43,088 nt of DNA. Source: an uncultured Selenomonadales bacterium (GTDB lineage: Bacteria; Bacillota; Negativicutes; Acidaminococcales; Acidaminococcaceae). The notes beneath the pieces were generated by a model, which ran no database searches, was not told the origin of the DNA, and worked only from the letters and a program-made list of their open reading frames with translations. This document shows, piece by piece, positions 1-43,088 of the stretch. The translations under genes were made by a program, and so were the position numbers. Every line of letters starts with the position of its first letter. Position 1 is the stretch's first letter. The DNA is taken from positions 1-43,088 of the forward strand of contig ONAV01000025.1 of assembly GCA_900315925.1 (NCBI GenBank), read 5' to 3'.

Positions 1-1
1 G

Positions 2-748
2 GCGATTGTTCCCGGCGCCGGTCAAAACAAGAATGATACGAAGCAAAATAAGGCTGCCAAGAGCAGCAATACGGAAATAAAAAACAATGAGAACAGCGGA
101 ACACAGGTATCCAAGGAAAATACGTCGGATACGAAGAGTTTGACAAAAACGAAACAAACTGCGTCAGCCAAACGGAATCTGAACGCCATTTATATTTTGC
201 CGAAAGACTATAAAGAAATTACCATCAAGGGTAAGGCGGAGGCTACCAAAAAGCAGGCGGCCCAGCTGATTGTGGCAAACAATCAGAATCTGCCCATCGG
301 CTGCAGCGTGGGAGAAATCGTGGACCTGTACTGGGAAGAAGCGGAACGGGAAGGCATCCGTCCGGACATGGCCTTATCCCAGGCTTTGCTGGAGACCGGC
401 TACTTTAATTTCGGCGGCTCCGTGGAACCCTGGCAACACAATTACTGCGGATTGGGGACTATCGGTAAAGGTGTCCAGGGAGCTGCATTTAAAACGACCC
501 GGGAGGGTGTGCGCAAATGGTCCGGCCTGAACTGGACCTGGGCTATGGGCGGCGAATACGCGGAAAAAGTCATCAATACGCATCAGCTGATGCTGCGTTG
601 CCCAGACAAGGAACCGGAAGGAATGTGGAAAGACCACAAAAAACAGCAAAAAGAGCTGGAAAAACTGTATGAAAAGAAAATAAAGGAACGCAATAAACTG
701 GAACAATATAAATATAAAAAAACTAAGGAATCACTTATTAATTCATAA
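2..748 (+). CDS. Glucosaminidase-domain cell-wall hydrolase, 5' end outside window
   Basis: The reading frame is open from base 2, so the TTG at 140 is internal and the true start lies before the window. The first ~55 visible residues are a Lys/Asn/Ser/Thr-rich linker. Then comes a domain of the endo-beta-N-acetylglucosaminidase family (peptidoglycan hydrolase) with the catalytic-Glu segment SQALLETGYFNFGG, followed by NYCGLGTIG. After EGVR the usual ~30-residue stretch before the DLNGKWA-like segment seems to be missing (here KWSGLNWTWAMGGEYAEKV), suggesting an internal deletion or a short subtype. The C-terminus is a charged Lys/Glu helix. The protein would act outside the cell in wall turnover. 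The family call is secure; whether it is active is uncertain. Confidence 0.8.
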   Translation, partial: AIVPGAGQNKNDTKQNKAAKSSNTEIKNNENSGTQVSKENTSDTKSLTKTKQTASAKRNLNAIYILPKDYKEITIKGKAEATKKQAAQLIVANNQNLPIGCSVGEIVDLYWEEAEREGIRPDMALSQALLETGYFNFGGSVEPWQHNYCGLGTIGKGVQGAAFKTTREGVRKWSGLNWTWAMGGEYAEKVINTHQLMLRCPDKEPEGMWKDHKKQQKELEKLYEKKIKERNKLEQYKYKKTKESLINS

Positions 749-945
749 ACATTAAATTGAGAAACTGAGAGAATTTTGCACCCGGTTGCATCTGTGCGGG
801 TACATCGTTAAAAATAGTTTCTACCTACTGGTATTTTATCAAAATCGGCTATTCGATAAATTAGTGTGACAAAAAATGTGGAGGTAATAACATTGACATT
901 AGCAGGGGGGGAGCCAAGGGGGAACCAAAGAAAAGGGGGCAAGCC

Positions 946-1168
946 ATGATAATCGTTTATATAATTCTGCTGTTTATTGCAGTACTTTTATTTATGCTGC
1001 TGCTGGGCTTTATTGACATCGTTCGTGATTGTTGGCGTGATCTGTGCTGCTGTCTGTGGCGTTGGTATTCCTATCTTGATCTTGTGCTTACTGTTTGTAA
1101 TTGGCATGTCAGTTACCAAAAGATTAATGAATATGCGAAAACAAGCGACGTGTTGTTATAATGAATAA
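946..1168 (+). pseudogene. Small hydrophobic protein, probably frameshifted
   Basis: The ATG at 946 follows a strong purine-rich site (AAAGGGGGCAAGCC). Its frame begins with a clear membrane helix (IILLFIAVLLFMLLLG) but then turns into Cys/Trp-rich unlikely sequence and ends at 1161. From about 1005 the overlapping frame (stop at 1168) encodes a second plausible helix (FVIVGVICAAVCGVGIPIL). Joining the two gives a sensible two-helix small membrane protein, so one indel is likely. No family is recognised. It could also be non-coding. Confidence 0.35.
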
Positions 1169-1195
1169 TAGATGAGACTATTGAGACAAATCCCA

Positions 1196-1281
1196 GTTTT
1201 ACTCAGTAACGATGAGTATGTGATATAATAAAAAAGTTCCATCAATGTCAATTTTGCTGAATCTGTTTTGTATATATAATA
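1196..1281 (+). promoter_or_regulatory. Duplicated promoter element, copy A, upstream of the RiPP precursors
   Basis: An ~86-bp segment matches 13607-13690 at roughly four of five positions over its whole length. Shared parts are the perfect inverted repeat TTACT-C-AGTAA (1199-1209), GATATAAT, GTCAATTTTG and TTGTATATATAATA near the 3' end. The terminal TATAAT lies ~40 bp before the first precursor start, which has its own GGGAGGA site. The palindrome is a candidate operator for a shared regulator; no regulator gene is next to it. Confidence 0.65.
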
Positions 1282-1321
1282 AAAACGACTTAATAATTTA
1301 CAGTTAAGGGAGGATTTCACT

Positions 1322-1588
1322 ATGCCGATTAACAAAAATGAACTTACACAGGAAATGATTTTAGCTGCTATGCAGTGCAAGGATGCTGATGAATTGATTG
1401 CCTTAGCTAAAATGGGCGGTTATGAAATCACCAAAGAAGAAGCGGAAGTTTATCTGAAAGAACTGGAAGATTACGAGTTGGATGAAGAGGTTTTACAAAA
1501 GGTCGCCGGCGGCGGCGGCAATTTTTATGTTACTTTAGGAGACAAGGTTAGACGTCTCGGTGAAACCATCTACGATTATTATAAATAA
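1322..1588 (+). CDS. Nif11-type RiPP precursor peptide 1
   Basis: An 88-residue peptide with a Nif11-like leader (MPINKNELTQEMILAAMQC, then ALAKMGGYEITKEEAEVYL) ending in the double-glycine processing motif LQKVAGG at about residue 64. The core after the motif begins GGNFYVTLGDKV and ends ETIYDYYK; it has no Cys, Ser or Pro. Leaders of this family direct modification and C39-peptidase/ABC export, with cleavage after GG. The start is set by AAGGGAGGA upstream. The next gene encodes a near-identical leader with an unrelated core. No maturase or exporter is adjacent. Confidence 0.85.
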   Translation: MPINKNELTQEMILAAMQCKDADELIALAKMGGYEITKEEAEVYLKELEDYELDEEVLQKVAGGGGNFYVTLGDKVRRLGETIYDYYK

Positions 1589-1624
1589 TATTTATAATGT
1601 GAAATTTATAAGGGGGATTCTGTT

Positions 1625-1876
1625 ATGCCAATTGACAAAAAAGAACTGACAAAAGAACTGATTGCAAAAGCGATGCAGTGTGAAACTGCGGAGGATTTAG
1701 TAGCATTGGCGAAGTCTGAAGGCATCGATATTACGAAAGCCGAGGCCGAGGCGTATCTGGCGGAGATGGATGACATTGAACTGGATGACGCGATGCTGAA
1801 AAATGTGGCAGGCGGTTATTGCTTAACAGATTGTATTGACCCAGACTGCATAGAAAAAGGTATGTTCCATCCCTGA
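1625..1876 (+). CDS. Nif11-type RiPP precursor peptide 2 with a Cys-rich core
   Basis: An 83-residue peptide whose leader closely matches the preceding precursor (MPIDKKELTKELIAKAMQC, ALAK, IT-KAEAEAYL) and ends in LKNVAGG. The 19-residue core YCLTDCIDPDCIEKGMFHP has three cysteines (C-x3-C-x4-C) and acidic residues, a composition suited to thioether or other Cys-based modification. AAGGGGGAT precedes the ATG. It lies 36 bp after the first precursor in the same direction, so they are very likely co-transcribed. Conserved leader plus hypervariable core is typical of one enzyme serving several substrates. The mature product is unknown. Confidence 0.87.
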   Translation: MPIDKKELTKELIAKAMQCETAEDLVALAKSEGIDITKAEAEAYLAEMDDIELDDAMLKNVAGGYCLTDCIDPDCIEKGMFHP

Positions 1877-2031
1877 TGGAAAGTCAGACTAAATTCAGGT
1901 TTATCGGGCTGATTTCCTAAGAAATTACAGCGACAACTTTCGTTTTAGTTTAGTATTTGTTTTTCAGCTTTTACAGAAATTGGACAAATTCCTGGTTCTC
2001 AAATTGTGAATTCTTTGTGAACCGAAATTTG

Positions 2032-2060
2032 AATAACAACAAATTTGTTGTTATTTTTTA
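2032..2060 (+). terminator. Terminator after the RiPP precursors
   Basis: A perfect 24-bp palindrome (AATAACAACAAA and its complement, 2032-2055) runs into a T-tract. It sits in the 396-bp gap between precursor 2 and the toxin gene. A second smaller hairpin (TTCTGA/TCAGAG, about 2107-2123) follows. I see no gene in this gap. Confidence 0.7.
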
Positions 2061-2215
2061 AAACTTCAAACTTTTGTCCATGCAAAACAGACTAAGATAA
2101 GTTCGATTCTGAAAAAATCAGAGTTGAGCTTTTCTTTTTGGAAAAAATCCTTAAACTAAATAACATTAAAAAAGTGTCGCCATAATTGGCATTTCTTAAA
2201 TTGACCATAGTATTC

Positions 2216-2244
2216 TTGACACCCTACATTATAGGGTTTATAAT
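2216..2244 (+). promoter_or_regulatory. Promoter and operator of the toxin-antitoxin operon
   Basis: TTGACA (2216-2221) and TATAAT (2239-2244) are separated by exactly 17 bp. The spacer contains the perfect inverted repeat ACCCTA-CATTA-TAGGGT (2221-2237). An operator between the -35 and -10 boxes fits repression by the antitoxin or the toxin-antitoxin complex. Confidence 0.85.
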
Positions 2245-2272
2245 TATTACACAACAAAGTGAGGATAATAAA

Positions 2273-2620
2273 ATGACACGTACATTTATTGAAGTACCCT
2301 TGTTCACAAAACGCTGGAACGAAATTGGTCTTGGAGAAACAGAACTCACGCAACTACAAATCATGTTGCTAAAAGACCCTGAATCAGGTCCTGTCATCGA
2401 AGGAACCGGCGGAATCAGAAAAGTACGTTTCCCCATTGAAAACAGGGGAAAACGCGGAAGCGTCCGTGTCTGCTATACGGATTTTGCAGATTATGAAGTC
2501 ATTTACCTGATTACCGCATTTACAAAAAACGAACAGTCAAACTTGACCGATGAAGAAAAAAACGTTCTTCGTAAACTTGTCAAATCGCTACGTGAAGCCG
2601 AAAGGGCAAGAAGGAGGTAA
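2273..2620 (+). CDS. RelE/HigB-family toxin
   Basis: 115 residues beginning MTRTFIEVPLFTKRW; AGTGAGGATAAT precedes the chosen ATG, and in-frame codons upstream lie in the promoter. Family features are GGIRKVRFP, the basic GKRGSVRVCYTDF strand and YLITAFTKNEQSNLT, which match the HigB2 branch of RelE mRNA interferases. It probably cleaves mRNA at the ribosome when the antitoxin is degraded. The toxin comes first and the antitoxin starts 2 bp after its stop, the usual HigBA order. Confidence 0.87.
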   Translation: MTRTFIEVPLFTKRWNEIGLGETELTQLQIMLLKDPESGPVIEGTGGIRKVRFPIENRGKRGSVRVCYTDFADYEVIYLITAFTKNEQSNLTDEEKNVLRKLVKSLREAERARRR

Positions 2621-2622
2621 CC

Positions 2623-2934
2623 ATGAGCGCGCTTTTTGAAGATTTAAAAGAAGGCTTGGAACAGGCCATTGATTTTGCAAATGGAAACGGAAAGGCACGA
2701 ACTATCACATATACTATTCTTCCCGTTACCGAATATGACAGAAAACAAATCCGTGAAATCAGGGTGAATGCTAATATGACCCAACGGGTCTTTGCCAGCT
2801 TTTTAGGTGTATCGGTAAAAACAGTGGAAGCATGGGAAACAGGACGGACACATCCTACCGGGCCCGCTTATCGGTTAATGTACCTACTTTCCTGTAATCA
2901 AAGACAACATCTACCTTTTTTAATGTCCAAATGA
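2623..2934 (+). CDS. XRE-type (HigA/NadS-like) antitoxin
   Basis: 103 residues, with an AAGGAGG site inside the end of the toxin gene. The C-terminal half is a helix-turn-helix: IREIRVNANMTQRVFASFLG, then VSVKTVEAWETGRTHPTGPA, typical of antitoxins paired with HigB2/RelE toxins. The N-terminal part should bind the toxin and the HTH should bind the inverted repeat at 2221-2237. It is translationally coupled to the toxin. Confidence 0.88.
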   Translation: MSALFEDLKEGLEQAIDFANGNGKARTITYTILPVTEYDRKQIREIRVNANMTQRVFASFLGVSVKTVEAWETGRTHPTGPAYRLMYLLSCNQRQHLPFLMSK

Positions 2935-3123
2935 ATTTGTCGTTGTTCCTGTTAATCATTCGCTTGGTACAAAAAATCGGAACAAGTTTTTCTCAATATC
3001 ATTAACGTAGAGTTCTTTTAGGAAAGGAGATTGGATGTGCGGATTTATTTAGATACGGCTGATATTATTGACAAAGGAATTAGCTGTCTTTAATTTTCAA
3101 TCAATCAGAAAGGGCGTTTTATT

Positions 3124-3678
3124 ATGGTCTTATATATTGATGCCTGTGTTCGGAAAAACTCACGTACAAGACGCCTTGCGGACTGTCTTTTGAACACGCT
3201 GAACGCTCCGTATACGCGGCTGCGTCTGGAGGAATGTGTTTTCCCGACGGTGGATGAGGCGTTTCTTGAAAAAAGGGACCGCCTTTTGCGGGAAGGGGAT
3301 TTTGACAATCCTGTCTTTGCCTATGCAAGGCAGTTCGCGCAAGCCGATGAGATCATTATGGCTGCTCCTTTTTGGGACCTGTCCTTTCCCGCAGTTCTGA
3401 AGTCGTATCTGGAGCAGATCAACGTGGTCGGCATAACCTTTCGGTACATGCCGGATGGGATTCCGGAAGGCTTGTGCCGGGCGGAACGGCTGTACTATGT
3501 CACGACGGCCGGCGGGGACTTCTTCCCGGAACAATATGGATTTGGTTATGTAAAGGCCTTGGCGCAAAACTTTTATCATATTAAGGACGTTAAACTGATC
3601 CAAGCGACCGGACTTGATATCGAAGGTGCGCCGGTGGAAAAAATACTGCGGGACTGTGAGGAAAAGATTAGAAGGTGA
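3124..3678 (+). CDS. Flavodoxin-fold NAD(P)H oxidoreductase (azoreductase-like)
   Basis: 184 residues after GAAAGGGCG. MVLYIDACVRKNSRTRRLAD is the FMN phosphate-binding start of the flavodoxin-2/AcpD-type fold. IIMAAPFWDLSFPAVLKSYL is the family's characteristic FMN-contact segment, followed by VTTAGG before the last strand. It would be a cytoplasmic FMN-dependent reductase of quinones, azo or nitro compounds; the substrate cannot be read from sequence. A nitroreductase remnant lies 5 bp downstream, suggesting a former two-gene redox operon. Confidence 0.82.
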   Translation: MVLYIDACVRKNSRTRRLADCLLNTLNAPYTRLRLEECVFPTVDEAFLEKRDRLLREGDFDNPVFAYARQFAQADEIIMAAPFWDLSFPAVLKSYLEQINVVGITFRYMPDGIPEGLCRAERLYYVTTAGGDFFPEQYGFGYVKALAQNFYHIKDVKLIQATGLDIEGAPVEKILRDCEEKIRR

Positions 3679-3683
3679 TTCGC

Positions 3684-3803
3684 TTGGATGCTCTGACTTT
3701 GATCAAGACCCGATATAGCACACGCAAATTTTCGCAGAAACCGGTAGAGAAAGAAAAGATTGACCAGACAGTTTCAAAGGATTCGGTAACCACGCAGGTA
3801 TAA
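3684..3803 (+). pseudogene. Nitroreductase N-terminal remnant
   Basis: From TTG 3684 a 39-codon frame starts LDALTLIKTRYSTRKFSQKP and continues VEKEKIDQTV. This is the start of a nitroreductase-family protein, including the RxSxRxF FMN-binding motif. The frame then stops at 3801-3803 where ~150 more residues would be expected. The end overlaps a terminator hairpin. Confidence 0.75.
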
Positions 3804-3827
3804 GACTTGTGTGGTTATTTTTGTTTT
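3787..3827 (+). terminator. Terminator after the oxidoreductase and remnant
   Basis: TAACCAC (3787-3793) pairs with GTGGTTA (3811-3817), followed by TTTTTGTTTT. Confidence 0.65.
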
Positions 3828-3849
3828 CCTTTAGGCTGGAAAAATACCT

Positions 3850-3865
3850 TAAAAAGTGTTATAAT
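3850..3865 (+). promoter_or_regulatory. Extended -10 promoter for the EAL protein gene
   Basis: AGTGTTATAAT with TATAAT at 3860-3865 forms a TG-extended -10. The -35 region is weak. The same GTG(T/C)TATAAT form recurs at 7011-7020 and 16641-16650, which supports its use as a promoter type in this genome. Confidence 0.5.
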
Positions 3866-3976
3866 AATCAAGTAGTTTGGTTTTTAAGAATAGTTCCACT
3901 TATATATTTTTTATATTCATTCAGTAAAATAATACGATTTTATACATGGTGATATATGGACACGGAGGCGGATATT

Positions 3977-6889
3977 ATGCGATGCAAAAGGATGCTCGGG
4001 GTTTTGCTGAGTGTAATCACTTTGCTGACCATGGCAGTATCTTTCACAGTATATGCGCGTGAACGGGCGCAAAAGCTTGTGCGGGTTGGCTGGTACGATT
4101 CGGCGTTTCACCGCCGGGATCAGTTCGGGCGGCGTTCCGGCTACGGCTACGAATACCAGCAGCGCATTGCAACCTACACCGGCTGGAAGTACGAATATGT
4201 AGAAGGCAGCTGGTCAACGCTGCTGGAAAAACTGATTGCGGGAGAAATCGACATCCTCAGCGATGTGTCCTATACTCCGAAGCGGGCGGAAAAGATTCTC
4301 TATTCCGCAGAAGCTATGGGCGCGGAGGGATATCATGTCTTTATTACGCCCAATAACAATGAAATCAGGCCGGACGACTTTTCCACCTTTAACGGAAAAC
4401 GTGTGGGCGTTAACAAGAACAGTATCCAGGAGCAGCTTTTTAAGCAGTGGGTCGAAAAACATAATGTGCACCCGATCATCGTAGAATTGACGGCCAAAAC
4501 CCCCAAGCTGCTGGAAATGCTCAAAAACGGCGAAATCGATATGCTGGTGACCCTGGACACCTATGGCAACTCTGCCGATGTGGTGCCGGTGGTCAAGGTC
4601 GGCTTTGCGGAATCGTTCTTTGGCATTAACAAGAACCGTCCCGATTTGAAAAGCGATCTGGACACCGCTATGAACCGCATTTTTGAAGAGAACCGGGATT
4701 TTAACCAGCAGATGACCCAGAAGTTTAACCGGTCCAGTGCCGTAAACAAGTTCCTTACGATGGAAGAACGGGAATGGCTGTCGCAACACGGTACGATCCG
4801 TGTTGGGTATCGGGATCATTTTCTCCCATTCTGCAAGCAGGACGAGAACAGTAAAAAACTTGTGGGCGCCCTGGCGGATTATATCACGTTTGCGGAGAAA
4901 GCAGAAAAGAATGCGAAACCCAGCTTTGAACCCAGGGCGTATGCTACAACGGAAGCCGCCTTGCAGGCGTTGGCCAAAGGCGAAATCGACTGTGTGTTCC
5001 CCATAGCTCTCAGCGCCTATGACGGCGAGCAGCGGGGCATCATCATTACCGATCCTCTTATCAGTACGGAAATGTTCGCCGTAGTCCGTACGGATGATCA
5101 CAGGGGCATTGTAGTGGATAAGGAAATGAAGGTTGCTGTCGTGGAAGGTAACCCCGGGTACGATACCTTTCTGAAAGATCATTTCCCCAAATGGAAGGCA
5201 AAATATTATAAAGATATTCAGTCTGCTTATCAGGCAGTGGCCAACGGCGAGGCAGATTATAGTTTGGTGAGCAACTACCGTATCGGTTTGGAAAGCAATT
5301 TGTTTGAAAAATACAAATTGTCTGTCCTCACAACTAACAAAAACCGGGATTTATCTTTTGCAGTCCGCAAAAAAGACGACTGCCTGTATTCGATCCTTAA
5401 TAAAATCAATCATATCGTTCCGGAAACGTCTCTCAATTCCGCGCTGAACAATTATGCTTTCCGGGATACGAAGGTTACGTTGTCCGATTTTGTGAGAGAC
5501 AATCTGGGTTACGTAGTGGCTTTAGCTGCCAGCATTGTCGCCATAGTTTTCTGGATGCAGATACGGAATATGCAGTCGGAAGAAAAAGCGGAAGAAGGCC
5601 GTCAGATTATTTCCGAAACGGAACACGACCATCTGACCGGGCTGTATAACTGGAACTTTTTCCTCGTATACGCCAGCCGGCTTTGTCGCGAACATCCCGA
5701 GCAGCCAAGGGACGCGGTCGTCATGAATATTGAACGGTTCCATTCCATCAACGCGCTGCATGGACGGGACTTTGGGGATAAGGTATTACGTGAACTGGGC
5801 GATGAGATCAGTCGGTTCGCTGAGGAAACGGGCAGTATAGCCAGCCGGTATGAGGCGGACCGTTTTGATATCTACAGCCCTCACCGGGAAGACTGGCAGG
5901 CACAGCTGGAACGGTTCCAGGCACGCATGGACAAACTCTTCCATAATGCCAACATCTCGCTGCGCATGGGGGTGAAGCCCTGGCAAAAGGATATGGAACC
6001 GGTCACCCAGTTTGACCTGGCCCGTACCGCCTGCAACAAGATGCGCGGAACGTTCAAAACCCAGGCGGCGATTTTTGACGCTGAGATGGAAAAACGGGAA
6101 AACCGGGATCAGCGTCTTCTGAATGACCTGAACCGTGCCTTGGAGAAGGGCGAGCTGGAAGTTTACTACCAGCCCAAATATGATATTCAGGCGGAACATC
6201 CGCGCCTGTCCAGCGCTGAGGCGCTTGTCCGCTGGCGGCATCCGGAACTGGGCCTGCTTTCACCGGCCGATTTTGTCCCTCTGTTTGAGCAAAGCGGGCA
6301 GATCACCGAACTGGATAACTATGTATGGAAAGAAGCTGCCCGGCAGATTGCCACCTGGCGCAGCCGGCACGGCGTGGTCATGCCGGTATCCGTCAACCTC
6401 TCCCGGGTGGATGTGTTCGACCCGAACCTGATGGAAATTCTTGACGGGATCATCGCAAGGCATGAGCTGCAGGCCGGGGATATCAAGCTGGAGGTCACCG
6501 AATCCGCTTATACCGAAAACGCGGAGCAGCTGATCCAGGTTATTGAAGAATTGCGGGCCAAAGGGTATAAAATCGAAATGGACGATTTCGGTTCCGGCTA
6601 TTCCTCCCTGAACATGCTTTCTTCCATGCCGATTGACGTTTTAAAGATGGACATTGCGTTTATCCGGAACATCGAACGGAATGAAAAGGATTTCCGTCTT
6701 GTGGAATTGATCGTAGACATTGCCCGTTCCCTGAAGGTTCCTGTTATTGCCGAAGGCGTGGAGACGGCAGGGCAGCTGAACCTGTTGCGGAACGCGGGCT
6801 GCAATCTGGTGCAGGGGTATTATTTCTCCGCACCGCTGCCTGCGGCTGAATTCGAACGGAAGATACTCAGTGAAGTCGAAAAGGCTTGA
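3977..6889 (+). CDS. Periplasmic-sensor c-di-GMP phosphodiesterase (SBP_bac_3 x2 - TM - degenerate GGDEF - EAL)
   Basis: The ATG at 3977 is preferred over 3956 because GGAGG sits 9 bp before it and the protein then opens with a signal anchor (MLGVLLSVITLLTMAVSF). Two amino-acid-type solute-binding domains follow (about residues 35-260 and 265-500; LVRVGWYDSAFH and GTIRVGYRDHFLPF). A membrane helix lies near 510-530 (VVALAASIVAIVFW). The GGDEF-like domain (about 550-700) has YEADRF where GGDEF should be, so cyclase activity is unlikely. The EAL domain (about 715-965) keeps SAEALVRW, LEVTES, DDFGSGYSS, IAEGVET and QGYYFSAP, so phosphodiesterase activity is likely. It probably senses an extracellular amino acid-like ligand and lowers c-di-GMP. 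Confidence 0.92.
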   Translation: MRCKRMLGVLLSVITLLTMAVSFTVYARERAQKLVRVGWYDSAFHRRDQFGRRSGYGYEYQQRIATYTGWKYEYVEGSWSTLLEKLIAGEIDILSDVSYTPKRAEKILYSAEAMGAEGYHVFITPNNNEIRPDDFSTFNGKRVGVNKNSIQEQLFKQWVEKHNVHPIIVELTAKTPKLLEMLKNGEIDMLVTLDTYGNSADVVPVVKVGFAESFFGINKNRPDLKSDLDTAMNRIFEENRDFNQQMTQKFNRSSAVNKFLTMEEREWLSQHGTIRVGYRDHFLPFCKQDENSKKLVGALADYITFAEKAEKNAKPSFEPRAYATTEAALQALAKGEIDCVFPIALSAYDGEQRGIIITDPLISTEMFAVVRTDDHRGIVVDKEMKVAVVEGNPGYDTFLKDHFPKWKAKYYKDIQSAYQAVANGEADYSLVSNYRIGLESNLFEKYKLSVLTTNKNRDLSFAVRKKDDCLYSILNKINHIVPETSLNSALNNYAFRDTKVTLSDFVRDNLGYVVALAASIVAIVFWMQIRNMQSEEKAEEGRQIISETEHDHLTGLYNWNFFLVYASRLCREHPEQPRDAVVMNIERFHSINALHGRDFGDKVLRELGDEISRFAEETGSIASRYEADRFDIYSPHREDWQAQLERFQARMDKLFHNANISLRMGVKPWQKDMEPVTQFDLARTACNKMRGTFKTQAAIFDAEMEKRENRDQRLLNDLNRALEKGELEVYYQPKYDIQAEHPRLSSAEALVRWRHPELGLLSPADFVPLFEQSGQITELDNYVWKEAARQIATWRSRHGVVMPVSVNLSRVDVFDPNLMEILDGIIARHELQAGDIKLEVTESAYTENAEQLIQVIEELRAKGYKIEMDDFGSGYSSLNMLSSMPIDVLKMDIAFIRNIERNEKDFRLVELIVDIARSLKVPVIAEGVETAGQLNLLRNAGCNLVQGYYFSAPLPAAEFERKILSEVEKA

Positions 6890-6925
6890 AAAGCGGGAAG
6901 CATACATAAATTAGCTGATGAATAA

Positions 6926-6958
6926 GGGCGCTGATTTGTACGGTCAGCGTCCTTTTTT
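6926..6958 (+). terminator. Terminator of the EAL protein gene
   Basis: GGGCGCTGA (6926-6934) pairs with TCAGCGTCC (6944-6952) with one G-T pair, followed by six T residues. Confidence 0.85.
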
Positions 6959-7045
6959 ATGCTCTGTGCGATTTTTATCAGGCAAAAAATAATGTAAAAT
7001 TTCTTGTTAAGTGTTATAATTAAAATACTGAAGGAGGTGTGTTTC

Positions 7046-7549
7046 ATGAAACACGTAGTTAAAAAATCTATGATGGTTGCAGGCGTTCTGGCCTGCCTGT
7101 TTGCTTCTACCGCGTTTGCGCAAACGGTAACCACGACCCCGGAACAGGATAAGGCGACCCAGACGGCAGCGCTGCAGGAAAACAAAGATTATGACGCAGC
7201 CCGCGGTTATAAGAATGAAGCTGCCAAAGAACTGAAAAAGGAAGCGGCAGAGAAGAAAGAAGAGCAGGTTAAAGCAGAAAAGAATGCCGCCTGGGAACGT
7301 GACAAAGAAACCCAGAAAGAAGCGGTAAAGGAAAACAAAGACTATGACGCTTCCCACGGTTATAAGAATGAATCTGTCAAACAGATGAAAGAAGAAGCGG
7401 CAGAAAAGAAAGTAGAAGCGGCAGCGAAAAAAGAAGAGCAGATTAAGGCGGAAAAGAATGCCGCATGGGAACGGGACAAAGCAACCCAGGCAGCCGCGTT
7501 AAAGGAAAACAAAGACTATGACGCAGCTCATGGATATCCAACCAAATAA
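7046..7549 (+). CDS. Secreted Lys/Glu/Ala-rich three-repeat protein
   Basis: The ATG at 7046 follows GAAGGAGG; earlier in-frame codons overlap the promoter. Residues 1-26 are a signal peptide (MVAGVLACLFASTAFA). The mature part has three copies of a unit with ENKDYDA-GY (ENKDYDAARGYKNE, ENKDYDASHGYKNE, ENKDYDAAHGYPTK), joined by helical K/E/A linkers with KAEKNAAWERDK repeated twice. It should be highly charged and extracytoplasmic, possibly coiled-coil. No known domain is recognised. It has its own promoter (TGTTATAAT, 7012-7020) and terminator, so it is monocistronic. Confidence 0.8.
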   Translation: MKHVVKKSMMVAGVLACLFASTAFAQTVTTTPEQDKATQTAALQENKDYDAARGYKNEAAKELKKEAAEKKEEQVKAEKNAAWERDKETQKEAVKENKDYDASHGYKNESVKQMKEEAAEKKVEAAAKKEEQIKAEKNAAWERDKATQAAALKENKDYDAAHGYPTK

Positions 7550-7635
7550 AAAGCCATAGGTTGAAGTATCTCTGCGGTTCAATTAACGCATGCCGGTATT
7601 ACTATTTTAAAATATCATATTTTGACTAAAAAAAT

Positions 7636-7673
7636 CCCCCAATTACTGCGTGTAATTGGGGGAACGTTTTTTT
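7636..7673. terminator. Bidirectional terminator between convergent genes
   Basis: A perfect 11-bp stem CCCCCAATTAC/GTAATTGGGGG (7636-7646, 7652-7662) with loop TGCGT. A T-tract follows on the plus side and an A-run precedes it, so it can also serve the ABC operon on the minus strand. Confidence 0.9.
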
Positions 7674-7765
7674 ATTGAGATACAGAACAGACGCTTCGGT
7701 TTCGCGTCAACGGTTTGTCAACATGTGTCGGATAAAAATTGAAAAATGACTTACTATGTCACAAC

Positions 7766-8875
7766 TTACACTAACTGCCGTTTCGCGCGTTCCGCTTCAG
7801 CGCTTTCATCTTCTTCCGGATACCACATAACGTGGGTGAAGTCCACATAACATTCTTCGCCTTTACCGAAGGCAATGCGGTGCGGCGTCTGGATCTTCAG
7901 CAGCTGGTCGCCCATCGGTACCAGATACTCGGTGGTATCGGTCAGGAACACGCGGCTGTAAATGTGTGTCTTGAAACCGTGGTCCCGGTTCAGGTCGATG
8001 GCGTTGGGCCGGGTGGCTACCACCATTTCCCTGTCGGCATGTTCCGGAATGGCCAGCGGCAGCGGGTTCTGCATGTCGCCCCGGGCGTAGACCTGGCCGT
8101 GATCCAGCACTACGTGCAGGAAGGTGGACTGGCCCAGGAAGTTGTGCACGAAACGGTTTACAGGTTTATTGTACAGATTGGACGGGGTGTCGATCTGCAT
8201 GATGTTGCCCATGTCGCAGACCATCATCCGGTCGGAGATGGCCATGGCTTCACTCTGGTCATGGGTTACGAAGATAACGGTGAAACCGAATTTGCGCTGC
8301 AGGGCCTTGATTTCGAAACGCATGCTTTCCCGCAGCTTGGGGTCAAGGTTGGACAGCGGTTCGTCCAGCAGCATGACCTTGGGGTTGGTGACGATGGCCC
8401 GGGCTAAGGCGATACGCTGCTGCTGTCCGCCGGACAGGTCGGAAGGATACACGTCTTCCATGTTGTCCAGACTGGTGTGATGCAGCGCTTCCTTTACCCG
8501 TTTGCGGATCTCGTCGTGAGGAACCTTTTTGATCTGCAGGGGGAAGGCCACGTTATCAAAAATATTCATGTGGGGCCAGACTGCGAAAGCCTGGAACACC
8601 ATGCCCAGTCCCCGCTTTTCGGGAGGAACGTAGAGGTTTTTTTCTTTGATGGAAACCGGCTGGCCGCAGAGGTGGATCTCACCTTCCGACAGATCTTCGA
8701 AGCCCGCGATCATACGCAGGGTCGTGGTCTTGCCGCAGCCGGAGGGGCCTAAGAACGAGAAGCATTCGCCCTCGTGGATGTTGAGATTGAAATCGTTTAC
8801 CGCCGTTACCGTGCCCAGGGTCTTGGTGGTAAAACGTTTGGTTACATGTTTTAAGATAATCTGATCTTCCGCCAT
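7766..8875 (-). CDS. ABC transporter ATPase, Fe3+-type (AfuC/FbpC-like), second of two
   Basis: 369 residues. Walker A is GPSGCGKTT, signature LSGGQQQRIALARA, Walker B VMLLDEPLSN, H-loop VTHDQ. The Q-loop region GMVFQAFAVWPHMNIFDNVA matches Fe3+/putrescine/2-AEP importers of the CUT1-like class. A C-terminal regulatory (TOBE-like) region of ~120 residues follows. It is the last gene of the operon, 3 bp after the permease stop. It should energise import together with the ATPase at 10600-11691, perhaps as a heterodimer. Confidence 0.9.
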   Translation of the reverse strand: MAEDQIILKHVTKRFTTKTLGTVTAVNDFNLNIHEGECFSFLGPSGCGKTTTLRMIAGFEDLSEGEIHLCGQPVSIKEKNLYVPPEKRGLGMVFQAFAVWPHMNIFDNVAFPLQIKKVPHDEIRKRVKEALHHTSLDNMEDVYPSDLSGGQQQRIALARAIVTNPKVMLLDEPLSNLDPKLRESMRFEIKALQRKFGFTVIFVTHDQSEAMAISDRMMVCDMGNIMQIDTPSNLYNKPVNRFVHNFLGQSTFLHVVLDHGQVYARGDMQNPLPLAIPEHADREMVVATRPNAIDLNRDHGFKTHIYSRVFLTDTTEYLVPMGDQLLKIQTPHRIAFGKGEECYVDFTHVMWYPEEDESAEAERAKRQLV

Positions 8876-8878
8876 GTT

Positions 8879-10603
8879 TTACACACCCTTTCTGTCTTTG
8901 GTAATCTGGGTTACGATAAAGTTGCAGACGATAATGATGAGGATCGCGATGGCAGCCAGCGCGGATGCCTGGGGAATCTGACCGGAGTCACGCAGTGCGA
9001 AGATCTGCACGCCCAGGGTACGGGTATAAGGACCGTACAACAGGATGGACGTGGTCAGCTCGCGCATGGAGGGCAGGAAAATCAGGAAGAAGCCTGCCAC
9101 CATAGCGGGACGGATCAACGGCAGCGTTACGTCTTTCAGGGATTCCGTATGGGACGCGCCGCAGGCCCTTGCCGCTTCTTCCAGAGAAGGATGCACCTGC
9201 TGCAGCGAGGCGGAGGCGCTCTTCATGGAGAAGGACAGGTAACGGGCCATGTAGGCTACCAGGATGATCCAGATGGTGTTGTAGAGGCTGATGCCCCACA
9301 GCGCGCCGGACCAGGCCAGGATTACGCCGATAGCCAGTACGGTACCGGGAATGGAATAGGGAAGTACGGAGAGCATTTCCAGAATTTCTTTCCCTCTGGG
9401 TTTGATCTTAATAACAACATACGCCACCATAACGCCAAGGAACATACAGATGACACCGGCGGAGATGGACAGGAACAGGGAATTGCGGATGGAATCCATG
9501 GTCGCCTTGCTGGTAGCCAGATTCTGGAAGTTCTCCAGCGTAAAGTTTTCCGGGATAAGCGGCAGGCCATAGGCTTTGACCAGGCCTTCCAGGAAAATCA
9601 TGATCAGGGGAACCAGTACGATGACGATCAGGGTGATGACCGATAAGAACAGCAGCGGATATTTTGCGCCGCGCAGTTTGATCAGGGTAGGACGCATGCT
9701 CTTGCCCTTGATAATGTCGTAGGACCCGGAGCTGAGGACGATCTTCTGTAAAATCAGCGCCATGGCTACGACGAATACCAGCAGGATGGAGAGGGCCGCG
9801 CCCTGACGGATGCCTTCGAAACTGCCGCCCGCCCGGTCGATGCAGGCGTAAATTACGGTGGGCAGTGTGTAGATCTGTTTGGAGAAACCTAAGATAGCCG
9901 GAACACCAAAGTGCGCCAGGGAGGAGATCAGGATCAGCAGGGCGCCGGCGGAAATGGCCGGGGTCACCAGCGGGATCGTGATCTTACGGATAACCGTGCC
10001 CTGTGAGGCGCCGGCGATACGGGCGGATTCTTCCAGGGTGGGGTCCATGCGTTCCAGCGCGGAAACCACCTGCATGAACACGAAGGGGAAATAGTAGGAA
10101 ACTTCCACGAAGATGATGCCCCACAGGGAGTTGATGTTCAGCGGGGCGGTTTCAAAACCGAAGGTGTTCATCAGCCAGGTGTTCACATAGCCGCCGCGTC
10201 CGGACAGCAGCATGTCCCAGGCCATGGCCCCGAAGAAAGGCGGGAACATGTAAGGGATCATGAACAGGGCCCGCATGAGTCCTTTGCAGGGGATGTCGCT
10301 GCGGCCCAGCAGCCAGGCGTAGAACAGGCCTACGATGGTGCCGAAGACGGTCACCGCAACGCCGATGATGACGGTGTTGGTCATGGCTTCCACATTGTCT
10401 TTGCTGAATACCACCGTCTGGAACATTTCAATATCGAATTTCCCCTCAAAGAAGAACGCATTGTACACAATCATGAAGATGGGGATAAATACGATGACGA
10501 ACAGCAGGACAAAGCTGACCAGGGTCATGGCCTTATCCAGTCCGAAGGTTGCGCCGTCCAGAGCAGCTAAGTCTGACGTTTTGCGTGATTTACCGATATT
10601 CAT
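8879..10603 (-). CDS. Fused ABC permease, Fe3+-type (FbpB-like)
   Basis: 574 residues containing two binding-protein-dependent permease domains in one chain, about 12 membrane helices, as in FbpB/SfuB iron(III) permeases. EAA-type loops are visible in each half: LEESARIAGASQGTVIRKIT and LEEAARACGASHTESLKDVT. AAAGGAGG precedes the start. Its ATG overlaps the TGA of the upstream ATPase (ATGA), so translation is coupled. The substrate could be Fe3+ or an organic ion such as 2-aminoethylphosphonate or a polyamine; sequence alone does not decide. Confidence 0.9.
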   Translation of the reverse strand: MNIGKSRKTSDLAALDGATFGLDKAMTLVSFVLLFVIVFIPIFMIVYNAFFFEGKFDIEMFQTVVFSKDNVEAMTNTVIIGVAVTVFGTIVGLFYAWLLGRSDIPCKGLMRALFMIPYMFPPFFGAMAWDMLLSGRGGYVNTWLMNTFGFETAPLNINSLWGIIFVEVSYYFPFVFMQVVSALERMDPTLEESARIAGASQGTVIRKITIPLVTPAISAGALLILISSLAHFGVPAILGFSKQIYTLPTVIYACIDRAGGSFEGIRQGAALSILLVFVVAMALILQKIVLSSGSYDIIKGKSMRPTLIKLRGAKYPLLFLSVITLIVIVLVPLIMIFLEGLVKAYGLPLIPENFTLENFQNLATSKATMDSIRNSLFLSISAGVICMFLGVMVAYVVIKIKPRGKEILEMLSVLPYSIPGTVLAIGVILAWSGALWGISLYNTIWIILVAYMARYLSFSMKSASASLQQVHPSLEEAARACGASHTESLKDVTLPLIRPAMVAGFFLIFLPSMRELTTSILLYGPYTRTLGVQIFALRDSGQIPQASALAAIAILIIIVCNFIVTQITKDRKGV

Positions 10604-11691
10604 GCGTTGCCTCCTTTCTGCTCTTTAGCCGGATAATAACGGGGCTGCAGAAAACGCAGGCCGACTTCCTGTCCTTCCTTCACTTCACCGTGCTGGATTA
10701 CATCCAGGGCGTTTTGCTGTACCCGCAGGTCCCGGTTGCCTAACTGGATAAAGTAGTTGTACTCGCTGCCCAGAAAGACGGAACTGCGGACTTTGGCACG
10801 GATGGGGGATGTGTTGTCGAAGGCGATATCATTGGAACGTACGCCCATTTCCATTTTCTGCCCGCCGGCGAAAATGTCCATGGGGCAGTCATCCAGCGGA
10901 TACTTTTCGCCTACGTCGATATAGGCGCGGCCGTTCTGCTGCACCAGGGAAAGGAAATTGGACACGCCGATAAACTCAAAGACAAAACGGTTGGCGGGAC
11001 GCAGGATGATATCCTCGTCGGCGCCCAGCTGGCACAGATTGCCTTCGTAATCCATGATCGCCATTTTGTCGCAGAGCTGCAGCGCCGCTTCCTGGTCGTG
11101 GGTGATGTACAGGATGGTGGTGCCGATATCATGCTGGATCACCCGGATCTCCTGTAGCATTTCTTCCCGGAGTTTGGCGTCCAGGTTGGTGATGGGTTCG
11201 TCCATGACGATGACTTCGTCGCTGCTTACCAGTGCACGGGCGATAGCCACGCGCTGCTGCTGCCCGCCGGAAAGCTGGCTGGGCAGATGATTTTCATATC
11301 CTACCATGCGGACCTGTTCCAGGGCATGTTTGGACCGGCGGGCCATTTCGTCCCGGTTCATCCGCATCTTCTTCATAGGATACAGGATATTTTCCAAAAC
11401 GGTCAGATGGGGCCAGACTGCGTAATCCTGGAACACCACGCCGATGTGGCGGCGTTCGGGGGGCACGTCGATCCGGTCTTTGGCGCTGAATACACAGCGG
11501 TCACCCACATAGATGGCGCCTGTCTCGGGTTTGATAAACCCTAACAGGCAGCGCACCAGGGTGGTCTTGCCGCAGCCGGAAGGACCTACCAGGCACATGA
11601 TCTGGCTTTCTTCCACGGTGAGGGAAAAATTTTTCAGAATGCATTTATCCCCGTAGTGGAACGTGATGTTTTCAAAACGGACATCAGCCAT
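10600..11691 (-). CDS. ABC transporter ATPase, Fe3+-type, first of two
   Basis: The start at 11691 (MADVRFENITFHYGD) is preferred because GGAGGAAGACC sits just before it; upstream in-frame codons lie in the terminator hairpin. Walker A GPSGCGKTT, signature LSGGQQQRVAIARA, Walker B VIVMDEPITN, H-loop ITHDQ, C-terminal regulatory domain of ~130 residues. It is clearly paralogous to the ATPase at 7766-8875 but diverged. One fused permease with two different ATPases suggests an asymmetric motor. Confidence 0.9.
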   Translation of the reverse strand: MADVRFENITFHYGDKCILKNFSLTVEESQIMCLVGPSGCGKTTLVRCLLGFIKPETGAIYVGDRCVFSAKDRIDVPPERRHIGVVFQDYAVWPHLTVLENILYPMKKMRMNRDEMARRSKHALEQVRMVGYENHLPSQLSGGQQQRVAIARALVSSDEVIVMDEPITNLDAKLREEMLQEIRVIQHDIGTTILYITHDQEAALQLCDKMAIMDYEGNLCQLGADEDIILRPANRFVFEFIGVSNFLSLVQQNGRAYIDVGEKYPLDDCPMDIFAGGQKMEMGVRSNDIAFDNTSPIRAKVRSSVFLGSEYNYFIQLGNRDLRVQQNALDVIQHGEVKEGQEVGLRFLQPRYYPAKEQKGGNA

Positions 11692-11711
11692 AGGTCTTCC
11701 TCCATTAATGG

Positions 11712-11756
11712 TGAAATAGAAAAATGGTGAAGGCAGGGCATCCCCTGTCTTCACCA
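11712..11756 (-). terminator. Attenuating hairpin between binding-protein and transporter genes
   Basis: On the minus strand TGGTGAAG-A-CAGGGG pairs with CCCTG-C-CTTCACCA (11725-11756), followed by ATTTTTCTATTT. Its place right after the substrate-binding gene fits partial termination, giving more binding protein than membrane components. Confidence 0.75.
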
Positions 11757-11918
11757 TGAGGTTTCAGGAGACACTTGTTACATCAGTGCTTCCTTAGAAT
11801 CGGATAGGCGGCAATTAACTTGCTGCCCTTTGCAATTAACGTTACGGATTATTTTTTCTTGAAGATGCCGTCAAACTGTTTCAGCATATCTTTGGAACCG
11901 GTTGCCAGTGCCTGCAGG

Positions 11919-12833
11919 TCAACACAACAGGTTGTTGGCAACCAGAACTTCCTGGCCTTCCTTGGAGAGGATGAAGTCAATCAGCAGTTTTCCGTTCTTT
12001 TCATTCTTGGCGCCTTTAACCAAAGCTACAGGGCTGAAAATGGAAACGATGTCTTTGTCCAGATATACGAAGTCGATGGTGGAGCCTTTGGCTTTCAGGT
12101 TGTTGGTAACATAGTCCAGGCACATGCCGACTTTGTAAGCACCAGCCGCGATCTGGTTATGGGAAGCGGTGGTGCCGGACTGGAGTTCCGTACCGTTGGC
12201 TTTCAGTTTTTCAAAGAAAGCAGGACCGTAATCTTTGCTGGCCATCAATGCGCCAACCGCGTATTTGGTGGTGCCGGCCGTGCCCGGGTCGGTCATAACG
12301 ATCTGGCCTTTCCATTTCGGATCCAGCAAATCGTTCCAGGTCTTGGGAGCTTCTTCCTTCTTTACTTTGGTGGTGTTGTAGGCGATGCCCATGTTCATCA
12401 TACGGGCGCCGGTGTAGAAGCCTTCCGGATCGATAAAGGCCTTATCGATGTTCTTGGCTTCCGGGGATTCATATTTCTGGAGGATCTTCCCGTCGGCTTT
12501 GAATCCGATGTAGTCGGCAGGGTCGCCAACCCAGATTACGTCAGCTGCAACCTGGCCGCCTTTTGCTTCGGTGAAGATTTTGGTTTTAACTTTGCCGGTG
12601 CCTGCGAAATAATAATCCATCTTAATGTTGGGATATTTCTTTTCAAAGGCTTTCTTAACCGCGTTCAGCTGGTCTTCCTGCATGGACGAATACAGCATTA
12701 CGGTATCGGTGGCCGCCGCTGCTTTCGGAGCGTCTTTCTTCGGGGCATCAGGCTTTTTGTCCCCGCCGCCGCAACCGGCCATCATGAGAGCCATAACCAG
12801 CATCAGGGAACCAGCAACATACGTTTTTTTCAT
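11919..12833 (-). CDS. Fe3+-type substrate-binding lipoprotein, frameshifted near the C-terminus
   Basis: 304 residues with a lipoprotein signal (MALMMAGCG; lipidated Cys 21) and a linker rich in K/D/P/A. The type 2 periplasmic-binding fold of the AfuA/FbpA class follows: VMLYSSMQEDQLNAVKKAFE, ADVIWVGDPAD, GIAYNT, KTWNDLLDPKWKGQIVMTDP. It ends abruptly at VANNLLC. One base later the other frame encodes VDLQALATGSKDMLKQFDGI and FKKK, then a stop at 11849, a normal family C-terminus. A one-base insertion near 11923 (or an assembly error) therefore replaces the last ~25 residues. It is the first gene of the operon. Confidence 0.85.
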   Translation of the reverse strand: MKKTYVAGSLMLVMALMMAGCGGGDKKPDAPKKDAPKAAAATDTVMLYSSMQEDQLNAVKKAFEKKYPNIKMDYYFAGTGKVKTKIFTEAKGGQVAADVIWVGDPADYIGFKADGKILQKYESPEAKNIDKAFIDPEGFYTGARMMNMGIAYNTTKVKKEEAPKTWNDLLDPKWKGQIVMTDPGTAGTTKYAVGALMASKDYGPAFFEKLKANGTELQSGTTASHNQIAAGAYKVGMCLDYVTNNLKAKGSTIDFVYLDKDIVSIFSPVALVKGAKNEKNGKLLIDFILSKEGQEVLVANNLLC

Positions 12834-12883
12834 AAAACTTCTCCTCCTTGATCGTTTTTTTCATAAAACTTCTCCTCCTTGAT
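12822..12883 (-). repeat. 31-bp tandem duplication of ribosome-binding site and start codon
   Basis: Two identical 31-bp units (12822-12852, 12853-12883) each carry AAGGAGGAGAAGTTTTATG and the following AAAAAAACG on the minus strand. The upstream copy has an ATG at 12864 whose frame differs from the real gene by one base (31 is not divisible by three). It would make a short out-of-frame peptide overlapping the true start at 12833. Confidence 0.9.
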
Positions 12884-12923
12884 TTTTAAAATTTTAATAC
12901 GATTTTAAAATTATCATAGGTAA

Positions 12924-12980
12924 CGTAAACTTACGGGAAGCTTACTCTACTATTATAACGCATGCCCATAAATGATTCAA
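12924..12980 (-). promoter_or_regulatory. Promoter of the ABC transporter operon
   Basis: On the minus strand TTGAAT (12980-12975) and TATAAT (12957-12952) are 17 bp apart. Just downstream, CGTAA-AC-TTACG (12924-12935) is an inverted repeat in the leader that could be an operator. No recognisable Fur box is evident. Confidence 0.7.
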
Positions 12981-13040
12981 TGATTTGTGTGAGGTTTGGA
13001 AAACTTTTTTATGAAGGAGACGAATAAATCAGCGTTTTCT

Positions 13041-13074
13041 GAAATAAAAAAACCGCCCGTTTGGTGACGGGCGG
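13041..13074 (-). terminator. Terminator of the His-rich protein gene
   Basis: On the minus strand CCGCCCGT-CACCAA-ACGGGCGG is followed by TTTTTTTATTTC. Confidence 0.88.
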
Positions 13075-13086
13075 CTATGAGTTCGG

Positions 13087-13467
13087 TTATCGTCTGAAAC
13101 CGTGATGCGTATGATGTGCCGACGGCATACGATGTACTTTGCCGTATGATTTAAAACCGGGGCTGTGGCGTTTCATTTGGTGGAGCGGGGCATGCCGTAC
13201 GGGCTTCCAGGTGTGAGAGACAGGGCCTCTGGTATACATGGCAGGCCGGTGCTTAGCATACCGGTGGTGCATGTGTTTGGCATGAAGCCTATGACCCGGT
13301 TTCGCAGCGGGTTTATAATGACGGTGCAGCGGACGTTTTACCTCCTGCTTTGCCTGCGCAAGGCTCATGCGGCCATTGGCGGCTTCACTGATTCCCGGTA
13401 AGAACGAAGTGGCAAGAAAAGCGGCCATGCATGCGGCTGTTACTATTTTTTTGAAGTTGAATTCCAT
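13087..13467 (-). CDS. Secreted His-rich, strongly basic protein
   Basis: The ATG at 13467 follows AAAGGAGGCG and opens with MEFNFKKIVTAACMAAFLAT; the signal peptide ends near residue 29 (ISEAA). The ~97-residue mature part is extremely rich in His, Lys, Arg and Pro (HRHYKPAAKPGHRLHAKHMH, HHTHHGFRR) and has almost no acidic residues or Cys. It could bind transition metals or anionic wall polymers; no domain is recognised. It is monocistronic. Its place beside the metal-type ABC operon is suggestive but not proof of a link. Confidence 0.75.
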   Translation of the reverse strand: MEFNFKKIVTAACMAAFLATSFLPGISEAANGRMSLAQAKQEVKRPLHRHYKPAAKPGHRLHAKHMHHRYAKHRPAMYTRGPVSHTWKPVRHAPLHQMKRHSPGFKSYGKVHRMPSAHHTHHGFRR

Positions 13468-13606
13468 CTTGTTTCGCCTCCTTTTGAATTGTTTGCGTTG
13501 TTTGATAAGATTTGTCGGATGATTCAATCCTGGTTCGTTGTGTTTATAGTAACCGAAAAAAAGGGCGAAAGCTTGACGAAAATATGTATTTTTTGTGTTT
13601 AATTAT

Positions 13607-13690
13607 GTTTTACTCAGTAAAGATTGTTATGATATAATTTAAAAAATTCAATGGCGTCAATTTTGATGACCCTGCCTTGTATATATAATA
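13607..13690 (+). promoter_or_regulatory. Duplicated promoter element, copy B
   Basis: The counterpart of 1196-1281: TTACT-C-AGTAA palindrome at 13610-13620, GATATAAT, GTCAATTTTG, TTGTATATATAATA. It is followed by GAGGGG and an ATG at 13704 that meets a TGA after one more codon, then by an esterase remnant and, 430 bp on, the radical SAM gene. Confidence 0.65.
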
Positions 13691-13711
13691 GAGGGGTTTG
13701 GTACATGAATT

Positions 13712-14065
13712 GAGCAATGGTTCGGCATTCCCTACGCTACGCCTGCAACAGGCGTAAACCGCTGGCGTAAGCCCCAGCCCGCGCCGCGGATTGAGCGTGT
13801 GCTGAACTGCACGAAGCCCGGCGAGCGGAATCTCCAGTGCGCAGGTCACAATACCATTGGCGCCGAAGGACGGCTGACCCTCAATATCTGCCGACCCAAT
13901 ACGACGGAGGAAGGACTGCCCGTCATGGTGTATTTCCAATGGCTGGGTTCGCAGCTTTTATTCTATATCGGGAAGTTCATGAAGTACGGCCGCCTGGATT
14001 CCGCCATCGGCCCGGATGAGGTGCAGTGGCCGGCGTGGAAACCGGAGCTGCAGCAGGAAATGTAA
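13712..14065 (+). pseudogene. Type-B carboxylesterase remnant
   Basis: In one frame from 13712 the sequence reads EQWFGIPYATPATGVNRWRK then PQPAPRIERV, the start of a type-B carboxylesterase. RLTLNICRPNTTEEGLPVMV follows, matching the family strand before the HGGG oxyanion loop. The oxyanion loop, catalytic Ser, Asp/Glu and His regions are all missing. A C-terminal-like piece (GKFMKYGRLDS, WPAWKPELQ) ends at 14065. A TGA precedes the frame. About 350 internal residues are deleted, so this cannot be an active enzyme. Confidence 0.75.
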
Positions 14066-14121
14066 AATATAATTTTTTTCATAATATAAAGAGATATGTT
14101 TAGTAAAAGGAGATGTGAATC

Positions 14122-15756
14122 ATGAGACTAAGCACCTATGAAATCATCCTGCCGCTGGTGGGTACGGATGAAAAACCGATTGAGGGATACACGCTGCTGA
14201 CGAACGGCTTGTACGGCGCCGTGGACGTAGTGCCGAAGGAAGACGCGGACAAGCTGCAGGCAGGAGATTTTGCCGGATTGCCCGCCGCGCTGCGGGAACG
14301 GCTTATGCTGCGCGGACATATCACACGCAAAGACGAAGCGGGCGAACTGGCGGACCTGAAACTTCTTTCACGCATCTTCAAGACCATTCAGGGCCGCAGC
14401 GGTGTGGGACTGGTCATCATGCCTACCTACGACTGCAATTTCCGCTGCCCGTACTGCTTTGAACAACACCGGCTGAAGAAAGGGCAGGACTGGCTCGATA
14501 ACACCATGAGCGATGAGATGATAGAAACCGTTTTCAACGCGCTGAAGGACTACAGAGCGCGGGGTTATATGGTGAACGGCTGCTCGTTCTATGGCGGGGA
14601 ACCGTTCCTGGCAAAAAACCTCGGCGTGGTAAAAAAGATTGCCGACAAATGCAGGGAAATGGACCTGTCTATGGGCGCCATTACCAACGGGTACGATCTG
14701 GAAACGTATCTGGACTTCATAGAAGAATACAAGCTGAGAAGCTTACAGGTGACGGTGGATGGCACGGCGGAGCTGAATGACCGCCGGCGTCTCCACAAGG
14801 ACGGTCTGCCCACCTACGACCGCATCCTGCGTAATGTGGAGCTGGCGCTGGAGCGGGGCGTGAGGGTGAACCTGCGGGTGAACGTGGGCAAAGAGAATCT
14901 GCACGGGATGAAGGAACTGATCGATGACCTGAAGGCCCGGGGCTTTATTGCGAAAGAAGAAGAACGGGCCAAAGAGGAAGAGGAACTCAGGAAAACCGAC
15001 CCCCAGGCGAAGACAAAGCGGGGCGAGTTCTCGTATTACTTTAAGGCGACCACCGATGACGCGCATCCGGAAAAGAATATCAGCGAGCAGGATACCATTG
15101 ACGAAATGATGAAGATCGGCTTCACAGCGGAGGAAGCAGTTGCCCGCCAGAGCCAGTACAACATGATCTGGAACCGGATGAAGAATCTCTTTAAGAAGGA
15201 AGGGTATCCGGATTTCTCCCCGGCGTATTGCGGCGCCGAGATGGGAATGCTGGTGGTGGACCCCTTCGGGAAAGTCTTTTCCTGCTGGGACGTCGTAGGG
15301 AAAGACGACCAGGCGACTGGGTATATCCAGCCCGGTATGAGCCGGTTCTTATGGAATTTCAACAAGGCAAAGTGGCGTACCCGTACCGTGGACCTGATAC
15401 CGGCCTGCCAGAGCTGCCCGTATGCCTTTATCTGCCGGGGCGGCTGCGCTTCCCGTTCCAGCAACGCGTATGATGACTATTTCCGGGAATTCTGCGGCGA
15501 GATCCGGGAGATTTTTGCCTTCACGGCATCCCGTTTGGCCGGTCAGGAGTGGGAAAAACGCCGTGCCGCCGCTGCCGCGGGTGAAGCAAGCATGGATGCC
15601 TGCGCGGGCGAACTGACGCTGTCCCTGGCCGGACCCGCTTCGCGGTTTACAGAGGCGGAACGGGCGAAGATTATGGAAACAAACAGCCAGAAAGAAATGT
15701 TTGATATTGTAAAAGGGGCCGCCTTTTTCCCGGAACCTGAGAAAGCGGGAAAATAA
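14122..15756 (+). CDS. Radical SAM/SPASM peptide maturase
   Basis: 544 residues after AAAAGGAGATG. An N-terminal ~95-residue region precedes the radical SAM motif YDCNFRCPYC (Cys 105, 109, 112), which binds the 4Fe-4S cluster for S-adenosylmethionine cleavage. YGGEPFLAK and AITNGYDL are typical core motifs. The C-terminal SPASM domain supplies auxiliary-cluster cysteines: YCGAEMGM, FSCWDV, CQSCPYAFICRGGCASR, EFCGEI. Such enzymes install thioether or C-C crosslinks in ribosomal peptides. No precursor is adjacent, but the two Nif11 precursors 12 kb upstream share a promoter element with this locus. A ~60-residue extension after the SPASM domain is unassigned. Confidence 0.88.
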   Translation: MRLSTYEIILPLVGTDEKPIEGYTLLTNGLYGAVDVVPKEDADKLQAGDFAGLPAALRERLMLRGHITRKDEAGELADLKLLSRIFKTIQGRSGVGLVIMPTYDCNFRCPYCFEQHRLKKGQDWLDNTMSDEMIETVFNALKDYRARGYMVNGCSFYGGEPFLAKNLGVVKKIADKCREMDLSMGAITNGYDLETYLDFIEEYKLRSLQVTVDGTAELNDRRRLHKDGLPTYDRILRNVELALERGVRVNLRVNVGKENLHGMKELIDDLKARGFIAKEEERAKEEEELRKTDPQAKTKRGEFSYYFKATTDDAHPEKNISEQDTIDEMMKIGFTAEEAVARQSQYNMIWNRMKNLFKKEGYPDFSPAYCGAEMGMLVVDPFGKVFSCWDVVGKDDQATGYIQPGMSRFLWNFNKAKWRTRTVDLIPACQSCPYAFICRGGCASRSSNAYDDYFREFCGEIREIFAFTASRLAGQEWEKRRAAAAAGEASMDACAGELTLSLAGPASRFTEAERAKIMETNSQKEMFDIVKGAAFFPEPEKAGK

Positions 15757-15821
15757 AAATAATGAATTGCATTTAGGATGGGACCAGTTATGACGATCAA
15801 CAATTTACAAGGGTAAATCAT

Positions 15822-16277
15822 ATGATTAAAATTCTGTTTGTCTGTCATGGCAACATCTGCCGTTCACCCATGGCAGAGTTTGTAATGAAAGATTTGGTGC
15901 GTAAGGCCGGCCTGGAAAACAGGTTTGTGATTGAATCCAAAGCGGCCCGGCGTGACGAGTTGGGGAATGACACGCATTATGGAACCAGAGCCAAGCTGCG
16001 GCAGATGGGAATTCCTTTTGCGAAACGCAGGGCCACGCTGCTCAGCAAAGCGGATTACGCCGCGTATGATTACCTGGTTGCCATGGATGCGGAAAACGTT
16101 CACGATATGCTGCGGCTGTTTGGCGGCGACCCGGAGAAAAAGATAACCATGCTGTTGCAGTTTGCCGGGGAAAACCGGGAGGTGGCCGACCCCTGGTACA
16201 CGGGAAATTTTGATGAAACCTATGAAGATGTAGTAAAGGGGTGTAAAGGCTTACTGGAGGCAGTGAAGGAAAGATAG
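15822..16277 (+). CDS. Low-molecular-weight protein tyrosine phosphatase
   Basis: 151 residues. The P-loop CHGNICRS (C-x5-R-S) near the N-terminus and the general-acid segment DPWYTGNFDETYEDV near the C-terminus are both intact, so it should be catalytically competent. AGGGTAAATC is a modest ribosome site. It lies 65 bp after the maturase gene in the same direction and may be co-transcribed. Likely roles are dephosphorylation of arginine or tyrosine residues or control of polysaccharide synthesis; the substrate is unknown. Confidence 0.93.
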   Translation: MIKILFVCHGNICRSPMAEFVMKDLVRKAGLENRFVIESKAARRDELGNDTHYGTRAKLRQMGIPFAKRRATLLSKADYAAYDYLVAMDAENVHDMLRLFGGDPEKKITMLLQFAGENREVADPWYTGNFDETYEDVVKGCKGLLEAVKER

Positions 16278-16435
16278 TTTTTTGAAACAGTCAGGCCTGG
16301 TTCTTTTGGATAAATAGTAATCGTCAGGTTTTATTATTTGCCAAGAGAAAGTAGGTTAGTAAGCAAAATGAGCGAACGTTGAGAATTCATCAATGAAAGC
16401 ATGAAATTGATGGATTTTAAAACGAGAAAAAGGTT

Positions 16436-16483
16436 AATCCCTGTCAACACACGCATTACTGGTGGGTTGGCAGGGATTTTTAA
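16436..16483 (+). terminator. Terminator after the phosphatase gene
   Basis: AATCCCTG-T-CAAC (16436-16448) pairs with GTTG-G-CAGGGATT (16466-16478), then TTTTT. The ~590-bp gap 16278-16871 otherwise holds the tracrRNA gene and the promoters listed separately; 16484-16640 shows nothing recognisable. Confidence 0.75.
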
Positions 16484-16640
16484 TTTGCGCCTGCAAGAGG
16501 AGACTTTTGGACTCAAAATGTTTTAAAATTTAGATAGTGGGGGCGGCGGATCTACGGATGCAGGCATAAAAGTGTATTTGTGAAGGTGGTACAGGAATAA
16601 TCTGGCTTTTGTAAATATCTAAAATAACATATTATGACTT

Positions 16641-16650
16641 GTGCTATAAT
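16641..16650 (+). promoter_or_regulatory. Possible plus-strand promoter upstream of cas9
   Basis: GTGCTATAAT is an extended -10 of the form used elsewhere in the window. A transcript from here would run antisense through the whole tracrRNA gene into cas9, with a ~215-nt leader. The -35 region is poor. No better cas9 promoter is obvious closer to the gene. Confidence 0.4.
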
Positions 16651-16673
16651 ATTAGCGAAAAGGATTAAAAAAA

Positions 16674-16793
16674 CAAAAAAGGCCTGCAAAGCAGACCTTA
16701 ATGTTCCACACGGTGGAGGTTCCGAAGAACGGGTTGAATAAATTTTTATTTGAACTTGTAATGTAAACTCACTGGATGGTAAACAATGAGCTT
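16674..16793 (-). ncRNA. tracrRNA of the type II-A system
   Basis: Read on the minus strand, an anti-repeat (about 16787-16750) contains TTTACCATCC, GTTTACATTAC, AAG and TTCAAAT. It pairs with the repeat as GTTTGA (with TTCAAAT) and GTAATGTAAA (with TTTACATTAC), leaving a GA/AAG bulge like the one in the S. pyogenes duplex. Downstream are a short hairpin with a TTCG loop (CCGTTCTTCGG), another stem near CCACCGTGTGG, and a terminator AAGGTCTGC-TTT-GCAGGCCTT followed by TTTT. Length is ~120 nt. It is divergent from cas9. The 5' end is inferred from the promoter. Confidence 0.87.
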
Positions 16794-16799
16794 ACATTA

Positions 16800-16828
16800 A
16801 TGCTAAACCATAACTTCTATTTTGTCAA
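16800..16828 (-). promoter_or_regulatory. tracrRNA promoter
   Basis: On the minus strand TTGACA (16828-16823) and TAGCAT (16805-16800) are separated by 17 bp. Transcription would start near 16793, just before the anti-repeat. Confidence 0.7.
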
Positions 16829-16871
16829 TAAAAACTTGCTAACAATAAGTAAAAAGAGAGGATGAATTTAC

Positions 16872-19800
16872 ATGTCTAAAAAGTTTGCTGGAGAGTATTA
16901 TTTGGGCCTCGATATTGGAACGGACTCTGTAGGTTGGGCAGTGACAGATAATCAGTATAATGTTTTAAAGTTTAATGGGAAATCCATGTGGGGCATTCGC
17001 TTGTTTGACGCAGCACAAACAGCAGCGGAAAGAAGAATGTTCAGAACAGCACGGCGGCGTGTTGAACGCCGCAGGTGGCGTTTGGAACTTTTGCAAGAAT
17101 TATTTCAAAATGAAATTGAGAAAAAGGATCCGGATTTTTTCCAGAGAATGAAAGACAGTGCTTTATATCCGGAAGACAGCAAAACAGGCAAACCGTTTGC
17201 GTTGTTTTGCGATAAAGATTTGAACGACAAATTGTATTACAAACAGTATCCTACGATTTATCATCTACGTAAAGCATTGTTGACAGAAAATAGTAAATTT
17301 GATATCAGACTGGTTTATCTTGCAATTCATCATATCCTTAAACACAGAGGTCATTTCCTGTTCAATGGGGATTTTTCCAACGTCACGCGGTTTAGCTTTG
17401 CTTTTGAACAATTGCAGACTTGCTTGTGCAATGAGCTTGACATGGACTTTGAGTGCAACAATGTTCAGAAACTGAGCGAAATCTTAAAAGATACCCATAT
17501 GAGCAAAAATGATAAAGTGAAAGCATCTGTTGCACTATTTGAAAATTCAGGAGACAAAAAACAGTTGCAGGCTGTGATTGGTCTTTTCTGTGGGGCAAAG
17601 AAAAAGCTTGCAGATGTGTTTTTGGATGAAACTTTAAATGATACTGAAATGCCCAGTATTTCAATTGCTGACAAGCCTTATGAAGAGTTAAGACCGGAAC
17701 TGGAGAGTATATTAGCAGAAAAATGCTGTGTGATAGATTACATTAAAGCTGTATATGACTGGGCTATATTGGCGGATATGTTGGATGGTGGAGAATACGG
17801 TAATCGAACATATATCTCTGTAGCAAGGGTAAGGCAGTATGAAAAGCATCATGATGATTTAAAAAAATTAAAAAAACTGGTGTGCCTGTATTGCAAGTCA
17901 GAATATAAATCGTTTTTCAGCGTTGCCGGAACAGATAATTATTGCGCATATATCGGTGATGATATTGAAACAGATGACAGAAAATCGGTTAAGAAATGTA
18001 AACAGGAGGATTTTTATAAACGCATAAAAGGGTTATTGAAGAAAGCTATTGAAAATGGCTGTCCAAAAGATGAAGTGGCGGAAATTATTAAAGATATTGA
18101 TGCCCAGGTTTTCTTACCATTACAGGTTACTAAAGATAATGGAGTTATTCCGCATCAAGTACATGAGATGGAACTGAAACAGATTTTAAAGAATGCGGAA
18201 AAATATTATCCTTTTCTGTGTAAAAAGGATGAGGAAGGTATTGTTACCAGTAACAAAATTCTGCAACTGTTCAAATTCCGAATTCCGTATTATGTTGGTC
18301 CTTTAAACAGTAGAATAGGGAAAAATAGCTGGATTGTCCGTCGAGCAGAAGGTAAGATATATCCTTGGAACTTTGAAGAAAAAGTTGATTTTGATAAATC
18401 AGAGGAAGGATTTATCCGCCGTATGACAAATCCGTGTACCTATATGGCAGGTGCAGATGTTTTACCAAAGTATTCTTTGCTTTATTCTGAGTTTATGGTT
18501 TTAAACGAATTGAACAATGTCAGAATCTGCGGTGACAAATTATCTGTGGAAATTAAGCAGACAATAATTAAAGATTTGTTCCAAAGAACTCGCCGTGTAA
18601 CTGTCCGAAAGCTTTGTGATAAGTTAAAAGCAGAAGGGGTTATTTCCAGGAATTCAAATCAAAAAGATATTGACATAAAAGGCATTGATCAGGATTTAAA
18701 ATCTTCAATGGTTTCTTATATTGATTTCAAAAATATTTTTGGCAAAGAAATAGAAAAATACTCCGTACAACAGATGTGTGAACGAATTATCTTTTTGCTG
18801 ACCATTCATCACGATGACAAAAGAAGATTGCAAAAACGTATTCGTGCAGAATTTACAGAAACGCAGATTACTGATGATCAGCTTCAGAAAGTTTTGCGGT
18901 TGAATTATCAGGGATGGGGCAGATTCTCTGCTGAGTTTTTAAAGGAATTAAAAGGTGTTGATACAGAAACCGGCGAGGTTTTTTCAATCATAAATGCATT
19001 ACGGAAAACAGATGATAATTTAATGCAGCTGTTAAGTAACCGCTATACATTTTCGGAAGAGTTGGAGAAATATAATAGTAATAAACGCAAAAAGATAGAA
19101 GCATTAACATATGATAATATCATGGAAGGTATTGTAGCTTCACCAGCCATTAAGCGTTCAGCGTGGCAGGCAATATCTATTGTTATGGAATTGAGTAAAA
19201 TTATGGGACGGGAGCCTAAACGCATTTTTGTGGAAATGGCGCGTGGTCCAGAAGAAAAGAAACATACTATATCAAGAAAGAATCAATTATTGGAACTTTA
19301 TAAATCCGTCAAAGATGAAAGCCGAGATTGGAAAACTGAACTGGAAACAAAAACGGAAAGTGATTTCCGTAGTATTAAACTGTTTCTGTACTATACGCAA
19401 ATGGGGCGTTGTATGTATACCGGTGAACCAATTGATTTGGATCAGCTAGCTAATACAACAATTTATGATCGCGATCATATTTATCCACAGTCGTTGACGA
19501 AGGATGACAGCCTGAATAATTTAGTTTTGGTCAAAAAAGTTGAAAATGTCAATAAGGGAAATGGCTTGATTTCTGCTGATATTCAGAAGAAAATGAGAGG
19601 CTTTTGGGCGGAATTAAAGAAAAAGGGCTTAATATCAGATGAAAAATTTAGCCGTTTAACCAGAACTACACCATTGTCTGATGACGAATTGGCTGGGTTC
19701 ATTAATCGCCAATTAGTAGAAACAAGGCAATCTTCCAAAATTGTGGCCGATTTATTCCATCAACTGTATCCTACAACGCAGGTTGTGTATGTGAAAGCCA

Positions 19801-20984
19801 AAATAGTGTCTGACTTCCGTCACGAAACACTGGATATGGTTAAAGTACGTTCGCTTAATGATTTACACCATGCAAAAGATGCATATCTGAATATTGTAAC
19901 GGGCAATGTTTATTACGAAAAGTTTAGCGGTAATCCGTTAACCTGGTTGAGAAAGAATCCAGACAGAAACTATAGTTTGAATCAAATGTTTAACTATGAC
20001 ATAGTGAAAAAGACAAAAGAGGGAACTTCTTATGTTTGGAAAAAGGGAAAAGACGGTTCCATTGCAGTTGTAAGAAGAACCATGGAACGGAATGATATTT
20101 TATATACGAGGCAGGCTACGGAAAATAAAAATGGCGGATTGTTTGACCAAAATATTGTAAGTAGTAAGAATAAACCGTTTATACCTGTAAAGAAGGGGTT
20201 GGATGTTAATAAGTATGGTGGATATAAAGGAATAACGCCTGCATATTTTGCACTCATCGAGTTTACTGATAAAAAGGGAAGTCGCCAACGGTTGCTTGAA
20301 GCTGTTCCGTTATATTTGCGGGCAGATATTGACAACGATTCAAATGTATTGCGTGACTTTTACAAAAATGTGTTAGGCTTAGAGAATCCAGTTGTTATTT
20401 TGAATAGGATTAAAAAGAATTCTTTATTAAAAATAAATGGTTTTCTGATTCATTTGCGTGGTACAACCGGGTTTTCTGCTTCGCAGTTGAAGGTACAAAA
20501 TGCTGTTGAATTCAGTCTGCCACATCACATGGAAGATTATGTTAAGAAGCTTGAAAACTATGAAATACATATAATAGCAGAAAGAGGTTCAACGAAAAAT
20601 TCTCAGATAAAGATTACCGAGTGGGATGGAATTAGTAAAGAAAAGAATCTGCAATTATATGATATGTTTATTAATAAAATGGAAAATACGATTTACAAAT
20701 TCAGACCTGCTAACCAGGTGTCAAATTTGAAGGAAAACAGAGAAGTTTTCAATTCATTAGCTGTTGAAGATCAGTGCTCTGTATTAAATCAAATACTAAT
20801 GTTATTTGTTTGTAAGCCAGTGACAGCCAACTTATCACTAATTAAAGGATCGAAGAATGCCGGTAATATGGCTTTATCTAAAATAATTTCTAATATGCGA
20901 AGCGCTTACTTGATTCATCAGTCCGTAACAGGTCTCTTTGAACAAAAAATTGATTTATTAAAGGTTAGTTCGCAGAAAGACTAA
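16872..20984 (+). CDS. cas9: CRISPR-associated endonuclease Cas9, type II-A
   Basis: 1370 residues, the size of SpCas9. RuvC-I is YLGLDIGTDSVGWAVTD with catalytic Asp 14; the bridge helix is Arg-rich (RRMFRTARRRVERRRWRLEL). RuvC-II is RIFVEMARG (Glu near 787), HNH is IYDRDHIYPQS (His near 866), RuvC-III is HHAKDAYL (near 1000). The C-terminal PAM-interacting region ends SVTGLFEQKIDLLKV, similar to the SpCas9 end. All nuclease residues are present, so it should cut DNA with crRNA and tracrRNA. AGAGAGG precedes the start. Base composition is more AT-rich than the upstream genes, consistent with transfer. cas1 and cas2 do not follow; only a csn2 fragment does. Confidence 0.97.
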   Translation: MSKKFAGEYYLGLDIGTDSVGWAVTDNQYNVLKFNGKSMWGIRLFDAAQTAAERRMFRTARRRVERRRWRLELLQELFQNEIEKKDPDFFQRMKDSALYPEDSKTGKPFALFCDKDLNDKLYYKQYPTIYHLRKALLTENSKFDIRLVYLAIHHILKHRGHFLFNGDFSNVTRFSFAFEQLQTCLCNELDMDFECNNVQKLSEILKDTHMSKNDKVKASVALFENSGDKKQLQAVIGLFCGAKKKLADVFLDETLNDTEMPSISIADKPYEELRPELESILAEKCCVIDYIKAVYDWAILADMLDGGEYGNRTYISVARVRQYEKHHDDLKKLKKLVCLYCKSEYKSFFSVAGTDNYCAYIGDDIETDDRKSVKKCKQEDFYKRIKGLLKKAIENGCPKDEVAEIIKDIDAQVFLPLQVTKDNGVIPHQVHEMELKQILKNAEKYYPFLCKKDEEGIVTSNKILQLFKFRIPYYVGPLNSRIGKNSWIVRRAEGKIYPWNFEEKVDFDKSEEGFIRRMTNPCTYMAGADVLPKYSLLYSEFMVLNELNNVRICGDKLSVEIKQTIIKDLFQRTRRVTVRKLCDKLKAEGVISRNSNQKDIDIKGIDQDLKSSMVSYIDFKNIFGKEIEKYSVQQMCERIIFLLTIHHDDKRRLQKRIRAEFTETQITDDQLQKVLRLNYQGWGRFSAEFLKELKGVDTETGEVFSIINALRKTDDNLMQLLSNRYTFSEELEKYNSNKRKKIEALTYDNIMEGIVASPAIKRSAWQAISIVMELSKIMGREPKRIFVEMARGPEEKKHTISRKNQLLELYKSVKDESRDWKTELETKTESDFRSIKLFLYYTQMGRCMYTGEPIDLDQLANTTIYDRDHIYPQSLTKDDSLNNLVLVKKVENVNKGNGLISADIQKKMRGFWAELKKKGLISDEKFSRLTRTTPLSDDELAGFINRQLVETRQSSKIVADLFHQLYPTTQVVYVKAKIVSDFRHETLDMVKVRSLNDLHHAKDAYLNIVTGNVYYEKFSGNPLTWLRKNPDRNYSLNQMFNYDIVKKTKEGTSYVWKKGKDGSIAVVRRTMERNDILYTRQATENKNGGLFDQNIVSSKNKPFIPVKKGLDVNKYGGYKGITPAYFALIEFTDKKGSRQRLLEAVPLYLRADIDNDSNVLRDFYKNVLGLENPVVILNRIKKNSLLKINGFLIHLRGTTGFSASQLKVQNAVEFSLPHHMEDYVKKLENYEIHIIAERGSTKNSQIKITEWDGISKEKNLQLYDMFINKMENTIYKFRPANQVSNLKENREVFNSLAVEDQCSVLNQILMLFVCKPVTANLSLIKGSKNAGNMALSKIISNMRSAYLIHQSVTGLFEQKIDLLKVSSQKD

Positions 20985-21422
20985 GGTGCCCTATACGAGA
21001 AACTAGAAACAGAAATTAACACTACGGACAATTTATTTGTTTGGAATGAGCTTTGTGGTAAGATGGAAAAGGAGTTGCAAAGTTTTTTGGATACAATGGA
21101 TTACCACATATCGTATGCGGACAATATCACAATAAAAGATTTTTTAAAGTTGATGAAGGTGCGTTTTCAAGAAGAGGGTGTTCATTTTTTTGAAAAACTA
21201 TTAGATTTTATCCGACTAGAGCAACAAATTCTGAAGGTCAGATTATTTGTTTTGGTAAATATTAAAGGCTATTTGAACTTAGAACAACTGCACTTTTTAT
21301 ATCAGCAAAGTTGTTATGATAAATTCCAATTGTTGCTGATTGAATCTTGTATGGATGAGCAGAAAAGAATTGGAGGTGAGCATGTACTGATTATTGATAA
21401 TGATAGTTGTGTTATTTACTGA
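20985..21422 (+). pseudogene. csn2: csn2, N-terminally deleted remnant
   Basis: Directly after the cas9 TAA, in the same frame, 145 codons read GALYEKLETEINTTDNLFVW through FEKLLDFIRLEQQILKVRLF, VLVNIKGYLNLEQL and FQLLLIES to DNDSCVIY and a stop. These are the middle and C-terminal parts of Csn2, the ring-forming adaptation protein of type II-A (~220 residues). About 75 N-terminal residues and cas1 and cas2 are absent. No ribosome site precedes the internal ATG at 21063, so translation is doubtful. The last cas9 codons may themselves come from csn2 (see finding). Confidence 0.85.
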
Positions 21423-21496
21423 TTTATATGATAATATTATTGATCATCTTGAATTTACCTGCGTGGTAATGTCGCAGAACTACAAACCAATTTGAG
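21423..21496 (+). promoter_or_regulatory. CRISPR leader region
   Basis: 74 bp between the csn2 remnant stop and repeat 1; the first ~40 bp are AT-rich (GATAATATTATTGATCATC). It ends ACCAATTTGAG just before the first repeat. Its place between csn2 and the array is the canonical leader position in type II-A loci. No clear -35/-10 pair is visible. Confidence 0.55.
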
Positions 21497-21928
21497 GTTT
21501 GAGAGTAATGTAAATTCATAGGATGGTAAAACGAGTGATTATATTGGCACAGGCGATTCCTGGTTTGAGAGTAATGAAAATTCATAGGATGGTAAAACAA
21601 GCGTGAGCTGGACGTAGAATGGAATGCGGTTTGAGAGTAATGTAAATTCGTAGGATGGTAAAACATAAGGAACAGGAAAAGCATCTGAAGGATGGTTTGA
21701 GAGTAATGTAAATTCATAGGATGGTAAAACCACTGGGTTGGCGAGATGCGGCTGACGTGGGTTTGAGAGTAATGTAAATTCATAGGATGGTAAAACTTTA
21801 TGCGGTAGGTGTGAAGGTGTGCGGAAGTTTGAGAGTAATGTAAATTCATAGGATGGTAAAACCATATTGCTAAGGCACCATTTCAAAATCGGGTTTGAGA
21901 GTAATGTAAATTCATAGGATGGTAAAAC
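21497..21928 (+). CRISPR. CRISPR array, 7 repeats and 6 spacers
   Basis: 36-bp repeats start at 21497, 21563, 21629, 21695, 21761, 21827 and 21893; all six spacers are exactly 30 bp. The repeat starts GTTTGAGAGTAATG and ends GGATGGTAAAAC. Repeats 1, 4, 5, 6 and 7 are identical. Repeat 2 has T to A in the TGTAAA part and repeat 3 has A to G in TTCATAGG. Direction (plus) follows from tracrRNA pairing to the repeat 5' half. No spacer had an obvious match elsewhere in the window by eye. The last repeat joins a transposase remnant directly. Confidence 0.98.
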
Positions 21929-22401
21929 ATCACATGCCGGACCGGTACACGATTTTTATCACGGAGGAAGATAAATTCGGTAAGGGCCTTCCTATGTACC
22001 ATATCGAAAATACGATTACGGAGTTAGGTGATATACCGTTTCTGGATGGCGGGCACATTATTTACGTGAATGGCGAATAACGAGACCCTGCCACACCTGT
22101 CGGGCAATTGATGCACGATTTTGCCTGTACGCAGGCCCGTGATATTTTGAATCCGGTATTACGTGAGCGGGTGCGGTATTTGAAGGAGAGCGAAGGGGGG
22201 AATGCGGAGATGTGTGAATTGGTAGAAGAATACGCAGAAAAGAGAGCTAAAAGATATGCAGAAGAAAGAGAAATGCAGGTTAAGATGAGGACTGCTAAAA
22301 ATTGCATAGATAATACAAATCTTCCGCTGGAAGACATCGCAAAATGTGTTGAACTTCCACTTGCTACCGTAGAAGAGCTTGCACGCGGAAGAACAGCGTG
22401 A
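21929..22401 (+). pseudogene. PD-(D/E)XK (Rpn-like) transposase-family remnant
   Basis: From the first bases after the last repeat, one frame reads MPDRYTIFITEEDKFGKGLP then MYHIENTITELG and GGHIIYVNGE, a TAA at 22078-22080, and on in the same frame: LMHDFACTQARDILNPVLRE, RVRYLKESEGGNAEMCELVE, then a charged coil, ending at 22401. This is the C-terminal half of the PD-(D/E)XK nuclease family transposases (recombination-promoting nucleases). The catalytic N-terminal half is missing and the remainder carries a nonsense mutation. An ATG at 22108 could restart translation of 97 residues. Confidence 0.82.
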
Positions 22402-22441
22402 ATATAAATGAGATATTTCAGAATGAAGGAGGAAACCAACC

Positions 22442-23272
22442 ATGTTGAAAAGAATCATAACTTGTTTGTTGGCCTTGTCGCTTCTGGCTGGAGTACAGGT
22501 GAGCTTTGCCGCAGAAAAAGCAGGTGCGGAGGCGGGACCGATTTCCAAGGCGGAACATAGTCAATATCCACGTGCCTATGAAAAGGCGATTCTTGCCGCA
22601 AGATCAGAAGTTCCGGCAACAGCCGAATATCAGGGCATGTTAATTGAAAAGGAAACCGATAAGACGATTGCCTTTTCGTTTTTCGATAACAGCACGCTCC
22701 GTGCCTATGAAGTCACCGTGATAAAAGAGATAAATAAGGTGAAAACTGTTAAAATCGGAGGAAGCAATATTCCCGGCAGCACAACTGTTAATAAGACAGT
22801 CGAAGATATCGAAGAAATCATTCGTTTGGAGTATCCGGACGGCAAAATTAAATCAATTGAGCAAAAGTACGAGGGAAACCTCACCTATTATGAAGCGCAG
22901 CTGGAAACGCAGCGGTTTACGGTAGACCTTAAGATCAATCCGGTAACAGGAGCCATCGGCAGCCGGGTGTTGGAGTTTAAAGTGGAACCGCCCAAGGTGG
23001 AGGAGAAGAAACAACCTTCCCATAATCCGGCAAAAGAAGAACCGGTAAAACCGAAGCAACATAATCCGATTCCACCTGTTCCCGGCGAATGGACGTGCGG
23101 CAACTGCGGTACCCTGAACCACGAGGGACAATTCTGTACTAATTGCGGAATCCAGAGACCTGCGGATATGAAAGCGCCTGTTGCTAAATGCAGCAAGTGC
23201 GGATGGAAGCCCCAGGATCCCTATAACATCCCGAACTTTTGCCCGGAATGCGGCGCTCAGTTTGAAAAATAG
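22442..23272 (+). CDS. Secreted protein with PepSY-like and double zinc-ribbon domains
   Basis: 276 residues after GAAGGAGGAAA. Signal peptide: MLKRIITCLLALSLLAGVQV, cleavage near SFAA. Residues ~110-180 resemble a PepSY-type fold (IIRLEYPDGKIKSIEQKYEG, NPVTGAIGSRVLEF). A Pro/Lys/Glu linker leads to two zinc ribbons: CGNCGTLNHEGQFCTNCG and CSKCGWKPQDP...CPECG. Zinc ribbons in an exported protein are unusual because they are mostly cytoplasmic. It may inhibit a protease or sense metal or redox state, but this is only inference. It converges with the primase gene with a 1-bp gap. Confidence 0.75.
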   Translation: MLKRIITCLLALSLLAGVQVSFAAEKAGAEAGPISKAEHSQYPRAYEKAILAARSEVPATAEYQGMLIEKETDKTIAFSFFDNSTLRAYEVTVIKEINKVKTVKIGGSNIPGSTTVNKTVEDIEEIIRLEYPDGKIKSIEQKYEGNLTYYEAQLETQRFTVDLKINPVTGAIGSRVLEFKVEPPKVEEKKQPSHNPAKEEPVKPKQHNPIPPVPGEWTCGNCGTLNHEGQFCTNCGIQRPADMKAPVAKCSKCGWKPQDPYNIPNFCPECGAQFEK

Positions 23273-23273
23273 C

Positions 23274-24152
23274 TCAGGCTTTTTTTATGCCGTAATAATT
23301 CCCGTTCCAGCGTTTTCCGGCGTTGCGGACGGTAAGCGGAACGTAGTGGGGGCCTTTGGATTTTCGGTACAGCGCGGAGTGTTCAAATACATTTTCAATG
23401 GTCTGTTGGCCGAATCCGCCCAGCCAGAACCACATACGCTGGCAGAAGCGGAAGTCTTCCCGGCTTTTGTCCTGCCAGCTGTGCCCGTGATAGTACATGC
23501 GCTTTAATTCCGTGTCGGCGTCAAAGGCTTTTTGCAAAATGAAATCAACAGAAGGGGCGTTCGGTGTCAATGAATTGTTGACGGCGGGCGCTTCTGTGTT
23601 TTTCGGGCGCAGGCTTTCACAGTAATTTATTGCGTGCGTCAAATCTGCCAGGCAGCTGCCGCAGACGGTATGTCCTGTCACTGTGATACTCCTGCCGGAA
23701 CCGTACCATTCGTACTCTTTCCCGTGGTAGCCGATGGTCTTGCGTCCGGGTAAAAGGTAAGTATTTTTATTTGGCAGAAAGCCCCACACGTGCACGCCGT
23801 TTCCGGAAGGGGAGAGGTCGCACCAGGCGTCAGGGGCAAGCTGCAAAATTTTGTTCAGCCGGGGAGAATTGGGAATGCAGTCGTCAATGTCGATACAGGC
23901 CAGGTCGTTTTGCCGGGAGAGAAGCAGGCTCACTCCGCCGTCTGTCGGAATGGTGCGAACTGCCTCTGCAAAAGGTCTCCCTTCCGTTTCCCAATACTGC
24001 CCGCGCAAAACGGTTTCGCCATACGTCGGCAGTTTTTTTGCTTTGCCGTCAACAAAGAGGGGCTTCCAGTTGATCCAATAGGGCAGAACTTTCAAAAATT
24101 CGGGGATGCCGTCAGGATTTACTTCTATTATTTTTGTGTCTTGTGTAATCAT
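23274..24152 (-). CDS. Prim-Pol-like phage/plasmid primase
   Basis: 292 residues from the ATG at 24152 (preceded by AGAAAGGAAA); an ATG at 24173 is an alternative. WINWKPLFVDGKAKKLP opens a bifunctional primase/polymerase-like domain. ACIDIDDCI holds the metal-binding Asp pair and SPSGNGVHVWGFLP the following family motif. The C-terminal ~90 residues (SREDFRFCQRMWFWLGG, WNGNYYGIKKA) match the accessory region of NrS-1-like polymerases. It should prime or copy DNA for an extrachromosomal or satellite replicon, with the helicase 470 bp upstream on the same strand and iterons between. Confidence 0.78.
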   Translation of the reverse strand: MITQDTKIIEVNPDGIPEFLKVLPYWINWKPLFVDGKAKKLPTYGETVLRGQYWETEGRPFAEAVRTIPTDGGVSLLLSRQNDLACIDIDDCIPNSPRLNKILQLAPDAWCDLSPSGNGVHVWGFLPNKNTYLLPGRKTIGYHGKEYEWYGSGRSITVTGHTVCGSCLADLTHAINYCESLRPKNTEAPAVNNSLTPNAPSVDFILQKAFDADTELKRMYYHGHSWQDKSREDFRFCQRMWFWLGGFGQQTIENVFEHSALYRKSKGPHYVPLTVRNAGKRWNGNYYGIKKA

Positions 24153-24246
24153 GTTTTTCCTTTCTGAAATCATAAGGCTTTCCCTGTGCTACTAAATAAT
24201 GAATAGCACTGGGTCAGCATTTCCTTTTTGTCTGTGCAGTTGTTTT

Positions 24247-24520
24247 TAAAAAGTGCATTAAGTACACGAAGTACATAAAAAGTACATCTATCAAATCTAG
24301 CATCACTGCTGGCTTTTAACAATCCGGATGTACTTAATGTACTTTTTTTATATATCATTTCCATAAAAAAAGTATGATATGAAATAGAGTGGGGAAAAAA
24401 GTACACTAAATACACTGAGTATCTGCAAATCGCGTAAATACTGGAATAACAACGATGTACTTTTTTTAGAATAAGTGCATTATGTCTTACAAAAGTACAC
24501 GAATGATGAAAAAAGTGCAT
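24247..24520. repeat. Iteron cluster, candidate replication origin
   Basis: Between the helicase and primase genes lie eleven GTRCAY hexamers: 24253, 24262, 24271, 24282, 24401, 24475, 24495 and 24515 on the plus strand, and 24328, 24337 and 24455 as ATGTAC on the minus strand. Most sit in the context AAAAAGT(A/G)CA(C/T). An ATACAC near-match is at 24410. The region is very AT-rich with poly-A/T runs. Dense iterons in an AT-rich gap beside primase and helicase genes is the layout of plasmid or P4-type satellite origins. No ORF here is convincing. Confidence 0.7.
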
Positions 24521-24621
24521 TTGGCTCCAACAAAAAATTATACGGCTTGAAAATTTCCCTAACGCTTGCAACATATTGAATACATAAGGCGCACAGGCAA
24601 TTTTCAAAATGGCAGCCTGTT

Positions 24622-26121
24622 TCAGCGCAAACATAAATTATCATAACCAAAACCGGGCGCCCGGCGAATTTTCATTTTCCCGTGCAGCTGCATGGCTTCG
24701 GCAAAACTTTTGCGCTGCCAGCCGTGGTTTCCGTTTTTGAACAGCCAGTTGTTGAAATCTTTCAACGCTTTGCTGAATTTCAAAAAGCCCAGGCTGGGTT
24801 CCGTCCGTTCGTCCAGCCACTGTTGCAGCAAATCGCTTTCTTCATAAAATGCGGAAGCGGCTTTGGCTACTTCGTCCGGCACATCGTTGCCCAATCCTTC
24901 CGCGAACCAGAGTTTTGCGCCTTCCACGCACCAGGCCAGGCAGGCGTTCAGATTTTCCGGCTGCAGCAGTTTTTGTTTTAACTTGGTATCCCGGTTTTCG
25001 ATTTGTGCTGTAAAAGGAACAATCACCAGACGGCGGCGGATACCTTTGTCCATGGCATCGGATATCGCGGGCAGATGGTTGGTCTGCAAAATCAGTTTGA
25101 AGGTAGGACAGAACTCAAACGGTTCGGCGTTCAGATGCCGGGCGGTCAGCGTATCGCCGCCGGTGAGGAGTTTGACCTTTGCTTCGTCCAGACGGCGGTT
25201 GGGGTTGCTTTCGCTGGAAAGCACGTAGCGTTTGCCGGGCAGCTTGGCGAACTCCGGCGTGGGGCGCTGTCCGTCGGTCACGTAAGCCGTGGCCAGCAGC
25301 GTGTCGATGGACAGGGTGGCCTTGTAGTCGCTGATGGCCGCTGCAATGGTTTCGAAGAAAGTGCCCTTGCCGCTGCCGCCGGGGCCGTAGGCGATAACAA
25401 ACTTTTCTTCCTCGGTGCTGCCGGTGAGGCAGTAGCCCATAAATTTTTGCATCCAGCGGCGGACGGCAGGGTCGGGAAGAATGGTATTGACGGTTTGCAG
25501 CCAGAGATTTTGCGCCAACGGTGTGGCGTTCTTCCCATTGTTTTCACTGTGCCCGACAGAAACGTTACCCGCCGCTGCGTCCGTTTTTGCAGGCATTTCT
25601 TTTTCGCAATCATCTGGATGTTGCTTTTGGGTGGCAACATTTTCCTCGAAACCTGCCGCGCAGATTTTTGTCAGCAGATTCTTTTTGTCAAAGGGCTGCA
25701 ACGTGCCGGTAGCCAGGTTCAGCGTGCCGTTCTGTACATTCAGCAGAAACGGATTCGCATCAAAGGCGGCAAAGTCTGTGGCGTTGCAACCCTGCCAGTA
25801 GTTCACGGCGTCTTTGAAATGGTGCAGGGATTCCGATTTTCGCAGCCAGTCCAAAACGTTAGCACGACGTTTTTGTTCCGTCTGGTCCAGCGTCTGGGGC
25901 AGGCTGCGAATGGCGGAAGCCAGTTTACGGTAGGCAGCCACGGCAATGTTGCGGAGCACGGCGTTGGTTTCTTCCTGCCAGCGCTTGCCGTTCCAGTGCA
26001 CCCACCGATTGATTTGCGGCACGAACTTCCAGTCGCTTCCAATCATGACGTGAAGCCGTTCCGCGTTGCCCGGATCGGTGTAGGGCAGGTTCATGAGGTA
26101 CTGAATTTGGGTTTGGTTCAT
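24622..26121 (-). CDS. D5/P4-family SF3 helicase (phage/plasmid primase C-terminal type)
   Basis: 499 residues after CAAGGAGGATACCC. The N-terminal half is D5_N-like (WVHWNGKRWQ, FLLNVQNGTLNLATG). The helicase core follows with Walker A GPGGSGKGTF (near residue 246), RYVLSSESNPNRRLDEAKVK (Walker B region), LTGGDTLTARHLN and FKLILQTNHLP (sensor), then GIRRRLVIVPF. A winged-helix-like C-terminus ends DNLCLR. An inserted stretch near 175-200 is low-complexity. It should unwind the replicon origin as a hexamer and act with the primase downstream. Confidence 0.9.
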   Translation of the reverse strand: MNQTQIQYLMNLPYTDPGNAERLHVMIGSDWKFVPQINRWVHWNGKRWQEETNAVLRNIAVAAYRKLASAIRSLPQTLDQTEQKRRANVLDWLRKSESLHHFKDAVNYWQGCNATDFAAFDANPFLLNVQNGTLNLATGTLQPFDKKNLLTKICAAGFEENVATQKQHPDDCEKEMPAKTDAAAGNVSVGHSENNGKNATPLAQNLWLQTVNTILPDPAVRRWMQKFMGYCLTGSTEEEKFVIAYGPGGSGKGTFFETIAAAISDYKATLSIDTLLATAYVTDGQRPTPEFAKLPGKRYVLSSESNPNRRLDEAKVKLLTGGDTLTARHLNAEPFEFCPTFKLILQTNHLPAISDAMDKGIRRRLVIVPFTAQIENRDTKLKQKLLQPENLNACLAWCVEGAKLWFAEGLGNDVPDEVAKAASAFYEESDLLQQWLDERTEPSLGFLKFSKALKDFNNWLFKNGNHGWQRKSFAEAMQLHGKMKIRRAPGFGYDNLCLR

Positions 26122-26149
26122 GGGTATCCTCCTTGAAATTTATTACTCA

Positions 26150-26330
26150 ACTTGTATAAACAATTTAGCTGGTCAAAATGCAACCGGAATTTAAAAAAAT
26201 CCCTCTACTTGTATAATCGCTTTAGCTCCAAAAAATTCAACCACATCTTGAAAAAAATTTTCCCCTCTACTTATCTATTCCGGCGAGGGGGTCGAAATCT
26301 GAGATTGTTTTTATAAAAAATTTAAAATGT
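26150..26330 (+). repeat. Tandem ~60-bp repeats, cluster A (3 copies)
   Basis: Units begin at ACTTGTATAA (26150), ACTTGTATAAT (26207) and ACTTATCTAT (26269). Each has a middle part like GGTCAAAATGCAACC and an end like GAAAAAAATTTT-CCCTCT. The first copy reaches the helicase ribosome site. The same unit recurs at 27345-27640 on the other side of a secreted-protein gene. This accounts for most of the 416-bp gap; 26331-26537 shows only a possible TACAAT -10 near 26402. Confidence 0.8.
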
Positions 26331-26537
26331 TACAAAAAAAGTGAAAATGGTTTACAGTTTTCCATGCAAATTAGTACTGGAAGTTTAAGTGGATATGCGA
26401 TACAATGAATTGTGAAAGCAGTTAAAAATTTTGGTAACGGAGATAACCATTACAAAGGGAAGTACACTGCGTCAGGCTGCGTTTGGCTGCGAGCACAGGG
26501 TAGCTTGAACCGGGATTTTAAAGGGGGTATTCTTGCA

Positions 26538-27263
26538 ATGAAAAAGTTATTCTTCTTCTTATGTTGCCTGTTAGCGTTATCAGCGACGGCTTTTGCGGAG
26601 AAATCCGAATGGATCGATCCGGGCTATGATTTTACGAAAGCCAAAAGTATTTGTGTTGACTACGCGGCCGCCCCTGAAATTGCGGACGGCGTCCGGGATA
26701 AGGATGCGCAGGCTGTGTTTTTTGAGCGGGCCAAAGCGGATATTGTCGATAAACTTATCAAAGCAAAATATAACGTCGGGCTCACGGACAATGCCAGAGG
26801 GAACGCAGCAGGCAAAGAAGCGGAGAACACAAAAGCTGTGAAAACGCAGTCTGCCGAAAATCCCCGGCTCGCTTCCGGCGATTATGATTTAGTGGTCAGA
26901 TGCACGGTTTCGCAATATGATACCGGGAAAAAACATGTGGAAGCCCATACGGAAACGGTAATGGTTCCGGTTACCACCACCGTGTTAGACGTAACCGGCC
27001 ATATGCAGACCATCACCATACAGGAACAACAGGTTTACAATATTCCTGCGGGAGAATATCCTGCCGCATTTGTGAAGGCCCGGTTTGATGTGATCAACAC
27101 AAAGACGAACCAAAATGTCTGGACCTGGGAGGATGCGCGGGAAAAGGTTGCGGACCCGGGCATCTCCAACGTTAAACCGAAAGAAGTTCTTACAGGCATC
27201 ATGGCAGATTTTTCAGCAAGCTTGCGGCATAATTTAAAAAGCAGAAAGCCGAAAGGAAAGTAA
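26538..27263 (+). CDS. Secreted protein of unknown function
   Basis: The ATG at 26538 follows AAAGGGGGTA and opens with a clear signal peptide (MKKLFFFLCCLLALSATAFA). The 241-residue product has FTKAKSICVDYAAAPEIADG and DIVDKLIKAKYNVGL in its first part. A central beta-rich part (YDLVVRCTVSQYDTGKKHVE, TVMVPVTTTVLDVTG, YPAAFVKARFDVINTKTNQN) and WTWEDAREKV follow. The layout recalls DUF4136-type envelope proteins but the match is weak. It lies between two clusters of one repeat family, so it may be an insertion into a once continuous array. Confidence 0.7.
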   Translation: MKKLFFFLCCLLALSATAFAEKSEWIDPGYDFTKAKSICVDYAAAPEIADGVRDKDAQAVFFERAKADIVDKLIKAKYNVGLTDNARGNAAGKEAENTKAVKTQSAENPRLASGDYDLVVRCTVSQYDTGKKHVEAHTETVMVPVTTTVLDVTGHMQTITIQEQQVYNIPAGEYPAAFVKARFDVINTKTNQNVWTWEDAREKVADPGISNVKPKEVLTGIMADFSASLRHNLKSRKPKGK

Positions 27264-27313
27264 GAAGACACGGATTAAATACGTTTTTAAGGAACCACTG
27301 GTTGTTTCCACAG

Positions 27314-27338
27314 CGCCTGCTAACAAGCGGGCGTTTTT
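27314..27338 (+). terminator. Terminator after the secreted-protein gene
   Basis: CGCC-T-GCT pairs with AGC-G-GGCG around loop AACA, then TTTTT. Confidence 0.7.
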
Positions 27339-27344
27339 CTTTTC

Positions 27345-27640
27345 ACTTATATAATCCGGCGAAAAGGAAAAAACGCAACCACAAAATGAAAAAAATTTTC
27401 TGTTCACTTATATAATCCCGTGAGGGTGAAAAAACGGAACCAGTGAAGCAAAAATATTTTTGCTCTCACTTATATACTCCGGCAAGGTATCAAAATCTGT
27501 TGAAAAAAATATCCTTCACTTGTATAAACAGGAATGGGTATTAAAATGCAAGTCGATTCACAAAAAATTTTTCTCTCTACTTGTATATTCCGGAAGGGGT
27601 ACCCAAAACTGAAGTGGTTTTTTCGTTATTTTTCAAAGAA
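27345..27640 (+). repeat. Tandem ~61-bp repeats, cluster B (5 copies)
   Basis: Units start at ACTTATATAA (27345, 27406), ACTTATATAC (27468), ACTTGTATAA (27518) and ACTTGTATAT (27579), at steps of 61, 62, 50 and 61 bp. Consensus parts are ACTTRTATAATCCGG, GAGGGGT, AAAAYGCAACC and GAAAAAAATTTTTC. All parts diverge gradually, so this is not a CRISPR array with unique spacers. The orientation matches cluster A. The remaining gap to 27854 holds three AACAAGGA-like direct repeats (27803-27830) before the antitoxin gene. Confidence 0.85.
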
Positions 27641-27854
27641 ACACTGCCGGTTTGCAAATATAGGCGTGGCTTATTTCATAATGTAGCTATGATGCTCTCA
27701 TCATGTATCAGTGTGTTGCTTTTTCATTAAGCTTGCATTTCAATTTTCGTCTGATATGTTTATGATATGGTATTTTCTTTTTCTAAAATTTCTGCTATAC
27801 TAATAACAAGGAACAAGGAAACAAGGAAAACGCGTTTAAACGGAGGCGATAAGA

Positions 27855-28220
27855 ATGGCAGAATCAGCACAGACATTATATGAACAGAAGCGGGTTACCA
27901 TTACATCAAAAAGACAATTCACCATTCCTCAAAAGTTTTATACAGCACTTGGTTTTGCAAGGGAGGCTGTTTGCACGATACAGGGCGGGGCGCTTGTCAT
28001 TAAACCGGTCGTGTACGCTCCGGGCGGAGATTTTTCTGAACATATTTTAGCGGATTTAATTGCGGAAGGATTTTCAGGTGAAGAACTGCTTACGGAATTT
28101 AAATTGAGACAGGCTAAAGTTCGTCCAGCGGTTAAGGCCATGTTGAAAGACGCTAAGGCGGCTGCGCGTGGAGAAGGTGAGTACGCCACCTATGAGGAAA
28201 TCTTTGGGGCGGAGGAATGA
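27855..28220 (+). CDS. AbrB/SpoVT-type antitoxin
   Basis: 121 residues after ACGGAGGCG. The N-terminal swapped-hairpin domain reads KRVTITSKRQFTIPQKFYTA then LGFAREAVCTIQGGALVIKP. The C-terminal ~65 residues (FSEHILADLIAEGFSGEELL, EYATYEEIFGAEE) should wrap the toxin. It would repress its own operon; AACAAGGA repeats upstream are candidate binding sites. The toxin starts 1 bp after its stop codon. Confidence 0.85.
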   Translation: MAESAQTLYEQKRVTITSKRQFTIPQKFYTALGFAREAVCTIQGGALVIKPVVYAPGGDFSEHILADLIAEGFSGEELLTEFKLRQAKVRPAVKAMLKDAKAAARGEGEYATYEEIFGAEE

Positions 28221-28221
28221 A

Positions 28222-28530
28222 ATGGCGGAATTGCGAATTCTTCCTCCGGCTGCCAAATATTTTAAAAAGCTGAAGGACAAGCAGTTAAAAAGATTGTTTC
28301 AGGAAGCGATAGATGAAATATTGGAAGACCCGTCTGTCGGGGAAGAAAAAAAGGGCGATTTAAAAGGGATCAAAGGATACGAAATTTTATATAATCATAC
28401 GAATTATGAACTGGCTTATACTGTAGAATATGTCAAAAGAAACAATAGTGATGCAGTAGATGTCGTTGTTGTGATTATGGCAGGAACCCGTGAGAATTTT
28501 TATGAGGCATTGAAACTTTATTGGTCTTGA
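28222..28530 (+). CDS. RelE/ParE-family toxin
   Basis: 102 residues; the ATG at 28222 follows GGAGGAATGA, which overlaps the antitoxin stop. MAELRILPPAAKYFKKLKDK is the usual N-terminal helix region, then LKGIKGYEILYNHTNYELAY and VVIMAGTRENFYEALKLYW in the C-terminal strands. It probably acts as an mRNA interferase, though ParE-like gyrase inhibition cannot be excluded from sequence. Confidence 0.85.
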   Translation: MAELRILPPAAKYFKKLKDKQLKRLFQEAIDEILEDPSVGEEKKGDLKGIKGYEILYNHTNYELAYTVEYVKRNNSDAVDVVVVIMAGTRENFYEALKLYWS

Positions 28531-28583
28531 AAGATTTAAACGGCATTGAATATGATAGAAAACAATAAGGGTTATATTTTACG

Positions 28584-28616
28584 GCGTCTGTCCAAATAAT
28601 TGGCAGACGCTGTTTT
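28584..28616 (+). terminator. Terminator of the first toxin-antitoxin operon
   Basis: GCGTCTG-T-CCAA pairs with TTGG-C-AGACGC (28584-28610), followed by TGTTTT. Confidence 0.7.
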
Positions 28617-28712
28617 ATGTGCAAAAAAATGTAAAATGCTTTCTGTAAAATATGATGGTAAAAGAAAAATAATAAAATACAATGCAATAACAATATAATG
28701 CATTGAAAATAA

Positions 28713-28741
28713 TTGACGATACAATGCATAAGTGGTAAAAT
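28713..28741 (+). promoter_or_regulatory. Promoter/operator of the dinJ-yafQ-like operon
   Basis: TTGACG (28713-28718) and TAAAAT (28736-28741) are 17 bp apart. ATACAATGCA occurs twice (28677-28686, 28719-28728), and ATGCAT palindromes lie just upstream of the -35 box and in the spacer. These are likely antitoxin binding sites. Confidence 0.75.
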
Positions 28742-28777
28742 TTAAATACAAAAGAGTATATTAACAGGAGGTGCAAA

Positions 28778-29059
28778 ATGGGTGCAGCAAACTCAATGAA
28801 TTTTAGCGTTCGCATGGATAAAGATTTAAAAAACCGTTGCGAAAAATTATATGGCGAACTGGGTATGAATCTAACTACAGCAATCAATGTTTTTCTTCGT
28901 CAGTCCCTTCGTGTCGGAGGATTTCCTTTTGATGTAAAGTTAGATCAACCGGCAAAAGAAACCATTGCCGCTATGCTGGAAGCGGAAGCTATCTCCAGGG
29001 ATTATTCTGTTAAGCATTATGATGATGTGGAAGAAGCGCTGAGGGAATTGAAACGATGA
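28778..29059 (+). CDS. dinJ: RelB/DinJ-family antitoxin
   Basis: 93 residues after CAGGAGGTG. The ribbon-helix-helix part is SMNFSVRMDKDLKNRCEKLY with GELGMNLTTAINVFLRQSLR, typical of DinJ. The C-terminal part (MLEAEAISRDYSVKHYDDVE) should bind YafQ. Its stop overlaps the toxin start (ATGA), giving translational coupling. Confidence 0.9.
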   Translation: MGAANSMNFSVRMDKDLKNRCEKLYGELGMNLTTAINVFLRQSLRVGGFPFDVKLDQPAKETIAAMLEAEAISRDYSVKHYDDVEEALRELKR

Positions 29060-29331
29060 GTTATTCTGTTGTCTGGACAACCAAATTTAAAAGAGACTAT
29101 AAAATTGCCATGAAGCGTCATCTTGATATAAATTTGCTTGACGACATCATTCGTAAACTGGCAAGAGGAGAAATGCTTCCAGAGAAAAATCGGGATCATG
29201 AATTAACCGGAGACTGGATTGGACATCGGGAATGTCATATTCAGCCGGATTGGTTGCTGCTGTATCGTATTGATGATAATGTTCTTGTCTTAACTTTAAC
29301 CCGTACTGGAACTCATAGCGACATTTATTAA
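29056..29331 (+). CDS. yafQ: YafQ-family mRNA interferase toxin
   Basis: 91 residues. KFKRDYKIAMKRHLD opens the fold; DHELTGDWIGHRECHIQPDW is the family's catalytic region with its histidines, followed by LLLYRID and the C-terminal RTGTHSDIY. It should cleave mRNA on the ribosome. All typical residues seem present, so the toxin looks intact. Confidence 0.92.
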   Translation: MSYSVVWTTKFKRDYKIAMKRHLDINLLDDIIRKLARGEMLPEKNRDHELTGDWIGHRECHIQPDWLLLYRIDDNVLVLTLTRTGTHSDIY

Positions 29332-29379
29332 ATTTATAATTAAAGGCCAAAAAGATTTAGCAGAGAACCGTGTAAAAAG

Positions 29380-29451
29380 GTGATGCAAGGTACAGGCTAT
29401 CTGGTCGATGATATCAAGCAGTATATGGATGTGAGAGGTGTTTCTGTATAA
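29380..29451 (+). pseudogene. C-terminal remnant of a DUF3791-like protein
   Basis: A 23-codon frame reads MQGTGYLVDDIKQYMDVRGV and SV before a stop. It resembles the conserved C-terminus of DUF3791 proteins (GxxYLVDDIxxY). The upstream part of the gene is missing; the frame opens only at 29380. Confidence 0.5.
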
Positions 29452-29479
29452 TTTGATTCGCATGTTGAGGTATAGGTAA

Positions 29480-29705
29480 ATGGATGACGCGGTTTTGGAA
29501 AAAATTTACCAGGAAAAATTGGAAGAACGGATTATAGCTACATTGGCAGAAAAGCACGGGATTTCTCTGGAAGACGCGATGAAAGCTTATTATAACAGTT
29601 AAGCTTGCGGATAAAATCCATCGTGGCGTAGAAGGTGTCCAGTATCTGGATCACAAAGTGCTTGTGCAGATTTTAGAAGAGACTGAACCGGAGATTTTTA
29701 AGTGA
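29480..29705 (+). pseudogene. Frameshifted DUF3791-associated small protein
   Basis: From ATG 29480 (TTGAGG upstream) a 40-codon frame starts MDDAVLEKIYQEKLEERIIA and ends YYNS at a TAA (29600-29602). Skipping one base there, the next frame continues KLADKIHRGVEGVQYLDHKV and ILEETEPEIFK to a stop at 29703-29705. One extra T in AGTTAAG explains the break. The full ~74-residue product would resemble the small DUF3791-linked proteins found near DUF3990 toxins. Confidence 0.55.
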
Positions 29706-29751
29706 TTGTTTAAACTAAATGTCCGTTGAAGGCAGAAATTAACTAATTAGT

Positions 29752-29798
29752 CCCCTGTCCATCGCTAAAGATTTTAACGTTGGGCAGGGGATTTTTTT
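29752..29798 (+). terminator. Terminator downstream of the remnants
   Basis: CCCCTG-T-CC (29752-29760) pairs with GG-G-CAGGGG (29782-29790), followed by seven T residues. Confidence 0.75.
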
Positions 29799-29904
29799 GA
29801 TTAAAAATGTACATTATTTTGTAAGGCCCATCTGTTAAGATAAAGTTGGGTTAGGTTGCTAATCCCTTGGGAAAGAGTGATAAGCCTTGGGAGGAGGAAT
29901 GAAG

Positions 29905-30354
29905 ATGTCATTTTACGGATGGGACAGCCCGGATATTGTGTATTTGTACAGTGCTTCCGGCAAAAAACTACAGAAGATTTCGAGGGAAATGCAAGTTTGT
30001 GAGTTTGTATGGAAACATCCGGAGCTGGTGTTTGATTCAGAAGATTCCAGAGCAAAAGCAAAAGTGGCAGCGGAGACCAGCGATTTTGTATTTGAGTTTG
30101 GACCTGATGTGCAGCCGCAGCACATCAGCGATGCTTACGAAGCGTTTATCGGTATGAGTAATAAGCGACAAATGTATTTGGAAGGGTATCGTGAAAAGAG
30201 GAAAAAGGAAATTGCGGATTCAGAAAACAGGTTAAAGGAAGCAGAGGAAGATCCGTTCAGCAATTTTAAGGGATTGTCGGATAAAGATATTGAACGCATT
30301 AAAGCGTATAAAGGGCCGGGCATTGATGAGTTAATTGAGGAGATGGAAGAATAG
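29905..30354 (+). CDS. Hypothetical protein with charged helical C-terminus
   Basis: 149 residues. The ATG at 29905 is placed 7 bp after GGGAGGAGG; the ATG at 29899 is too close to it. The product starts MSFYGWDSPDIVYLYSASGK; a mixed alpha/beta first half (VCEFVWKHPELVFDSEDSRA) is followed by a Lys/Glu-rich helix (YREKRKKEIADSENRLKEAE). A C-terminal piece reads KDIERIKAYKGPGIDELIEE. I do not recognise the family. No partner is obvious; it sits between a remnant toxin region and the restriction operon. A weak hairpin (AGAAGT/ACTTCT, 30390-30408) follows. Confidence 0.6.
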   Translation: MSFYGWDSPDIVYLYSASGKKLQKISREMQVCEFVWKHPELVFDSEDSRAKAKVAAETSDFVFEFGPDVQPQHISDAYEAFIGMSNKRQMYLEGYREKRKKEIADSENRLKEAEEDPFSNFKGLSDKDIERIKAYKGPGIDELIEEMEE

Positions 30355-30541
30355 CAAGGCAATAACAGGAGATAATGCAAGGAACTGGGAGAAGTTTTTC
30401 GCACTTCTGCTTTCTTTCAAATGGAAAAAGATGTCAAGATGAGGAATATATGCTATTATGTATATATTAGAAGTGGAACTTAGACATTCCATATGTTGCT
30501 GTATATGTAAGTTTATAATATGTTTACGAGGAGATTAAATT

Positions 30542-32878
30542 ATGACGGCTTTGGATAATGTTCATGTAGTAGATGATAAAAAATACAAAGAAGCAGCTAC
30601 AATCGTAACAGATTATATTAAAAATACAAATTTTCAATTCGAGTCCAATGAAGCAGATATTGAAGAGAGCAGAAAGCAATTTTTAGAGAATTTTTCTCCT
30701 GAAAAACTCGAAAATATACCAGATTCCGAGCTTCTTAAATCAATATTTTTGAATGCTGATGATAACTCTTCTAATAGCCTTTGTCATTATCTTGAATATG
30801 CCAAAAAAAGTAGAGCTTATTTCGGAGCAATTACTGGCGGTTCGGCATACAAATATGGACTCTTTCGGAAGAAAGAAGATTCCTGCTGGTATGCGGGGAG
30901 TAACCAAAATCCCCAAAAATTGACGGAAGATGAAGCATTGAAGCTTGGTAAAGATATACGTGATCGTTTAGTTAAGGGGGCGAAGTTTGTAAAAAGCTGT
31001 AAGCTGAATGATTTATCGGATTACGTAAAAATGCATAATGAATTGCAAAATATCCTTGATAAGTATTTAGACTATAGTTGGATTCAGAAATACTTGCAGA
31101 TGACAAATAGCGGAAAATTAAGTACATGGTATTCAGATGATTGGCAAAGACACATCCTGCGGGGCTTACAAATAAAGCCGGATTCACGGTATTATGTAAG
31201 AAGTGGACAACTTGCTCTTATCACGAAGTATACTGACCTTCCGTCAACACATTTTGATGAAGCTGTTTATGCTAAATTTGGCAATATAAAAAAGTTCTAT
31301 CGTCTTAATACTAAAGATGATAAAACAAGATCAGAGTGGGCAGAAAAGAAAAAAGTTGCGATTGGGTTTGGTAAAATTGGCCCCCTGACCAATTTTATAA
31401 AAGGGAAAAACAAATTGTTATCATCGAATGATATTGTTGATGATGTTCACGAAAAATATTTTAAAAACGAATCAGATAAAAAAAAGGCGAAACAGAAAGC
31501 AAGAGAAATCGCAGCCTTTTATAATACGAATGCAGATTCTGTAATCGTTGCAACTTCAGATTCGGTATTAGTGGCTTTGATTAACAATGTTGGGAATTAC
31601 GAATACGACTTATCATCTGAAATGGCTCATTGTAAAGAGGCAAAATGGAATTACTGTTTCAGCAAGGATGAAAAACTTCCAACTAAAACGAAAGGTGACC
31701 AGTCTTCTTTTTATAAAATTAATGATGAAGAAAATTTATTGTTTCTGTATAAGAAATATTATTATGATTTAACTGATAACAACAGCGAAATTAAAGAAGC
31801 TCATGATCATAGTGGTGTGGCAGAACAATCTAAAATTGTTTATGAGACAAAGTTTAAGAGCATTTTTGAATACAATCGTATTGCTTTTGGAGCTCCCGGC
31901 ACTGGAAAGAGCTGGACAATTAACAAAGACTTGGGAACATTGATTGGCAAAGATAATGAAACCGATTATGAAAGAGTTACATTCCATCCGGATTATTCGT
32001 ATGCAAACTTTGTCGGGACTTATAAACCTACGCCATGCTATGAAGAAGGGAAAAACAGCATAACGTACAAATATGTGCCGGGGCCGTTTATGCGGGTTTA
32101 TGTAAAAGCACTAAAAAATGCCAGCACATTAAACGTAAAACCATACGTTCTTGTTATTGAAGAAATTAATCGAGCGAATGTCGCTGCTGTTTTTGGTGAT
32201 GTGTTCCAATTGCTTGATCGGGATGAAAAGGGAGTCAGCGAATATCCAATAGAGGCTTCAGAAGATATAAAGAACTTCCTTGCGGCAGAACTGGGTGGCA
32301 GTCCTGATGATTATGCAAAAATCAGAATACCAAACAATATGTTTATATGGGCAACTATGAATTCTGCTGATCAGGGCGTTTTCCCTATGGATACGGCCTT
32401 TAAAAGGCGCTGGGACTTTACCTATATTGGAATTAATAAAGAAGATGGCGATATCAGCGGGAAATATGTTACGCTTGGAAAAGATTCGGATCAGAAGGTT
32501 GAATGGAATAAGTTGCGCAAAGCCATCAATAACTTTTTGGCCAAGTCAAAGATTAACGAAGATAAACAACTAGGACCATATTTTATACCAAGGAAGATCG
32601 TTGTTCCAGAAAATGGAGATGAAATAAAAAGGGATGTATTTATAAACACATTCAAGAATAAGGTTATCATGTATTTGTTTGAAGATGCTGCAAAGCAAAA
32701 GCGTTCCAGCATATTTGCCGGGTGTAATGATAAATGCAATAGGTATTCTGAAATATGCGATGAGTTTGATAATAAGGGAATCAAGATCTTCCATAATGAT
32801 ATTGTGTCGGAAACTTTAGTTAAAAACACTACAGGTAATGCTCCTATCATTCCGGCATCGGAGAAAGTGCAAGAATGA
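30542..32878 (+). CDS. McrB-like AAA+ NTPase subunit (LlaJI R1-type) of a modification-dependent restriction system
   Basis: 778 residues after ACGAGGAGA. The N-terminal ~430 residues are unassigned and likely hold the DNA-recognition domain (a patch SCWYAGSNQNPQKLT-DEAL near 115-135). The AAA+ core follows: Walker A FGAPGTGKSW (near 449-456), Walker B YVLVIEEINRANVAAVFGDV (near 535), sensor and arginine motifs IWATMNSADQGVFPMDTAFK-RRW. EINRAN and MNSADQ are McrB signatures. It should power DNA translocation for the nuclease encoded next. Its stop overlaps the nuclease start by 4 bp. Confidence 0.88.
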   Translation: MTALDNVHVVDDKKYKEAATIVTDYIKNTNFQFESNEADIEESRKQFLENFSPEKLENIPDSELLKSIFLNADDNSSNSLCHYLEYAKKSRAYFGAITGGSAYKYGLFRKKEDSCWYAGSNQNPQKLTEDEALKLGKDIRDRLVKGAKFVKSCKLNDLSDYVKMHNELQNILDKYLDYSWIQKYLQMTNSGKLSTWYSDDWQRHILRGLQIKPDSRYYVRSGQLALITKYTDLPSTHFDEAVYAKFGNIKKFYRLNTKDDKTRSEWAEKKKVAIGFGKIGPLTNFIKGKNKLLSSNDIVDDVHEKYFKNESDKKKAKQKAREIAAFYNTNADSVIVATSDSVLVALINNVGNYEYDLSSEMAHCKEAKWNYCFSKDEKLPTKTKGDQSSFYKINDEENLLFLYKKYYYDLTDNNSEIKEAHDHSGVAEQSKIVYETKFKSIFEYNRIAFGAPGTGKSWTINKDLGTLIGKDNETDYERVTFHPDYSYANFVGTYKPTPCYEEGKNSITYKYVPGPFMRVYVKALKNASTLNVKPYVLVIEEINRANVAAVFGDVFQLLDRDEKGVSEYPIEASEDIKNFLAAELGGSPDDYAKIRIPNNMFIWATMNSADQGVFPMDTAFKRRWDFTYIGINKEDGDISGKYVTLGKDSDQKVEWNKLRKAINNFLAKSKINEDKQLGPYFIPRKIVVPENGDEIKRDVFINTFKNKVIMYLFEDAAKQKRSSIFAGCNDKCNRYSEICDEFDNKGIKIFHNDIVSETLVKNTTGNAPIIPASEKVQE

Positions 32879-34305
32879 TATCGAAATATGTGCAAGAGCA
32901 AAAAAGATACACGCAAGAAGAGTTGTGTCGTATATTTGAATGCTCTGAAGAATACGCAATACCAATCATCCGCAAGCTGAAGGAGTACAGCATTTTAAAG
33001 GCTGTTAGAGCCTCTGCTGATCAAAAAGATAGGTCTGATCTCATTGAAGAAGATATTGAAATAGCTGATGTCGGGATTGATGATAATGAATTCCTTTACA
33101 TATTTACTTTCGTGGGCATTATTGTCATTGCCGGGCGGGTACTTAAATGCTATCCCAAATACCTAAATATTCCAGAGCCTGTTAACGAATTACGACAGAT
33201 CCTTAAAGTATTAGAAAAGTACAATGAAAAAGAACAGATCATCCGTATGTTTAATGATAGCAGCGAAAACCACTCGTTTAACCTGTTGGCTGTCATGCTT
33301 TTCTTGTTGACAGACTATCATGAAAATGGGTCTTATAATAATACAAAGGATATTGTTGAAAGCAATGGAATGGGAGAAATTATATGGGATAAAACAATCA
33401 ATGAGACGTTTACCCTGTTAAGTAATGATCGCCCATACTATACAGACCTTCAAACAAAAAAACGTATTTCAAACGATTACGATTATTATAAACGATTACA
33501 TGAATGTATTCTTACCAAAATTTCAAAGGAATTGGTTGCAGCACAGCTTGTTGATCTATTTGAAATTGGTGAAGTGGAGTTGTCGGATGAAGACATTGAG
33601 GATTTCGGTGATAAAGACTATCTCCTGTACCGTATTGAAAAGGAACTGAATATCCAGTTTAATACCCGAAAACAACTTGTCCTTAAAACGTTGTATACTT
33701 ACATTGAAAGAAGCGGCAGTCTGTTTGATGTTAACGGTTTATCCATATTTGGAACAAACAGTTTCAATTTGGTATGGGAGAATGTATGCAAAGTTATTCT
33801 TGATAACCAACTTGATGTACCGCTTGGCTTGCTGCCTCTTCCTATACCTTTAAAGTCTGGTTATGATAAACAAATGAAATTGATTCATCTAGTTGAAAAA
33901 CCGCTTTGGTCGTATACCGGTAAATGCGCTCAAGATACGCTAATTCCTGATTCGATAACCATCAGCAGTTCACAGTTCATTATTACAGATGCCAAATACT
34001 ATGTGACAAAGCTTGAAAAAAATCAAGTTCCAAAAGCACAGCCTGGGATAGAATCCATTACAAAACAATATCTTTACCAAATGGCTTACCAGCAATTCAT
34101 AGAAGATCATCAATTTGAATCAATCATAAACTGCTTTATCATGCCAACGGAGACTGATGGCGTTCTTGATAAAGGCGTGGTCTCAATGAAAATGTTTGAG
34201 AAGCTGGGGCTGAAGAGTATTGAAGTGAGGTTTCTATCGGCAGGAGAGGCCTTTGAACATTATTTGTCGGGAACAAAAATTTCTTTGTCACGATTACGAT
34301 TATAA
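32875..34305 (+). CDS. LlaJI/McrC-like restriction endonuclease subunit
   Basis: 476 residues, start overlapping the McrB-like stop. The first ~55 residues look like a winged helix (RYTQEELCRIFECSEEYAIP). A central part (FTFVGIIVIAGRVLKCYPKY) matches LlaJI R2. A PD-(D/E)XK nuclease core lies near 360-395: LIPDSITISSSQFIITDAKY, with the Asp and the D-A-K triad. It then runs YLYQMAYQQFIEDHQFESII to the end. It would be the cutter of an McrBC-like complex. LlaJI normally comes with two cytosine methyltransferases; none is found here. Confidence 0.83.
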   Translation: MISKYVQEQKRYTQEELCRIFECSEEYAIPIIRKLKEYSILKAVRASADQKDRSDLIEEDIEIADVGIDDNEFLYIFTFVGIIVIAGRVLKCYPKYLNIPEPVNELRQILKVLEKYNEKEQIIRMFNDSSENHSFNLLAVMLFLLTDYHENGSYNNTKDIVESNGMGEIIWDKTINETFTLLSNDRPYYTDLQTKKRISNDYDYYKRLHECILTKISKELVAAQLVDLFEIGEVELSDEDIEDFGDKDYLLYRIEKELNIQFNTRKQLVLKTLYTYIERSGSLFDVNGLSIFGTNSFNLVWENVCKVILDNQLDVPLGLLPLPIPLKSGYDKQMKLIHLVEKPLWSYTGKCAQDTLIPDSITISSSQFIITDAKYYVTKLEKNQVPKAQPGIESITKQYLYQMAYQQFIEDHQFESIINCFIMPTETDGVLDKGVVSMKMFEKLGLKSIEVRFLSAGEAFEHYLSGTKISLSRLRL

Positions 34306-34444
34306 TTTAGATATTAAGATTAGCTAACACCAGCGGCGGTTAAGTAATAAAAGAAAAGCGTTTTCATGGAAATGTCGGGCATGTAAAATGAGCCTCTTTT
34401 CAAAAAAGGGAACGGGCAATAAAAGAAACGAGGGAGCCATCACC

Positions 34445-35935
34445 ATGATCCTTGGACTTAGCAAAACAAAATACTGCAAGGGCGTGCAGTGCCCGAAAAT
34501 GCTGTGGCTGGAGAAGTACAAGCCGGAAGAGGCAGAAGATATTCTGCCGGAATCTATTCTGGCAACCGGAACCATGGTGGGCGACCTTGCCAGGAGTTAT
34601 TTTGGCGACTATGCGCTTGTGGCATTTGATTATGATAAAACTATCATGGCCGCAAAGACCAAACAGTTTATGGAAGCGGGCACGGAAAATATAGCGGAAG
34701 CTTCTTTCTGTATAGACGGTTTGTATTGCGCCGTGGATATTTTGCATAAGAACGGTGAAGGCTATGACATCATTGAGGTAAAGAGTACTACGAAAGTAAA
34801 GGATATTCACATTGATGATATGGCGTTTCAGCATTATGTGCTGAAGCGGTGTGGGGTTGATGTTAAACGGGTTTTTTTGATGCACATAAACAACACCTAT
34901 GTAAGACAGGGTGAGCTGGACTTGCAACAATTATTTACCCTGGAAGAGTTTACGGATGTTGTGAAAGAAAAATACAATGAAGTGGAGGAAAACATCAAAA
35001 GCATCCGGGCTTATGTAGATACAGAAACTGAACCGCAAAGGGATATAGACTTATATTGTAAAAAACCATATGACTGTGCTTTTTATAAGTACTGTGCCAA
35101 ACATGTACCGGAACAGTCGATATTTTCTATCCGTGATTTATGGAAAACAAAAAAATACAAATACTATCATCAGGGTATTATCAGCTTCGCGGATATTATA
35201 AAGAAACAACCAAAGTTAAATGAAAAGCAATGGAGGCAGGTGAACAACGCCTATTATGAAAAAGCAGATGAAGTGGATACTTCTGCTATCAAAGATTTTT
35301 TGAATACACTGACCTATCCACTATACCATCTGGATTTTGAAACCTTTCAGCAGGCCGTTCCTGCCTATGACGGTGTCAGCCCCTATATGCAGATTCCATT
35401 TCAGTATTCCCTGCATATCGAGCAGGCGGACGGTTCACTGGAGCATCGGGAATTTTTGGCAAAAGAAGGAACTGATCCTCGCAGGACTATTGCAGAAAGC
35501 CTGTGCAAAGACTTTCCGACGGATGTGTGTGTATTGGCCTATAATATGAAATTTGAACGAGGGGTATTACAGAAGCTGGCAGACAGTTTTCCCGATTTGG
35601 CGGAACATCTCTTGGCAATTAAGGATAACATACACGATTTGATGATTCCCTTTCAAGAGCAATATTATTACAGCAAGGCGATGGAGGGATCCTATTCCAT
35701 AAAATATGTGCTGCCGGCCCTTTGCCCCAGTGACCCTGAATTGGATTACCACGCTTTGGAAGGAGTGCACAATGGCAGCGAGGCCATGGAAACCTTTGCG
35801 GATCTGCCCAATCATACGCCGGAAGAGATTAAGGTCATGCGGCAGAATTTGTTAAAGTATTGCTGCCTTGACACACTGGCGATGGTGAAAGTATTGGAAA
35901 AACTCAGGGAAGCTGTTGCGGCAAAGCAGGGTTGA
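34445..35935 (+). CDS. DUF2779 protein: Cas4-like nuclease plus DEDD-type exonuclease-like domain
   Basis: 496 residues from ATG 34445 (GAGGGAG upstream; the ATG at 34388 has no good site). MILGLSKTKYCKGVQCPKML supplies the first cysteines. The PD-(D/E)XK part reads GLYCAVDILHKNGEGYDIIE-VKST, and DLYCKKPYDCAFYKYCAKH adds three cysteines, as in Cas4-type Fe-S nucleases. The C-terminal DUF2779/RNase H-like part has HLDFETFQQA, VLAYNMKFERGVL and YCCLDTLAMV, a DEDD-like set. It should be a DNA or RNA nuclease. The WYL regulator starts 21 bp later. Confidence 0.85.
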   Translation: MILGLSKTKYCKGVQCPKMLWLEKYKPEEAEDILPESILATGTMVGDLARSYFGDYALVAFDYDKTIMAAKTKQFMEAGTENIAEASFCIDGLYCAVDILHKNGEGYDIIEVKSTTKVKDIHIDDMAFQHYVLKRCGVDVKRVFLMHINNTYVRQGELDLQQLFTLEEFTDVVKEKYNEVEENIKSIRAYVDTETEPQRDIDLYCKKPYDCAFYKYCAKHVPEQSIFSIRDLWKTKKYKYYHQGIISFADIIKKQPKLNEKQWRQVNNAYYEKADEVDTSAIKDFLNTLTYPLYHLDFETFQQAVPAYDGVSPYMQIPFQYSLHIEQADGSLEHREFLAKEGTDPRRTIAESLCKDFPTDVCVLAYNMKFERGVLQKLADSFPDLAEHLLAIKDNIHDLMIPFQEQYYYSKAMEGSYSIKYVLPALCPSDPELDYHALEGVHNGSEAMETFADLPNHTPEEIKVMRQNLLKYCCLDTLAMVKVLEKLREAVAAKQG

Positions 35936-35956
35936 GAAACGCCCGGAGGGAAAAAC

Positions 35957-36973
35957 ATGTACAAGGTGTACGGGACAAGTTCGAAGAAAATGCTGAATAT
36001 GCTGATTCTGGAACTCTTAAAAGTGTATTCGGATGAGAAGCATAAACTCACGCAGCAGGACATTATCCGGCTTTTGCGAACGGAGTACGGTGTGGAAAAC
36101 TGTGACCGGCGTTCGGTCAAGGCCAATGTGTTATCGCTGGTAGATATGGGTTATGAGATTTCCATGGATGAAGGCCAGGGCTATTATCTGATGGAAAGGG
36201 ATTTGGAAGACGAAGAACTGCGCTGGTTGATTGACGCGGTGCTCTTTTCCAAAGCAATAACAGCAAACCAGGCGCAGCGGCTGATAAAAAAGCTGGAGCG
36301 TTTCGGAACGAAATATTTTGAGCCGAAGGTTTCCCATGTGCGGACGACGCCGAATATTCCGCGGACGAAGAATACGCATGTCATGATGAACGTCAGCGTA
36401 ATCAATGACGCGATTGATTTGAATAAGAAAATTTCCTTCCGTTACAACAGCTACGGCATGGATTTCAAACTTCACGACAAAGGCAGGGATTATATTGTCA
36501 ATCCGTATCAGATGATTGCGGCCAACGGGTATTATTATCTGCTTTCCAACCTGGATGTGTACGATAACATTGCCTATTTCCGCATTGACAAAATTACAAA
36601 TGTCCGGATTCTGGATGAAAAGGTCAAGCCCATGAAACAGGTCAAAGGGCTGGAAAACGGACTGGATCTGCCGAAGCATATAGCGGAGCATATTTATATG
36701 TTTACCGGGGCAAGCAAAACGGTGAAGCTGCGCTGCAGAAAAGAAGCTGCAGACGCAATTGCGGATTGGTTTGGCAGGGACGTAAGGGTTCTTGCGCAGG
36801 ATGACGACGGTTTTACCGTGCAGCTGACCTGTAACCTGAACGCTATGTACTACTGGGCGCTGCAGTACGGGCATCTGGTAGAGGTGCTGGAGCCGGCCGA
36901 ACTGCGCGCGGAAATCAAAGAAGCCGTTGCGGAAATGGCGAAGCGTTACGCTAAGGAGACGCTGATTAAATGA
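35957..36973 (+). CDS. WYL-domain transcriptional regulator
   Basis: 338 residues after CCGGAGGG. The N-terminal winged helix (KLTQQDIIRLLRTEYGVENC, RRSVKANVLSLVDMGYEI) precedes the WYL domain (ISFRYNSYGMDFKLHDKGRD, NPYQMIAANGYYYLLSNLDV, AYFRIDKITNVRIL) and a C-terminal WCX-like extension. WYL regulators such as BrxR and CapW repress defence operons until a nucleic-acid ligand appears. Its likely targets are its own operon with the DUF2779 gene and perhaps the restriction genes upstream. Confidence 0.9.
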   Translation: MYKVYGTSSKKMLNMLILELLKVYSDEKHKLTQQDIIRLLRTEYGVENCDRRSVKANVLSLVDMGYEISMDEGQGYYLMERDLEDEELRWLIDAVLFSKAITANQAQRLIKKLERFGTKYFEPKVSHVRTTPNIPRTKNTHVMMNVSVINDAIDLNKKISFRYNSYGMDFKLHDKGRDYIVNPYQMIAANGYYYLLSNLDVYDNIAYFRIDKITNVRILDEKVKPMKQVKGLENGLDLPKHIAEHIYMFTGASKTVKLRCRKEAADAIADWFGRDVRVLAQDDDGFTVQLTCNLNAMYYWALQYGHLVEVLEPAELRAEIKEAVAEMAKRYAKETLIK

Positions 36974-37351
36974 GTTTGTACGATGTCCGAGGGCTTTTTG
37001 CGACTGACAAGGAAATGGCCCGAAGGCGCAGCCTAAGCAGAGAGCCGCAAGCTGCGCTTGCGTGCGAATCGCTTATACAAAGGAGTAGCTGCGTGTTTCC
37101 CTAATAACTGCAACAGAATAAACAGGTTGCGCAAATAAATACGTAAATAAGACAGATAAATATTGTTTCCACTGAACCCTGAAAGGGGTTCTTTTTTTCT
37201 GTTTAAAAGGCGTACTGCCGCGATAAATCTTTGCCGGAATGCATTGCGGCACCATTTTTCAAATGTACATTTTTTTGTCATGCCGCTCTGTTATGATGTA
37301 ATCAGAAAGGGAAAAGAAAAACTGCCGCAGCAACGAAAGGAGAGGATGGAT
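36974..37351 (+). other. Intergenic region with terminator
   Basis: GAACCC (37174-37179) pairs with GGGTTC (37186-37191), then seven T residues, a good terminator for the DUF2779-WYL operon. Between 37020 and 37090 there is a GC-rich stretch with partly inverted segments (GCCGCAAGCTGCGCTTGC) of unknown meaning. No credible gene is seen. Confidence 0.6.
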
Positions 37352-37978
37352 ATGGATGTAACAAAAGACCCGGAGAACACCGGTTCACGGAACAAAGATG
37401 TCTGGCAGGTTGGGTTTGCAAAATATAAACAACTGGGTCGGTACTTTTTCGAGGTTGAGAAGAATATGCAAAACGGCTGGCTCATTCTCCCGGTTGGCGA
37501 TGCAACGCAAACGGAAGAAGAAAACCTGACGGCGGCGGGACAGATGCAGCAGGACCTGCTTTCACTGCAGTTTGCGCATATTCCCCTGCTTGCCGTTTAT
37601 GAAAGGAGTATTTCCCGGGAAATTGTAGGGCAAAACGGGAAACCGGCGTTACGGAAAGAGGCTTTTTTCATGGTTCCTTACGGAAAAGATTTTACGGAAA
37701 AGTTTTATTTGGAAACCGTAAAGACCCTTGCCGCAAGGTATAAACAAAGCCGTTTTTTTGCCAGGCCGGCTTCTGAAAGAAGCATTAAAAAGTTTCAGAG
37801 GGAAAACGCGCCCGGCATTCAGTTTGCGGAATGTGAATCAGGCTTAGGCAGCGTAGAGGAAGTTCTTGAAAAAGGCCTGCCGTGTGAAGAGTATCACTGC
37901 GTTTTTAAAGGGTATCGTACTCCATCATCGTGGATTGATGCAGTGGTGATGGAGCGAAGCGGAATGCTTTGGCAATAA
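37352..37978 (+). CDS. Hypothetical protein
   Basis: 208 residues. AAAGGAGAGG places the start at ATG 37352 (or 37346, two codons earlier). The product begins MDVTKDPENTGSRNKDVWQV. FAKYKQLGRYFFEVEKNMQN, GWLILPVGDATQTEEENLTA and HIPLLAVYERSISREIVGQN suggest an alpha/beta fold. Recurrent basic patches occur in the second half (ARPASERSIKKFQREN). No signal peptide, membrane segment or known motif is seen. It lies 30 bp before the next gene and they are probably one operon. Confidence 0.65.
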   Translation: MDVTKDPENTGSRNKDVWQVGFAKYKQLGRYFFEVEKNMQNGWLILPVGDATQTEEENLTAAGQMQQDLLSLQFAHIPLLAVYERSISREIVGQNGKPALRKEAFFMVPYGKDFTEKFYLETVKTLAARYKQSRFFARPASERSIKKFQRENAPGIQFAECESGLGSVEEVLEKGLPCEEYHCVFKGYRTPSSWIDAVVMERSGMLWQ

Positions 37979-38008
37979 TAAGTTAATTGACAAGAAGGGG
38001 GAAAAAAG

Positions 38009-39004
38009 ATGATGACTAATTACGAAACCTATGTACGCGAGTATTTGTTTTCAGACAATCCTGAAACCGGAAGTTTGCTGGAACGGGCCTGTGCTTCGCT
38101 GGAAACAAGCGAAGCCTGCTCGGGATTGCTTGACGTATTTAATTCGGAGCTGGACGGCAATTATACAGAACGCCTGGACGGGTTGGGGGACTATTTAAAA
38201 ACGAACGGTTCGCCCCGGGGAAACCTGAACACATTTCCCTTCGGCAGGCCTTCAAGAGAAATCTATCCGGAGTTTATGGGGGTGTGCAAAGGAACAAGAA
38301 CTATCCGCAGCGTTTTGGAAAAAGCGGAGGAACAGTGTGAATTAATGATTCAGAAATTTCCGTATCATGTACATAAAACGATTCTGATACTGACAGATAA
38401 ATGGGATGACCCGCTGTTCCGGAAGAATTACGCCGGAACGTTTATCAACTATGCGTACAAATATAATATTCTGTTTATGTTTCTGCTGGTAACGGATTTT
38501 GGCGTTTCCCGGATTCCGTTCCTTTCCTGGGACCGCAGAAAAATGTACAACCGCGGGTTTGGGGATGTTGAATGGGGCGCACGGCATACAGAAAAGGAAA
38601 TGTATGAAAATCTGATGGAGAAGCTTGGCAGCGGATATCTTTCTTATATAGAAGAATACCGGAACGGTGACAATAACGGTCGTAGCATTGGAAGATTTAC
38701 GTTTGACTTTAGGAACCAGAGGTTTGATATCGTTACAATCAATTCCGGTTCAGGTACTACGGACAGAAAGAGCGGTAAAATTCCGGCGAAAGCTGTCAAA
38801 CGGTTTTTGGACGCGGTTTCTGATTACTGCAACCTGCCCGAGTCCGAGTATTTTGACAAAAATAATCTGAACAAAGCTTCCGTCTGTCACACCGCAGAAC
38901 TGTTCAATAAGCGTTTTTACTGGTATGCCGCGGAGGAACCGCTTTTTGAAAAGCTGGATCAGGCGTTCCGGAATCTGCTTGCTTCGTTAAAGATGAAGAA
39001 GTGA
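38009..39004 (+). CDS. Hypothetical protein
   Basis: 331 residues after GAAGGGGGAAAA (start at 38009 or the next codon). It opens MMTNYETYVREYLFSDNPET. Notable parts are the buried-looking YNILFMFLLVTDFGVSRIPF, WGARHTEKEMYENLMEKLGS and a beta-rich stretch RFTFDFRNQRFDIVTINSGS. No catalytic motif, signal peptide or known domain is recognised. It is paired with the preceding unknown gene just outside the defence island and its function cannot be stated. Confidence 0.65.
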   Translation: MMTNYETYVREYLFSDNPETGSLLERACASLETSEACSGLLDVFNSELDGNYTERLDGLGDYLKTNGSPRGNLNTFPFGRPSREIYPEFMGVCKGTRTIRSVLEKAEEQCELMIQKFPYHVHKTILILTDKWDDPLFRKNYAGTFINYAYKYNILFMFLLVTDFGVSRIPFLSWDRRKMYNRGFGDVEWGARHTEKEMYENLMEKLGSGYLSYIEEYRNGDNNGRSIGRFTFDFRNQRFDIVTINSGSGTTDRKSGKIPAKAVKRFLDAVSDYCNLPESEYFDKNNLNKASVCHTAELFNKRFYWYAAEEPLFEKLDQAFRNLLASLKMKK

Positions 39005-39128
39005 TGCGCCTCGTAACGAGGCTGCAAGGCATTGTTACTGTTCCTAAAGTTTTCTGTGCAATATCTTGTGACAGTAATAAAAAGATGATAAAATAATAAT
39101 TGTCAGTGGAAGAGAGACTGATAAGCCT

Positions 39129-39170
39129 AAAGGTCTTCTATGATAAAAATTTAATCATAGGAGGCCTTTT
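39129..39170 (+). terminator. Terminator after the two unknown genes
   Basis: AAAGG-TCT-TCTATGAT pairs with ATCATAG-GAG-GCCTTT (39129-39169), ending in TTTT. Confidence 0.75.
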
Positions 39171-39207
39171 ATTTCCATTCATGTTATAGCAGTCAGGAGG
39201 ATGAAAT

Positions 39208-39840
39208 ATGTTCTGTTCACGTTGTGGTAAGGAAATAGCAGACGGATCGTTTTTCTGTAATTATTGCGGAGCCAGGCAGTCGGTGCCTGCTCCTGCTCCG
39301 GAGAATAAAAATGGCATAAGCTTTGCTTCCACTATCTGTCCCAATTGCAGCGGACATCTGAAAATTAACGTAAAAACAAATACCGCAGTTTGTCCCTACT
39401 GCGCTGCTGAAATCGAAACCCTGATGGACGACGCTAAAAAATTTGAAAAAAAGTGTGATACGGAAAGTGCGTTGCAATGTTACAAAAAGGTGTTAGAGCT
39501 GGATCCGGATCATGCAGAAGCAAAAGAAAGGCTGGCCAAAGTCAGAATTCAGAATTACGTTTATCTGAAGTCAAAAATGTTTGACGACTATACAATTATG
39601 GAACTTCGCAAAGACTCCATGACCTGCCATAAAAAAGACGGTTCGAAAGAAATCTGGCTTTTCCGCAAAATGACAGATTTGAGCTATTTCTTCGGATCTA
39701 TGGATTTTACCTACAAGGGAGAAATCTCCTCCAGAACCATCGGTGTGATGGATGAAAAAGAAGTAGTAACTTTTATACGGAATGCGCAAAAGGGCATCTA
39801 TCCTCCCATCGATAAAGATTTATTGGATGAGGATGAGTAA
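39208..39840 (+). CDS. Zinc-ribbon protein with TPR-like segment
   Basis: 210 residues after CAGGAGGATG. Two zinc ribbons: CSRCGKEIADGSFFCNYCG (residues 3-21) and CPNCS...CPYCA (about 45-70). Then follows a single TPR-like helix pair (KKCDTESALQCYKKVLELDP, DHAEAKERLAKV). The C-terminal ~100 residues form a possible PH-like beta domain (DYTIMELRKDSMTCHKKDG, IWLFRKMTDLSYFF). No signal peptide, so cytoplasmic. It may be a scaffold for the following acidic protein and lipoprotein, an inference from gene order only. Confidence 0.72.
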   Translation: MFCSRCGKEIADGSFFCNYCGARQSVPAPAPENKNGISFASTICPNCSGHLKINVKTNTAVCPYCAAEIETLMDDAKKFEKKCDTESALQCYKKVLELDPDHAEAKERLAKVRIQNYVYLKSKMFDDYTIMELRKDSMTCHKKDGSKEIWLFRKMTDLSYFFGSMDFTYKGEISSRTIGVMDEKEVVTFIRNAQKGIYPPIDKDLLDEDE

Positions 39841-39927
39841 ACGAAGATAAGAGTGATGGAGAAAGACATGAAGATAAGCGGCATCGTGGGTATGGATTTT
39901 GAAAATACATGGAGGTGACTTGTTAAC

Positions 39928-40365
39928 ATGGGTTTCTTTGATGATTTGTTCAGCGATGATGATGACGATAAAAAAGAAAAGAAACATAAGAAAAAAAGAA
40001 AGCATAAAGAAGATGACTCTGACGATGACAAGGGTTTCTTTTCCAGTATCTTTGATGATGACGATGATGAAAAAATAGAATTTGATACAAAGGAATCCGA
40101 CCGGGAGAATCAGGAGTCGAAGTTTGACGAAGATGATTCGGAAGACGACGACGGCAAAGGATTCTTTTCCAGTCTCTTCGATGACGATGATGACGACGAT
40201 AAAATAGAATTTGATACAAAGGAATCGGATCGGGAGAATCAGGAGTCGAAGTTTGACGAAGATGATTCGGAAGACGACGACGGCAAAGGTTTCTTCTCCA
40301 GTCTCTTCGATGACGACGATGATGACGACGACGATGACGACGACGATGACGATGACGACGACTAA
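39928..40365 (+). CDS. Extremely acidic Asp-rich repeat protein
   Basis: 145 residues after ATGGAGGTGA. After MGFFDDLFS and a Lys-rich patch (KKEKKHKKKRKHK) come two copies of a 42-43-residue unit: KGFFSS(I/L)FDDDDD, then KIEFDTKESDRENQESKF and DEDDSEDDDG. A third copy begins GKGFFSSLF and ends in 18 consecutive Asp residues. Each GFF-(S/D) segment could be a short amphipathic interaction motif. The repeats are nearly identical at DNA level (126- and 129-bp steps), showing recent duplication. It should be disordered and able to bind divalent cations. No known family. Confidence 0.75.
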   Translation: MGFFDDLFSDDDDDKKEKKHKKKRKHKEDDSDDDKGFFSSIFDDDDDEKIEFDTKESDRENQESKFDEDDSEDDDGKGFFSSLFDDDDDDDKIEFDTKESDRENQESKFDEDDSEDDDGKGFFSSLFDDDDDDDDDDDDDDDDDD

Positions 40366-40402
40366 CGCTTTTTAATTGGGTAATCATGAAAAGAGGCAGT
40401 AA

Positions 40403-42502
40403 ATGGAAAAGTCATTTAAAATGAGAAAGTTTTTTAAGTTGTTATGTGTGGTTATGATGTTCGTACTGTCCCTGTCCGTGACGGGCTGCTTTGATGATGA
40501 CGATGAAAAGGAACCGGCCTCTTCGAATTCGGGCAGCTCTGCTTCTTTCAGCAATAAGGGGATGAAAGAGCTGGAAGAAGTGAAAATTAAGGTCAGGGAA
40601 GGCAAAGTCGTTACGCTGAACAATCAGAATCCGCGCAATTTCCGCGGCGCCCAGCCTGTAGCGAAAAAACCGTTTACGCTGATGGTTTATATGTGCGGTA
40701 CGGATCTGGAAGAAGAAACGTCGGCCGCGTCCAACGATATTATTGAGATGGCCGCGTCCAAATTCAAAGGCGATAAGCTGAATGTTGTGATTCTGACCGG
40801 CGGAACGAAAAAATGGCACATTAAAGATATCGAGCGAAACACCACCAACATTTATACGCTGGAAGGGGAAAACCTGATACGTCAGGCGACCTTCGGGCGT
40901 CAGTTACTGAGCGATCCCCGAACCCTGACCACGTTTGTAAACTATGCAGCCACGATGTATCCGTCGGATAAATATGCGCTGGTATTTTGGGATCACGGCG
41001 GCGGCCCGGTCTGGGGCTATGGTGTGGACGGCATGGCCAAGCCGGAAAAGAACAGTCTGTTTGTTCCGGAGCTGAAAGCGGCTTTGGCGAACTCTGCCCT
41101 GGCGCAGAAAAAAGCTGAGTTTATCGGCTTTGATGCCTGCCTGATGGCAACGGTGGAGACGGCGCAGCAATTGCAGGACTTTGCTAAGTATATGGTGGCA
41201 TCCGAAGAAGTGGAACCCGGATTTGGCTGGGACTGGCGCTGGCTGAGGACGTTGAGCGAAAACACGGATAAGGACGCTTTGATTTCCCTGAAGGAGACCG
41301 TGGACCGTTTTGTTGCATTCTGTGAAGAAAACAGCAGCTGGCTTTTCGGCGATTTTGACGGCACGCTTTCTGTTACCGATTTGCGTAAGATCGGTCCGGT
41401 TGCCACTGCCCTGAATGACATGGGGAAGGAAGCAAACGGTATCTTTTCCAGTCACAAGAAAGCGGTTACCTTTGAAAAAGGCCGTGCCAAAACAAAAAGT
41501 TTCGGCGATTTAGGGGATGACGGGAATTTTGACCTGGTGGACCTGGGCGATTATGCCGAGAAATTGCATAAGGCGTTTCCAAACCAGGCCGAAACATTGC
41601 GGAAAGCGGTTGCAGATGCGGTGGTTTATACAAAGAATTCCAGCAGCGTTTCCTATGCGACCGGTCTGACAACCTACTTCCCATACAATGCTTCGTTCAA
41701 TGAGGCGCAGGGTACGTGGCCTGTTTACGCCAGCTTGTACAAAAACGTAAGCGCCATTGCCGGACACACTTCGTTCCTGACCCGTTTCTGCCAGTGCCTG
41801 ATACCGGACAACCCTGCTGCCGGCCAGCATAAAAAACGGGCCGGCACAAAAGCAGCCAAGGGCGGCGTAGAGGTAGTTCTGCCCGCTGAAGATGAGGCGC
41901 AGGCCATTGAAGCAAAGTTTGTGCTGTGGCGTGAGCTGGAGCCCGGCAGCGATTACTTTGTGCGCTTGCTGGTGGACAAGGATGTAGAGAGCGAGGGCGG
42001 CAAATACAATGCCAAATTCGACGGGAAGCTGATGAGTTTCCAGGATGAGTTTATCTATGTCCGCGAAAAAGACAGAAATGAAAAGACCGGAGTCGTTACC
42101 TATGATTCTCCGGCTTATCTGAATGGTATTAAAGTACGGGTGCTGATCCGCAAAGATGCGAAAAATAAGGACGGCAAAATTGTCGGCGCCCTGCGGGTAA
42201 ACGGTCCGCAAGGAAGCAAGGTTTCGTCCAAAGACATTATGCAAGTTAAGAAAGGCGATAAACTGCAGTTCCGTTATTGGGCGAACCTGTGGACCAAACC
42301 GGGCGATGAGGCAAAATATGCCGGGCAGCCCACACACAAATGGGTAAAAGGCAAAGAGCTTACCGTGGGCGACAGCCTGACACTGAAGAAAAAAGCGGTA
42401 GGAAAAGAATTGTATCTGGCCACATTCTGGATCAAGGAAATGAATGCGGATATGAAAATCAGCAATTACTATACGCAAAAACTGGAAATGAGAAGAAAGT
42501 AA
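40403..42502 (+). CDS. Clostripain-family (C11) cysteine peptidase, lipoprotein
   Basis: 699 residues after AAAGAGGCAG. The signal ends in a lipobox (LSLSVTGC) followed by an acidic run (FDDDDEKEPASS), so it is anchored outside the membrane. The C11 domain (about 90-450) has FTLMVYMCGTDLEEETSAAS, the catalytic His in FWDHGGGPVWGYG and the catalytic Cys in FIGFDACLMATVETAQQL. A C-terminal beta-rich part (~470-699) is likely a substrate or cell-surface domain. Clostripain-type enzymes cleave after basic residues and often self-process. Both catalytic residues are intact. It follows the acidic protein by 37 bp. Confidence 0.9.
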   Translation: MEKSFKMRKFFKLLCVVMMFVLSLSVTGCFDDDDEKEPASSNSGSSASFSNKGMKELEEVKIKVREGKVVTLNNQNPRNFRGAQPVAKKPFTLMVYMCGTDLEEETSAASNDIIEMAASKFKGDKLNVVILTGGTKKWHIKDIERNTTNIYTLEGENLIRQATFGRQLLSDPRTLTTFVNYAATMYPSDKYALVFWDHGGGPVWGYGVDGMAKPEKNSLFVPELKAALANSALAQKKAEFIGFDACLMATVETAQQLQDFAKYMVASEEVEPGFGWDWRWLRTLSENTDKDALISLKETVDRFVAFCEENSSWLFGDFDGTLSVTDLRKIGPVATALNDMGKEANGIFSSHKKAVTFEKGRAKTKSFGDLGDDGNFDLVDLGDYAEKLHKAFPNQAETLRKAVADAVVYTKNSSSVSYATGLTTYFPYNASFNEAQGTWPVYASLYKNVSAIAGHTSFLTRFCQCLIPDNPAAGQHKKRAGTKAAKGGVEVVLPAEDEAQAIEAKFVLWRELEPGSDYFVRLLVDKDVESEGGKYNAKFDGKLMSFQDEFIYVREKDRNEKTGVVTYDSPAYLNGIKVRVLIRKDAKNKDGKIVGALRVNGPQGSKVSSKDIMQVKKGDKLQFRYWANLWTKPGDEAKYAGQPTHKWVKGKELTVGDSLTLKKKAVGKELYLATFWIKEMNADMKISNYYTQKLEMRRK

Positions 42503-42543
42503 AAGAAAGGATTAAATCCGGTTGTCTGATTATTTGTTGAAAT

Positions 42544-42591
42544 AAGCAACGGTGGGAAAGACTGCGCAAAAACGTTCCCGTTTGCTATTTT
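42544..42591 (+). terminator. Terminator after the peptidase gene
   Basis: AGCAA...GGGAA (42544-42558) pairs with TTCCC..TTGCT (42575-42586), then ATTTTAT. The stem is interrupted, so efficiency is uncertain. Confidence 0.5.
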
Positions 42592-42885
42592 ATGGACTCA
42601 TTCGCCTGCGTCTTCGAAACTCAGGGCTTCGCCCCTCAATGGCTCGTGCGCAACGCATTACGCTACGCCTGCGGCTTGCGCTCTGCGGCGCACTGCAAGT
42701 AGATAAAAGTTTCCAATCAGCTTCACCCTTCGGGTTAGCTTCTTGGACTTTTATCGTAACAGTCTCGACGCGGCCGGCTCATTTCGTCTCATAAAATTTC
42801 GCAAACGCTCACTATGTTTTGCTGCAATTCTTTCCCGCCGCTGCTTTTCATTTTTATAGAAATAATATTTCTTTCTTTATTAAAA
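42592..42885. repeat. Structured GC-rich intergenic segment
   Basis: Contains CAGGGCTTCGCCC and a long hairpin at 42702-42755: GATAAAAG...TTCCAA..AGCT..ACCC-TTC-GGGT..AGCT..TTGGA.CTTTTATC. A short frame across it (42552-42794) looks random and lacks a ribosome site. This may be an interspersed repeat of REP type or a structured RNA. No T-box motifs (no GGTGG-ACCGCG-like element) are found before leuS. Confidence 0.55.
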
Positions 42886-42914
42886 TTGACGAATACATTG
42901 TAGAGTTGTATAAT
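42886..42914 (+). promoter_or_regulatory. leuS promoter
   Basis: TTGACG (42886-42891) and TATAAT (42909-42914) with a 17-bp spacer, about 105 bp before the start codon. Confidence 0.85.
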
Positions 42915-43020
42915 TTAATAGTTACAGCAATGTTCAGGAGTATTCCTCACAACATAATGTACAAAGCAACGAGCCAAAAATTATATTATATTAGTTACTT
43001 AAACCCGGGAGGTTATAAAT

Positions 43021-43088
43021 ATGATGGAAGAAAAATATGCTCCCCATGCCATAGAAAAGAAATGGCAGCAGTACTGGGAAGAGCACGA
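43021..43088 (+). CDS. leuS: Leucyl-tRNA synthetase, 5' end only
   Basis: GGGAGG lies 8 bp before ATG 43021. The visible residues MMEEKYAPHAIEKKWQQYWE and EH match the conserved LeuRS N-terminus (Y-P..IE.KWQ.YW). The enzyme charges tRNA-Leu. The gene runs out of the window on the right. Confidence 0.9.
   Translation, partial: MMEEKYAPHAIEKKWQQYWEEH

Follow-up and report, generated by a model that had tools for sequence, protein, structure and literature searches.

Rumen bacteria share a type II-A-derived CRISPR-Cas9 locus that lacks its adaptation genes and has spacer arrays differing among carriers

Spacer acquisition in S. thermophilus requires Cas9, Cas1, Cas2, and Csn2 (PMC4607530), and in the available portion of a survey report none of 477 type II cas loci was devoid of cas1-cas2 (PMC5294841). 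That survey, as described in the same portion, deals with cas loci of three or more cas genes and so could overlook a locus such as the one presented here. Cas9-only loci are already known from type II-C. According to the accessible text of the report on Campylobacter coli clade 3, II-C loci there consist of cas9 and repeats without cas1 or cas2, the compared genomes contain no further cas genes, and the authors suggest that spacers arrive through allelic exchange (PMC4607530). Excerpts of two further studies describe partly comparable situations. In Mycoplasma gallisepticum from house finches, a type II-A locus is losing parts and spacer content differs greatly between populations (PMC11893278). 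In Flavobacterium columnare, a type VI-B array without adaptation genes of its own has changing spacers and is served by II-C machinery; the same text presents acquisition-less CRISPR loci with variable spacers as a known puzzle (PMC8092290).

The locus that we describe is a II-A-derived counterpart of these Cas9-only loci, and no comparable II-A locus was met in the literature searched, most of it outside subscription journals. It differs from the C. coli loci, as far as the excerpts describe them, in deriving from type II-A, in carrying a base-exact scar and a remnant of csn2, and in having arrays that vary among carriers of the same scar. In M. gallisepticum, at least in the text available, the locus either has an inactivated cas9 or has lost its tracrRNA together with every cas gene, whereas the present locus retains cas9 and lacks adaptation only. 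The F. columnare array has a trans source that, on the same limited basis, is known and tested, whereas none was found for the present locus. Complete type II-A loci (cas9-cas1-cas2-csn2) occur in the same family in genomes G032 and G039; these are alike in Cas9 family, in gene order where genes are present, and in having a leader and repeats behind csn2, but the locus described here is without cas1, cas2, and the N-terminal part of csn2.

The window, by which we mean the whole 43,088-nucleotide stretch of DNA analyzed, is contig C58 of a Succiniclasticum-like MAG assembly (G000; 2.56 Mb, 100 contigs, 88.4% complete). A protein scan with its Cas9 over genome contigs returned 24 loci, among which L024, L025, and L026 had best segments that were 99 to 100% identical. 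The nearest named relative by cas9 was L024, on a red deer contig that carries the label uncultured Succiniclasticum; this contig agrees with G013:C90 in length and array and appears to be identical with it, and G013 (94% complete) is placed in the window's genus. L025 and L026 each come from a MAG contig of ∼6 kb and are possibly mis-binned. Across 100 related genomes searched, 14 had a Cas9 match, most of them distant.

A tracrRNA, a full-length Cas9, a leader, and a regular array had been listed in an earlier note made from the sequence of the window, and domain, duplex, and repeat analyses recovered all of these interference parts. The cas9 gene (16872 to 20984, plus strand) encodes 1,370 amino acids and is full length (TIGR01865, 955 bits, residues 9 to 1355), with Pfam matches to the REC, bridge helix, HNH, RuvC, and PAM-interacting domains; the closest solved structure is a 1,372-amino-acid Cas9 chain (9jwk, 928 bits). 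The tracrRNA is predicted on the minus strand (16679 to 16793), with a 5′ end placed from a promoter-like site and a 3′ end placed from a predicted terminator stem (16699 to 16679). Its anti-repeat (approximately 16747 to 16784, minus strand) would pair with the CRISPR repeat in a duplex of 32 pairs (−37.8 kcal/mol), and the predicted duplex and terminator together agree with type II-A. The promoter-like site, TTGACA-17-TAGCAT (16800 to 16828, minus strand), is a consensus match only, from a scan that as a whole gave fewer sites than shuffled sequences. Rfam gave no matches in the window. An extended minus-strand RNA at the tracrRNA folds strongly (z = −5.3) owing to a repeat-like arm upstream of the anti-repeat. 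A natural single guide of the tracr-L kind, whose upstream guide would match a PAM-bearing site near the cas promoter, was considered at this position and rejected, since the stretch that would serve as guide coincides with the predicted tracrRNA promoter, varies among carriers, and lacks a target in the window, where its last 9 nt do not occur elsewhere.

Immediately behind cas9, its stop codon TAA is joined to approximately codon 82 of csn2 (scar at 20982 to 20990, plus strand), and cas1, cas2, and the 5′ part of csn2 are gone. The csn2 remnant (20985 to 21422, plus strand) consists of the C-terminal 145 codons, in frame after the cas9 TAA, with no start codon at its 5′ edge and a first ATG at 21063. 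It matches positions 82 to 222 of 222 in TIGR01866, so that ∼63% of the protein is left, and it also matches PF09711; the earlier description of missing cas1 and cas2 and of a csn2 reduced to its C-terminal two-thirds was thus accurate. No cas1 or cas2 was found anywhere in the window, and since both are missing from the operon we file the locus as a derivative of type II-A and not as a complete system. With cas1, cas2, and the N-terminal part of csn2 deleted, spacer acquisition in cis would not occur. The search for a second set of adaptation genes that the earlier note had proposed left its view of deleted adaptation genes standing: Cas1 and Cas2 were undetected in the window's own assembly, which has no csn2 besides the remnant, and also in G013. 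Both of these incomplete MAGs therefore present the cas9-only arrangement, that is, cas9 and repeats with no cas1 or cas2 detected in the genome.

More distant relatives retain the adaptation genes; a comparison across related strains had been proposed in that note. Among the other 21 Cas9 loci of the scan, 16 have enough downstream DNA to be informative, and all 16 carry both cas1 and cas2. A csn2 match was present in 15 of these 16 (the exception being L046), which together with the remnant in the window argues against an assignment to type II-C. L031 has a partial cas1 at its contig end, and L035, L043, L045, and L047 are uninformative because their contigs end 12 to 215 bases after the cas9 match. 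Within the family, G032, G039, G029, and G025 retain cas9, cas1, and cas2, confirmed by Pfam for G032, G039, and G025; the csn2 frame of G025 is short (144 amino acids). In 14 genomes of the genus, Cas1 was found only in G007 and G009, Cas2 only in G007, and csn2 only as the two remnants.

The leader (21423 to 21496, plus strand) is identical at 74 of 74 positions in G013 and L026. It is followed by an array (21497 to 21928, plus strand) of seven 36-nt repeats at an exact 66-nt spacing, separated by six spacers of 30 nt; one substitution occurs in repeat 2 and one in repeat 3. This placement of leader and array behind the cas genes is that of type II-A. Three arrays could be read, with six spacers in the window, at least four in G013 (where the contig ends inside the array), and four in L026, and no spacer is common to them. 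The earlier note had held that immunity was frozen to six spacers and had suggested comparing spacer content, and this part of it is not supported: carriers of the same scar, with cas9 ∼99% identical and an identical leader, have wholly different arrays. Since all three differ, loss of the adaptation genes did not simply freeze one memory, and whether through renewal or differential decay, the six spacers are not simply the state at the time of the deletion. Arrays detected in relatives have 5 to 62 repeats, some of them cut by contig ends; the sizes for G025 and L033 were left out because stretches read N, and no array was detected at L027, L028, or L041. After the last repeat, the window and L026 have ATCACAT in common and then diverge. 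The far end of the window array is fused to a 5′-truncated and frame-broken PD-(D/E)XK (Rpn-type) gene (21934 to 22401, plus strand) that is intact in the syntenic contig G013:C194, and therefore the far flank appears to be deleted; the broken pieces in the window themselves have no Pfam match. A single repeat of this kind also occurs at a contig end in G005, beside another 5′-truncated PDDEXK_2 gene and with no cas9 match.

Between the window and G013, 41 of 4,110 cas9 bases differ, with divergence of 3.1% at synonymous and 0.46% at replacement sites (pN/pS, ∼0.15). Among the four haplotypes, cas9 has 49 synonymous and 24 replacement segregating sites and the csn2 remnant has 3 synonymous and 10 replacement sites (p = 0.0045). 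The test weakened when L025, whose csn2 runs into an insertion, was omitted, the counts for the three remaining haplotypes being 35:18 and 3:6 (p = 0.077). Thus cas9 is under purifying selection, whereas the csn2 remnant appears relaxed and is probably drifting. In L026, however, cas9 is missing 119 nt and its frame is broken, with a stop at residue 1057, by mutation or by assembly; if the break is real, the L026 Cas9 is no working effector. The radical-SAM gene to the left of the locus has a synonymous divergence from G013 of 7.9% (373 aligned codons), higher than that of cas9 (p = 0.002), and the corresponding values are 5.0% for a phosphatase gene and 7.5% for the gene at 22442 to 23269. 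Other neighboring frames scatter widely, some of them being paralogues or shadow frames. The lower divergence of cas9 than of the radical-SAM gene is consistent with recombination in the region.

The cas9-csn2 junction is base-identical in all four near-identical loci, which come from four assemblies (the window, L024/L061, L025, and L026), and this bears out the earlier claim of a natural scar. All four are metagenome assemblies, and arrays are prone to assembler breaks and mis-joins, but the recurrence of the same join, with none of the four showing an intact order for this cas9, makes an assembly artefact scarcely credible. No intact near allele from which the exact breakpoints could be read was found among the loci compared. 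A four-way alignment contains 26 informative sites, 22 of which unite the window and L026 against G013 and L025, with 3 and 1 for the other splits; the four sites between scar and array, which lie in the csn2 remnant, agree with this main split without exception. With 22 of 26 sites, on both sides of the scar, falling on one tree, the deletion looks ancestral, and a single deletion in a common ancestor, before the carriers split, is the most likely history. As judged from this alignment, the scar is shared and old and lies within one haplotype on both sides, which the earlier reader could not see. The order of topologies along the locus showed no clustering (p = 0.60), and no recombination breakpoint was located. 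If the scar had instead arisen repeatedly at one place, or had moved by recombination into strains with different arrays, the differing arrays would need no later acquisition, and cas9 is indeed closer between species than the neighboring gene is. Yet the junction is identical, and the sites to either side of the scar, among them all four of the csn2 remnant, support one and the same split, so that this account is already disfavored and very improbable.

For the arrays, the reading that we put forward, tentatively and with a little less than even confidence, is that of an interference-only II-A derivative with an ancestral deletion and an array renewed by recombination. A single deletion in a Succiniclasticum lineage would have taken out cas1 and cas2 along with the first ∼81 codons of csn2, and Cas9, tracrRNA, leader, and repeats would still form a crRNA-guided nuclease that cuts phage DNA beside NNRATT, with selection having kept cas9 afterward. 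The array would have been renewed since then, chiefly by homologous recombination through the leader and repeats, and the donors would be arrays of adaptation-proficient relatives outside the sampled set. Recombination and the source of the new arrays are both inferred; an allele that combines this repeat with intact cas1-cas2-csn2, and could have acted as donor, did not appear among the genomes searched. The alternative of a frozen and decaying memory, in which separate lines lost different spacers from a long ancestral array (well over 14 spacers) by repeat-repeat deletion and have acquired none since, requires no unseen donor, and the shortness of the two fully read arrays (six and four spacers), next to the arrays of relatives, also fits simple decay. 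Randomly retained sets of six, four, and four spacers would have zero overlap with a probability of 0.23 for 50 ancestral spacers and 0.51 for 100, but of only 0.009 for 20 and 0.07 for 30; decay is thus possible but requires a long ancestral array. Two further observations stand against it. The window and L026 are the pair that is closer at cas9, and they differ in their leader-side as well as their far-side spacers; the 30/30 and 29/30 matches to sampled viruses suggest young spacers. We regard decay as a real if rather doubtful alternative, and renewal is slightly favored over it.

Adaptation in trans, with Cas1-Cas2 (and Csn2) from another locus, a plasmid, or a phage adding spacers, would explain array variation without adaptation genes in cis, as well as the conserved leader and repeat, and the VI-B array served by II-C machinery is a precedent in the portion of that study available (PMC8092290). 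The assembly of L026 (G101) has Cas1 on two contigs, in one case next to cas2 and csn2 in a second II-A locus. However, that second II-A cas1 is interrupted by a frame break, the other Cas1 lies in a type I-like operon (type judged by eye), and mis-binning is possible. Cas1 and Cas2 were undetected in G000 (88% complete) and G013, and G100 has no Cas1. We consider such a supply in trans unlikely. Renewal by recombination would, in its more general form, mean a lineage that has abandoned Cas1-Cas2 permanently and yet keeps renewing its spacers from ready-made arrays passed between strains and species, a proposal that we think possible but hold with reserve. If true, immune memory would exist at the level of the population, and carriers would rely on spacers that others had written. 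Because a base-exact scar is shared, cas9 is selected, and the arrays differ, the question of whether a Cas9 memory can be renewed without Cas1-Cas2 can be answered from more carriers.

Matches to the spacers point to phage targets. Spacer 3 (21665 to 21694, plus strand) matches at 30 of 30 positions in the genus genome contig G006:C68 and in the viral contig IMGVR_UViG_2799112357_000002. Spacer 6 (21863 to 21892, plus strand) matches at 27 of 30 in a phage terminase large-subunit gene on G006:C201 and at 25 of 30 in G005:C222, and L026 spacer 1 matches at 29 of 30 in a replication-initiation gene of two viral contigs. Scans of viral contigs covered 8 of the 14 full spacers (all six of the window and spacer 1 of both G013 and L026) with the 3′ 20 nt only, except for spacer 6 (30 nt, degenerate); two of the eight had matches and six had none. 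The window array was unmatched in the phage collection, a family search of 59 genomes each was made with the window and L026 arrays, and no second spacer-bearing match to the array was reported in the window's own assembly. The three protospacers have the 3′ flanks CCAATT, ATGATT, and AAGATT, from which we derive NNRATT as the putative PAM; when three flanks were drawn at random from the same contigs, they agreed over three consecutive positions in 0.17% of draws. Interference would take the form of RNA-guided cleavage by Cas9 beside NNRATT, and the putative PAM makes this Cas9 directly testable. Two weaker matches were kept outside the PAM count. L110, one of three contigs matched by L026 spacer 1, agrees at only 23 of 30 positions and has an off-motif flank, and the flank of the spacer 6 match in G005, GTTATT, fits the ATT but not the purine.

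At the tracrRNA end of the locus, a repeat-like arm lies upstream of the anti-repeat on the minus strand and belongs to a 16-pair hairpin (16743-16828). The letters of this hairpin were identical in the four carriers of the cas9-csn2 deletion scar (the window and loci L024, L025, and L026), where sequence covered it. For an RNA with this repeat-like arm, no target was found in the window.

The csn2 remnant of the carrier L025 is interrupted by inserted DNA (L025 4568-5974), which, judged by eye, looks like an IS110-type element. The assembly to which L026 belongs also holds a different, second II-A locus on the minus strand (L070, G101:C252, 1126-1866), where cas1, directly behind cas9, has a frame break and the reading frames of cas2 and csn2 are open.

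Two loci from genomes of the same family keep cas1 and cas2. In L060 (G025), a csn2 frame of 144 aa (3533-3964, minus strand) stands behind intact cas1 and cas2, and its family match is limited to the C-terminal part. In L059 (G029:C2:36500-49800), cas9 is split, with its final ∼62 residues located ∼6.5 kb downstream, past inserted DNA; cas1 and cas2 are intact.

Directly 3′ of the last repeat of the window's array is a PD-(D/E)XK (Rpn-type) gene with a missing 5′ end and a broken frame (21934-22401); the syntenic gene in a genome of the same genus (G013:C194) is whole and encodes 289 aa. At a contig end in another genome of this genus (L064, G005:C16), a repeat of the same kind as those in the window and a partial spacer adjoin another, different PDDEXK_2 gene that is 5′ truncated. 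That arrays end beside truncated genes of the PD-(D/E)XK family in these two cases (n = 2) may be a chance coincidence.

To the left of the CRISPR locus, a gene adjoining that of a low-molecular-weight phosphatase encodes a radical-SAM protein of 544 aa with a second iron-sulphur match (14122-15756), whose matches to viperin models are probably generic to the superfamily.
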